DNA of 64,000 bases from Gongronella butleri (taxonomy: Eukaryota; Mucoromycota; Mucoromycetes; Mucorales; Cunninghamellaceae). The notes below the pieces were generated by a model, which saw only the letters and a program-made list of their open reading frames with translations, was not told the origin of the DNA and made no database searches. The position numbers and the translations under genes were made by a program. Positions 1 through 64,000 of this stretch are shown here, piece after piece; position 1 is the stretch's first letter, and every line of letters starts with the position of its first letter. The stretch spans positions 205,616 through 269,615 of the forward strand of contig JAIWZP010000042.1 of NCBI GenBank assembly GCA_025201375.1, given 5' to 3'.

Positions 1-1640
1 AGAGATCGAATCATCACCCAGTCTTCTTGAGAAGTCTGTAAATCGGAGACCCGCCAGTCGAGTTGTCGACAATTTTGGCAATTTTTTAACGATTTTCACA
101 AATCCATATTTGAAAGTCACAAACCATGAGTGGGTCGCCTCCAAAACTTTTCATCATTATGATAAGCCATTTCGTTGCGTCTTTTTTCGGCATGGTGTTG
201 AAAACCAGAGGTCCGTTGTTGAGTCGTGCAGAAGAGGAATCCAAAATATCGACATTTTCACAAATTCAGTACAGTAGTAGTGACTCGAAATTTTTCGTAG
301 ATCGGGATGATGAAATTGACACCATTCAAAAGAGACACGCTCGGACGTCATTTCTGGAGTGTTTGTTCGCCCGATGCATGACCTCTGTACGCTTGTGAAA
401 GTCGTTCAAACATTACAAAAATTTTCAACCTTGATGTTTTCGGCAACGAATTAGACAATGCATGATGCTTTTCATACGTCGTAACGTGCCAAAAGCACCT
501 GTTGAATCTCTATCGAGTGAGACCAGTTTCACTTGATACGTAGATGGCTAAAACTCGCAGAGAAAATCCACTTTTTCATCAAAATCTTTGATCGCGATTT
601 GCTATACAACGGTCAAATCGACCCCCGATTTTTACAGTATTGCAGTTTTGATTGATAACAAACATTGGTGCAAATCATCTAATGGGATGACTTGCAGCGC
701 GCTATCATAACTTGGGTTTGAACTTTTTGCATCGGTCATTTCACCAGCCTGCAGCAGGCCACTACTGTAGTAATACTCGGCTTGGAAAATGTGTAAAGTA
801 AAAAAATAAAAAAATAAAAAAATAAAAATTCCATGCAATCCACGCACTTTAATTTGGAAATGTCAACCCTTCAATTTTTGCAAAAAAAATCTTGGCCAAA
901 CTAGGCACTTTTCTCAGTCGATCGCCGTTCATGCGTCACTCTTTGGGGATTTTTCTTATGTTTGGTGGGGCGCCTGTCATTTTGTCAGCCAATAGCAAAT
1001 TGTCGGAGTTACCTGTTTGGGATGCATTGATCACTCGGAGTTCGAAATTCCTCAAATTTGGCTTTTTCTGAGATTGAAATGTGTGACCCCTGAATTTTTC
1101 AAAAGTGGTCGTAGCGCTTTGGGGTTTTAAGCTTTTTTGTTGCAAATTTTGCGCCGAGTTCGATGCGGCTATTTTTGAGCGGGGTCAACCATGCAGATAG
1201 ACAGATGAATGAAAAATAGTACAAATTTGAGGTTTTTGGCATTTTCAAGTCCAAAAAATATCGGGCGGGTCCGTCTTGAATGCAGGGCAATACTGTAGTT
1301 TACGGCTTTACGCCATGACGCAGGTTTCATTGGCGGGAGAGCAGGCTGTAAAAAAATTTCTGGAGGCATAGCAGGTCGGCAAAGTCTGAAAAACACGTTC
1401 TTCGGTTTTTAAAAGGTAAATGTGCGCGTTTTTGACTTTTGTGCAGTTTACTGTACGGTACAGTAGGTACAGTATACGATAGTGATGCTTCGGGCATTGA
1501 AATGACAGTACGCGTCAGTTTCTGTCCATTGAAATTGAAATATGGACAGATCAAGCATTTTATTTGTGACATTCAAAAAAGGATGAAAATTGTGCCTTTG
1601 TGCATTTCTCGGGCGCTACAGTAGCTGACTGGTTTTTTTT
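1..1640. repeat. Dispersed composite repeat, copy 1 (B-type fragment then A unit)
   Basis: Bases 1-60 resemble the B repeats near 9.2 kb (a frame of the kind cccagtctt..gagaa). From about 180 onward the sequence aligns by eye with copies near 25.83-26.94 kb and 44.6-46.14 kb: shared blocks include a CATCTAATGGGATGACTTGC-type block near 680, an ATTCCATGCAATCCACGC block near 830 and a GTGGTCGTAGCGCTTTG block near 1107. No long conserved reading frame is present. At least eight TACAGTA/TACTGTA heptamers lie in it. Repeat class unknown; boundaries are approximate. Confidence 0.75.
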
Positions 1641-2319
1641 AAAACAGAGGCATGAAACACTTTGCAATTGCTGCTGCAATGTCTTGGGCTCCTAGCCAAA
1701 AAAATTGAGAGGTAAAAGTAACATAGCTGTCTCGCTGGCCGAAATTTTATGCCCTGGCACGCGTGTTTTTGCTAAAGTAGGCGCGTCGTCCAGTAGGTAC
1801 AGCAATGAAAACTCTCAAAACAGCGATTTATTTTGGAAGGGATAGAGCGGATGGGCGTGGATTCAAAGCTGACAGACATCAATTTGGCTGTTGGAATACG
1901 ATTTCGTCGGGATTCACTTTTTTTATCATACTATTAATTTCGCCTTGCATCCTGATTTTGCATCTCTCAAGAGGCGTGTGTTGTTGGTGCGACATTTTCT
2001 GACCGACTTCAATGTTTACAGTATTACAGGGGCTGTTGTACAGTACCTCATGGCATGACACAAGCTTTTTGGCTTTGTTTTGTCATTTTATTTGTGGGAG
2101 TCAAGGTTTGTGAATGACGAACAACGCCAATGGTTTGCTCAAAGCACGCTAAATGAGTCTCTTTAATTTTGGTACAAGGTGCACTATGTTTTGAAAGAAA
2201 CTCTGGTATGATATTGATGAAAATGCGCACAAAGGAGGTTGGGGAATCAAGAGATGGGATGGCATGCAAAGAAAAAAGTACGGAAATCAAGAGATGGAAG
2301 GAGCAGAGACGACATGGCA
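1641..2319. other. Intergenic, no supported gene
   Basis: This stretch holds two more TACAGTA heptamers (near 2021 and 2039), a TATCATA and a TATGATA, and the downstream flank of the minus-strand KH gene. I see no convincing coding region or RNA gene. The sequence may continue the tail of the A repeat. Confidence 0.5.
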
Positions 2320-3050
2320 CTAGGCATGATAGGTGACCTTCATTTCTTCGGCTGTGAAAGTGCAATACTCGTCCGAGTCGTCGTGATTTTCCGCGTCATG
2401 ATGGTCTGTCGGATTGTTGCTAAAATATACATTGTATGGTGACATGGATTCGAAACGATGGGCGCGGAATTGCTCGGCAATGTGTGTGACGGCGCGCTCG
2501 AAATAGCCCAAGTGGTCTTTCTGCAGGCGCGAGACAATGACGTCCATGGTGTGCTCGGTCGTGTTGGGAAGAGGGTCTGGATGAATGACAAGGCGGCAAT
2601 GATTCTCTTCGGCAATCTCGTGCAAGATGCAGCCATCTGGGATCAATTGCGACGGCTTGGCTTTAAGGCGTTCCACCAACAAGGACGGAATCAAGAACTT
2701 GACGCTAAACTTCTCTCTATTCTTAAAAAAAAAAGAGAGATGAGCCTTTGGATGTCATTTTCAAGACAATTTGCCACTACATTGAATTCATTATGTAAAA
2801 TATCGCTTTGCACTTGTTGGAGAACATGACGAAAGGCCGCACCCAAGGACGGAGGCTGGCCGGCAATACTGAGGAGACGATCACGCACGTTGGCACCTTG
2901 CTCGTCGAAGTACATCTTGACGTCGCAGTCATACTCAAGCTGCTGGTGAATACGACCACGTGGACCGATAATTTTCCCGACAAATCGAACTGGAATCAGC
3001 GCACGGAGCGTAACTGGGCTCTCACTGCTACCTTGAACGAGTTTGTACAT
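2320..3050 (-). CDS. Tandem KH-domain RNA-binding protein
   Basis: Two exons, 3050-2781 and 2709-2320, joined by a 71-base intron in phase 0, give about 219 residues. The first KH domain lies at roughly residues 13-80 and has the VGKIIGPRG signature, whose GPRG loop grips single-stranded RNA or DNA. A second, more diverged KH fold follows in exon 2 (from VKFLIPSLLVERLK), without a clean GxxG, so it may be structural. The C terminus is acidic and His/Asp-rich. The architecture resembles small PCBP/Hek2-type KH proteins that bind mRNA, but the specific target cannot be read from sequence. It is transcribed divergently from the Asd gene across about 215 bases. The exact acceptor among several AGs and the start codon are my choice from frame continuity; an extra upstream exon is possible. 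Confidence 0.72.
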
Positions 3051-3266
3051 ACGCCGGGACGAGGAAAAAAATAAAAAGGGGAAAAAAAGGCACCAGGTGA
3101 ATCATGCATCAGAGAAAACAAGTGGACTTTTAAAACGGGCGGAGTTTTGAAGGATCAATCGACAAAGAGAAAAGACGGGTGAGTCATTCTTGCCCTTTTC
3201 TTTCTTCTCTTTGTCTTCCTTTTTTTTTTTTTTTCTTCCTTTTGTCTTTTTTTTCACCTTTTCGCT
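3051..3266. promoter_or_regulatory. Shared divergent promoter of KH gene and Asd gene
   Basis: The 216 bases separate two start codons pointing away from each other. The Asd side ends in a strong pyrimidine tract (3203-3262) directly before its ATG, and the KH side has the same arrangement on the other strand. No clear TATA box is seen. Confidence 0.4.
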
Positions 3267-4435
3267 ATGGTTAATATCAAGAAGGTCGGTATTCTCGGCG
3301 CCACAGGCACTGTTGGCCAACGTTTCATTCTGCTGCTTGCGGACCATCCTTATTTCCGTATCCACGCCTTGGGCGCTTCTGCTCGTTCCGCTGGCAAACC
3401 CTACCCCAAAGCTGTCAAGTGGAAGCAGAGCGTGCCTGTGCCTGCCCACGTCGCTGAGATGGTTGTCAAGCCCTGTGTGTCCAATGAATTCAGCGATTGC
3501 GACATTGTTTTCTCTGGCTTGGATGCCGACGTTGCTGGCGATATTGGTAAAATTCCTTTTTTTTTTTTGTGTTTTTACGTTTTTGCGTTGTTGCTTCCTG
3601 CTCACCCTCCCCATTGATCGATTTTTGTTGATACACAGAAATGGATTTCCTCAAGGCTGATTTGGTCGTCTTCTCCAATGCCAAGAATTACCGTCGCGAT
3701 CCCACCGTGCCCTTGATGGTGCCCACTGTCAACACGCAGCACTTTGACATCATTCCTCACCAGCGCAAGGTGTATGGTTTGACCAAGGGTTATATGGTCA
3801 CCAATGCCAATTGCTCGACGACCGGCCTTTCTGTGCCTCTCAAGGCCCTGCAGGACGCGTTTGGCCCCATGAGCCACATCATTGTCCACACGCAGCAGGC
3901 CATCTCCGGTGCTGGCTACCCTGGTGTCCCCAGTTTGGACATTCTCGACAATGTCGTCCCTTACATCAGCGGCGAGGAGGAAAAGATGGAGTTCGAGGCA
4001 CGCAAGATCTTGGGTGGCCTGTCTTCCGATGCCACCGCTTTTGACATGATGGATCAGACCATTGTGTCTGCCACTTGCACGCGCGTCCCCGTGCTCGATG
4101 GCCACTTGGAATCTGTCTCTGTCAAGTTCGTCAATGGCCCTCCTCCCTCCATTGAAGCCGTGTACAAGGCCCTCGACAGCTACACTTCCGAGGCCGAGGC
4201 TTTCAAATGCCCCCTCGCCCCTGCAAAGGCCATCGTCACCACGCAGGCGCCCGATCGTCCCCAACCTCGCTTGGACCGCGAATTGCATCGTGGCCAGGCC
4301 GTCACCGTTGGCCGCGTCCGCGAGTGCCCCGTCCTCCACATCAAATTCACCCTCTTGGTCCACAATACCGTCCTCGGTGCCGCTGGCTCCTCGGTCCTCA
4401 ACGCTGAGGTCGCCGTCGCCAAGGGTCTCTTGTAA
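3267..4435 (+). CDS. HOM2: Aspartate-semialdehyde dehydrogenase
   Basis: Reduces beta-aspartyl phosphate to aspartate-4-semialdehyde with NADPH, the branch-point step toward threonine, methionine and, in fungi, homoserine-derived metabolites. Exons 3267-3546 and 3639-4435 (92-base intron, phase 1) give 358 residues, the usual length of the fungal/archaeal-type enzyme. Visible are the N-terminal dinucleotide-binding loop GATGTVGQ (residues 11-18), the conserved SNAKNYR block, the catalytic cysteine in NANCSTTG (Cys152) and the substrate-binding [10 protein letters not shown] segment, with an intact C-terminal dimerisation domain ending [12 protein letters not shown]. Expected to be cytosolic. 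AATAAA lies at 4462-4467. A long open frame on the opposite strand is a codon-bias shadow. Confidence 0.97.
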
Positions 4436-4729
4436 ATTCTCCATCAAATCCCCTTATTTATAATAAAACGATCCACTTTTTAGACTTTTTTTAAAAAAAA
4501 AAAAAAAAGGTGGACCCTGCGTCAAGTGTCAAAAAAGGGTGGGGCAAGTGCACAAAACTGGCAAAATGAGTACTTGAAGCCCATTGGCCAATGAGAGGGC
4601 GCGAGGCGGAGCAAGCCATTTGTTGCCGGACTTGGCCGGGCTTCCTTTTTTTTTTGGCTGCACGCACAAAAGCCGATGGCCAACTTGGCTCTCCTTCCTT
4701 TTCCTTCTTTCTCTATCCATCAATCCATC

Positions 4730-5519
4730 ATGGTAAGTGCTAACTTTTGTTGCCATGCCTACCCCCCATTGCGTCGACAAACAGCACCATACAGCCGCCG
4801 ACATCGAGCATTTCACGACAAAGGACAGGATGCGATGAAATTTGCCGAAAAGATTTTGGATGGATGGGCTAGGCATACATGGATGGATGGATGCATGGTG
4901 CACCTCCAGGATGACAAGAAAAAAAAAAAAGGAACCACAACCTCGACACATCGACACAATGGGGGCGCAATGGGCAAAAAAAAAAACCTCCCCACCATGG
5001 CGCTTCCTTTAGCCATTTCCATGTCAATCGAGACTAAATACACGTTCTTTTTTTTTTTTTTTTCTAGGCTGACTGCACCCTTCGCACTCGCAAATTCATG
5101 ACCAACCGCCTGCTTGGCCGCAAGCAAATGGTGCTCGATATCATCCACCCCGGTCTTGCCAACGTCTCGCGCGAGGACCTCCGTGAGAAGCTCGCCAAGA
5201 TGTACCGCACCGACAAGGAGGTCGTCTCCGTCTTTGGCTTGAAGACCCACTTTGGTGGCGGCATCACCACCGGCTTTGCTTTGATCTACGACAACGTCGA
5301 GGCCCTCAAGAAGTTCGAGCCCAAGCACCGCCTTGTTCGCGTAAGTCAATGCTTCATTGTGCAAATTTGGGATCATCATGAGGCTCATTTTTTTTTATTT
5401 GTCAACAGGTCGGTCTTGCCGAGGCCCCCAAGGGCGGTCGCAAGCAGCGCAAGGAAAAGAAGAACCGTGCCAAGAAGTTCCGCGGCACCAAGAAGGCTGC
5501 TGCTGCTGGCAAGAAATAA
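4730..5519 (+). CDS. RPS24: 40S ribosomal protein eS24
   Basis: Structural protein of the small ribosomal subunit. Exons 4730-4732, 5068-5340 and 5409-5519 give 128 residues, a normal eS24 length. The first coding exon is only the ATG, followed at once by GTAAGT. The protein begins [11 protein letters not shown] and contains the typical [15 protein letters not shown] and [10 protein letters not shown] segments, then a Lys/Arg-rich tail. Intron 1 is unusually long for this window (335 bases) and contains GGAT/GATG tandem units near 4858-4896. Pyrimidine-rich sequence precedes the ATG, as in many ribosomal protein mRNAs. AATAAA lies at 5612-5617. Confidence 0.97.
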
Positions 5520-5796
5520 AGAGTGTTGGATTTCATCTGCTTTTTATATACACACATTTCCACTCCTCTCACTTGCACGCTCTCCTTTTATTCGATGGCT
5601 CGCTCTTCATGAATAAAAATCCCATTATTCTCCTATTTCGTCGATCGAACCCGTCTTTCAGGAACCATTCCCAGCGTTTGCAATTGCAACTGAGCAGCAA
5701 CACACCAGCAAACGCCATGAAAATCTGATCACGCCGACGCTCGCGTCTCTTTTTTTTTTTCTTTACCATTTTTTTCCACATTTTCTTCGATTCGCG

Positions 5797-7593
5797 ATGC
5801 TTTTTCCAAGTCTGCTCGCGCTTGCCACATGCATCCTGGGTGCTACACGCGCTGCTGACACGGAAAACAATTTCATAACGGTGCCATTCACGACCGTGCC
5901 TGTGAAACGATGGCCCATGGGCAGTAAATTAGGCATCTCTGACAAGGACATTGTCCAGTCGCCCATCCTCAATGTGGATATCGCTGTGAGTGTGAAACGC
6001 GTGCTATCTTATTCCATTCGTTTAATTTATATCTCTTCTAGTACCTGATGAACTTGGGCATTGGTACATAAAACACATGTTTTGGAGGGACGGGGAAAAA
6101 AAACCTCCGTTGATCAGTCGCGTCATTTTGCTTGTAGGCGAACCACCACAGAAGTTCACGCTGCTCGTTGACACGGGTAAGGATCAGGTGGTAGCACAAG
6201 CCAGTGGCATTGCATAGACCGCGTCCCACTGACACGCGTAAAACTGGGGAAATGATGCATCTTTTTTTTTTTTTTTGTATTAAAAAGGTTCGTCAACGAC
6301 CTGGGTGCCCGCCTACGGTTGTGATCGCGAGTGCGGCTATCCGATGCACTCGTACATGGCTACCAATTCGTCGTCATTCGACCCCACAGGCATCTTGATG
6401 AAGATCAAATACGGCGAGGGCTTCGCCTATGGCTTTTTCGCGCGTGTAAGATGGATGAGCGGGAAAACGTCGCATCGTAGCGACCGCTCTGATTCGTTTC
6501 ATTGTTCATTGCGTATAGGACACATTCACTTTTGCTGGCCAAAGCGCCCAGGGCGTCTATTTTGCCATGTCCAACGCGAACGATGGCCAATTGTCAGAGG
6601 CTGGCGCCGACGGCATCCTTGGACTTGGTAAGTAAAATGTCAATTGCTGCTCCTCTCTTTTTTTTTTTTTTACGCGTGATGTATTATTTAGGACCGGACA
6701 CTCTTAGTCGCTACGACAATCCGCAACATCTCGTGCTTCCAACCTTGGTGTCCTCCATGGCAGAGCAAAGTGTTATCAGCAAAAATGTGTTTTCCTTTTA
6801 TTTCCACCCGCTCTCGAATGACAATGCCGTTTGGGAGTCGCGCATCAATGGCGAAATCATCTTTGGCGGCGGTAAAACACGATTTTCTATTTTTTTTTTA
6901 AAAAAAAAAAAAAACTCATCCTTTTGCCCTCGACACAGTGGACTCTTCCAAGGTGGATGGCAAGATTTTCTACGTGCCTCGCTCAAATCAGCCGCACATG
7001 CTTGTAAGGATTTGATTTTTAGACGTCGCTTGATGATTTACCCCCTGTTTTTCATTGGCACACTGCTTAGGAATATTGGGCCATGGACATTGACGATGTG
7101 GCAATCAACGGCAAGCCGATGCAAATGAAAGAAAAGCTGGCGGCAATGATTGATTCTGGGTCCACGTTGATGTACTTGCCCAGCAGCGTCCTCAATCTGG
7201 TGTTTAAGCCCTTCCCCAATGCACGCATCATGGGCAACGTCTATGCCGTGCCCTGTGACACCGACAACCTGCCATCCATCACGCTGTACGTCAATGGCTT
7301 CCCCATGGTCCTCAATCCAGAGGATTATCTCGTCAGCAAGGGCCCGTTCGTAAGAAGAAAAAAAAAAAGAAAAAGAAAAAGCGGGAAATAACAGACACAA
7401 GTGATTCTGACAATGCCGGTTTACCTTTTATTTTGAGTAGCTGATCACCCCCACGTACAGCTTATGCCACACGTACCTGATGAACAGCCCGCCAGGCTAC
7501 AGCGCCATCCTAGGCTACAGCTTTTTGCAAAATTACGTGACCATCTTTGACAATGACAAGAATCGTCTTGGTTTTGGTCGTCGGGCGTCATAG
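5797..7593 (+). CDS. Secreted pepsin-like aspartic protease
   Basis: Nine exons: 5797-5985, 6042-6063, 6138-6176, 6288-6445, 6519-6627, 6692-6871, 6939-7003, 7071-7349, 7441-7593, giving 397 residues. An N-terminal signal peptide (MLFPSLLALATCILGATRA) is followed by a short pro-region and an A1-family peptidase. The two catalytic aspartates are in LLVDTGSST (Asp82) and AMIDSGSTL (Asp282). The family cleaves peptide bonds at acid pH, outside the cell or in the vacuole. Exon 2 is only 22 bases. The sequence ends GFGRRAS without a GPI-type hydrophobic tail, so secretion or vacuolar sorting is more likely than a yapsin-type anchor. Every junction keeps frame and conserved motifs, so the model is robust. 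AATAAA lies at 7610-7615. Confidence 0.92.
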
Positions 7594-7639
7594 GCAACTT
7601 TTATAACTCAATAAAATAAAACCAAATTCAAGCACGTGA

Positions 7640-9500
7640 GACGCGTTCATGTTGCTTTTTTGCGAATATTGTAAGATACTCTTGTCAGTTTGCTTTTGAA
7701 CAAATTGACTTGCTGTACAATATCACCATACTCTAGTTAGCTACTGCTTGTAGCCGTGATTACAGACCAGAGAGCAATCGCTTGTTGTCGTGACGTGCAC
7801 CATGTGTTCACTGAGATTGAAACATTGGACGGGTCAATCACTTTATTTTTGTGCAAAAATTGAAACGAATAAAAATTGTGCTTTTTGCATTTTCTCGGGC
7901 ACTTTCTGAGATGCTGATTTTTTTCATGTTTGTAGAAGCTCAAAATTGTGAGTATGGACAAGCAGGCAGGCAGAGTCGAGCCCGCATCATGTCTGCCAAA
8001 CCAAAATCGAAAAAGCGAATTTTTAGAGTCATTGTACACCAAGTCGCCGAGATCTCAATGAGAACTCTTCAAAGCACAAGCTCTTTTATCGTCTTTGAGC
8101 ACAGATTCATTTGAGGTGATTCGCGCGTCAGTACGTTGTGCTGTTGTCGCGTACGCTACAAAAATGGAAAAGACCTTACCCTTACCCCCTTTTTGCAGAG
8201 CGCGTTCTCCAGATCTTGTTCATCGAGTCCAATATTTAATCTGAGAGGATGTTGAACCCCAAACTCCAACGATGTCAAGTTTTTTCAGAGATCGGGTCAC
8301 TTAGTCTTGAAGAGATGCATTTTGCATGAAACTAGTGCCAAATCGACCCCGTGAAGGCTAACTCGCCGAGAACTCGACGCGATGTCACCAAACCACAAGC
8401 GCTTTTACCGCGTTTGGCCGCCGATTCATTTGAGGTCACTCTCGTGTCGGGACGCTCAGCCGTTGTCGCGGTACGAGACCAAATGGTGCTGAACTTACCC
8501 CCTTTACGCCTACGAAACGGGTACTGCCTCAGAAACTTGCTCATCTTGTCCCAAATTTGGACCAGGTGATGGTAAACCCAACTCTTCAACTGTGTTAATT
8601 TTTTTCGCGAATCGGATCACTCAGTCGTGAGAAATCTGGAGTTTCGTGTTTGCTAATGAAAACCTACCGCGAAATAATATTTTACGCGTTTCTCCCGATG
8701 AGCCTGAACTTCTGGCTCCAAATTCAGCCCAGTGGATACTCGACTCATAACATTAATAATTCCAAGGTTTGTCGCAAATCGGATCACTCCATCCTGAGAT
8801 AATGCATTTTTCATAAAATCAGGGCCAAACCAGGGTCGAAACGATCCCCAAAGGCCAACTCGCTGAAAACTCGAAAAGATGTCTCCAAACCACAGGCGCT
8901 TTTACCGCGTTTGGCTGCCAATTCATTTGAGGTCACTCTCGTGTCGGGGCGCTCAGCCGTTGTCGCGGTACGAGACCAAATGGTGCTGAACTTACCCCCT
9001 TTACGCCTACGAAACGGGTACTTCCTCAGAAACTTGCTCATCTTGTCCCAAATTTGGACCAGTTGATGGTAGACCCAATTTTTCAGCGTTGTTCATTTTT
9101 TTCGCGAACCGTATCGATCAGTTGCAAGAAATCTCGAGATTCGTGTTTGCTAGTGAAATCCCAGCGCCAAAATAATATTTTACGCGTTTCTCCCGATGAA
9201 CTTGACGTATGACGCCAAATTCAGACCAGTGGGTAGTCGACTCAAGGCTCCAATGATTCCAAGTTTTTTCTCGCAAATCGAATTACCCAGTCTTGAGAAA
9301 TCCCGAGATTTGTGTTTGCTAGTGAAAACCCAGAGCCAAAATAATATTTTACGTGTTTCTCCCGACGAACGTGACCGCATGAAGCCAAATTTAGACCACT
9401 GGATACTCGACTTAAGGATATGATGATTCCAAACGTTTTTTTGCGAATTGGACCACTCAGTCTTGAGAAATCTCGAAATTGGCATTTTGGTTGTCAAAAC
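7640..9500. repeat. A-tail plus tandem B-repeat array
   Basis: Bases 7800-7930 match the tail of A copy 1 (near 1540-1640). From about 8040 B-type sequence begins. A unit is duplicated with a 497-base shift: 8361 onward matches 8858 onward, and 8451-8573 matches 8948-9070 with about three mismatches, so this duplication is recent. A shorter unit of roughly 165-200 bases (a TTTACGCGTTTCTCCCGA-type block) recurs near 8680, 9177 and 9348. No coding capacity is apparent. Related B sequence occurs near 44.0-44.56 kb and 56.1-56.2 kb. Confidence 0.8.
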
Positions 9501-10891
9501 CAGACGGAATGTATGATTTTGACTGCCTGAACAAGGCGATCTTGCATCCGTACGCCGGTTTCTCTATTCCCTCAAAGCCGCGAAGGGATTGCGAGATTAT
9601 ATGATCGTGGCGCGTGAGATTCATTGCCAAAATACTAAAAATAACATGCTAGTGCCACTTTTGTCGACTAGCATGGACGTAGGACCAAGGGTGTGGTGTA
9701 ATTCACGCGTCATTTCGGACCGAAGCTGCCGTTACCCATGGCTCATCAATACAAAAGATGTAAAGCGTGCGCTATTTTTGATCTGGCGGGTTTTATGCCG
9801 CGCACAGCGGGTTGTCGTATTAGGCAATACAGACCTGTTCCTTTTTTTGCCCTTGCATCAGCTGTGATTACACGCGTGTCACACTAGCCACACCAATCGG
9901 CTAAAATGGGTATGGCTTGCACACCCCGAAATGGGACGGGGGGACGGGAAAAGGTGAAATGACTTCATTACCATTGTTCGTGAGAACTGTGTGGCGCCTT
10001 GATAAGTAATAATAGATAGACGACCGTGTTCTGAACAACGGCAAACGTTGTAAAGACGAAAAAAGAAAAGAAAAAGACAATTTCCAACACAAAGACTCGA
10101 TATCCGCGCGCATCGGCGGCCTTGGGCCGACGGCGGGTTCATGTCGCGATCGATGCGTGTTTCTAGACTTTTGGGAAGGCCCGCTTTTGTGTCCAGTGCC
10201 TTTGTTGTACATTTTTGGAAGCTAACATCCCGCCACAGTTCTCGCCATCGGTTCTTTTTGTGCATTCAGCACATGAATTCCAGGGTGCACACGCGCCTTT
10301 TTGGTTTTGCCAAGAATCATGCAAGCTTTTGTAGCTCGAGCGCGTGATCCCACTTGTGGTCCGCGAGAACGGAATGACAGGCAATCCATGAGCGGCAGGC
10401 GCAGCGTGTCAAATTCAAAGGCGCTTCACGGCGCGAAAAAAAATAAAATGGCGATTCCTGTGGGACGACATCCTGGGATCGACAAAAAAAAACCCTCATT
10501 TGCTCCAATGGCGGGATGGAATACATGGAAAGAGGGAGGGGGCATCATCAGGCCCCATCATCAGCATGGATGTTGTCAATTACGGGTAAAAAGAAAGGGA
10601 GGATGGGCCCGTCTCGCCCCCCTCCACTCTATTTTCGATGGTTGCACGAACGGTGCAAGCAATTTGAGATGGTGACACAAATAACCGCGTTTGGCAAGCG
10701 TCAATTTGGCTTATTTGTGAGGCCGTCGTGCCCCCCTTTTGCTTTTTTTTTTCCACACCCCCTTTTAACTCCTTTTTTCCTCTTTTTCTTTTTCGTTTTC
10801 TGCACCCTCCCTCTTTGTCTCCATTGAAGCAGCTGGCTTGTTTCTTTCTCGTTCTTGTTTTCTCTTTGTTTATAGCCGTGTATCATACCTC
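9501..10891. other. Intergenic, no supported gene
   Basis: I find no conserved frame or RNA gene. The last 170 bases before the next start codon are a strong pyrimidine tract (10720-10860), typical of promoters in this window. Confidence 0.5.
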
Positions 10892-12423
10892 ATGCCCTCC
10901 ATACGCAAAATCGTAAGTTTCACGTCGCGTCCGGCGCGCGCCGCCACTTTTTCACTCACTTTGACACCTCTTTAGATTGACCGAGTGACCGAGACCAAGT
11001 GGTCCAGGCTGTATATCAGCATGGCAATTCTGCAATGCATATTCATTGTCACAATTCAGCTCATCATTTGCTCGCAAAACACCATGCAGTCCGATATTCT
11101 GCCTCAGACCAAGAACACCGAGTTCTCTTATACCTCCACATCCAATCAAATCCCTTACCAGGCCGCCGATCGCCTTGCGCGCATCAAATGGGAAAACATC
11201 GCCTTTGTCGGTTTTCAGGTAAGTCATTTCTCTTTTAATGGACAACGCCAATGGCTCATCTCTTTTTTCTTCTTGCGCTGTTAGATTTGGTTTGTGGGCA
11301 TGGTGTTTGACGCAGTAAGTCGCCCATTGCTCCCATTTTTTATGACTGTGCTCATTTCGCGTCTTTTTTTTTTTTTTTTTGTAGACCGTGTACCAAAACA
11401 CTGCCGAGATCCTTGCACTTTCGATTCTCAATGTGATTTGCTCCATCCTTGCCGCGCTCGAGGTCGTGGACTGTAACAAATGGTTGACCCTGTTGCAAAC
11501 CACAAATTTTAACACTGCACCCCTGGCGCTCGCCTGGAAACTCGAGATTAGTCTTTCTGTCGTTGTCATGGGCTTTGCCGTCATCCTAGCCTACCTCAGC
11601 TATCAAATGTCACGCCAATTCGGCTGGAACGTATACAAAAAGATCGGTGCCGACATTCAAATTCAACGTAAAGGATCAAATTGCGTGTGCATGCGGACGC
11701 GTCAATTCGGAACAATGGCTCATCCACCCCACTCTTTTTTTTTTTCTCATTTGTTGCTCTTAGGCATGTATCGATTGTTCCAGTTCTTTGTTTTGGCTCT
11801 CAAGGTCGATATCTTTACAGGTTTCCTCGTGTCCATTTTCTATGTCATCCAATTCGCGCTCAAACAAGGCATCACGTGGCAGAGCGGCATCCAGCTGGCG
11901 GTCACCATTCTGTGGCTGCCCATGCTCTACTTCGCTCGCACGGCTGTAAGGCGACCTTTTTTTTATTTAAATTGATCATTCAAGCGCGTCGTAAAAATCT
12001 CACTTTTTTTTTTGTTTTTTCTCCATCAGGGAAGCACAGAGAGCATTGGACGAATGGTCACGTTTTTGACGTTTGAGGCCGTGGTGCTGGTGCATTACGT
12101 GCTTATTCTCACGCAAACATTTGAACCTGGCAATTATTGGTATACCTGGATTGTCCTTGGTAAGTCGTCCATTTGTCGTCCCCTCTCCCACTCCCTTGCC
12201 CAGCCAGAGAGACTCATGACCCTTTTTTTCGCCGTTCCATTCAGTGTTTGTCGGCATTGCGACTGATGTGATCACCTTTGCGCTCGGTCTCATGTGCATG
12301 CGCAACTTTGACAAGGGATTGAAGCCATTTGTGCAGCGTGGTCGCAACAAGCAGAAGCTCCAAGATCTGGAGATGGACCAAAAGAACAAATCAAGGCAGA
12401 GCTGGCGCATTGATGATGACTAG
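10892..12423 (+). CDS. Multi-pass membrane protein, UPF0658 Golgi family-like
   Basis: Seven exons: 10892-10912, 10976-11218, 11285-11314, 11385-11667, 11764-11945, 12030-12159, 12245-12423, giving 355 residues. About seven hydrophobic helices are visible, starting at LYISMAILQCIFIVTIQLII, then IWFVGMVFDA with YQNTAEILALSILNVICSIL, SVVVMGFAVILAYLS, YRLFQFFVLALKVDIFTGFL, the QSGIQLAVTILWLPMLYF helix, TFLTFEAVVLVHYVLILT, and the last with ATDVITFALGLMCMRNF. The tail is short, charged and cytosolic-looking. The pattern recalls the fungal UPF0658 Golgi membrane proteins, whose biochemical role is unknown. That assignment is from memory of the family and is moderate. Confidence 0.72.
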
Positions 12424-13414
12424 ATCAACATTCCTCCTCCTTTTTTATTACTTTTACGTTGCGAAGCGTGTACGAGCTAGTCTTGTTGCCTTGTTGATAG
12501 ATTTCGAATTTGAATATATCCCTTTTTTGTTGCCTTTTGGGTATCAATGATGGGGTGATGGGGTAAATCGTGCGGAATTGCGTGGGCTTTGGATGGCGCG
12601 GCGACCGACTAGAGACCGAGACTCGTCTTGAAAACAAATGTGGCGCGCGTCCCAGGGTGTCATTGCGTGTGTGTTTGAGTCTTGCGGTGCAACCATGGGA
12701 AAACGCGGGCAAGGGTGTCATCAGAAGGACGCGCGACGCGATCAATTGACACGCGCGGGAAAAAAAAAAAAAAAAGTCGGCCTTTCGACAACATACAGCT
12801 CCATGCAGGATACGGCGCGAATCGAGAGCACAGAAAGGGTTCTTTGACGCAACAAAGAGAACGCCAGGTGTCAGAACGGGGCAATTGGGCGCGACACACT
12901 TTGGGAACATGGCCTTTCTTCAGAGGCATGTTGCACGCCCAATTTGGCAAGTCTCGGAGGATCGGAAGTCACCTCCTTGCTGACGTGCGGTCGCAATCTG
13001 ATTTGGATCATCCTGTAATATTTTGAAATGCAATCGATGGGTGGAACAAGAGAGTTTTGTTCATGAGCCGTGCGACATTGTGTGACCAGGCTGCTCGGCA
13101 CTGATCGTTTCGCGTCTTTTTGTTCATCTTTGGCACCCTGTTGGCAAGCAACATGATTAGTGAGCAACTGGGGAGGGAGGGGGAGGCGAGCGTGGAAAAG
13201 ACGCTTGCATAATTGGCGGCGAAAGGAAAAAGGGAGTTTGGCCCCGCCCGGGCATATATTCTCATTGTAAATTTTTTTTCCCATAGCCCATTTTGCATGA
13301 AACTCAGAAAATAGAAAAAAGGGCATGTAAGACTTGTTGCCTAATTTTTCCCCTTTTTTTCTTTTTACATTTTTTCTCATCCTTCCACTCGTTTTCCCAT
13401 TTTTTTTCCTCATC
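12424..13414. other. Intergenic, no supported gene
   Basis: No convincing gene is seen. A CCCCGCCC box and a CATATAT element occur at about 13244-13260, roughly 155 bases before the next start codon, and may belong to its promoter. Confidence 0.45.
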
Positions 13415-14521
13415 ATGGTCGCGTTGCCTACCACCTCAAAAGAGCTGATTCTCAGCATGCCGGTGCCCCACGTCTTGCTGGTGACCATTAATCGGCCCAA
13501 AAACTTCAATTCCATTCATCCAGCGCTAAACAATGAAATGGACGCTGTGTTCAACTGGGCCGAGCAAGAGGACAATGTGTGGTGCATCATTGTAAGCAAT
13601 TGGAGGAGGTGAGACGATGAGGACTCCCTTTTTTTAAACGGTGTTTTTTTTTTTGTTTTTAGATCACGGGTGCGGGCGGTCGCGCGTTTTGCGCAGGTTT
13701 TGACCTGGTGTCTGGCCACAAGGCGCGCACCAAGAACGGTGGTCAGGATTACTCGGATCAGCCCGTGGCCAAGAGCGGCTTTGGCGGCGTGAGCAACCGC
13801 AATCAGGGCCGCAAACCCTTGATTGCTGCTGTCGACGGCTATGCTGTGGGTGGTGGCTCGGAAATCATTGCCGCCAGCGACATTGTGGTTGCCACGGAAA
13901 AGTCCAAGTTTGGTTTCCCCGAAGGTACAGTAATTAAGAGCAAAGGGAATAAAAGGACAACTGGAATAAAAAAAAATGCGAAATCACGGTCATTGATGCC
14001 ATTTATCTCACTTTTTTTTTCTTTCTTGCGTGTGTGCCTCCAGCCAAACAAGGTATGATTGTGTCGTCGGGCGGCCTGGCGCGCATTGTGCGTTCCCTGC
14101 CATACCAAGTGGCCGCCGAGCTCCTCTTGACAGGTCGCATGATCACGGCCAAGGAAGCGCATGGTTATGGTTTCGTCAACAAGGTGCTGCCCAACAATGC
14201 CAATGTTGTGGATACCGCATTGGAATTTGCCAAGGCCATCACGGAATGGTACGAAAAAGAAAGAAGAAAAAAAAAGACGCGTCCGCTCACTTTTTTTTTT
14301 TCCCTAGCTCGCCTGACGCGGTGATGATGACGAAGAAGGGCATGTTGCTTGCCTTGGAGCGCGAATCGCTGACCAAAGCGCGCGACGATCTCATGGAATC
14401 GGATGAAGCGCATGCGTGGAAGACGGGCAACAATCTTACCATTGGTCTGCGCGCATTTGCCGAGAAGAAAAAAGCCCAATACGAGAACCCTGCACCCGTT
14501 GTGCCAAAGAGCCGCTTGTAA
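13415..14521 (+). CDS. Enoyl-CoA hydratase/isomerase family protein with PTS1
   Basis: Crotonase-fold enzyme acting on an acyl-CoA thioester. Four exons, 13415-13591, 13663-13924, 14044-14248, 14308-14521, give 285 residues. Family landmarks are present: INRPKNFNSI near the N terminus, the first oxyanion-hole segment TGAGGRAFCAGFDL, the second KPLIAAVDGYAVGGGSE, and FGFPE. The protein ends PKSRL; SRL is a recognised peroxisomal targeting tripeptide, so import into peroxisomes is likely. In this family hydratase, isomerase and dehydratase activities cannot be told apart without the catalytic acid/base context. Intron 2 carries a TACAGTA heptamer at its start. AATAAA lies at 14540-14545. Confidence 0.9.
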
Positions 14522-15509
14522 TAATAATAAACTGATACCAATAAAGGCAATTTGTGTTTGTTTGTCCCCGCGATCCATCCTTTTCCCGCGACACGCGTTC
14601 TTACCCCATTTCCAATGCTCTCTCTTTTTGCCCATCGTTGTTGTCACAGAAAAGAAAAAAAAAATCCTGCCCCGTGGCATCCGACGACCCACCCCTTGTT
14701 GCCATGATTACAATTGAACCCGCGTTGATCGCAATCGAAACCACAGGCATGAACAAGCTCCACGGCCCACAAGCACGAAAAAAAAATTAAGTGTATTTGG
14801 TTTGCCGCTGGACGGCCACAAAGATCGCGACTCTTTGTCTAACAAAGGCGGGTGGAAAACAAAGAGACTCACAGAAATGAAGAAGAAAAAAAAACCATGA
14901 AAAAAAAAAGAAAATTGATACAAAATACAGGGAAAAGAAAAAAAAAGAAATGAAACGGTTGATGATCGCAGCCATTCATGCGAGAAGGAAAATGGCGTCC
15001 GATTTCCCACACAACAGGGTTTCATCCTTCCAACCCTGACGCACGGGTCCGATCGCATTTTTTTTGTGATTCACACAGGCTGGTGGCATTGACACCCGAC
15101 GGCCGGACCCCTTCCCTTTGTGCGCATCCCATGCTAACCACCCAAAGCAAACTCAAAAAAAAGCATGCCCCCCTCTTCATTTATGCGCGCAATTGCTCTA
15201 TTTTGGGGTCTCTCACTTTTTTGTCTGTATCTTTTTTTGGCCGTTGTCGCTAAAGCCCATCTTTTTCATTTTTGAAATTTCCCTTTTTTTCTTTTTTTTT
15301 TTTTTGTTTCTTTCTTTTTAATTCTATTGCCCGCCTTTTTTTTTTTTTTTTACTCAATTCCATCCAAGGATTGGGGTTTATTTTTTGTTGTTGGTTATTT
15401 GTTTGCGCGTCTCCATCGTACACAACAAGTGATCCTTTTTCCCTTTTTCAAATCCACGGCATCGTTCTTTTTTTTTTTTTTTTGTTCATTTTCCCCCGTT
15501 ATTTTTTGT
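14522..15509. other. Intergenic and 5' flank of Tcp11 gene
   Basis: No supported gene. From 15230 to 15500 the strand is an extended T-rich tract with runs of 10-17 T, consistent with a long pyrimidine-rich promoter or leader of the following gene. Confidence 0.45.
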
Positions 15510-18360
15510 ATGCTGCGAAAGGAGCCGGTACAATTCGTCTCGAACCCAGATGACGAGCAGCAGCCACGACGTGGGCGGCAGCAGCAACAGCAGCCCGATT
15601 ACAGTTCACGTGCGGCGCCCGACATGCATGATCTTGCATCACCGGCGACGGCGCGGAAAAGGGACGGCCGGCGCGCACACCGACAACGTGTCATTACGAC
15701 CATGACGATCGGAAACAGCTCCGTTGTACGCGATGCGGCGGCGGCAATGGCCATTGGGACGACCACGAGTACTATTCAGCAACGACGCGATCGAATGGCG
15801 CGCGATTTGTTTTTACCATGGTTTCTATGCGTGGATGGCACCAGCGCCGTTGTCTCCATCAAGCACGCCATGGCATTGTGGTTCCATGCAGCCACGCAGG
15901 AGAGGTGCAATGCCATTTTTTGGATGGATCTGACTCTTTTGCAACAAGTAATGATCCGTGCACGTCTACGTAAACGCCATCGTCGTCGCCAACCATGCCC
16001 ACCAAAGTCCTTGCTACGCCGCCATCTGCGTCAACAATGGTATGGCCTTTATCCTTGTCCGCCTTCCGAAAGAACAAAACGCCTGTGGTTGAATCAATTG
16101 ACATCATCTCCACCTTGTTCCGTCGCATGGTTGCATGATCATCTTGAATTGCATGAATCCGTCGTCTCTTTGGCTTCCACAGCCGATTCAACTCCCACAG
16201 CCGACGATAACCATCCACTTCCATCTCCAGTACCCATCTCTTCTTCCACCACATCACCATGGTAAGAAATTCTGGGGCACTATTTTTTTTTTCCTTGTTT
16301 TTCTCGTTTTTCGCCATTTTTTTTTTTGTGTCATTTTCGTCCATTTTTTTAAAACGCATGAACTGACGTTTTTTTTTCTCCTTTTCTCTCCTCACTCTCT
16401 CTCTTATCTTCTGGGGGTGCCGACGTGATAGCACGGTGACGTCAGATATGCTCATGACAGCATCATCAGCCGAAACGCTATGCACATCAGATTTGGCGAC
16501 AGCTCCATCCCCGCCAGACACGATGACGACGAATTCGGCGACAACAGGCAGCAACACCATCTCCGAGAGCGACACAAGGGACCATGCACATGACTCGACA
16601 ACTTGTGCAGCGTCGGAGCTGGAAAGATTGCTTGAGCAAGACGCGTCGATGCGCAAGCGGCTGAAGCGACCATGGATGCCGCCCATCAATTCCGACACCT
16701 TGCAGGAACTGGCCATGCCAAACGTCTTTCGCAGCATCCAATTGCGGCATGATCTCGTGTTTGACCAATGCCTCAGCTTCAGACCCAATTTGGACGGCTC
16801 GTCTGGCCGTGACAAAATCAACAAGGCCGAACGCTATTGGCGCCGCGTCGACCGTGCCTTCCAGGATCTCGGCACCGACGCCATGCAAATCGACGACTTG
16901 CACCATCCACAACGCCTTGCCTTTTTGCGCGTCATCCTCGAGGAATTGGCGTCCATCCTCGTTTCCCTGCGCGCGCCTTACGCCTCGTCGCCAGCCGCCA
17001 ACGAGCCATGGCCGTGGCCCGCCAACGTCTCTCTGCGCCATGTCAAGGCCGTCATGGACGTCGATCTCATCTTGCAACAAATCCACCACGCCATCTACGA
17101 CATTGATCCCCTCGTCAAGGTCGTCAGTGCCATCTTGCATCCGCTGTGCCCCGCACATGAAGCCCCGCGCCTCCAGCTCCTCCACCGCTACGTCCAAGAG
17201 AAGAAATACGCAAAAGCCTTGCGTCAATGCTTCTCCATTTTGGAAGCAATCAAGCTCGTAAGTCCATATTCTCGAGAAAAAGAAAAGAAAAGCGAAAAAA
17301 AAAATCAATCAGCCTTTAGGGCTCACCTCTCCTTTTGATTTCATCCCTAGGACTGTGCCAATCGCGTGTTGAAAAATTACCGGCAGCATTTGATTGAGAC
17401 GAGCCCGCCATTGGAATTCCAATGTTTCCTCAAACAGCTGGAAAACGGCGAAATCAAACTCGATTCCACGCACAAGTGGCTGCGAAGGACATGGCGACGC
17501 GTCGGCAAGCACGCGCCCTTTTTAGATGTATACCACCGGGGTAAGAAAAAAAAAAAACGAAAATGAAAAAAATGGAAAAGATGGAAAAAAGAAAGAGACT
17601 CACCTCGTTTTTTCTTTCATGTATCGTAGGCATCGTCCATCTACTGACGGATGATCCACTGACAACAAAGGCATACGAAATACCGTCCGTGCCATTCCCA
17701 ATTGTGCTCCAATTCGACGAACGACGACTTTTGCAGCAATTCCGGCAAGAATTCCAGAGCATGATGCTCGTGTCGTTGCTGCTGATCCCGTACAGATATT
17801 ATGCGGGCTCGTACTCGAGCACCGGCGATATTGTCAAGCTGAAGCGACTGTGCGTCCAAGTGTGCTGGGATATGCACGCCACAGGCTTCCCTGTCATGGC
17901 GTCGCTGCAGGACCGCAAGGATGTCATGCATCTTTACCACCGCCTCGTGTACAAGGCGTGCCATCGCGGCTTGGCCGCACGCGCGCGACGCGACGCGTCC
18001 GCACAGCCTTTAATGGAACAAAAAGAGGTAATCGCCCCTTTTACGCCGCGTCAATTGGCCGAAGACGCCGCACAGCTCTGGGCTTGCTGGCTCATTACGC
18101 ACCTGGACCCGGCCTCCGCCATCTACAAGCTCATGTACGAGCGCATGTGCCATTTGCTCGCTCACCTCTCGCAACACGGTCCAAACCTGGACGAAAACGC
18201 GACAAACGCTATGGAACGCATGGTCGGCATCCAGGAAAACATCCTCGCCCTCGGTGAAAAGATCAAACTGCTCACAGACCTCAATCTCGCAACCTTTGGC
18301 CCAATCTTCAAATGGCTTGCAAAGGACATTTCCGAAAATCATCTGCATCCAGCCGCCTAG
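15510..18360 (+). CDS. Tcp11-domain (SOK1-like) protein
   Basis: Exons 15510-16261, 16432-17257, 17351-17540 and 17630-18360 give 832 residues. The last two thirds (from about residue 325, RKRLKRPWMPPINSDTLQEL) form a Tcp11 domain: PNVFRSIQLRHDLVFDQCLS is the hallmark opening and the domain runs to FGPIFKWLAKDI near the end. In budding yeast the homolog SOK1 suppresses loss of protein kinase A when overexpressed; in animals Tcp11 acts in sperm cAMP signalling. A signalling role here is inference. The first exon is low-complexity, with a Gln run, His/Arg/Ser/Pro-rich text and several frames open at once. The true start and any extra intron there are uncertain; the domain itself is secure. Confidence 0.85.
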
Positions 18361-20285
18361 GTCTTTTCTTTCCTCCTTTATTTATTAATTTCTTCTTCCC
18401 TCTCCATTCAATGTACATAATCTGTCATACTGCAAATAATAATAAAAAAAGCACGTGCACCGCCACCATTTTGTGCAACAGAGCGTAATCACGCTTATGT
18501 TTTCAAAAAATCGGTAAAATGACTCGCCCATGAGCGCGATAGAGATCCCGTGACCGCGGCAAACTGGTTCCTGAGAAATATAGTTTGTCCACAGATTTCA
18601 ATTTGGGACCATTGGAATAGCTTTTTCTGCAGGTGAAATAGAGATGATCTTGTTTTTTGGTGAATTCAGCTTGCAACGCGCCAAAGAAGACGCTGTGTAA
18701 CTCCGAAACGTGTTTTATCGTGAAAGAGCGTGCTGGAAACCAGATTGAGACGCGATTTGCAGGCCATCAGACATCGGTGAGGCGCACCACAGGCAAATCA
18801 AAATTTAGCCATGACAGGTTGTCAAAACCAAAAGCGAAATTTTTAATTCCTCAGAATTGCGCCAAATTCTCCAACAATATAAAGGGCTCCGAGAAACTAG
18901 GATAAATGCCAAAAAAACAGTGTGGTCAGCTTGCTGGTTGACGAGCAATTCGAGATTTTCGATAAAACTTTGCACACGAATAGCACGGGAAAAACGCGCT
19001 CATAGAGCGCCACCGACGCGTTCATTAGCAAGAGACACGCTAAGTACATGGATTTGAATAGAAACAGGCACGCGTAACTCGACGCCGGACGCGATTAGTC
19101 GCGCGTCAAAGTTTGCCAGCCAACATATCGATCGCGTCAATTCTGCCTGGAACGCACTTTTTGCAGTGATCATCGATGTCCACGTACGCACCTGATTGCG
19201 CTCTTTCTTATGGCGTCTGTTTCATGCCACTGTGTCCAATTTTCGTCGACATTTCTTTGAGGCGAAAAATAGAGGCAAATTGCGTTTTACGAGACAACCA
19301 GCCGATGGACCATAGGTTTTTAGTTGATTTTCGTCTGTGAACGCGACGCGTTTACCATGGGGTTAGATGGCGTGGCGATCTGAGGACAAAAATTTTATCA
19401 TTTTCAAATCCTCGACTGTACCCCTTTGAAAATCCGTGGCTTTTGCTCAATTTTTAAAATCGTCACTGCTCGGTATCCAACGATCACAGTGGTACAAGAG
19501 TGGGCTCATTTAAACACGCAGGCTTGGAATTACTAGATTCAAATACAAAACGTCGTCGTGTGTTGTAAATCCATCAAGATATTCCAAAATGTACCCATTT
19601 CATACATTTTGAGTATTTTATCTGCAAATATGGTTTGAATGGATCCGTTTTTGCAGCGATATGAATCAGTGCAAGGAACAGTTCCTACGTCATTAAGCAG
19701 ATCGCCGGATGGAAGAAACAAAACAGATACAGTCCATAAACAATCACATTTTCAATTTTTCATGATACATATGAGGCTTGCTCAAAACAATTTCAGAAAG
19801 TTCTTATGGATATTAACTACCGTACACGCGTTATTTAGTGATCAATGATCACCGAGAAACATACGTGTCGCGAATAGATGGCGCGCTCAAGATGCGTTTT
19901 TAACCTTGAAACGTGTCAAAACCGCGCTTTTCACGTGATGTTTCGCGTCACCAGCAATTGCGCCGCGCATAACCTTGAATATCACCTTAGTTTCCTCCGA
20001 GGGAATTCTCAAAAGCTCTGCTCTAGCTCTTGACTCGTCGAAAATAACGCGCAATTCGACGAAAATTGTTTTTTGCCGCAAAAAGAGAAGCTTTTTTGGC
20101 AATGGCTGGAGTGCGGAGTTTGAATTGGAAGTACCTGGCGCTTTGGGTGGCACAGAGCTCGACTCAAAAGCCCCGGACATCTGGGCGGCACGAGAAAAAA
20201 AAATTTTAAATTGAAGCCACCAGGGTTTGTCCCTTTTTTCCCTTTTTCTTTTTCTCTTTTACTCTCAAAACAAAAAACATTAGCA
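18361..20285. other. Gene-free spacer, decayed repeat-like sequence
   Basis: A polyadenylation AATAAA for the upstream gene is at 18440-18445. The remainder is AT-rich with no conserved frame. Phrases echo the other spacers, but I could not align it confidently to the A or B repeats. It is nearly free of TA-NNN-TA heptamers, unlike the other islands. Confidence 0.5.
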
Positions 20286-21170
20286 ATGGGTGGTACGTCA
20301 TTTTGTTGAAAAGCGTTGTGTTGTGGTGCTGATTGTTGATTTGTTTTTTGTTGTTTTAGCCTACAAATATCTTGAAGAACTGCAAAAGAAGAAGCAATCC
20401 GATGTGTTGCGCTTCCTTTTGCGTGTGCGTTGCTGGGAATACAGGTACTGAATCCTATGATTCGTTTAGGCTTGAATACCTGCCTTCGGGCGGTTGAAAT
20501 TCATCCGATGAACATAGTACCATCAATCAAGCCCCACGCACACTCCTCGCATGTTTTGCTGACTGGCGTCTTTGCTCTTGTCCTGGCTCCCCCGCCTTGC
20601 TTTTGCGTTTTCGCCTCCCCTTTTTTTTTGTTTTTAAAAAAATTTAGACAATTGAACGTCATTCACCGTGCGTCGCGCCCTTCGCGCCCTGACAAGGCCC
20701 GTCGTCTCGGCTACAAGGCCAAGCAAGGCTTCGTCATCTACCGCATCCGCGTGCGCCGTGGTGGTCGTAAGCGCCCTGTCCCCAAGGGTGCCACTTATGG
20801 CAAGCCCGTCAATGAGGGTGTGAACCAGCTCAAATACCAGCGCTCGCTGCAATCCACCGCTGAGGAGCGTGTTGGCCGCCGTTGCGCGAACCTCCGCGTG
20901 CTCAATTCGTACTGGATCAATCAAGATTCCACCTACAAGTACTTTGAGGTCATCCTCGTCGACCCCTCGCACAAGGCCATCCGCCGCGATGCCCGCATCA
21001 ACTGGATCGCCAACGCCGTCCACAAGCGCCGCGAGGCCCGTGGTCTCACTGCCATTGGCAAGAAATCCCGTGGCAAGGGCAAGGGCCATCTGTACACCAA
21101 GACAAAGGGTGCCGGCCAACGCTCCAACTGGAAGCGCCGCAACACCTTGTCTCTCCGTCGCTACCGATAA
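20286..21170 (+). CDS. RPL15: 60S ribosomal protein eL15
   Basis: Large-subunit ribosomal protein. Exons 20286-20292, 20360-20444 and 20648-21170 give 204 residues, the exact usual length. The first coding exon is seven bases (ATGGGTG), completed after the intron to [18 protein letters not shown]. Conserved segments include [59 protein letters not shown] and the Arg-rich C terminus ending LSLRRYR. The second intron (20445-20647) contains a hairpin with a C(UUCG)G-type loop near 20473-20503. AATAAA lies at 21234-21239, tail to tail with the next minus-strand gene. Confidence 0.97.
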
Positions 21171-21259
21171 ATGGATCGCTTTCCATTTTTTTTTCCTACT
21201 CTCTTTTCATTGTGTATATAATCTTCTGGACTCAATAAAACCCAGTTTCTTTATTTTTT

Positions 21260-21535
21260 TCATTCTTTGTTTTCGCGTTTTTGATCCATTTCGTGCAAAG
21301 CTCGAAGCAAAAAGCCAATGCGATACTCGGCCTTGTCGTTGAGCTTCTTAAGGCGGTCGATCTCATCCAGGAGGTCGCGGGTATTGGCATTGTTAGCATT
21401 ATTGGCGGTGGCTTGCGCGCTGCCAGCATCGCGCTGCTGCTGCAATGCCTTGAGCTCGTCAATCTGGCTTTGCAGGCCTTGGATGACAACGTCCACAGGT
21501 GTAGTCTGGAGGAAAGAAGGCGAGCTGTCAGCCAT
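21260..21535 (-). CDS. Small coiled-coil protein, function unknown
   Basis: A single 91-residue frame starting MADSSPSFLQTTPVDVVIQG. Heptad-like leucine and charged pattern covers about residues 17-35 (LQSQIDELKALQQQRD) and 51-85 (LLDEIDRLKKLNDKAEYRI then FLLRALHEMDQ), separated by an Ala/Asn linker. I do not recognise the family. It sits between eL15 (convergent, about 90 bases between stop codons) and eIF3e (divergent, about 250 bases between starts). On its strand an AATAAA follows the stop almost at once, so the two 3' ends overlap. Codon use and structured coiled coils favour a real gene over chance. Confidence 0.6.
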   Translation of the reverse strand: MADSSPSFLQTTPVDVVIQGLQSQIDELKALQQQRDAGSAQATANNANNANTRDLLDEIDRLKKLNDKAEYRIGFLLRALHEMDQKRENKE

Positions 21536-21783
21536 CAAAAAGGGAGAAAAGAACAAATTGGAAGGGAAGAAGGGGAAAGGGGACCGCGAGGAAAAAAGTC
21601 CGGCTCAGAAAAAAAAAAAAAAAAAAGCTAAGCCATTGGCGCCAGAACGACGTGCACAGGGCGGAGAAACGACGAGCAAAATGTGTGAGGAATCAGCCAA
21701 AAAATAATACAATTCGAGGGCCAAGACCGCTTTTTGTGCTGTTTTGTCTCTTTTTCTTTCTTTTTTTTTCGACTCTTCATACC

Positions 21784-23327
21784 ATGTCGGCCAACACCGC
21801 TCAATATGACTTGACGATGCGCATGATCCCCTACTTGGATCGCCATCTCATCTACTTTTTGCTTCGCTTCCTGGAGATCAAGGAGGTAAAAAGACAGAAA
21901 AAAAGCAAATGACGCTCTTTACTGACTTTTTTTGTTTTTTGGCTTAGGTGTACGCCACCGAGGACCTTGTCAAGGCCCAATACGACCTGTTTGTCAACAC
22001 CAACATGGTCGACTTTATCATCGAGTCATACAAGAACATCAACCAGACGGACGATGTGCCCAAGGAGTTTGACGACAAGCGCGAGCAAGTGCTTGCCCAA
22101 TTGGGTGATATGGAAGCCAAGGCCCAAAAGGTCATGTCTGTCTTGGAGAAGCCCGAATTGGTTGCTGCCCTCCGTCAGGACAATGGTCAAAACCTCGAGG
22201 ACCTGAAGAAGCAATATAACGTATGATCCCCTTTTTTTTTGCAATTAGCATCGTCAATGCAAGTCCAATGGCTGATTTTTTTTGCCCTTTTTTTTTTTTT
22301 TTTTTTGTTATAGATCACCGAGGAGATGATCGACGTGCTCTACGAATTTGGTCAATTGCAATACAGCTGTGGCCGCTACGGGGGTGCCGCCGACATGCTT
22401 TATCACTTCCGCATCTTGGTACGAACGCGCTCTCATTTGCCGCCCTATGGCCCATCCATGCCTTGTGGACTCACTCCTCATTTCTCTTTTTTTTTAATCT
22501 AGTCGAGCGACCAAGAACGATGCCTGTCTGCCTCTTGGGGCAAGATGGTGTGCGAGATCTGGGAAGGTTCCTGGGACGCTGCCCTCGAGGAGATCCAAAA
22601 CTTGCGCGAGGTCATTGACCAAAAGAACTTTGCGTCGCCTCTGCAGCAATTGCAGCAGCGTACGTGGCTGATCCACTGGTCGCTCTTTGTCTTTTTCAAC
22701 CACCCCAAGGGCCGTGATGGCATTGTCGACATGTTCTTTGCCCCTGCGTACTTGAACACCATCCAGACCACGTGCCCCTGGATCCTGCGCTATCTGGCGA
22801 CCGCCGTCGTCATCAATCGCCGCCGCAAGACCCAGATGAAGGAGCTTGTCAAGATCATCGAGCAAGAAACCTACGAATACCGCGACCCTGTCACCGAATT
22901 CATCGAGGCTCTGTTCATCAACTTTGACTTTGAGGGCGCGCAAAAGAAACTCAAGGAGTGCGAGGCCGTGCTGTCGCATGACTTTTTCCTCAATGCCACC
23001 GAGGCCGATTTCATGGAAAATGCGCGCCAATTCATCTCCGAGACCTATTGCCGCATCCACCAAAAGATCGACATCAAGGACATGTGCCAAACCCTCAACT
23101 TGGACCAGGAGGAGGGCGAAAAGTGGATCGTCAACCTGATCCGCGACACCCGCGTGGACGCCAAGATCGATTTCCAGGAAAACACCGTCGTCATGAACAC
23201 CCCCGTCACCTCCGTGTACCAGCAGGTCATCGAGCGCACCAAGGGCCTGTCTTTCCGCTCTCAGGTGCTTGCCAGCAACATCAAGCGACGAGAACAGGCC
23301 GCTCAGCAGGACGTTGCCGCTCAATAG
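21784..23327 (+). CDS. INT6: Translation initiation factor eIF3 subunit e (INT6)
   Basis: Exons 21784-21885, 21948-22220, 22314-22418 and 22503-23327 give 434 residues, the expected eIF3e length. The N terminus [20 protein letters not shown] followed by [12 protein letters not shown] is the conserved eIF3e opening. The body is helical, and the PCI/winged-helix module occupies roughly residues 220-400 (including [20 protein letters not shown] and [12 protein letters not shown]). The protein is a core PCI subunit of eIF3, which binds the 40S subunit and bridges eIF4G and mRNA. Budding yeast lacks it, while most other fungi keep it. AATAAA lies at 23473-23478. Confidence 0.95.
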
Positions 23328-23892
23328 ATCAATTCGCAACATCCCTGTCGTCGCCCCCACTTTTTCTTTCTTTTTTCCTCTTTCACTTATGCATCCTTGC
23401 CATTCCCCTTTTTACCTTGACTAGCAACTTTTTTTTTCTGATACATTTTGTTGTATATATTACGGATTTCTCAATAAAAGCAATCGTCGCTGTTGAACAT
23501 CAATGTTATGATACAAGGCTGCCCGGCGCGAAAATACGTAACGACTTTAGATCTCTATCATATCATACAGTAGTCGACGCGCTCACACCGTCACACGCAC
23601 TATCCACTGGACGCGCTCGGGCTTCACTTTATAGTACCCGACAAACCCTACAGTATACGCGATCTTTGTGCATTTGGGATGATCGATCAAAAAGTTCAAG
23701 CGTGATTTGCACGGCAACGGGCTAGATAACCCACCAGGCAAGGGCGCAAGGCCCTGCTGTGAAAAAAGACGCACGCAGAATCACATTCTTTCTCGCAGGG
23801 AGGAGCCGGTCTTACTGTATGTATCATATATACTGTATGATATGATACCACGGCATGTCTGTGCTCTACAGTATGATACGTACAGTACTGTA
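23328..23892. repeat. Spacer with nested TA-NNN-TA heptamer arrays (left of transposon)
   Basis: From about 23545 the sequence carries runs of TA-flanked trinucleotides: cores TCA, TCA, CAG near 23548-23570; CTG, TCA, CTG, TGA, TGA near 23813-23850; CAG, TGA, CAG, CTG near 23867-23892. The last TA is the left target-site TA of the Tc1 element. Confidence 0.7.
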
Positions 23893-23922
23893 CAGTGCCC
23901 GGACAAAAAAAAGTTTCGCTCT
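23893..23922 (+). repeat. Left terminal inverted repeat of Tc1 element
   Basis: Thirty bases starting CAGTGCCCGG and containing an A8 run, identical to the reverse complement of 25197-25226. Transposase would bind just inside this end. Confidence 0.95.
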
Positions 23923-24071
23923 AACTTTAATTTTTTACGCGTTATTTCTTTTTTACGTGCTTCTCATCGGCAACAGTAACTAGATCTCTCAAAATTCATA
24001 CAATGATCCTTTAATATCATACATACATAATAATTCATACAAAAAAGAGGGCGGGGTTGGGCAACTGGGGA

Positions 24072-25097
24072 TCACCACCGGGTGGGTGTGCCCTTGTTCT
24101 TGATGACTGCCTTCATCCTTCTGGGCATCGACTCGATGAGCCTGTTCCAGTCGTTGGGCTCAAACTCGTTCCAGACCTCCTTTAGAACCTCTCGAAACTC
24201 CCCCAACTCCATTCCCTCGTGAAATCGATCTTGAACGCGCGCCTTCATCTTTTTCCAAAGATTTTCGATTGGATTGAGGTCCGGTGAGCTCGCGGGCCAA
24301 TCCATCTTCTTAATCTTCTTTTTAGCAATCCATTGCTTAGACACGTTTGCACGGTGGATCATCGCGCCATCTTCCATGAGTATGATGGTCCTTTTGCGCC
24401 CAAAAAACTTCTTCAAAGGTCCCTCATACACGACACGCACGTAGTCTTCCGCAGTCGACCTTGTGCTGCGGTCATTGGGCCCGTGTTTCTCGAATAGCGC
24501 GAGCTCCGTCTTTTTTCCATGCTGGATACCACCCCAAACCATTTGCGACGTGCGCCCGCTCTTAAACGTGGGGGCAAGAGAGTCCTGGTGGTCTGCTTCG
24601 TTAGCTGTGCGCCAGACACGGACGCGGCGAGAGTTCTTGCCGATTTCGAACGAGGACTCATCGGTAAATAGCACTTTTTTCCACTCGTCTACCGTCCACT
24701 TTGCGTGTCTCCTAGCAAAAGCAAGTCGCTTTGCCGCCTGTGCAGTCGAAACGAAGGGTTTTCTCTTGGCAATACGCGAGTGTATGCCCATTTCATGCAG
24801 ACGACGTCGAATGGTACGACTCGACACACTCATGTCAGACATGTCGCGAATCTGGTCAAGTGTTGCACGTCGCTCGTTGACTACAAGGCGTCGCAAGCGT
24901 CGCAGGTCCGCGTCTGAGAGCTTTTGTGGGCGCCCTGACCCCTCTTGGCGAGCGTAGTGGCCTCGTTCTGTACATCGCCTAACTGTAGATCTAACAGATT
25001 GTTCAGACACGCCGAATTGGCGAGCCAATTCCGCAGTCGTACAACCGTTGTTTCGAAGTGCAACGAGTTGTGCCTTTTGCGTCGTTGAGAGGACCAT
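24072..25097 (-). CDS. Tc1-type DD34E transposase
   Basis: Intronless, 341 residues from MVLSTTQK; an in-frame upstream non-ATG extension is poly-Phe and unlikely. The N terminus is a bipartite DNA-binding region: helix-turn-helix one at about residues 10-45 (TTAELARQFGVSEQSVRSTV), a GRPQ AT-hook-like linker near 55-58, and helix-turn-helix two at about 62-108. The catalytic triad is Asp146 (LFTDESSF), Asp243 (LMEDGAMIH) and Glu278 (DLNPIENLW). Exactly 34 residues separate the second Asp and the Glu, the Tc1 signature. No stop or frameshift is present. The enzyme cuts and pastes the element at TA dinucleotides. Confidence 0.96.
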   Translation of the reverse strand: MVLSTTQKAQLVALRNNGCTTAELARQFGVSEQSVRSTVRRCTERGHYARQEGSGRPQKLSDADLRRLRRLVVNERRATLDQIRDMSDMSVSSRTIRRRLHEMGIHSRIAKRKPFVSTAQAAKRLAFARRHAKWTVDEWKKVLFTDESSFEIGKNSRRVRVWRTANEADHQDSLAPTFKSGRTSQMVWGGIQHGKKTELALFEKHGPNDRSTRSTAEDYVRVVYEGPLKKFFGRKRTIILMEDGAMIHRANVSKQWIAKKKIKKMDWPASSPDLNPIENLWKKMKARVQDRFHEGMELGEFREVLKEVWNEFEPNDWNRLIESMPRRMKAVIKNKGTPTRW

Positions 25098-25196
25098 ATT
25101 TTCACAAAAAAAAAAAAAAGAAAAGACCCAGCGAGCGACACCTGGCACCCAGTTTTATAGATTTGAGCAAATGGCTGCGGACACTGAAAATTATGC

Positions 25197-25226
25197 AGAG
25201 CGAAACTTTTTTTTGTCCGGGCACTG
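25197..25226 (-). repeat. Right terminal inverted repeat of Tc1 element
   Basis: Thirty bases ending GGGCACTG, a perfect inverted match to the left end. It is followed by the target TA and then by further CAG and TCA heptamers (25227-25255). Confidence 0.95.
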
Positions 25227-25228
25227 TA

Positions 25229-25829
25229 CAGTAGGTACATACAGTATCATATCATAAAAATGGTGGAGAAATCAAAGTTCTTATCGTAAATTTCGACTTT
25301 GATCGCTTTTTCCTTGGAAACCGCTTGATCGACTTCTGATTTTATTGCATATTTGCATACCGGTACTGTAGATACAGTGGAGGGAGTCGACCGCGCGCGT
25401 GCTCTCCTTCTGATACTGTACCGACATGCCTGCACACTCGTTCGTCTCGTAAAAGGCAAGGCTGGCTGACTCAATCTAAAGCCGATGCATGTCGATCGCG
25501 TGCTCGCGTCGCATCGCATCCCCGCGACCCCGCCTCCTGCCTGTACTACCGGTATGTACCATACGGTACGTATGATACAGTAGTACCCTAATTTTTTGTT
25601 GTTCGAGATTCGACATTCGAGCGAGACGAGCAAGATTTTACAGAACATTCATTCTTGTCGTCGATCGAGACGAGCGAGATCCAGGTCGTCTTCTCGATCG
25701 TCTTCTCGAACTCTCGATCTCCCCTAATCTCGTCTCGAACCCTCGAGATTTTCGACGACGAGCGAGATTCTCGATTTATCATAACATCCCTACCTACCGG
25801 TATATGATTCCAAAATCTTGAAATTTCCA
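25229..25829. other. Spacer right of transposon
   Basis: Contains several TACAGTA/TACTGTA sites, three TACCGGTA palindromes (near 25360, 25549 and 25796) and a low-complexity stretch rich in CGAG/CTCG and GACGAG words at 25615-25770. No gene is supported. Confidence 0.5.
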
Positions 25830-26937
25830 CAAATCCTGTACGATCTCTCAAAATATTTTGTGAATCGCAGTGAAAACGGCACCGATTGAAAGAGACGCAT
25901 TCGCTGTCGTATTCAGATCGGTTGCTCGCCGAATGGACGAGCGTTGCACGCTTGCAAAAGTCGATCAAACATTGGATTAATTTTCAAAATCCATTTTCTC
26001 GACAACTGCTGGAAAAACAACGGATGGTGCTTTTAACGTGTCGAATGCAGCTGCTGAATAATCTTCGTCGGATGAACAAGTTTCTTCGCGACCGGATCAA
26101 AACTGACGGAGAAAACAGCTTTTTGGAGCATTTTTCTGCAATCGCCATTTGCTCGAGAATGGTCTAGCCAGCTCCTGATTTTTAGTAAAGATTTACTTGA
26201 AACCAGGGGGCAAAGCTTCTAATGGGATGACTTGCAGCGCGCATGCTTGGGTTTGAAAATTTCGCATCGGTCATTTTTTCACCAGGCAGCAGCAGCAGCA
26301 GCACAAAAATGTGCAAAATAAAATAAATAAAAAAATAAAAAAAATAAAAAATTCCATGCAATCCACGCACGTTAATTTGGAAGTCTCAAACCTTAAATTT
26401 TGCAAAAAAAATCTTGCCCGCAGTAGGCAATTTTCTCAGTGCGATCGCCGTTCATGCGTCACTCTTTGGGCTTTTTTCTTAGTTTGCGGCGACTTGTCAT
26501 TTTGTCTGCCAATGGCAAATTGTCGGAGTTACCTGCTTGGGATGCATTGATCACTCGGAGTTCGAAATTGCCCGTGTTTGGGATTTAATGTGGGACCCCT
26601 GAATTTTTAAAAAGTGGTCGTAGCGCTTTGATGTTTTAAGCTTTCTTGTTGCAAATTTCGCGCTGAATCCGATGCAACCATTTTTGAGCGGGATCGGCAA
26701 AGCAGATGGCGAGTGAAATACAAAATAGGCTAAAATTGGTGTTTTCCGAATTTGTGGGCTCAAAAAAAATCGGGCGCACCCATCCAGCAGACAAGCTGCA
26801 CTTCCTGCAATGACGCATTTTTCATTGGCGGGCGGGTAGGCTGTAAAAAAATTTCTGGAGGCACAACAGGTCATCAAAGTCCCATAATCACGCATTATTG
26901 TCGTTTTCTAAAGGCAAGCGTGTCCTTTCTTTTGAGC
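25830..26937. repeat. Dispersed A repeat, copy 2
   Basis: Aligns by eye through most of its length with copies 1 and 3, same orientation. Shared landmarks include CTCTCAAAATATTTTGTG near 25851, the CTAATGGGATGACTTGCAGC block at 26220, ATTCCATGCAATCCACGCAC near 26350 and GGCTGTAAAAAAATTTCTGG near 26839. It carries fewer heptamers than copy 3, so it serves as the unscarred reference at several sites. Confidence 0.8.
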
Positions 26938-26938
26938 G

Positions 26939-27300
26939 TATGATATGATACTGTATGATACTGTATGATACTGCATCAATCATAGTACAGTATGATAGCG
27001 CGCTGCTGCGAGCATTATTGCTTGAAATAACAGAAGAATGCGCCAAGCTCTACTTCTGTATGTTCCTCCATTCGTCCATTGCGATTACTGTAAAATGCAC
27101 CAGCGGTCAGGCACATTACTGTACTGTATTTGTGGTGTACAGTATCGTATGATATGATACTTCGTACAACAGTACGTATCATAGACATTGATCCTTTTTT
27201 ACAATAGTTCTTCTTCTTCTTCTATTATATCATACAGTATCATACTTACCGGTAGACGTCGCAGCGCCTCGCAATACTGTATGATAGGTACGTATCATCT
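26939..27300. repeat. Nested 5-base-period TA-NNN arrays
   Basis: From 26939 seven consecutive TA+3 units follow with cores TGA, TGA, CTG, TGA, CTG, TGA, CTG (26939-26973). Further arrays with cores CAG, TCG, TGA, TGA lie near 27136-27160, and TCA, CAG, TCA followed by a TACCGGTA palindrome near 27222-27250. Confidence 0.75.
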
Positions 27301-28404
27301 CCTCAAAGCAAGCGACAGAATTAAAGTACGTACTTGCAGCAGCAAGAGAAGCATTCCGTTCTGCACAGGCCATAAGAAGGTGGGAGGAGATTACTGTATT
27401 GTCTTGTGAAAATCAGAAAATGGCATGCCGCATGCAAAATGCAAAAAATGCCTTAATTTTTTTTATCATACTATCACAAGTGGTTCGTTTTTCTCTTTGA
27501 GATCATGATAAAATGGAGTGAAATTCAGCGCATGCATGTGTAGTGCTCGGTGGTCGGTGCTCGCAGGCGTCGTCGTTCAGAATCCAGCCGCGAGCTAGGC
27601 GATCTTTTTTTTTTTTTTTTTTTTTTTTTTGTGGGTGGCCTTGGCGTCGATTGACGCGTATTCATGGTCACAATGGGATCTTGCATGTGATTTTCCGACG
27701 GCTTCCATTTAATATTGTGTTCCACGTGTATCAAAAGGAGAGGTCCATGCGTGTTGGCCATTTGTTTTCTTGGAAGTGACAAGATTTCGCTGGCTGTGGC
27801 CGAGAGGCCGACCGTCCGGCTCGGAGTGAGTGGCGGGGTCATCGTTGATAAAGAGCAGAGCATTAAGCGGATGCAATATACGCGGCTGATCAGGCTGCCC
27901 AGACAATGGCTCCAGCAAGCTTCCTTTTTGGGTGGCGACGATCGCGACTTTTGCATGTGATGAGCCTCGCCATGATAGGTGCTGCTGGGTTGAAATGGAT
28001 AATTGACACCCGCCGCCTTCCATGTTGTTCCCCCTGGATCCGCAGAATCAAAAAAAAAAAAAAGAGACAGGGGAGGCATGGCACCATCATCGATGCACGA
28101 TGCTGGACATTATGCAAGCTTCTGCGCTAATCCAATGGTCCATGCCAAAAGAGACTTGTCCGCTTTGATTTTTCATATGATTGCTGCATGGTCCGTTCCA
28201 TCCCAGTGTGGCGGCCGCATGGGCAAAAGCATTTTGAGTTTGGGCCCAAAACGGGAACTGAGCCGATTTGTCCTTTTCTGCTTACAATTTTTTTCACCCA
28301 TCATTGCTTCATCCTCTCGTCCTCTCTATTCCCTGGCCCACCTCTCACGGGTTGCGTAGCACTTTTCTTTCGCTTTTGCAATTTTTTTTATCATATTAAT
28401 CATC
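27301..28404. other. Intergenic, no supported gene
   Basis: Contains a run of 26 T at 27605-27630. GC-richer sequence at 27540-28110 has open frames, but none shows a recognisable domain or codon pattern. Bases 28255-28400 are the pyrimidine-rich promoter of the methyltransferase. Confidence 0.45.
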
Positions 28405-29610
28405 ATGGTTGAAAAGACGCATACGCATCGCAAATGGCTACCACTTTCGTTATTCCCCATGCATTCGCATAAAAAGCGACACCACAGTGCAGACAAGCAC
28501 GCACTGGCTTCATCATCGGCGGCATCGTCATCCACCCCAACAGCCGATCCCGAAATACCCTGGGCAAAGCCGCCCAAAAAGGCGCCCACCCTCGTCCGCG
28601 CGCTCTTTTCCAAAGCCAAAAAGCATCCACACCTACGACGTGCAGCGTCGCTTGTCGAGGCACATCGCCATGGGCGCCGGCGCTCATCGACATTGCATAG
28701 TTCGCGCCGCTCGTCCGCAGACACGCCTGAAGATTTGCCAACACGACGATGGAACATCCAGCGTGACTACGAGGTCGAGATTATGCAGCAAAAATACGAT
28801 TTGATCAAGCTGGCCTTTGCTGGGTAAAAAAAAACAAAAAAAAAAAAGGTTAGAAATCAGGATGATGTCACTCACAATCTTGCAAAAAAAAGCGAATTTG
28901 TGCGACCTGTGGACGAATCGACGTTTCGCAAAGTGGTAGATGTTGGGTGCGGTCCGATGGGGTGGACAATGGACTTTGCAGCGACTCACCCGGACGCGCA
29001 TGTGTATGGGTTTGATTGCGTGGACATGTCACCGCAGGGGTCGACGCGGCAAATGCCTCCCAATTGCGAGCTTGTGCTGCACGATTGCCGCAAGCCGCTG
29101 CCTTTGGACGAAGAGAGCGTGGATCTGTGTGTGTCGCGCTTTATGAATGTGACGTTGACAGCAGATGAATACCGGCAAATGATTGCGCATTGTTGGCGCG
29201 TGCTCAAGCCTGGTGGTTATTTGGAGATTCTCGAGATGGACCTGATCGTCAACAATGCGGGCCCCATTACCCATGTGTTCAATCAGCGCGCATTGAACAA
29301 CGTGCAGAGCCACGGTCTGGACCCTGCGCTCGCCCGGCACCTGCGCACGTTGCTGCCGCCACCCATGGACACGACCCAGGACGCGCTCATGACCGAGGTA
29401 TACAGGTCGCTGCCCATTGGCCTTTGGGGTGGTCGTCTCGGCGTGCTGTTCCGCGATGATTTGATGCATTCGCTTCAGGTCGTGGGCATCGATATGGACA
29501 ATGACTCTGATCGATTTGAAAATCAACTGCACGCCGTGGAAAAAGAACTGGAAACGTACCGCAGCTACGCCAACTTTCATTTCCTGCGCGTCCAGAAACC
29601 TCCCTCTTGA
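28405..29610 (+). CDS. SAM-dependent methyltransferase
   Basis: Exons 28405-28823 and 28893-29610 give 378 residues. Residues 1-115 are His/Ser/Arg/Lys-rich and disordered-looking. The catalytic class I fold begins near residue 145 with motif I, KVVDVGCGPMGWTMDFA, an acidic Asp ending strand 2 (VYGFDCVDMS), motif II-like LPLDEESVDLCVSRFMN, and motif III WRVLKPGGYLEILEMDL. The enzyme transfers a methyl group from S-adenosylmethionine. The substrate is unknown; such proteins are expanded in filamentous fungi, some acting on small molecules (LaeA-like). No metabolic cluster surrounds it. The intron acceptor was chosen because it joins LAFAG to EFVRPVDES in frame. Confidence 0.85.
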
Positions 29611-29926
29611 AAAAAAAAATAAAATGCTTTTTTTTTCTTCTTCTTTCATTGTTCATGCACGTCCTCCCCTTTTTATTGCAAAAAGGAGATGCGCGGCGCT
29701 TGTCAACCCAAACCTTGCTTGGGGGGAAAAATCGATGATTGGCGGAGCGCCAACCTGATTTGCATGACACTGAAATGGGGGAGGGTGTCAGATGATTCAC
29801 GTCGCCCGTAAAAAAAAAAAAAAAAGCTTTAAAATCGATGCTTTCTCATTGTCTTTTTTTTTCTTTTTCTTCTTCTTTTACTTACACCTGGTCCCCTTTT
29901 TTTTTATTCCTCCTGTTATTTATACC
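29611..29926. other. Intergenic, promoter of transporter gene
   Basis: Holds the AATAAA of the methyltransferase gene (about 29619-29624) and, from 29850, a long pyrimidine tract before the next ATG. No gene is seen. Confidence 0.45.
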
Positions 29927-32136
29927 ATGACCGACGCAAAGACACCGTTGCTGTCGGGCCGCAAACCGCCTGTGAGTCGGCCCAAGAACCGACGTCGCCG
30001 CTCGTCTTTTGAAGCGTCGACATACAATAGCACGGCCGCCATCAACTATGTACGCGAACCCACGACGCAGGAGCGATCCGGTCCTGGTCTAACCCTTGTG
30101 CAGCTGCTTGCGCTCACAGTGTGCATGGCTGGTGTTCAATTCACGTGTAAGTTGGCTAAAAGGTGTTGGGTCGTCAATTGTCGCTCACTCGATTTTTTTT
30201 TTTACGCCAACCCCAGGGACCGTGGAGCTGTCGTAAGTTGCACAGAAGGGGTTTGAGGGGAATGGATGGGCGCAATGGTCAAATTGACCGATGCTATGGC
30301 GCTTTTTGATTGATTTTTAGCTATGGGACGCCTTATTTGTTATCATTGAACTTGTCAAAAGAGCTGACGGCGTTGGTGTGGCTCGCAGGCCCCCTGAGCG
30401 GCTTGATTGTCCAGCCGGTACGATCAAATTTGGGCCCCCAAAGAAGACATTCATGGGCGCATTCAGGGGGGCCATATCTCATCTCATCTCGTTTTTTCTT
30501 TCTTTCTTGCATTTGATAGGTCATTGGCGCATTCAGCGACAAGTGCCAATCGCGCTTTGGCAAGCGCCGTCCATTCATTGTAGGTGCAGGGATCCTGACG
30601 TGCCTTGCCATGATCGGTGTTGCCTATGCAAAAGAAATTGGCGCGATCATGGCGCTTTGGTTGCCCAATGCCTCCAATGACGATTGGGTAAAGCCTATTG
30701 ACGTGACAAAAAAGGAGCAAAAACGCGAGGGGGTGGAGCGGGGAACGGCCCTTGTGCCAAACAATGACGCATAGCAAAAGAGCCATCCTCGATCGTTTCA
30801 TCCCAATTGACCTCTTTCTTTTTTTGGGGGGGATGATGGCAATTTTAGAGTCATTTTTATGCTGTTGTCGTTGCAGTGTCGTCGTTTTACTTTTTGGACT
30901 TTACGCTGAACGCGGTGCAAGCGATTTGCCGCGCCCTGATTCTCGATATCCCGCCATTGTGGCAACAAGAACAGGCCAACGCTTGGAGCGCGCGCATGTC
31001 CAACTTATCCATGGTGATCGGGTACTTTGTGGGCTACATTGACCTTGTGCGCTTCTTCCCCTGGCTCGGCGATTCCCAAATCAAGGTCTTTTGCATTGTC
31101 GCCATGCTTGTCTTTTGCGTCACCTTGGCCATCACCTGCGTTTGCGTTCATGAAACCCCCCTGGAGACCGCTGATCAGGACAATGGGTAAGCTATTGGCC
31201 CCACGTCATCATCCTTTTATTCATTTTTTTTTTTTTTTTCGCGCGGTCACTAGACCTTGGTATCATACGTTCATCTATATTTGGCGCGCTTTTCGCTTTA
31301 TGCCTCGACCCATCCAAACCTTGTGCAATACCCAATTCTTTGCTTGGATGGGGTGGTTCCCCTTTTTGTTTTACAGGTAACAAATGACAGGTGCGCAATC
31401 ACCTGGGACCCCGCATCTCATGGCTCTTTTTTTTTTTTTTTTTTTTTTTCCTTTTTGTAGCACGCAATGGGTGTCTGACATTTATTTTGCGACGCACCCG
31501 GTCAAGGACCGGTCACGACGCGACTGGGCCGAGGGCACGCGCGCGGGATCCTTTGCGCTGCTGTGCTATTCGATTGTTTCCGTGGTGGCGGGCGTCGTGA
31601 TCCCCGATTTGTCGATGAAACTCGAGCAGCGCTATACTTGGCTGTCGCTCAACAATATCTACACATTGTCCCACGTGGTGTCGGCCGTGGCGCTACTTTC
31701 GGCGTGGGTGATCCGCTCCGTCGTCGGCGCCACCATCATGTTGTCGGTCATGGGCATTTCGTGGGCCATTGTTCTCTGGATTCCGTTCTCTCTCGTTGGC
31801 GAGTACGTCAGCTATGAAGATGAACGACGCACTGCCACGGCGGCCATCACCAATGGCCAGCAATCGTCGTCTGGGTCCGTGTCACAGCTGGAAAACAACA
31901 TGGACGATTTTGACGCCGGCATGATCCTCGGCGTCCATAATATGTACATTGTCTTTCCACAATTCGCCGTTGCCATCATCTCGTCCATCATCTTTGCCCT
32001 CAATGATGCCGTGCGAAATGACGATGGACCAGAAGATAGTCAAGTTTCAAGCGTCGCGCCTGTTCTCGTCTTTGGCGGCTTCATGGCATTGATAGCCGCT
32101 GTCTTTAGCAGATACGTCGTGCGTGTCAAGCATTAG
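29927..32136 (+). CDS. Sucrose/alpha-glucoside-type H+ symporter (GPH/MFS family)
   Basis: Exons 29927-30146, 30217-30232, 30321-30417, 30520-30687, 30849-31186, 31254-31376 and 31461-32136 give 545 residues with about 12 hydrophobic helices. The hallmark WTVELSYGTPYLLSLNLSK (helices 1-2), the loop SDKCQSRFGKRRPFI after helix 3, and FYFLDFTLNAVQAICRALILD place it with plant/fungal SUT-type and fission-yeast Sut1-like carriers. The family takes up maltose, sucrose or related glucosides with protons across the plasma membrane. Exon 2 is only 16 bases and completes the WTVEL motif, which supports its reality. The N-terminal 60 residues are basic, cytosolic and carry possible phosphorylation sites. 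Exact sugar specificity is not readable. Confidence 0.88.
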
Positions 32137-32949
32137 TCCGTTGCATCGTTTTTGCCCTCCTCCCCTTCTCCCCCCCTTTTTTTTATTGTCACTTGCTCAA
32201 TTGAAAAAGAAACAAAGAAAAAATAAACGAGCGAAAAAAAAAAAATCAAAATTGACGTTTTGTCCGTTTTGCACGAGATCCGTGCCCATCCAGGGGCAAC
32301 TTGGGTCATCTGACCCTCGATTCTGCACATTTCTCTCGCCCCTCCACTTTTTTTTTGCGATCAGAGTTTGCGAGGGTCGGAATTGCCGATGATAATTGGA
32401 TGCCCATGAGTCAAAGCTACACACGCCACGCCCCAATTCCTCGAGTTGGTTTCGCGTACGACGAATTGACGCGAAAAATGCGAGTTTTTTTCTTTTTCTC
32501 TTTCTTTTTTTTATCATTCGAAATGGGGCAGACAAGAGTAATGGGGGAAATTGCCGTGCTTTTTCATCTCCCTTTCCCTTTTCTGACACGGGAACGCTCG
32601 ATCCATTGTTCAAGCCACCGACAAGACAGAGGCGATCGTCCAATCAGAGCAAAGTTTATTTGGCCGGAGCGAGAAAATGGCCCATGCCCTATAAAATAAT
32701 AAAAAATTTTTCGCTTTCCTTTTCTTCTTCTTTCTTTCCCTTTTATTCTTCTTTGTATAGCCAACGTAAGTAGCAGGGTGCTTGATTTTGCATCAATTCA
32801 CAAGCGTTGCTTGCTCGTTTGCCATTGGCATGACTTGCTGGCACTTTTTGCGTGCCCTTGTGCATTGCGCGACTCCCAAAAAAAGAGGAAAAAGAAAGGG
32901 CAAAACGAACGTGTCAACTCACAATTTTTACGTTTTTTTTTTAAAAAAG
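32137..32949. promoter_or_regulatory. Spacer and promoter/5' UTR of eIF5A gene
   Basis: A good TATA box, TATAAAA, is at 32690-32696, about 260 bases before the ATG. A donor GTAAGT at 32766 and an acceptor AG at 32948-32949 directly before the ATG suggest a roughly 184-base 5' UTR intron. No other gene is seen. Confidence 0.55.
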
Positions 32950-33629
32950 ATGTCTGACACCGAACACGACCACACCTTTGAGACTGCTGACGCTGGTTCC
33001 TCCAAGACCTTCCCCATGCAATGCTCGGCTTTGCGCAAGAACGGCCACGTCGTCATCAAGGGTCGCCCCTGCAAGATCGTCGAGATGTCCACCTCCAAGA
33101 CTGGCAAGCACGGTCACGCCAAGGTCCACTTGGTCGCCATCGATATCTTCACCGGCAAGAAGATGGAGGATCTCTCGCCCTCCACCCACAACATGGATGT
33201 GCCCAACGTAAGCCATTGTTTTCCTTGCCAATGGGGTCTTTTTATACCCTCCCTCCTTTTTTTTTTTTTTTCTAAAATGGAGCCATTGACCCGCCCCCCT
33301 CGTATTTTTTTTAGGTTGTCCGCAACGAATACTCGCTCATCATGATTGACGATGGTTTCCTCTCGTTGATGCTTACCGATGGCTCCACCAAGGAGGATGT
33401 CAAGCTCCCCGAGGGTGAGCTCGGCGAGAAGATGCAGGAGGAGTTCGACGAAGGCAAGGATCTCTTGGTCACCGTTGTCTCCGCCATGGGCGAGGAGCAC
33501 GCCTTGTCCTGTAAGTTTTTGAAAAAAGAAATAAGCAAGAATTCGCTTTCAATGGCAATGAAACTCGCATCACTCACCAATTTTTTTTTTTTGATTTTCT
33601 TATCAACAGTCAAGGAAGCCCCCAAATAA
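32950..33629 (+). CDS. Translation factor eIF5A
   Basis: Binds the ribosomal E site and promotes peptide-bond formation at difficult motifs and termination. Exons 32950-33207, 33315-33510 and 33610-33629 give 157 residues, the canonical length. The hypusine loop [12 protein letters not shown] is present, with the modified lysine at Lys53, so deoxyhypusine synthase and hydroxylase must exist elsewhere in the genome. The C-terminal OB fold runs from [16 protein letters not shown] to the end. The last exon has only 20 coding bases (completing FKEAPK). It probably has a 5' UTR intron. Cytosolic. Confidence 0.97.
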
Positions 33630-34711
33630 ATAGGCTAGCTCAATGGACATTTGCTTGTTCTTCTCCCGCTAGGTTATCTTAGATGCATTTGTCCCTCGAT
33701 TTCCGTCCCCCCCTTCCCTCCCTCCCTTTCAAAACAAAAAAAATCCAGTGCTCTCCACAGTTTGGTTCTGTGTGCTCTGTCGTTTTTTAGTAAAAACCAT
33801 TTGCGCATGATTTCTTTTCGACTTTGTTTCTTTGCATGTGTATGAAACGTGCAGAGTGGCACGGACGCCAAGGCTATACGCCCAAATGGCACATTTTTGG
33901 CAATCTCACGACCAATGCCGTGGCAATTCTCGTCCCACCTCGTGGTGGAAGCATCAAATGTATCATATGCTTTACCTTTGCGTGAGGGTGCTAAAATATG
34001 ATGGCATGAAAATAGGAGAGATCAGCCACTAAGCATTGTTTTTCTTTTTTTCTTTTTTTTTTGTGGCGGCGCATCGGCGCAACCAAGAAATTTTCTTTCC
34101 CGGCACGGATGCATTGCATTGTCACCGATTAGCCCATGCGGACGCGCTTGACAAGTGAAAGCGCGTGGCTTCGAGCGCATATATCGCCATGACCGTGCAT
34201 TTTGCTTGTTTTTGTTGTTTAGATCGCCGCAGTGATATGATCATGAGTCATGGACGCGCTCTGTCAGCTAAATACGTTGGTCCAAAAATGAGCGATTCGC
34301 ATTGCAAGCAAACCTGTGGCGTCAAAAATCAAGCAATTCACCAAAAAGGCAGCAATCTTCTGAAAAAACGACCAAAAACGCCAGTCTTTTTTCTTTTATT
34401 GACCAATTCTGGACAGGGCTAAATTACCCCAGTCGTGGCCATTAACCCACATTTTGTTGAGGCTACTTTTTTGATCGCTCAGGTTGTAAATGGCCACAAT
34501 TTCATCTTCTCTATTTTTTTTTGTACATGCCCGCTTGATGGGCGTTCACAATGCCGCGAGCCAATTGCTCTTTCCATGTCCGAAAAGTGGTTTGACGTGT
34601 AAAAATCAAGTTGGGCAGGTCAAAGGGGTGGCCCAAGCGGGATACCAATCAGAAAATGGGAAACCCGGCTTGTCAGCTGCTTCTTTCTCTTTCTTCCACC
34701 TTCTTCCCTTT
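33630..34711. other. Intergenic, no supported gene
   Basis: AT-rich with T runs near 34040-34065. No conserved frame or RNA gene recognised. A TATCATA heptamer is near 33960. Confidence 0.5.
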
Positions 34712-35699
34712 ATGCTTGATCATCCTCTTCTTATACCTGGGATCGCGCTGTCGATCGTGGCCGTCCTTATCTTTGGTAAAAGGCAGAAAACAGCAAGAAA
34801 CGCGTGAACCCACGGCTTATGAGCCTGTTTTTGTTTATTAGTCGTCTTGACACTGACCAAGAAGCCAGCAAAGAACCTTGTGCTTGTGCTTGGAACGACC
34901 GACGCTGGCAAAACGTGCCTCTTCACCTTGGTATTGCCCTCTCACCTTTTTGCCCCTTTTGACGCGTGCAAGCACATTCTCACGCTTTTTCTCTATTTGT
35001 TAGCTGCGGTATGGCCAGATACGGCCGACGGTGACATCTATGAAAGAAAACGAAGGAGCGCTTGTGCTGGACAACAAGGTAAGAAACAAAAATGGCATGC
35101 TTACCCCTTGCAATCTGTACAATTCGCACAATTGGCGGCTAAATGGGCTCATTTTTTCATGTGTTATTAATTAGACGCTGGAGGTGGTAGATATCCCTGG
35201 TCATGAGCGGTTACGCTCGCGGTACACGGACTTTCTCAATGTGGCGCGCTGCATTGTGTTTGTGGTCGACAGCACCACCGTGCATCGCAACGTGCGCCCT
35301 GTGGCCGAATACCTGTACCACCTGTTGGCGAACCCCATTGTCCAGGCGCAAAAGATCCCCCTCCTCATCGTGTGCAACAAACAGGACATGATCACCGCCC
35401 TGCCAAAGATCAAGGTCCAAAATTTGATCGAATCTGAGATGTAAAGCACCAAATCAGCCGCATTCTATGGTACTGACGCGCTTTTTTATCCCTTTTCCTC
35501 ACTTAGCAACCGACTGCGTTCGACGAGAACCGCCGGTGTTGAGAAGCAAGGCACCGACGAGCAAGAGGCATACCTTGGCTACGAGGGCGAGGCCTTTGTG
35601 TTTGACCACGTGGACAATGTGGTGGACTTTGCCGAGGCCTCCATTTTCACCAAAAAGATCGACGACATCACTCAATGGATCCAAAACCCTGGGCATTAG
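34712..35699 (+). CDS. Signal recognition particle receptor subunit beta
   Basis: ER membrane GTPase that anchors the SRP receptor alpha subunit during co-translational targeting. Exons 34712-34775, 34842-34930, 35004-35078, 35175-35440 and 35507-35699 give 228 residues. One N-terminal membrane helix (PLLIPGIALSIVAVLIFVV) is followed by an Arf-like GTPase: P-loop GTTDAGKT (residues 39-46), switch I/effector RPTVTSMKENEGA, switch II DIPGHERLR, and NKQD for guanine recognition. The C terminus (FVFDHVDNVVDFAEASI) matches the SRbeta family. The third exon is 75 bases and carries the RYGQIRPTVTS block. AATAAA lies at 35722-35727. Confidence 0.9.
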
Positions 35700-37894
35700 C
35701 TTCAATTTCGCATCTGTAGTAAATAAAATAGGGAAAAAGCGAACGACGCGCTCCAATCCAACGCGTGCGCCCATGGGCATGATGCACGCACCGTGAATCT
35801 GGGGACGTGGTATCAGCTGCGCAGAACGGAAATCAATCGTGAGAGCCAGGAGCAAATGGCACTGTACAAAATGAAATGTCTTTTTAAAAAAATCACGTTT
35901 CTCAGGATACAAAGCTGAACAAATGATTAAAAATTGCCCTTCATCCACCTTAATCGATGGAGAACACTCGTCCGGTTCGAATGAGCCCTTTTCAAGTCAA
36001 TGGGATGTCTGCACCACGAGCAATCGCAACCATTCGAAAATCGTGAAATTTGCCAGGGGCACCCTCGAGGATTTAAAATTCGCAAAATCAAGATGCCTCA
36101 ATCACCTGCTCAATGCATTTCCCAGGAAAGCACCCCAGTTTGACGGTGAAAAAAGCAAAGAAAAAACCGAGGTTGATCAGTCAGTTTTGGAGCAAAATGC
36201 ATTTTGGCAAGGCAGACTTGTCGTTTTAAAATGATTGTAGCGCCATGGAAACACGCCATGAGCGGCTTGAAAACAGCACCACGCGAAAGAAAAGAACCTG
36301 ACGTGTACTCCTGCGTCGGTGATCTCAAGAAATGGTGTGCTGGGACGCGTGCTACACGCGATCAAAGTTGACCCAGCTTCTGGCTCGTTTTCGACGCGTG
36401 ATATTTCGCGCCACAAGCACGGAATGCACCCTTGCCCAGAGCGTGATTCACGCGCCGCGCACGTGGCTTTCCGATGAACCCAGGAGACACGTTCTACGGC
36501 GCGTTCTCGTCAAGAAACACAGCTTTGAAGAAAACACTTCCATCGCGACTGCCAAGGAATTGGGCTAGTTGACCCCTGTTTTTTATGCCAATTTTGCCCT
36601 CAAACCAGGCGAGGCTTCTCTTTTGTGATGATTTGAGGGCAATTGAGAGACATGATTTCAATTTTTTCAGCTGGCTCAGTTTTGTGAAAATTTACAGCTT
36701 TGCCGAGTTTGCCTGTAAAAGCTTTCCATCTGATCCCAAAGATGACACAACATTGTTTGTCGCGGCCAAGACTCGCCGAATCCAAGTTATCTTGGCAAAT
36801 CGGCCGGATCATTTTTTTTGTGACACGCGAGAAGTCAGGGCAAAATGCCTTTTTTATATCAAACTCACCGATATCACAACAGAATCACATCGGGTGGCAT
36901 ATGCACATTCACATTCTTTCCATAGGATGAATCATTGGGAGTCCTGACATGCTATGATTCGTGCTGTCTTTCGCCGAGCAAACGGCCAAAAACGCGCTTT
37001 GATGACGTGATTTCAGCGAGATCTTTTTTTTGAACTTGTCAACACGGCGTCAAATTTGGACCAGATGACAGCCGAGAGAGCAGCTCTTCAATGACCCGTC
37101 TTTATGGTAGTTGGTCAGTGCCATCTTTAGTGTCTTGCACAAAAATGGAGTGAAAGAGCGAGATTTATGCTACGTGCGAGCAAATGGCAAAGGTTGGCAT
37201 GGCGGCTTTTGAGAACAAGCATCGTGCGCCCCTAGTGGATGCAGGGTCGCGATCACGGCGCATGAACCGCAATCAGGGGTGCAAAATAGGCAAGTCGAAA
37301 ACAAATTTCGTTTTTACGCGATGAAATGCGCGCTGTTTTCAAATTCGCCACAATCGGGCGTGGGCGGTGTCCATGCCAAGGGAGCTGAGCAACGAAAAAG
37401 AAAAAAAAGCGTGTTCCAAAGCGTGTTTCCATTCAGAGCTAGAAATCAAGACATTGTGGCGCGCTTTAGGCGGCAGCCACTGCCCATTGAGCGATTAGAC
37501 ACACGCCACTGGATCATGAGGACATGCTTTGAGAAGGATGAGGGCCATTAGGCATTGCCAAGAACCTCCTTTTAGCAAAACTCCAAGGAACATTTGCTTG
37601 TTTGCCAAAGATTGCCGATGGCGGAGTCGGCAACTTCCGAAAGTGCGCGAATTCGCTTGACGCGGCATGCCGCATTGGGCAATTCTTCAATGCGTATGGC
37701 CATGAGCCGCCGACGTGGGTTGCCAAATGGGGCCCAATTGTCCCTACAAATAGGCCCAAAGCGGTGGGAAACAGGCGAATAAAGCTGGGATCACGAATGC
37801 GACCCCGCTTTTTGTCACCACTTTTATCTTCTTTTTTCCCTTGTGTTTCCCCCCTTTCCCTTTTTTTTCTTTCTTTTCTTCAACTTGCACTATT
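35700..37894. other. Gene-free spacer, decayed repeat-like
   Basis: No supported gene. A phrase near 37050 (CAAATTTGGACCAGATGA) matches the B repeats (CAAATTTGGACCAGTTGATG near 9050), so a very decayed B copy is likely. Bases 37800-37890 are the pyrimidine-rich promoter of the P450. Confidence 0.5.
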
Positions 37895-39964
37895 ATGAAC
37901 GTCAACTCACTGGTGCGCGCCTTTGACCGCGTAGCTGTCGAAGAGTTCCTGCAGGGGTACGTGGACAAGTACGTGGTGCCCAAGCTGGGGATCCACACGT
38001 CAGTGCGCCGTTTGCTTGTGACCACGGGCCTGGTGTCGTCTTTTACCTACATTCTTGCCAAATTCGTGATTTATCGTCTTTGGCTGCATCCGACCAACAA
38101 GATTCCTGGCCCACCGGTCGAATGGACGCCCTTTACTGGCAACATGCGTGAAATCATCCGCGAGGAGGTAAAAATCAACAAAGGGGGATCCATTGGGCGT
38201 CCATTGGGCATCATTTAGGCTCATTTTTTTTATTTTTTTATTTTTTGCAAAGAGCGGTGTGCCTCACAAGCGGTGGAGGAAGAAATACGGGCCGATTGTG
38301 TCGTACAAGGGTCCCTGGTACACGAATCGCGTGCTTGTGACGGATGCCAACCTTGTCAAGCAAGTGTTGACGACGAATTCGTACGATTACATCAAGCCTG
38401 AGCAGACGACTGACTTTTTGCGACGCATTCTGGGCAATGGTGTGCTTGTGGCCGAGGGCGACGCGCACAAGCTGCAGCGCAAGATGCTCAATCCCGCTTT
38501 CAGCTTGGCGGCGCTGCGTGGGATGGTGCCCCTGATGACGGTGCCTGGTGTGCGTCTCCGCAACAAGTGGCAAGCCGAACTAAAGGGTAAAAAGGAGCCC
38601 CAGGAAATCGTCGTGTCCGGTGACCTGAGTCTCGCCACATTGGACGTCATTGGCATCACGGCTATGGGCTCCAATTTTGAATCGCTCGACAAGTTTGGCA
38701 CGCCCGATGAAAACAAGATCAGCCGCGCCTACCTCGATATTTTCTCGTCCGACATGTCGTTCTTGCGCATCTTGGGCTTCTTTATACCCGCTGTCAACCG
38801 CCTCCCCACAAAGCGCGCGCTCCAGGTCAAAATGTACCGCCAATGGCTCGACGAAGAGACCCGCAAGCTCGTCGACCAAGGAATTGAGCGATCAAAGGCC
38901 GCAAGCACCGACGCGACACTGAACCAGGAACGCGCGAGGGATCTGCTCGATCTCATGGTCCACTCGGTCGATGAGGCCACCGGCTACTCGATGACCCCGG
39001 AGGATTTGCAAAACCAATGCCTCACTTTCTTGGCTGCAGGGTAAGAAAAATGAAGAAAGAGAAAGAAGGAGGAATTAAAAAGAGGAAAAAAAAAAGAGGG
39101 AAGAAAAGAGGAAAAAAAGAGGAAAAAAGGAAAAAAGGAAAAAAGGAAAATCCAAGAAATTGACGAGACGCGACGCGCTTTTTTTTTTTTTTGCTTTTCT
39201 TTTTTTCCTCTCACTTAGCCATGAAACGACCAGTGTGGCGTTGTCGTGGTGCTTGTGGTTGCTGGCACAGAACACGGAGATTCAGGATGCGCTGCGTGAG
39301 GAGGTGCGGCCTGTGTTTGAAAAAATCAATACGGACCACTCGCTTTACACCAATCCCTTGGACAGCCACCGCGTGCGATCGCAGCAAGAGGCAAATATCC
39401 CCGACTATGACACCATCAACAACCTGCCCTTGCTGAATAATGTGTGCAAAGAGACCCTTCGCCTTATTCCGCCGGTTCCCTTGACGGTGCGTGTCGCCGC
39501 AAAGGACAATGCCCTTGGCAACTATGTCATCCCAAAGGGCACCGTCGTCGCCATCAGCCCCATCTGCAGCCATCATTCGTCCGAAATTTGGGGAGACGAT
39601 GTCATGCAATTCCGCCCCGACCGATGGAACGAGGCCCCTGCCAAAAACGTCTCGCCCTATGAATATATGCCCTTCTTGGCCGGCGTCCGCCAATGCATTG
39701 GTACAGAAAAAAAAAAAAGAAAAAAGAAAAAAAATATCAATGGAATTCATGCCGCTCATACGCGATTTTCTTTTTCTTTTTCTTTTCTTTTTTTACGCGT
39801 CTTTAGGCAATCGCTTTGCTATGATTGAAATGAAGATTTTGCTGGCCCTCCTCGTGATGGATCTAAAGTACACTGAGAAGGAAGGATTCCACCCCGAAAA
39901 GAAGCAACAAGTGACCTTGCGCCCCAAGCCCAACATGACGTTGATGGTGGCCCCTGCTTTTTAG
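37895..39964 (+). CDS. Cytochrome P450 monooxygenase
   Basis: Exons 37895-38167, 38253-39040, 39219-39700 and 39807-39964 give 566 residues. An N-terminal membrane helix (about residues 44-64) and the hinge NKIPGPPVEWTPFTG anchor it in the ER. Catalytic landmarks are the I-helix AGHETTS (from residue 353), the K-helix KETLR (Glu432, Arg435), the PERF-like FRPDRWN, and the heme loop FLAGVRQCIGNRFA with the iron ligand Cys513. It needs a reductase partner. No neighbours suggest a biosynthetic cluster, and the substrate is unknown; the sequence resembles class E fungal P450s of the CYP4/CYP509-like type. Three of four splice sites fall in conserved motifs and restore them exactly. Confidence 0.95.
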
Positions 39965-40375
39965 CTGTGATTGCCCTTGTCTTGTACTATTTTTGAAATA
40001 AAAAAAAAAAACGAAATGGCACGATCATCATGATGTCAGCGTTTCATGGTGCGCTCTTGCAACCCCCCGCGCCCCGGCCCTGCGCAGAAAAAAAAAAAAA
40101 AAAGACAAAAAAAGAGCAAAAAGCAAAAAAACGCATGAATCGACGTCAAGGCGCCGCTTAAGCGCCGCCAATAGACAACGTTGTGGCCCCAAATCTTGAT
40201 GGCAGATCAGCGTGATGCCCGTCGCCAAGGTTTCATGCTAAACAACACGCTTATACTGAAACCAAAGGCAAGGATGAGCATGGCATGGCCCTTGTGCCTA
40301 TAAAAAAAGTAGACCCTTTTGCCCTCGTCGACTTCATTCCAATTTCTTTTTTTTCTTCTTTTCATCCTTCTCATC
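39965..40375. promoter_or_regulatory. Promoter of secreted Ser-rich protein gene with TATA box
   Basis: Contains the P450 AATAAA (39997-40002), an A17-like run near 40087, and a TATAAAA box at 40299-40305, about 70 bases before the next start codon. No gene is seen. Confidence 0.55.
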
Positions 40376-42122
40376 ATGAAATTGTCAGCGTGTATTCTCA
40401 TTGTGACCGCGCTTCTGGTGACACCTCCCGCTCAAGCGTTCCCTTGGCGTCGTCAAGACCAATCTGGTGGCGGCGAGACCCCTAGCAGCTCGGGTGGCAA
40501 CGAGACATCCGCCAGCGCCACGAGCGCGTCGTCAAAGCCCAGCCGCAGCGCCAATGCCACGCAGAGCGGCGGCCATGGCGGCGGCGGACGAAACAACACG
40601 CGTCCCAGCGGCCATCGCCCCTCAAAGTCGGGCCCCACTACTCTGCCCACGGGATTCCCCACTCCTCATGTCAATTTGACCGATTTCAATGGCACCTGTA
40701 AAGAAAAAAAAAGAAAAAAAAGGATAAAAAAAAAAAGCTAAAAATGACCAAAAAAAAAAGAAAAGAAAAAAAGACGCGCGTCTCACGCATAAACGTTGTC
40801 CTAATTAGGGTATCCAATTGCCGTGGAGCAAGACATCTATCATGAACTGCAAAAGGAGGCCAAAAAGGTGAATGCCAGCTGTGATTGCCCTGAATTGGAC
40901 CTTGCGCCCAACAGCCCCGTCTCTTTGAATGCCACGGCAAGCTGCACGCTCAATTCCAAGCATAATTCGTCGACACCCATCTACTCGAGTGGTCTTTTGG
41001 TCCTGCTTCCTCCTGGCAAAAACAACGACAAGCGACGTCGTAATGAAACGGCCTTTGCCGCCCTTTTCTGTAAGATTGGCTTCATTTTACATCCTTTTGG
41101 CAATGGCTGACTTTTTTTTTCTCCCTTGTGACCACACATTTTAGCGCGTCCCTACATTAGCACAAATGATCAAGCCTGGGCAAACGTGAAACAGCTGTTC
41201 AATGCTCATCAAGATTGGAAACAAAAGCCCGGATTCGGCACTGGCGCCAAGGGCACCTTTTATTGGACTTTTTACTCGAGCGGCAACGACTCCAATGCCA
41301 AGGATGTCGCTTTCCTCCGCACTAGTAAGAAAAAAGAACATGCAATGGCCTTCAATTCCTCTTTTTTCAATTTTTCTCACTTTTTTTGTTTTCTTCATGA
41401 AATTAGAGGACATGGTTTCCGCCGATGACAAGACCAATGTGCCTGACATGAATGTGCTGCTTGCCAAGTCGCCTGACGTTGGGGATGATGCCACGTATAA
41501 CAAGATTGCGCCAAAGATCCTCGGCAAGGATTACAAGGATGACTACAAGAAATTGCCAAAATGCAATAGCTCGTCCACGGAAGGCGGTGGTGGTGGTGGT
41601 GGCGGCACTCCCACGTCGTCGGGTGGTGGCTCGGAAGGCAGCGGTACCCCTACAGCCTCTGGTGGTGGTGGTGGCGCGTCGCCCACTGAAAGCGCGTCGG
41701 CCTCTGAAAGCGCGTCTGCTTCTCAAAGCGCGTCTGCTTCTGAAAGCGCGTCAGCTTCTGAATCGGGCCAACCCACTCAAAGCGCGTCCGAGTCGGGCCA
41801 GCCCTCTGAACAGCCCACCGGTGGTGGTGGCGGCGAACAACCCTCGTCCAGCGCGTCGGAATCGAGCCAGCCCACGGAACAGCCCACTGGCGGCGGCGAA
41901 CAGCCCTCGGCAAGCGAGTCGGCCAGCGCCAATCCCACGGAACAGCCCTCGGGTGAGCAACCCTCGGCCAGTGCGACCGAACAACCCTCTGGCGGCGAGC
42001 AACCTTCGGCCAATCCCACGGAACAGCCTACTGGCGGCGAACAGCCTTCAGCCAGCCCAACCGAGCAGCCCTCGGGTGGTGAACAAACATCCTCCTCTGC
42101 TGAAGCTCAGCCGACGCAATAG
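40376..42122 (+). CDS. Secreted Ser/Thr/Pro/Gln-rich protein with repeat tail
   Basis: Exons 40376-40697, 40809-41069, 41145-41324 and 41407-42122 give 492 residues. Signal peptide MKLSACILIVTALLVTPPAQA, then a Gly/Ser/Asn-rich linker (to about 105). A compact middle domain follows (about 108-320) with paired cysteines (SCDCPE, ASCTL) and several NxS/T glycosylation sites. The tail (about 325-490) has imperfect repeats built on SASES, GGGEQPSA and NPTEQPS, probably heavily O-glycosylated. It ends EAQPTQ without a hydrophobic GPI signal, so secretion or non-covalent wall association is more likely. I do not recognise the middle domain. The tail is low complexity and open in all three frames, so shadows there are expected. 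Confidence 0.8.
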
Positions 42123-42453
42123 GATGCGCCACAATCCCTCAAACCTATTTTTGTTCTATGATTTCTTTTAGTATTCTTATGATTATCTTGTCAGTGCCCC
42201 ACTTCTCTGCATTGTGAGCTTCTTGCCCCCTTTGCCTCAGTAATAAGAAATAAAAAATGGCTGTGTGACGCCCCCAAAAATGTCCTGTTGCGTGGTTGCG
42301 TGAGAATCAATGCATCTTTTAAAACGCAATGGCGTGTTCCGATCGATCAGTTTTTTTTTTTTTTTCTATACGCGCACAAGGTTTAAATCTTATCGTTGAA
42401 TTTCAATCTCAGGGGATTCTGTAGCCCACAGAAATAGGAAATTGGGCTGACAG
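42123..42453. other. Intergenic, no supported gene
   Basis: AATAAA for the upstream gene lies near 42246, followed by a T15 run near 42351. Nothing else is seen. Confidence 0.45.
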
Positions 42454-43965
42454 ATGGCGTGCCTCGATGCTTCTCTTTTTCATTTTCTCACAAAAATGAT
42501 CAATTTTCTCAAGGGCCAGCCGTCCCTTGACTTGCTCCCCCTGGAAATGTTTGCCCAGGCAACCACACTTGCTATGGCCGACCCGGACGCACGTGAAGAT
42601 ATGCTGCAGGTACGCAAGTTTTCGCAAAAAAAACGTGAGTTTCACCTTTTTTTTTTTTTCTTAAAAGTATGCCAATGAACTAGGGACTCCCACTTTTCGC
42701 AACAACTTGGCTGCATTCTTGTCAAGAGAGTATGGATCAGCAGTGTCACCGTAAGCGAGCCAGCGGAAAGCCTCAAAATGAGCCCTGGAATGACTAAATT
42801 CCTTGTTTTTCATATAAAAGGTCTCATTTGTGCCCGACGTCCGGTGCGTCATACGGCCTGGAGCATGCCGTCGCCCTGTTGACGCGTCCACAGACGCGCA
42901 CCAAGTATTGCTATTTCCAAGATCCCACCTATTTTCTCGTTTTTGACATTTATCGCGATCTTGGCTTTGAACCGCATCAATTCGTCGGCATCCCAGACAC
43001 AAAGCACCAAGGCCTTGATGTGGACCATTTCGAAAAGACGCTGCAGCAGCATTTCCCGGGCGTGGCGCCCAAATCGCACGATGAAAACGGGGAATGGATC
43101 TACGACGCGGTGCTCTATTGCGTGCCCACACACGCCAATCCCACGGGATCAACACTGCCCGAGGACCAGAGAGAGCGATTGGTCCAGCTCGCGAAAAAAT
43201 ACAACGTGCTCGTCATCTGTGACGACGTGTACGACATTTTGACTTTTGACAAAAAGGACATGCCGCGCCGCGTTGTTGCCTACGACCTCGATGAACACGA
43301 TCCACACCCCGTCGTCATTAGCAATGGCTCGTTTTCCAAGATCCTCGCACCTGGAGCGCGATCAGGCTGGCTTGAGTGCCACCCCAAACTGATCAGTGTC
43401 CTTGGCGAATGGTACGAAACGAAAAAAAAGGATGTTGTACAAGGCAGTTAACATTTTTTTTCTTTTTAGTGGCTCTTTCATCTCCGGTGGATCGTCATCG
43501 AACTACGTGAATCAGCTCATCAATCAAATGATCATTGCGTCGGACAAAAATGTGCAATTGGAGGCGCACATCACGACTCTGCGCGACGAGCTGCATCGTC
43601 GGTTGATGCAAGGCGTTTGGGAACCAATCCAAGAGCAATTGGTGCCGATGGGCTGCGACCCTGGACCTGAGGCGCCGCGCGGCGGCTACTTTGTGTGGCT
43701 GCGCCTGCCCATCGGCGTCACATGCCAACAGGTGCTGGCCGCCGTCAAGACGCTCAAACTTGACATCTCATTTGGGGCAACACATCTCTTCCGTGTGAGC
43801 AGTGTGCATGAAAGCAACAAAAGCAATGGCCATCAGCAGAATGGCAAAGACCAAAAGGAAGTGGACGATACAATCCGACTCTGTTTTGCCCACTACGATG
43901 TCCAGACCTTGCGCAATGGCATCACGCAGCTGGCCACAGCCATAGACGATTGCTTAAAGAAATAA
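42454..43965 (+). CDS. Class I/II PLP aminotransferase (YER152C/2-aminoadipate-type)
   Basis: Exons 42454-42609, 42668-42750, 42821-43411 and 43470-43965 give 441 residues; Met15 (MINFLKGQPS) is an alternative start. The opening INFLKGQPSLDLLP, the CPTSGASYGLEHAVALL block, PTHANPTGSTLP and ICDDVYD (cofactor Asp/Tyr) are fold type I features. SNGSFSKILAPGARSGW holds the Schiff-base lysine, Lys253. The closest named group I recall is yeast YER152C and 2-aminoadipate or kynurenine-type transaminases; amino-acid specificity is inference. A Gln/Asn/Lys-rich insertion (NKSNGHQQNGKDQKEV) precedes the last helix. An AATAAA overlaps the stop region. Confidence 0.88.
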
Positions 43966-43989
43966 ATTTGTATTTTTTTTTGTATTTGT

Positions 43990-44575
43990 ACATTGTAAAA
44001 CTTTCAATGCGGTCTCACCAAAAAACAAGCGCTTTCACCGCGTTTGATCACAGATTCATTTGAGATGACTCGTGCGTCGATGTCGCCCACGCCACCAAAC
44101 ATCATACGGAAAATCAGGGCAAAACGACCCCTGATTGCTATTCTATCTCGCGGAGATCTTACAGTATGATAACGCAATGTCTCCAAAACAGAAGCGTATT
44201 TACTGTACCACCGCCATGGCTGATGATTCATTTGAGATGGACTACAGTAGTGCGTCGGTAAGTTGGGCCGTTGTCGCGTATGCTACCGAAATGGACAAAA
44301 CCTTAACCCCATTTCGCTGGGTGTGTCCTCTGGATTTTGTTCGTCCGGTCCTAAATTTGAACAAGAGCACGATGCACATAAAGCTCCAACAATGTCAAGA
44401 TTTTGCAAAGATCGGATCACTCAGTCCTGAGGATATGTATTTTCATAAAATCAGGCCCAATCGGCCAAACCAGGATCAAAACGACCCCTCAACAAGGCCA
44501 ACTCGCCGAAAACTTGAAGCGATATCCCCAAACCACAAGAGCTTTTACCGCGTTTGACTACATATGTAAAAACCA
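43990..44575. repeat. B repeat, second locus
   Basis: Carries two or three diverged B units, recognised by CAAGCGCTTT.ACCGCGTTTG-type phrases near 44027 and 44540, TTCATTTGAGATG near 44055 and 44228, and ATCGGATCACTCAGTC near 44412. Three TA-NNN-TA heptamers (44160-44166, 44201-44207, 44243-44249) interrupt places where the 8.4 and 8.9 kb units are continuous. Confidence 0.7.
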
Positions 44576-44579
44576 TATT

Positions 44580-46145
44580 ATCATATGCCAGCAAGCCGAG
44601 CTGTCGACAGTTTTGAAAACTTGTCTTTTTTTCATCAAAATCTTTGATCGCGATTATATACTGTATTTTACGAAACCTTGGGGTAACCCCGATATTTATT
44701 GCTAAGTTTTCACGGCACAGACTTCAAGTTTACACCATCTACTGTACGCAAAGTAGGTTTTTGAGTTGAGTTGTGAAGCCTTTTTTTTGTGTCTCCATCG
44801 ATCCCTTCACGTTGTATCATTCATTGTATGTTTATAATATTGGCCTTTAAGTCCATGTTCCAAAACTGACGAGAGGCAGCGGTGGCCCAGCAAAATCTAC
44901 ACATAATTAAATGTGTTACAGTACCGACGCGATGCTTTTTGAAAAACCGTTCAAACCAGGAGTCGACCGAGTCATTGTGCAGATGAATCCAAAAATCTGA
45001 CATTTCTTCCACAAATCCGACACGAGTCTCTCAAAATATTTTGTGGAACGCGGTGAAATGGCACCGATTAAAAGAGACGCACTCGGGTGTATTTCCTGAT
45101 TGTTTGCTTGCCCGATGGATGAACATTGCCCGCTTGCAAAAGTCGATCAAACATTGGGTCAATTTTCAAACTTGCTTTTCTCGACAACTGGAAAAATACA
45201 GTAACTAACGATGCTTTTAACGTGTCAAATGCTGCTGCTGAATCTCCACCGAATGAAACAAGTTTCACGGCAATCTGATCAAAACTGGCTGAGGAAATAC
45301 ACTTTTTCAACAAAAAAATTCAATGACGATTTGCTCGACAACTATCTAGTCAACCCTCGATTTTTATTTCAGATTTAATAAAAAACAGGGAGGCAAAGCA
45401 TCTAATGGGATGACTTGCAGGGCGCTAGCTTGGGGTTTAACTTTTTGTATCGGTTATTTCACTAAATATACAGTAGGCTGCAGCCCACGCAACGCACAAA
45501 AAATGCATGCAAAATACAGTACTGTACCGTACTGTAAAAAAAAAAAATAAAAATTCCATGCAATCCACACACCTTAATTTGGAAGTGTCAAACGTTAAAT
45601 TTTTGCAAAAAAAATCGTGCCCAAAGTAAGCACTTTTCTCAGTCGATCACCGTTCATGCGTCACTCTTTGAGCTTTTTTTCATACTGTATATAGCTTGGG
45701 GCGGCCTGTCATTTTGTCTGTCAATAGCAAATTGTCGGAGTTACCTATTTCGGATGCAATGGTCGCTCGGAGTTCAAAATTGCCCGCTTTTGGGATTTAA
45801 ATGTGTGACCCCTGAATTTTTCAAAAGTGGTCGTAGCGCTTTGGGGGTTTAAGCTTTTTTGTTGCAAATTATGCGCTGAACACGATGCGACTATTTTTGA
45901 GAGGGGCTGACCATGCAGATGGCAACGTGAATGCAAAATAGTAAAAATATCATAGGAGGTTTTTGGCATTTTCTTGTCCAAAAAAAATCGGGCGGATCCG
46001 TCTTGTTGAGCACTGGGCTGTAGTTTACGCCGTGACGCACCTTTCATTTGCGGGCAAGTATGATAGGCTGTAAAAAAATTTCTGGAGGCACAACAAGCTG
46101 CGGAAAAATCGCAAAAAGCATTTTCCAAAGCAAGCACCTGTTTTT
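44580..46145. repeat. Dispersed A repeat, copy 3
   Basis: Follows the B units directly, the same B-then-A order as at the window start. It aligns by eye with copies 1 and 2 and is the most heavily scarred, with more than ten TA-NNN-TA heptamers, including a nested set at 45515-45536. Confidence 0.8.
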
Positions 46146-47087
46146 TATTCTCCGTAGCACTTTGGCATTCGCAGCCTTTTTGTGGCAGATTTTGTGATGA
46201 ATCCGTTGCATTTGCTTTTGAGGGAATCAGCTAAATACCGGTACGTAGATGGCAAGAAAAATGCAAAAGACATGACATTTGGGTTTTTTTGATATTTATT
46301 TCTCGGTCAGCGTTGGCGCGGTACGTATTCTTTACACTCGCGATGGCAGCAAACCGCTCTGTAACATGTCTTTTATTAAAAAGGGAAGGTGACAGGCATT
46401 AAATTGCAGGAGGTGCAAAAAAGAGGCATCGAAAAATCACGAAGGCATTGTTACCGTATCAAAGGCAATCTTTTTTTTTTTTACGCAACGCAGTACTTTC
46501 ATGACTGCAGATTTTTTGCAGCAAATTTTGTGCTGGATTCCATGCAGTTACTTTTGAGCAAGATTGACCAAGTGGATGTCGATCAAATTGCAAAACAGAC
46601 AAATTTGTCGTTTTGGAATTTTCAAGACGCCTGCTCTACGTGCACTGACGGAGAGACGAATCGTGTCTCTTTCCGCACATCGGGCCGCAAGAAATGACGC
46701 ATTGTCATATGCTCACCGTGTTATGCTCTGCCTCAGCAATGACCGCAAAATGCAAACGATCCTTACGCAGAGCATTGGAAACGAAGCCTGCGGATCAGTC
46801 AACCTGTACCTCTGCAGCTCGATTGGCGAAACGTGATGGCATTGCATTGTCTTGTCCGATAACCAGAATATTATATAACGCGGGAAATGTCCTTTCTAGT
46901 CCATGTACGCGTTAAATAAGAAAAACGTGTGCGTCTATTTGCCTGTGATGCCCATTTTCACGGTTTGAAGGGCAGCGGAAAGCTGCGGCGGTCCAAATTG
47001 TGGAGTGTCTTTTGGCCAATATATAATTAGCGCCCAAAAAAGGGCGTTGCTTTTCTTTCTTCTCGCTCCCTTTTTTTTCTTTTAAAG
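46146..47087. repeat. Two further decayed A sub-units, then RhoGEF promoter
   Basis: The segment GTAGCACTTTGGCATTCGCA onward (46154) and the segment near 46488 are diverged tandem echoes of the block at 45835 (GTCGTAGCGCTTTG to GACTATTTTTGAG). A TACCGGTA followed by CGTA lies at about 46239. A TATATAA element sits at 47021-47027, 60 bases before the RhoGEF start. Confidence 0.55.
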
Positions 47088-47485
47088 ATGGACTCGAGCG
47101 GCCAACCATCTGATGCGTTTTCCGACACATTGAATAGGATACCCAGGAAGCCGTCGCGGCAGAACCAGCAGAGGCAGCAGCGATCGAGCGCTTTGTTTGA
47201 GCCGCCAACAGTGTCTCATCGGCCGCGTCGGCCGGACGACGTCCCAGCCGTACCGCCCAAACCTGCCGTGCCAAGGAAGCCATCGTCGTTGCGTGGACAG
47301 CCTCAAACGCCGCGCGCAATTTCGCCTCGCGTGCCGTCAACGCCGGCGTCCGATACTGACGGCGACTCTGGTGCCGACGTGCCTCCGCCGTCGTTCCAAG
47401 ATATCCGCGCACGCTTTGAAGAACAAGGGGTAAGAATGGTCAAGCGGTCAAAAAAAAAAAATCCTGCCGGACGACTGCTCACCTG

Positions 47486-47523
<38 letters not shown>

Positions 47524-48669
47524 CACTGTTCTTAGGTACGACCGGCCGCACCACGGCCGCCGTCGACGCGGCCGTTGTCTGTGGGGGTTTCGCACGTGAC
47601 GACGCGGCTTGAACAGGTGTCACTAGCACCGCCCGTCGCGTTGTCGGCGTCCATGCCCACATCCACCGACTTTGTTCCCATGTCACACCCCACACCGCCA
47701 AAAAGACCATCCATTCACAAGCTTTCATCCGCACAGAGCGATGCGTCTGGTTTGCACACTGTGTCTCGGTCAACCACGGGAAACAGCTTGTCATCCACCT
47801 CGTCTTCATTCTCAAAACGCTCATGGAACAGTCCAATGGCCATTTACAACAGGCTTTCTGGCAGCCAGGCCGAGCCAATCCCTCGCACCACTGCAATAAA
47901 TGACACATCCCCACGCACGACACTTCTGCACGACATTTCGCCACCGACACCAGCCAGCCAGCCATCCGTCGCGTCATCACCTGTTGACAAGCGCGTCAAA
48001 ATCATCCAGGAACTGCTTGACACGGAGCGCGTGTACCAGAGCGACATGGGGCTTTTAAAGAGCATCTATTACACGCCTTCTCTGCAACCCGGAGCCATTC
48101 TCTCTGCCACAGACGTTCGATATCTCTTTTCCAATGTGCCTGCCATTGTAGACTTTGAAAAATCATTTGTCGACGAATTGTCAGCCGCAAGCGAAAAGGA
48201 GCCATCCTCCCTAGGGGACGTGTTTCTGCGCAATGTACACCACTCCCACCACTTTCTGGCTCATGGCAAGCCATTGGCTCATTTCTTTTCCCTTTTTTTT
48301 CTCTCTCTCTCTCTCTCCCCTAGATGGACACGATTGATCACATTTATTGCGAGTATTGCAAGCGCCATGAAGATGCTGTCCTGCGCCTCCAAGAGCTGTC
48401 ATCACGGTCGGACGTCCAATTCTTTTTGCAGGTAAAAAAAAAAAAAAGGCGCGCGCTGAAAAAGGTCAATGAATTGCCCTGACGTTTCTTTTTTTTTTTT
48501 TTTTTTCTTTGCAAAATAGGAGTGTAGCGAGCAATTACATGGAAAAACTCAGAGCTGGGACCTTGGTAGCCTTTTGATCAAGCCTGTGCAGCGTGTGCTC
48601 AAATATCCATTGCTTCTCAAGGTAAAGCTCGGATCAATCGAGAGAGTCCAAAAGACTCATTTTTTCTTT

Positions 48670-48714
<45 letters not shown>

Positions 48715-49831
48715 GCCGCTAGGAATTGCTGTTGACGACGCCAACGGATCATGATGACTATGCAAATCTAGCGCAGGCGAGCAGCGACATTGAAAAGGTG
48801 GCGGATCATATCAATGAGATCAAGCGTCGCAAGGACATTGTAGAGCGCATTGTCAATGACAAGAAAAAAGGCGAAATCAACGTCGTGTAAGGCAATTTTT
48901 TTTAATTGGCACTTTTGCCCATTTCGGCCACTCAATTCTTCCATTTTTTTATTGCAGCCACGGCCTCAACAAGAAGCTGACACGCAAAGCACAGCAAATT
49001 CGGCAAGTGACGGGTTTATCATCGACCGAGGCGACGCAGGACGCGACTTTTGACGCGCTTTACCAGCAATTCGAGCAGCAGCAGCAGGTCGTGCAGCAAT
49101 TGATTCGCGACATCCAGGCATGGGTGCGGCACATCAAGGACCATTTTGACACGCTGCTTACGTTTGCCACGAGCCTTGAGGACGTGTACGGTGCTTTTGG
49201 AGGCGTTCGCGTGCGAAGCATGAACCAGATCAAGGAATTTGCAGAGCTGGCCTCGATGTTCAGCATGGTCATGTCACGCGAATTGGATGCGTCTGTCCGT
49301 GGGTATATCTATGGCCGAATTGACGACTTTTTGGCCGTGTTTGAGAATCCTACGCAGGTCATCAATAAGCGTGCGCAAAAGTTGCTCGATTTTGATCGCG
49401 TCCGAGACATCAAAGCACGTGGTGACGTGCCCGACAAGGCGCTGCAAGAGTCTGCTGACGTGTACTCGTCCATCAATGCCCAGCTCACGGACGAATTGCC
49501 CGCGTTTCTGGCTCTCACGAGCCAATATCTGGAATTGATTGTGGGGGACCTGACGCGCGTCCAGTCCAAATTTTACCAGCGACTTGCGCGTGAGTGGACG
49601 CGTCTTACGTTGCAATTCAAGCAGCCATTCCATCTGCGCGCGTCAAACGATCCGGCCCTCTTTGATCCCATTGTCCAACAATACCAAGAACAGATGCTTC
49701 GCTATGTCCAGCACCTTGTAGACGACATTGCCATTCTCCAGCCTGATTTTGCCAGTGGCATCCAGTCGGACTCGCTTGTGGACGATGTCAGCAGCACAAG
49801 CACCACGCAATCGCGCCAATGGACAAGATAA
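47088..49831 (+). CDS. RhoGEF with DH and BAR domains (Tuba/DNMBP-like)
   Basis: Exons 47088-47429, 47536-48234, 48324-48431, 48520-48621, 48723-48886 and 48958-49831 give 762 residues. Residues 1-260 are Ser/Pro/Arg-rich with proline motifs (PPKPAVPRKP) that could bind SH3 domains. The DH domain (about 265-450) has the opening KRVKIIQELLDTERVYQSDM and the signature LLIKPVQRVLKYPLLLKELL; it exchanges GDP on Rho/Cdc42-type GTPases. Instead of a PH domain, a helical BAR-like region follows (about 472-740: TFDALYQQFEQQQQVVQQLI and later helices), which would bind curved membrane. The same DH-BAR order occurs in animal Tuba and some fungal polarity GEFs. Introns 1 and 4 contain T runs of 37 and 38 bases. 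Confidence 0.9.
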
Positions 49832-51680
49832 GAACCTTTCCCGGCGTTCAGGATGACTCACGATTCACAATATCGACCTTCCGTACGACGTCGCTTTGCG
49901 CCACCTATCGTCCTTTTTTTTTTTCCCCTCCAACCTCTCATGTAGAATATTCCCCCCCCATCATGTACATTTCCAAAAATATCACGTTTTGATCGGTCTC
50001 CCCACAAATTGGCATCAAACAACGTGCACGTCATGCCGCGCCTCACTTTTTTTTTTTTGCTTGTCCACGATTCTGGGAACGGCGGGAGGTGGATGGGGAT
50101 GGGGGGTGGATGGGGTGGTGCGACGAACAAAAAAAAAAAAAAAAAAAAAAAAAAAAAGCGAAAAAAAGAAAATGACGCGAGGTCCGTGAGTGAGACTGGG
50201 GGGAGGAGGACTGGGCGAGTCAAAGGGCCCCTCCCCCGTTGGACAGAGATGATGTGAAATTTTCAGTTTTCAAAAGTCAGATAAAGTTCGCGCCCTTTTT
50301 GGCTACAAGTGGATCGGTCGCCGCCAAAAACGTCTTGTTGATGGGAATCATCGTTGCCCACGGCCCGGAGTTCCCAATTTTTTGTCCTGGAAATGAGAAC
50401 AAGTGATAAAGAGACATATGGGGAGATGGATGCTGTCCCACCGGGTGGGACGACCTTGGTGCATGGTCCGTGTTTGAGACGAAACATTGAAAAAATTGCG
50501 GGGAATGGGGGTCATGGCGGCATTTTTTTTGGCTCCATTTCAGTAGCGCGTGTTCCTTCTTTCCGTACAGCCGAAAAGACGGTGTTTGCAATTTCTGTTA
50601 CACGAGCCTGGAATGGCAAAAGCGACTGTGTCATGGCAAAAAGGTGACGAAAAGATTTTTTTCATTACGATCGCGTTGCGTACGCATCCCCTGATGCACA
50701 CTATTCGTCCCCTTTGTCTACCTCTTTCAGCCAAATAATGTTGCTTGAATCTCATTCGTCATTGCTTCAATGGGATTGAAACTTGGGGAAAAACGTGGCG
50801 CCAATTCTCTGGGTCCGAGGACTGGTCGATCTGGGTGGTTTTACTCGGTGCATGAAACAGATGCCCCTCCCGTGCCCCACACTCTCGCAAGGCGCTCTCT
50901 GAGCGTTCAATTAGCATTTGGCTGGAATTGGTAAAGCTCAGGTTTGGCAAGAAAAAAAAAAAAAGACAACTCAGCGATCATCCGCCGCCATCAGCCGCTT
51001 TCCGCAAAGAGCACTGAGAACATTTGGTCCATGGTTACGCCAAAGCATGCTGGCTTAAAAGCTCCGTTCTCAGGCATGCTAAGATAAAAAAAAAAAAAAA
51101 GCTTGTTGCAATTGATAAAAAAAAAAATACAAAAAAAAGGGGCAAAAAAAGGACTTCTTCCTTGTTGCCGATATCATTTTTTTTTTCTTTCCATGGCTAA
51201 CAAGGGCAACCTCATCGGGAACAAGGTGGTAAATAAAGTTTATTTTTGTTCCTTTGCATCCTTGGAATCATTGCCATCCAAACGAGTCGGCTATTGCCAA
51301 TTTTGGCATTGTGTCTCCCACGACCAAAGCCAACTTTCCCACCCCCAACACTATGCACTACCTAAAAAAAAAGGTCCATCGATAAATGAAAGTCCAGGGC
51401 ACGCTTGCTAAAAGGGAACTAGACGTAAAAATAGAGGAGAAAAGGATTTTATAGTTGGTGACAGGGCGGGCAGCTGCACGCGCATTCTGGGGGGAGGAGT
51501 TTCTTGGCTGGTTTTCAGCGTGGGAAAGCGGAGTTTGGTTCCAGAGAGCCTCTTTAAAAGGAGCCCTACCCCACATTGGTGCCCTTTTTTCTTTTGTTTT
51601 TTTTTTTTTTTTTTTGCTCTTCTTGCTTTTTTAGTTTCATTGCCACCCTTCTCCCTCTTCCCTCCTTATTTATCATCATC
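49832..51680. other. Intergenic with G-rich and homopolymer tracts
   Basis: Holds G-run sequence at about 50075-50120 that fits a G-quadruplex pattern, followed at once by 29 A (50129-50157). No conserved frame is found through 51580. A pyrimidine-rich tract (51580-51680) precedes the next gene. Confidence 0.5.
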
Positions 51681-52520
51681 ATGAACGACTCAAACACCAT
51701 CTACATTGCCCACCACGATGAAATGCCAGACAAGTCAGGTACGCCCATGACTTTTTTTTTTTTTATCACCGTCATTGCTGACACTTTTTTTTCTCGTGTT
51801 TTTGTAGTCATTGCATCTGCCTTGGCCGACAAAATCGCACTTCCACCCAATCCATCCAAGACAATGCACGTCAAATCAGGCCGTATCAACAAGACTGAGC
51901 ATGTTGACGCCAAATCCAAGGAGCTCGACCTGTGGAAACGCGCCGTGCTGCAGCTCAAGGTGGAAAATGATGCTTTGCGCAAGACGGTGCAGGATCTGCA
52001 GGCCCAGCTCCAGCATCAGCAGCAACAGCACGCCCCTCCACAACATTCAATTCATCCTCATCAACAAGAAATCATCGCCATTGCTCCCATACCCATCTCT
52101 TCACCATGCCTTTCCTCATTCCCCGCCACACCCACGCCCACCTCCCCCATAGACGCATCCAAAGCATTTTCCATGCATACCAAGCACAATACCAACATTG
52201 CAAACAAGCCCACGCTGTCCAAGCGCGAGAAACGACGCCTTCGTATGCTTGAAGACGAAAAGCTTTACAAAAACGACGATCTCGAGCCCATCCAGCTGCA
52301 TTGTCCCTCAGCTTACACGCCCATCCAACCAAGCCCCGTCCAACAAGAAGACGCGCCAATGATCTGCGGCGCGTCGTCGCTGTTGCCCACGACTCCGCCA
52401 TCTTCTGTCGTCACAGAGACATCTTTTGATTTTACCACGGATCATAATTACAGCACATGGATTGAAGACGACCTCTCATCTTCGTCATCGCCCTCTTCTT
52501 GCGATGCCCTTATGCAATAA
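51681..52520 (+). CDS. Coiled-coil, low-complexity protein, function unknown
   Basis: Exons 51681-51738 and 51808-52520 give 256 residues. Residues about 57-88 form a coiled coil (LDLWKRAVLQLKVENDALRK, then TVQDLQAQLQHQ) followed by a Gln/His tract. A basic patch (LSKREKRRLRMLEDEKL, about 155-171) and an acidic, Ser-rich C terminus (WIEDDLSSSSSPSSCDALMQ) come after. The basic/Leu features are bZIP-like only in flavour; there is no proper basic-region-zipper register, so I leave the function open. The 69-base intron has no stop and preserves frame, so the unspliced form would be longer by 23 mostly hydrophobic residues. AATAAA overlaps the stop region. Confidence 0.65.
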   Translation: MNDSNTIYIAHHDEMPDKSGTPMTFFFFITVIADTFFSRVFVVIASALADKIALPPNPSKTMHVKSGRINKTEHVDAKSKELDLWKRAVLQLKVENDALRKTVQDLQAQLQHQQQQHAPPQHSIHPHQQEIIAIAPIPISSPCLSSFPATPTPTSPIDASKAFSMHTKHNTNIANKPTLSKREKRRLRMLEDEKLYKNDDLEPIQLHCPSAYTPIQPSPVQQEDAPMICGASSLLPTTPPSSVVTETSFDFTTDHNYSTWIEDDLSSSSSPSSCDALMQ

Positions 52521-52571
52521 TAAAAAATTTTGACTGGCTCTTTTCTTTATCCCATTTTATCCCGTCTTGCC

Positions 52572-52603
<32 letters not shown>

Positions 52604-55029
52604 GTAAAAAAGACTGTTTCACCTTGCGTGTCCAATGAGGTGTTGCCGAGCACAGCATAGCCCAAAAGCGAGCATCGTATGTCCACCATCCCTTACTACC
52701 TTGGATGCATTGCAAACCTGCAAAATTGTCACGACGTCGTCATTTGATCAACAATTAGACAAACAAATGCCACGTTGCCAGTCTTTGTGCGATTGACGCC
52801 ATCGAGGCCACATGTATCGAGGCCGCCACCCCCCAAGGGGGGAAGCCGTATCCCCAAATCCGGCCATTCATTCCAAAGGCGGATTGGTTCCCCCCAATTA
52901 AAATAAAATACAAGCCGTTCCGCGGCTTAAAAATGATTTCGGTGTAGATCCCCTCCTAAATGGACATGAAAGCGACGATAAAGGGACGCTACAGTGTTCT
53001 TGAACGATGATACGATACAGTAAAACTGGCAAAAACCGGATGGATCAATAAAAAGCCGATCCGCTGTCGCTTTGATCGTGGGGCATGCCTTTTTCTTATC
53101 ATGGACCCAGTGAACTGGTTCCGTCCCAGCGCCCAGAACACCGGCCTGCGCATTGCCTCCATCGTAGGACCGCTACCTGTTTTTTTTTGTTCTTTTTTTG
53201 TTCTTTTTCTTTGAATTGTAACTTTATTGCTAGGAACACCTGGCTTGTGAGCGGTAAAATAGGGCTGGTGACAATGTAGGTACTGTATTTGGGGAGGTGG
53301 TCGCACTTTTGGCGCGAATTGGTCCTGAAATGAACATGGCTACACAAAGATGACCAAGGCAAAGCCAAGGCAAAATAAATAGGCGCCAGGCTCCACGCGA
53401 GGCATGTCACGCAAGATGATGAGGGCGTGCATGGACCCCCCTGCTTCATCGTTCATGTACAATTTCAAAAGTGACACAACGCCGGCGCATCGTCACCTTT
53501 TGGAATTCTGGAATTCGAGATTTTCACGCGTTTCATCCACTTTAATTGCTCTTTTGCGCTTGTTCCTTGGCAACAAACAGTCGTTGACACGAATAAACTT
53601 TGCTGTCGTTGTGATCGGTAAGCTCAATGTCGTCACAGCATTGCTTTTTCATATTCACGCGATGTTTGAAAGGAAAGCATGTCCCCATCGCGAGTCATCG
53701 CCTCCGCATGTAAATAGAGATGCAGACGCGCGAATCCAAAGTAAGAAGAAGCCACCCACGTCAGCGTGTTCTGAGAAATGAGCGCAGGAATTGGCTTTTT
53801 TTTTTTTTGAGAAAAGTCCATTGTCATAAGCTGTCACGAATTACGAGCTTGCAGCAAAAGCAAGCCTCGTTTAGAAAGGAGGCACTGGTTTGAAATTTAC
53901 TTTGATGCATCAAATGGCAAAACACAGCGAACGACATCATATCCAAATGCAATTTGATGATTTAAACGCAATTTTAGCGAGCAACGATCGCCACAAAAGC
54001 AAACTGGGTTTGGTGTAGTAAAAAGAAATGGAAATTTACGCGATTCTGGTACGTGTGAGGGGATTTTTACGAATACCACACGTGGGTTCGTCGACGGACG
54101 ATCAAAATACAACAAAAGCGCTCCAAATGCGAGTTTCTCGACAACCAGCTAATTGATCCTAAGCTTTTTTTTTGTACAATAAAGCACTCGACAAACAGAG
54201 ATCTACGCTCACGCTTTTGATAGCTCATCGCCTCAACTTGCTTAGGACAATGCATCAAAATGCCAAAATCCAAAGATTTGTGAGTTTATTCGTGTTTCAG
54301 TGACACGATTTCTGTCAAAGATGTCACTTGAACAGGTTCACGTATGGATGAACACTGGAGCTAGCATGCAAACGTGGTATAAATTGCCAATGGATGAGAG
54401 GGAAGCGTAAATGAAAGCTCAATGAGAATATGCGCGCCTGTTTCTCTACATGCTACCCCTAACGCCGCATAAAACGCAATCCTAAGGATAGGGGTGGCGC
54501 CTAGTGTACCTTTTAGCACCATCCTCATGCGCTTCTGCTAATTTCCCTGTACTAGTATCATGCCCAAACTGCCAACTTTGGTCCTGGTTAGTGTTTCCTC
54601 CATAAATATGCTGCTAAATGACATGAAACACGTTGCACCAGATGGAGGGGAACCGGGGGCTTCTTTTAATGACTTGCAGTGCCGCGTGAGCCCTAGATGG
54701 TTTGCCGTAAAAGAGCCTCTATCGTGAATTTTGGCTAAGTTTGGCAGTATCGCTTGATATTTGTGCAAAAGCGATGCAAAAAAAAGGAACCCAGAGGCAA
54801 ACTCACTCTGAAAGGCGCTCGCCTAGAGTACGCGACCGTCTTTGCTGCCGAACAGTCATACCACAATGGGTTGCAGCACAATGACATTGAAAAGCGTCTT
54901 TTTCACCCATTGATGCTTGTGGCAGTGGCTCAATTGTCATTTTCATGAACTGGTGCGATGAGAAACTGGTATATGCATGAAAGCTGATTAGCCATGCCAC
55001 CGGTGACCGCCGTAAATGAACCTCAAAAC

Positions 55030-55067
<38 letters not shown>

Positions 55068-56451
55068 CACATCCTCACATTTTGTCGCCATGACGGCAGC
55101 CTTATGTGGCCTGTAGGATCAAACCATCTAATGCGGTGACTTTTGAAGCGCGTATGCGCTGGCACCAATGTAAAAATCTGTTACGGGACTAACAAGATCT
55201 GCATATTATGCCTGTTTGCCGTTTGGTGCGGGCATGTCACGTGACCTACAAGGCTTTGAGTGCCAATTGCTCATGAACTAAGCGAGCTCGCATGCTCAAA
55301 TTATATTTTTACGCTAGCGATCTATAGAGATGCACACCTGCGAAATTTCATAGAGATTGGAGCCAAAAATGCAATTTTTGCGAAACGACAGCCTCAAGTC
55401 CAAACCTCCATGGCAAAAAGTTTCCAGTCCAGGTGCAACTTGTATTCTTTTTTCTCTCACCCCCTCAACAATGAATTGAACACTGCCAAAAAAAATCGCC
55501 CCAAAATCTGTTGTGCGCGCTGCCAACCTGCCGCAGTCCATCTCCTTTTGCTCTCCTTGTTGATTTATGACGCATTATTGTGCTTGTGAAAACCATTGAC
55601 ACGGCTAATGGGGCTCAGGAGGAAAATGGCCCACTAAGTGGGTCAATTGGCCCTTCTTTATATGGCCATGATCAGGTCGACCTCGTTTTTTGTGCTCTTG
55701 TCCTCTTTTTTTCCCTTTCATCGCGTCAGGCTGATTTGAGGAACAAAACGCTGCGCGACTCTCCACTGCTGTTGAAGCGCGGCACTGACCCACCACTCTG
55801 TCAATAACCTTGCCAGCCAAGGAAAACCTTATTTTTGACTATTATAGACACTGTCTTTTTTTTTTAAAACTGCTCTGCAGAACGCCTTACACGTACAAGT
55901 GATCAAGAAACGACACAAGGCGTCGAGGGTGTGCAAAGCCAGTCAGGGCGCACGCAAGCAAGATGCATTAAGCTGTTTTGCTTGTTTTTGAGTTTTTTCG
56001 TGTTTTAGAGCGTGAAGGACCCTTGCTCGATGTCATTTATACGTTACGCGCAGCACCATTACTGGAGATGCTCTTACGCGTAAAAAAAATCAGGGCCAAA
56101 ATATTTTTTTTTGCGTTTCTCCAGATGAGCTTGCTCATATGGCTCCAAATTCACACCAGGTGACGATAGACATAGGGTCCTAACAGTTCCAAGTTTTCTC
56201 GGCAATTGACTAGATCAATCTTGATATACAGTATGCGTTTGCTGTATATCCAGGGCCAAATTGACAAATAGATGAGTTTGTCCTGATGGTGCGTATTTTA
56301 AAAAGTCAGGCACGCCTTCTTTTCAATGTAAATCGTAGATCAAGGTATTTTATTTTAATTGAAAATCAATGCACTTGGGAATAAAAAACCGGGGATCAAA
56401 TCAAGATGAAAACGTAGATTTGCTAGGACTTAGCGTGTCATTGCGCGCGAT
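52521..56451. other. Long gene-free island with decayed repeats
   Basis: No gene is supported over almost 4 kb. Fragments resembling the A repeat occur near 54140-54190 (TTTCTCGACAACCAGCTA), 54665-54690 (TTAATGACTTGCAGTGCCGC) and 55120-55150 (CATCTAATGCGGTGACTT). B-like sequence lies at 56095-56215. TACAGTA/TACTGTA heptamers are at about 53019, 53281 and 56227. T runs of about 27 and 33 occur at 52577 and 55033. A possible two-exon 28-codon frame starts at 53101 but is weak. Confidence 0.55.
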
Positions 56452-58014
56452 TTAAGGTATGAGGGCTGATTTTTCCGGGATCTCACAGGTGATTGGCTTG
56501 TTATCAATGAAGAGGACGTCTTTTTCATAGCGCACGATGCCCTTGGATGACTGAGGGGTGGCCGTGCGGATGACAACCTCGCTCAATTCTCGATTAAATA
56601 CCTGAAACTTGGGCACGGTCAGCCTGAGCAGGGTGACGATGAGAGACGCGACGAACAAAACGGCGCAATAGCACAGCCAAGGCACATTGATTTGGAAAGC
56701 GAGGACCACATTGCTCGGATAACCATACATATTGTAGGAGTTGTAAAAGCTTGACCAAAGCGTGTCGCGTACCGTCGCACCCGTCTCAAGCACCTGCGCC
56801 AGCACCGCGTCGTGTTGATCCCAAAACTTGTACCGCGCAAACGCAAACTGCCATGGTGTGCCCACATCATTGTATAATTCGTACTGCACGCCCGTGTCGA
56901 GGAAGATTTGATTGCCACGGTTGGCTGTCGACAGAGTCGTGATATTGTATTCGCGTCGATAAAACATCTGGTACACGTCAGCACCTTGATAACCAGGGGA
57001 GATAGACGCGTACTCGACGATGTAGCCATTGTCCGTGACCGTGACCGTTTGCACGGCGCTGATCCCCCCGCAAAAGTCAATGTTTGGCAAACTGGTTTTG
57101 AATCCCATGGAGATCATATCGGCACCGGGGTTGAGGCAAGGAGCAGGCTTCCAGATCATGGCGACAGCGCCCGTGCTTTCAATCAAAAAATCGGCGTTTG
57201 GCGTGGTCATTCGTGCGAGGGTCTTGCGATAGAGCGTCTGAGTGCCGTAGTGGAACCAGATGCCGGGAATTACAATGGCCATGTCGTTGACAGCCGGTAG
57301 AAGATATCCGTTTTCCGTCATGTCCAGGTCCATTTGCGCGAGCATCACGTTGGAATCGCTGGTGGGATTGCAACTGCCCGTCTGATTCATGGTGAGAAAC
57401 GTGATGACGTTACCAACCGTCGTGTTTGTCCACATGCACGAGCCGCCTGCCATGGGAGGAGATGGGTTGGCGTGCACCCAGTACGAGAAGGGTGCAAGCA
57501 CAAATTCACGATTGTCGTAAAAATGACCATCGGCGGTCGGCGTGTAAGAGAGACTGGGAATCGGCCGCACTGCCGCAAGCGTGACATTAGCCTTGCCGAT
57601 GCCGATGCCGCAGCCAACAATGTTGCCGCACAGATCGTCTGTTGTACTCACGCCGTTGAAGATTGTCTTGGACACAGAGAAATTACCCTGGTAAGGCACC
57701 TCGGTCGGCACATCCTTGGTGAGAATGTTGGACACTGGCCACGCCGTATTCATGATGAATAAGTTGAACCGCGTATAACCGGCATACAGCAGCACAATAA
57801 AAAGACATGTACGCGCCGATGCCTTGAATTTGATCACAGGATGAATGTCGGTTGCCGCGCGTGCCGTCATTAGGATACCCTCGCTCGACGCGACGCGCAT
57901 CGCATACTCACCAATGCATGCAGCAAAAATGATAGCCACGGGCCCCACAGCAATCTCAAGCGCAATCTGCAGCACCTGCTGGATGACAGTCTTTTCAACT
58001 TGAGAGATAATCAT
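56452..58014 (-). CDS. Intronless three-helix membrane protein with large glycosylated ectodomain, unknown
   Basis: A single 520-residue frame, intronless in a window where most genes have two to eight introns. Hydrophobic helices lie at about residues 12-36 (VLQIALEIAVGPVAIIFAAC), 68-88 (ARTCLFIVLLYAGY) and 440-462 (LCYCAVLFVASLIVTLLRL). Between helices two and three is a domain of about 345 residues with at least eight cysteines (CGNIVGCGIG, GGSCMWT, SCNPTS, APCLNPG, DFCGG) and several N-glycosylation sequons (NVT, NTT, NQT, NIT), suggesting an extracellular or lumenal, disulfide-bonded fold. The C-terminal tail of about 55 residues is cytosolic. I recognise no family. A (GA)n run lies 45-65 bases upstream of the ATG. 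The frame is intact with ordinary codon use. Confidence 0.75.
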   Translation of the reverse strand: MIISQVEKTVIQQVLQIALEIAVGPVAIIFAACIGEYAMRVASSEGILMTARAATDIHPVIKFKASARTCLFIVLLYAGYTRFNLFIMNTAWPVSNILTKDVPTEVPYQGNFSVSKTIFNGVSTTDDLCGNIVGCGIGIGKANVTLAAVRPIPSLSYTPTADGHFYDNREFVLAPFSYWVHANPSPPMAGGSCMWTNTTVGNVITFLTMNQTGSCNPTSDSNVMLAQMDLDMTENGYLLPAVNDMAIVIPGIWFHYGTQTLYRKTLARMTTPNADFLIESTGAVAMIWKPAPCLNPGADMISMGFKTSLPNIDFCGGISAVQTVTVTDNGYIVEYASISPGYQGADVYQMFYRREYNITTLSTANRGNQIFLDTGVQYELYNDVGTPWQFAFARYKFWDQHDAVLAQVLETGATVRDTLWSSFYNSYNMYGYPSNVVLAFQINVPWLCYCAVLFVASLIVTLLRLTVPKFQVFNRELSEVVIRTATPQSSKGIVRYEKDVLFIDNKPITCEIPEKSALIP

Positions 58015-58819
58015 GAAAATGAGGGAGGAGGAGGAGTATTATGATAAAGAAAGCGAAAGAGAGAGAGAGAGAGAGAGAGAAATAGTGTGATCATCACCTT
58101 CCATTTTCATGCCAACATTTCAAGCACAGCCCGCAATCAAGGAAGGCACATTTCCGCGCGTTTGTTTGTCGCCCATATCACACAAAGTCTGGGCTGGGGC
58201 AAGGGTAACTTAAATGAGGGCATGCATTGATCAGATCAGCTATCATTTTGGTTTCGCATCACATCTAAAAACTAATTAATAAAAAAGGCACCACAGCCAC
58301 GCCGACACGGCACTGGAATCAAATGAATGAATATCCGCGGTCATCCTTGTCACACTTGAAAAACAAGTTCATTTTTTTGAATGATAACGCGTTGGTTGCT
58401 GACTTGCCGCTACGTCACAGTATTGCTTGGTGACTCATGATCCAGCCCTTGGTGAGGTATCCCTTTCGCGTTTTAGATGACCTATTGCATAGTTACATCG
58501 CACTGTCTCCCGTATTGGGCTCGATTTTAATACTGATTTGCCTGCAATTTCTGGATTTCTGCGATCCACAGCCAATAGAAAATAATTTCTGTAGTAAGAG
58601 TGGCAGCTCAGGCTTTCAAGTTCCGTTTAAGGCCAATTCTCTGAGGTGCTCCGCGTTCCTGGGAAGACAAAAAAAAAAAAGAGAAAAGGGCGGCTCTTTT
58701 TGGCAACGGCCAAAAAGGTGTTGCTGCGGCTGAGTCTAAATATGTACTTCATTTTTTGTACCTTTTTTTTTCTGCCCTTGTTCCTTTCTTTCTTTTACTT
58801 TTTTCTTTTTCTCAATCAC
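58015..58819. other. Intergenic with (GA)n microsatellite
   Basis: A perfect GA tract of about 11-12 units ends at 58080, in the presumed leader of the minus-strand membrane protein gene. A pyrimidine tract at 58750-58815 precedes the next locus on the plus strand. No other gene is supported. Confidence 0.5.
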
Positions 58820-60322
58820 ATGAACTCGTCCACTGCTGTTAAGAAGGTAAATGAGAACGATCAGCCGGAAAATGGCGTTTTTATGAGTCTGTTTGTTATT
58901 TAGTTTGCTTGCGAAGAGTGCGCTCCCGAGGAAAGAGTCGACATGACGCAGCACGAGCATCTTGTGCACAAGATCACTGCGTACAACCTTGGCGCGCCTG
59001 CGCTATCCTGGCGAGGGTAAATAATATAAAAAAAGTCAGCTTTTCATGCACTGAGCTCATAGATTCTTTTTTCCTATAGACGAATTTACGACAGTGACGA
59101 TGAATGCGAGCGGCCTGCTTGCCTGCCGCTGTCATCGATCGTTTCCGCCATCGGGCGTCGCCAATCTGCGCAAGCATGCCCCGCAATGCACAGCGGGCCT
59201 GGCCATCGTTGACCAAGATCGATTGAGGGATCTGCGAGTGCAAATCACCAATGGTAAAAAAAAAAAAAAAGAACGAAAAAAAAAGAACGAAAAAAAAAGA
59301 AAGAAAAAAAAGAAAAAAGAGGCTTTGTGGGCTGATTTGTGCTTTTTTCATAGATAATGTGCTCGATGGACCGTCGCTTAGCGCCTACCTGTTGAATATC
59401 AGCGAGTGTCACATTTTTAAGGTGCTTGTATGTTACGATTGCGAGGCAATTGTGCCGTTCAACATGATTGACGCGCATTTGCCCAAGCACGAGCGACGCC
59501 TGACGACTGAGGATGCGGCGTGGCTGACCAGGTACGCTCAAGAGCACTCTGTGACGGCGAGCACCGAGGATGTGGACGAATTTCACATGGGTTGTCGCCA
59601 ATCGACCAAGTTGCACGGGATCCCTGTGTACGATGGCTTCAAATGCAATGGATGCGTCTTTTTCTGCCGAGCCAAAAAGACATGCTCAACCATTGGACGC
59701 GCCGACACGACAGGCAGGCCATCCTAGCGTACGAGCCTCATCCTGTCCAACAGCTGATCAAACGTCAATCTTTTCCGTGGTTTGGCGTGGCGGATGTGCC
59801 ACTCCATCAATTGGGCATCGGATCCGCAACCATTGGTGGTACGCAGCAGTAACAGCAAGATGAGGATACTGAATTCGACGAATTTGACGAATTTGACGAC
59901 GATCTGGATGGCCTTCTCGCCCTGATTGAATTCGACGAGCCCGCGCAAGTCCAATTCCCCGCGTCTGCTTCTCCGGCTGCACATGCAGAAGCTCTAATCG
60001 ATGTGAATGACCCGGACGTTGTTTTGGCCTCAAAGGACACCGTGTTGGCCGATGCACGCGTGGATCTTGTCACGGAAAACACGATTCACGACGTCAATTG
60101 GATTTTTAGCCACCAGCGCTGGGACCGCGTCGTCGAGCAGCTGTTGGAGGATGATCCTCAATTCATCAGACAAACCATGAGCGCCTGTGGCAGCAACGAG
60201 CCTCTGCTCCAACTCATCGATCGGGCTTGCATGGCTTTTTTTTCGGCTCCCCACAATCCCACGTCGCCATTGTACCTCTTGGATCAAGAGTATTACTTGC
60301 GCCGCCGCCTCGACAATGAAGA
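58820..60322 (+). pseudogene. 5' part of OrsD/C2H2-RecQ helicase gene, with coding lesions
   Basis: Candidate exons 58820-58846, 58904-59016, 59080-59253 and 59354-60322. Zinc-finger-like text appears first (FACEECAPEERVDMTQHEHL), then a CRCHRSF..LRKHAPQC finger. An OrsD-type module follows: FKVLVCYDCEAIVPFNMIDA with HLPKHE, then YDGFKCNGCVFFC and MLNHWTRRH. Three problems interrupt it. The first exons join in a different frame from the CRCHRSF segment, unless translation starts at ATG 59099. The frame slips by one base at an A5 run (59674-59678). A TAA stands at 59850-59852, which a 60-base intron (59796-59855, GTGCCA...ACAG) could remove. An acidic stretch and helical region then run to the next donor at 60323. 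Probably a decaying copy, though sequencing error in the A run is possible. Confidence 0.65.
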
Positions 60323-60437
60323 GTAAGGTTTTTCCAAATGGACCACATGGCCGTGTGTGGGTTGATTCGTTTTTTTTTTTTTTCGTTTTTTTTCTTATTT
60401 TTTATTTTTTTTTATTTATTTATTTTTTTTTTTTTAG

Positions 60438-63400
60438 CGAGAGCGAGCTGTAGGGCGCCGGTTTTGACATCTTCCAGCGTGACAAGACTGTGCGCAAGTA
60501 CGCACGCATGTGCTCTTGTTTGGTGATCGCGGTATGTCGGCTGGCATGGCAAAATTCCGACAAGGTCAGGCTCCCAGATGATGCTCGCGTCCACGCCAAT
60601 CGCTTGATGCTGCTCGCCTCGGACCTTGTGAGCGATGTTGCGGGGAATGGTAGCGATGACGACGACGATGAGGACAACGACCGCCATAGCGCGATTCAAG
60701 GCTGTGTGCACGAATTGGCGTCCAGCTTGGTGTACGAGGAGTTGACCAACGAGGGGTCTGACGCGCGTTACGCACTGGAAACGCTGATGATCATGCGCCT
60801 GGCCACTGGCTCCAACGAGCTCCTGTCCATCCGCAAAGTGCCCCCTTTGTGCAGCTGCATAAAGTACTTTTGTCGTGTTGTGGCATTGAAGAGCATCTTG
60901 GAGTCGGTGCCGCGCGGCTCTGCACGCCCAACGTAAGAAGGATGCGGTTTTTTTTTCTTTCTTTTTTTTTTGCAAGATGTGGGCGATTTTATTGACAAGG
61001 CATCTTTTTTTTTTCCATAGGATCGAGGCGATTGACGAGCATTGCTTCTTCTTGGTGGATGGCAAGCGGACGGCGTTCAATGCCATCAATGAGGTGACGC
61101 GCCTGGCAAGCACGGCCGTGTACACGACGCCATCGATGCCACGCATCTTGTGGATGCCTCTGTCCGAGCACACAAGGCTGACGCTGGACGGCCGCGTGCA
61201 CGTGTCCATCAACGACCTGCAGCAAGCCGCGTCCGTGTTGCTGGAAGATTGCCAAGAGATGCTGAAGTCGGAGCTCCTCTTTGGCTGCGTGGACCCTCGA
61301 GTGCATTTCGAACTCGCGCATGGCGCCGTCAATTCTTACGAGGATGACGTGTCGTCGACGCGCCGCGGCTCCAAATCCGGGTACTCGTTCTTGAATGACC
61401 CCGTGAATGGCTTTGATCATGACAAGATCGCCATGGCTGCCTTTTTTGCTCGCCCGCAAGTGCGCGATCGGCTCTACAAGGATGGCGAATGGAACAAGGA
61501 TGTGCTCTTGGCCTGGTTCCAAAAGGGGCAGATGTTTTTGCAGCGACTTTTTACCCTGATTCATCTCACTTATGGCCAACCCGCTCGTGGCGAGGAGCTG
61601 TGGTCCACAAAGCACGCCAATTCGAGCCTGGCCAATGTCGTGGCTGTCCATCGCAACCTGTACTGGACGTACAACACCTGCATGATCACCACCGACTATC
61701 ACAAGGGCCGATCCATCAATCATCGTGAGAAGATGATCGCCCGGTTTTTGCCCCGCTCCGTGGCTAAAGTGCTGTCTCAATACCTGCTTCTTGTTCGCCC
61801 CGTCGAAATGTAAAAACAAAAAAAAAAGGCTTGAAAATCGCTTGGATGAGGATCATGGGGCTCAATTTCTATTTTTTTTTTTTTTTTTTTTTTTTACGCA
61901 GCTTTTGGGCTCACGCCTTGGACTGGCCCACCAATTATTACGCCACGCACCTTTTTGTCTCTCGAGGCAAGGTCATGTTGGCCGACACCCTGCGCCGCGC
62001 GTTCCGCACCAATTTCCAACGAGCCACGGGCATTGATCTGCGTTTTAGCGATTATCGCCAAGTCGCCGTGGCCTTTGCTCGCAAGCTGCTCATGCAGCCC
62101 AGTCTCGACCCTGCCATCATGGGTGACGGCATTGTGGACTTGCAAGCTGCGCATTCGTCACGTGTGGCCGGCCAGCATTATGCAGTCTCATTCACCGATC
62201 CTTCTGGTATGGGCTCGGACTTGCTTGAAGCCTTTTACACCGCCTCAGTGCAATGGCACGACCTCGGTAAAAAAAAAAAAAAAAAGAAAGGAAAAAAAGG
62301 GGGGAAAAGGAAAAAAAAGAGACATTGTGCACAATGGCATGCTAACTTTTTTGCATTTTTTATTTTCCAGCCCTCAAAGATGACTGCTACGGTCGCCAGG
62401 CCAGCAGCGTCAATCGCCAAGCGGCGCCTCCCGCATCTCGATCTCTCGTCACCGCCACAACCACCAGCAGCCAGCCCTCTTCCGACGCGACCCTCGAAGC
62501 TGTATGTGACACCATGGCTACAGCCCTCAAGCTGCAAGTGTGGAACCACACAGTGGAGAGGTTGACGCGTCATGGCCCGCCCGACGCGCCTGTGGATGCC
62601 AATGGCATTGGGTATGACATTGAATGGATGAATGACCTGATTGATCTCAATCCATCGCACACGTCACTCATTTTTTTATTTTTATTTTTATTTTTATTCT
62701 TATTTTAGCCATCTCCACCCCCACGTTAGCACGCGCGCGCTGCAGCTCTTGCGCCAATTGCTCGACGACCCATCGGCGTCCTTTCGCTCGACCGACCAGG
62801 CAAATGCTGTTTTTCGCGTGATGACGCAACTGCGCACCAAAGAAAACTTGCTTGTGGTGATGCCCACGGGATCCGGCAAGTCTCTGTTGTACACGCTTCC
62901 GGCCATGCACGAAGATGACAAGCTGACGGTGTTGTTGGTGCCTTTTGTGGCCCTCATGATGGACACGTCGCGTCGGCTGGACCGCATGCGTGTGCCACAT
63001 GTCCTTTGGAACAACCACCTTGATGTCATTGATTCGCAAGTGCGCTTGATCCTTGTGCCTGCCGAAAACGCGAGCAGCGACGCGTTTCTTGCCTTGCTCT
63101 CTCAATTGAGCGAGCTGGACAAGCTTGCCCGCGTGGTCATTGATGAGGCTCACACCATCGTCACTTCAAAGACCTATCGGCCTTGCATGCATTCATTGTA
63201 CGCGCTGCGCACCATCAAGACTGTCCCCTTTTTGTTTCTTTCGGCCACCGTGCCGCCCTCCATGGTCAGCGACCTCAAGACCTCCATGAGCATTTCCCAG
63301 CTCAACGTGCTTCGCAGCAGCACCGTCCGACCCAACATCGAGTATCGTCTGCTTGCCATCCATGACCGCGACGACGCCAATGCGGCCATCCTTGAAGCCA

Positions 63401-64000
63401 TCCGCCTGTACGAGCCCAGTGGTGACGAGCGCGCAATCGTGTACTGCATGTCCATTGGTCTTGTCGACCAGCTTGCCGATTTCTTCCAAGACAATGGCGT
63501 GCCTGCCGTCGCCTACCACTCCAAGACCGAAGAAAAGGGCAAAGTGCTGTCCGAATGGCTTGACGGCCATGCCAAGGTTGCTGTGGCCACCAGGTAAAAA
63601 AAAGAGAGAGAGACAACGAGAGAGAAAGGGAGAAAAAAAAGAGGGATTGGCAAGGAGTTAATTTTTTTTCTCTTTTTTTTTTTTTTTTTGCTAGTGCCTT
63701 TGGCGCAGGCATTGACTACCCTCGCGTCAGTCTTGTGTTACACCACACGTTGTCGTACAGCGTGATGGATTACCTGCAGGAATCTGGCCGAGCTGGTCGC
63801 GATGGTGCTTCCGCCATGGCCATGGTCATCACCAAGCAATCGGCGCTAAAACCTACCTGCCGCCCTCGCTCGTCTCCACAGCAAGGGGATACGGACAAGA
63901 TGCTCCTCGCGCAAGCCCTCTCAGGTGCCAATGGCTGCGTGCGCATGCGACTACAACAGCATGTCGACGGCACGCTGGGCCTGTCCACTTGTCACGGGTA
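60438..64000 (+). CDS. RecQ-type helicase module of the same locus, 3' end beyond window
   Basis: Exons 60438-60932, 61021-61809, 61902-62266, 62371-62662, 62709-63593 and 63695 to the edge. A TAG at 60451-60453 lies 13 bases into the first; after it the frame stays open for five junctions. The middle region ([46 protein letters not shown]) is the fungal domain found between OrsD and RecQ in telomere-linked-helicase-like proteins. The helicase has motif [12 protein letters not shown] (from 62859), motif II DEAH (about 63148), motif III LSATVPP (about 63237), RecQ-type AFGAGIDYP and motif [12 protein letters not shown] (about 63778). Such proteins unwind DNA 3' to 5'; a role at chromosome ends or in mobility is inference. 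One donor is GTCACT (62663), weak but GT-AG. Probably one gene with the preceding part. Confidence 0.78.

Follow-up and report, generated by a model that had tools for sequence, protein, structure and literature searches.

Five-base gains at TA in the genome of Gongronella butleri as very probable excision footprints of Tc1-type transposons

The heptamers TA-CWG-TA, TA-TSA-TA, and TA-CSG-TA in the genome of the mucoralean fungus Gongronella butleri are very probably excision footprints of Tc1-type cut-and-paste elements. We arrived at this reading by comparing repeat copies and transposon ends, with a 64,000-nucleotide stretch of one contig (the window) at the center of the analysis. A preliminary description of the window had interpreted such heptamers as Tc1 excision scars, and that interpretation is supported by insertions of five bases at a TA, by cores that form complementary pairs, and by CWG and CCG triplets that also terminate Tc1-like elements of this genome. 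Excision footprints are well known from single assays. How much they contribute to indel evolution over long times is difficult to quantify, since scars fade, and a multicopy repeat provides dozens of sister copies in which scars can be compared.

Enrichment of the heptamers in the window and the genome

The window lies in a contig of 269,615 bases, and the genome comprises 33.0 Mb in 110 contigs. The open reading frame (ORF) at 22545-23327 encodes part of eIF3e and is 100% identical to a G. butleri protein. Gene-like stretches alternate with AT-richer islands, and two repeats, A and B, sit in the islands. An Rfam search and a tRNA scan of the window gave no match and no tRNA, no Pfam family was found for five ORFs located within or close to the islands (including the A ORFs tested), and no related loci were found in viral contigs.

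There are 176 TA-NNN-TA heptamers in the window, the most frequent cores being CAG (26), CTG (22), TCA (19), TGA (18), AAA (10), and TTT (9). Compared with dinucleotide shuffles, TACWGTA was found 48 times against 1.28 expected and TATSATA 37 times against 2.14 expected; TACSGTA, at 5 against 1.24, was weakly enriched, a count of 5 being reached by 1 of 100 shuffles. In the whole genome, TACAGTA occurs 16,213 times on both strands and the same-composition control TAGACTA 554 times, and TATGATA occurs 9,529 times against 1,031 for its letter-reversed control, which has no TA flanks; these figures count heptamers, not events, and include inherited copies and element ends.

Within the window, 83 of the 90 units with one of the three core pairs (CAG/CTG, TCA/TGA, and CCG/CGG) fell inside 17.4 kb of islands and 7 in the remaining 46.6 kb, a contrast that is descriptive only because the island borders were drawn by eye after the heptamer histogram had been viewed. 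Five islands were drawn in this way, of which two were nearly empty of units (0 and 3) and the densest (23330-28000) held 47. Some units are nested in chains that mix different cores. On the forward strand, four units (CAG, CTG, CCG, and CTG) form a chain at 45515-45536, and six (TGA, TGA, CTG, TGA, CTG, and TGA) form another at 26939-26970, part of which was called a 10-base tandem repeat by a repeat finder.

Five-base gains at TA among copies of the A repeat

A probe for the A repeat had at least 43 genome matches, and because scoring covered 40 of 1,202 candidates, A may have further copies. We fetched 41 copies and aligned 40 of them, all longer than 650 nt; one copy (L031, 572 nt) was excluded for its length, and a match at C41:1481-2747 lay outside the fetched set. 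Three copies are in the window, all on the forward strand: copy 1 (221-1393) has 5 footprint units, copy 2 (25804-26868) has 0, and copy 3 (44881-46117) has 10, the highest number among the 40 copies compared. The alignment showed 7.1% mismatch to the consensus, with 450 insertions and 258 deletions.

Among the five-base insertions in these 40 copies, 43 of 55 had the form TA|NNN|TA and 12 did not fit, in agreement with the earlier proposal that indels at these heptamers are predominantly gains of five bases at a TA. This form would arise about 0.6% of the time from five-mers drawn and placed at random. The cores were CAG (16), CTG (14), TCA (4), TGA (4), CCG (4), and CGG (1), with none other; equal enrichment of random cores was not seen, and three complementary core pairs made up the entire set in A. 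The nominal P value of 8e-85 is overstated, because shared footprints may be inherited or gene converted and the 43 insertions are not 43 independent events. They were located at 19 TA sites in at least 28 site-core combinations. Nineteen of these combinations were found in a single copy, and therefore the insertion is the derived state there.

The pattern was maintained under four gap-cost settings, in which 35 to 43 of 50 to 55 A insertions fit TA|NNN|TA, and when the three window copies were removed, in which case 38 of 47 still fit (first gap-cost setting). Collapsing TA-core-TA to TA for the three core pairs removed 99 units and raised the summed alignment score of the 40 copies by 394.5. 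As a control, the same was done for twelve other core pairs with 28 units in total; six of these pairs lost score, one gained 2.5 (1 unit), and five were without units. Repeats other than A gave a similar result: in the 252 of 399 pairwise alignments that we kept (at least 100 columns and 72 to 98.5% identity, covering 26,411 bases), 18 of 24 five-base insertions fit, with CAG/CTG in 14, TCA/TGA in 2, CCG/CGG in 1, and CGA/TCG in 1. In addition, a foldback element at L015 has arms that differ from each other by two CTG units. The number of units per A copy was not correlated with divergence (rho -0.15, p 0.36). Scars with deletions escape recognition by the +5 method used here.

It could be argued that the heptamers are ancestral and that the other copies lost five bases. 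At multicopy sites, for example at consensus position 21 (7 copies), the polarity could run either way, but we rejected loss on the distribution of site-core combinations among copies, 19/28 of which are single-copy. Furthermore, several TAs carry different cores across copies, as at consensus position 302, where the core is CAG, CTG, or TCA depending on the copy, and A contains 4 five-base deletions versus 55 five-base insertions. Given these results, loss instead of gain is scarcely credible.

The seven heptamers cited in the preliminary description are all present at their positions, on the forward strand. Four of them are clean five-base gains at a TA compared with the 40-copy consensus: TATGATA at 46059-46065 (in 46055-46070), which is common to copy L014; TACAGTA at 45197-45203, whose TA has a CTG or TCA core in other A copies; TATCATA at 45948-45954, whose TA has a CAG or CCG core in other A copies; and TACAGTA at 633-639 in copy 1. 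The remaining three are more complex than had been proposed. TACTGTA at 45683-45689 sits within a larger compound insertion and is not a clean +5, and, in the B-type repeat, TACTGTA at 44201-44207 aligns as +8, readable as +5 plus a three-base duplication of ACC, while TACAGTA at 44243-44249 aligns as +6, readable as +5 plus one base. Qualification is also needed for two of the original partner-copy comparisons, in that the TA itself is absent in copy 2 (the 45197 site) and in copy 1 (the 45948 site). Because the partner has no TA, those two pairs alone are no proof; it is the many-copy alignment that proves the +5.

Tc1-like elements whose ends match two of the core pairs

The window contains an intact Tc1-like element, which we assigned to family 1. 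Including its outermost CTG-TA units, it extends from 23888 to 25231 and is flanked by TA at 23886-23887 and 25232-25233; all 10 of the other family-1 insertions that were fetched are likewise bordered by TA on each side. Its left terminal inverted repeat (23888-23922, forward strand) is a 100% match to the right one (25197-25231, reverse strand), and, with the TA included, the arms are 37 nt long and 100% identical. An intact ORF of 358 amino acids (24072-25148, reverse strand) encodes a DD34E Tc1-type transposase with HTH_Tnp_Tc3_2 and DDE_3 domains (PF01498, 8.7e-16, and PF13358, 7.1e-16). Its triad is D163, D260, and E295 (P0001 numbering, motif based), with 34 residues separating the last two, and its best solved relative is Sleeping Beauty.

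Family 1 has nine transposases in the genome that are 99 to 100% identical. The family-1 end TACAGTGCCCGGAC has 65 + 65 exact genome matches, one set per strand, and among the matches listed, the two ends were about 1 kb apart in 38 of 44 readable pairs and about 1.3 kb apart in 6 of 44. Three of the 1-kb copies were fetched; they are foldback elements with 98.4 to 99.7% identity, and their perfect inverted arms measure 103 to 364 bases. Because the nine transposases are 99 to 100% identical and the nonautonomous copies up to 99.7% identical, family-1 activity looks recent on sequence grounds. Thus, the word "fossil," which the preliminary description applied to the footprints, is half right.

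Two further families were found. Family 2 has eleven open copies with 27 to 29% identity to family 1, ends in TA-CCGTGGCTC (TA-CCGTGGC), and has a terminal inverted repeat of more than 200 bases. Family 3 (L055 and L056) has 48 to 50% identity to family 1 and ends in TA-CWG-TA-CCGTACCCTAC. Ends with CWG predict CAG and CTG footprints, and ends with CCG predict CCG and CGG footprints. Both are as observed, the CAG/CTG cores matching the C(A/T)G ends of families 1 and 3 and the CCG/CGG cores matching the CCG end of family 2. In the fetched sequence that we searched, we found no element with TCA or TGA at its ends. PF01359 had 0 matches in the genome, and the same search gave none in control genomes either; PF03184 had 3 matches in the genome.

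These ends bear on a different account, which treats TACAGTA as a motif, such as a binding site or a mobile micro-repeat, that was amplified or selected and is unrelated to transposon exit. Such a motif might well cluster in islands and form chains and a 10-base tandem array, as the units do, but it would not account for insertions that are +5 at TA, often single-copy, and built on complementary core pairs. Collapsing other cores did not improve the alignment, and two core pairs equal element ends. This match of cores to ends largely refutes the motif account, and we assign it a negligible probability.

Other element-like stretches were noted. Elements with long inverted arms lie at L032 348-798, L015 4178-4900, L026 1491-2629, and L078-L080, and the interiors of those at L015 and L026 are alike by eye. 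L052, L053, and L054 represent DDE_3 families in which short direct repeats lie next to the transposase and terminal inverted repeats were not recognized; two copies of this type (C5 and C15) lie less than 2 kb from a contig end. A diverged Tc1-like stretch at L082 5-993 has near-matching ends, each beginning TACACTTTTGTCACTTTC.

A proposed model for the formation of the probable footprints

In the excision reading, the transposase would put an element into a TA, and the TA would be duplicated. On exit, nicks three bases inside each end would give the donor flanks 3-nt overhangs, which would anneal except for the middle base and be joined. The mismatch could be repaired either way, and the product would be a TA, three bases of the element end, and a second TA, a net gain of five bases. 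The ends of families 1 and 3 would give the C(A/T)G cores and those of family 2 the CCG core, and the TCA and TGA cores may, by analogy, derive from a family that has died out or was not found. The present load, which within the window is mostly in intergenic islands, would have built up over many cycles of insertion and excision, and a single TA could be struck repeatedly, by different cores too.

Excision events and their repair are what we infer here, not what we saw, because no TCA- or TGA-ended element and no filled scarred A site were found. The preliminary description had pointed to sister loci with an element at the same TA. One B-repeat site is indeed filled beside unfilled sisters; among the fetched A copies, no element was found at a TA scarred in a sister. 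No site showed the empty, filled, and footprint states together in the A copies or at the filled B-repeat site.

Scar words far outnumber elements, with 16,213 TACAGTA heptamers versus about 65 remaining family-1 elements. This imbalance, together with the fact that none of the fetched A copies has a filled site, would also be expected from abortive transposition, in which the transposase opens and rejoins the TA with end-derived bases and a full element was never present at most sites. However, frequent excision would itself leave few elements at scarred TAs, and the filled B-repeat site does exist beside its unfilled sisters. To our knowledge, no abortive reaction of this kind has been described for Tc1-type transposases, which counts against it, and we consider it very improbable.

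If the heptamers are excision footprints, their excess over elements (thousands versus tens) makes insertion and excision turnover testable across Mucorales strains. The core triplet would identify the departed element, so that past activity could be tallied separately for each type of element, including one that is no longer found.

CWG units outside the canonical Tc1-type end

A TA-NNN-TA unit lies directly outside CAGTGCCCGGAC at 117 of 130 family-1 ends, and 13 of 130 are without a unit. The outer triplets of the 100 ends listed were CTG (50), CAG (45), CGG (4), and CCG (1), all of them CNG. Of 14 matches to family-3 ends, in which the inner triplet is CCG, 13 read TA-CWG-TA-CCGTACCC and 1 reads TGCTGTA, under a pattern that demanded a T five bases out and left ends without such a T uncounted. 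An outer CNG unit was present in 0 of 4 family-2 ends. At L072/L073, a family-1 element is inserted within a B repeat with one unit per side. The four aligned sister stretches have no unit, two having a single TA and two having TG; this filled-site comparison consists of one site versus four sister stretches, as four alignments at three other sites were too poor.

The units adjoining family-1 elements could be external to them if the elements preferentially insert at the TA shared by two tandem footprints. About 90% of landings at such targets would put most units in long chains, and, although chains are common in the fetched sequence (81 of 483 runs of units), 402 of 483 runs are single, as are 85 of 90 in A. 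The near equality of A and T at the middle base (50 CTG and 45 CAG of 100 listed) and the 13 of 130 ends without a unit are on the side of external units; against them, a TCA or TGA unit was found at none of the 100 listed ends, the diverged family 3 shares the outer CWG, and no units were found in the four sister stretches aligned to the one filled site. We rejected this target preference by the mass balance of single runs and kept it as a rival, unlikely as it is. Because single-unit runs dominate and a double-footprint target is unlikely, we regard CWG as the genuine end triplet of families 1 and 3, with the extra CWG-TA lying outside the canonical Tc1 end.

The middle base of this terminal triplet is unusually variable and differs from copy to copy much more often than other positions do. 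Between two family-1 copies with 1,018 aligned bases, 2 of 3 differences are at its middle base, and among the matches listed, 26 of 39 copies have the same triplet at both ends when these are read on one strand (p 0.053). One conceivable, if doubtful, explanation is that every jump renews the triplet: the overhangs of the excised element would pair, either in a circle or in an intermediate with paired ends, and would then undergo the kind of repair that forms the donor scar. If this is true, element and scar would carry the same wobble, and sequence comparison could be used to read the reaction. A simpler account of the variability would be that the long inverted arms (103 to 364 perfect bases) recombine with each other.

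Comparison with known systems

The closest parallel is Sleeping Beauty. Its published footprints are TACAGTA and TACTGTA (PMC4378557), and it nicks three bases inside its ends, the 3-nt overhangs giving rise to footprints via nonhomologous end joining (PMC7827188). The footprint of TA plus C(A/T)G plus TA, with its gain of five bases (PMC4378557), is thus like that found here, where the DD34E transposase is related. Unlike Sleeping Beauty, Gongronella shows natural, genome-wide accumulation in a 33-Mb genome and has three core pairs, and families 1 and 3 carry the extra CWG-TA outside a CAGTGCC-type end.

With Tc1 of Caenorhabditis elegans and fungal Tc1-like elements, the present families share a TA target, terminal inverted repeats, and a single-ORF DDE transposase with a Tc3-type helix-turn-helix. 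The inner end CAGTGCCCGG also resembles the Tc1 end. The C. elegans Tc1 footprint is longer than a three-base core, and the elements described here differ from Tc1 in their three-base core and extended termini.

Excision scars are a genome-wide source of small indels in rice as well (PMC4423477 and PMC5023962). In that system, 8 of 94 excisions were perfect and the others had a deletion or filler (PMC4423477). In contrast, the clean +5 form is common in Gongronella, where deletion-bearing scars are invisible to our method. Among the titles and abstract openings of the best-matching literature, we found no report of footprint-saturated repeats in Mucorales, which does not prove their absence.

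Other insertion classes in the A repeat

Insertions of three bases in A were exact tandem duplications in 78 of 120 cases, compared with 7 of 48 for two-base and 12 of 54 for four-base insertions, and the three-base excess was also seen under other gap costs (72 to 81 of 120 to 131). Outside A, the excess was weaker, with exact tandem duplications in 32 of 54 three-base, 16 of 41 two-base, and 4 of 30 four-base insertions. The three-base duplications in A had no clear motif and represented 66 distinct site-unit combinations. They were rarer in more diverged copies (rho -0.50), perhaps because of poorer alignment. A coding explanation for the three-base insertions was rejected: deletions show no multiple-of-three bias, and the A ORFs tested have no Pfam family. 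CACTA elements duplicate a 3-bp target. Because of this duplication length and because CACTA transposases are present in the genome (9 PF02992 matches, 8 above the cutoff), clean CACTA excision is a lead, and the three-base duplications are possibly its footprints.

Four of the 54 four-base insertions were TA-CG-TA (A consensus positions 463, 524, 662, and 926; copies L026, L051, L032, and L020), and these are perhaps a two-base footprint of another family. Finally, the A copy that was excluded from the alignment, L031, contains an insertion of about half a kilobase that starts with TG, ends with CA, and has ATTTC on both sides, resembling a solo LTR.
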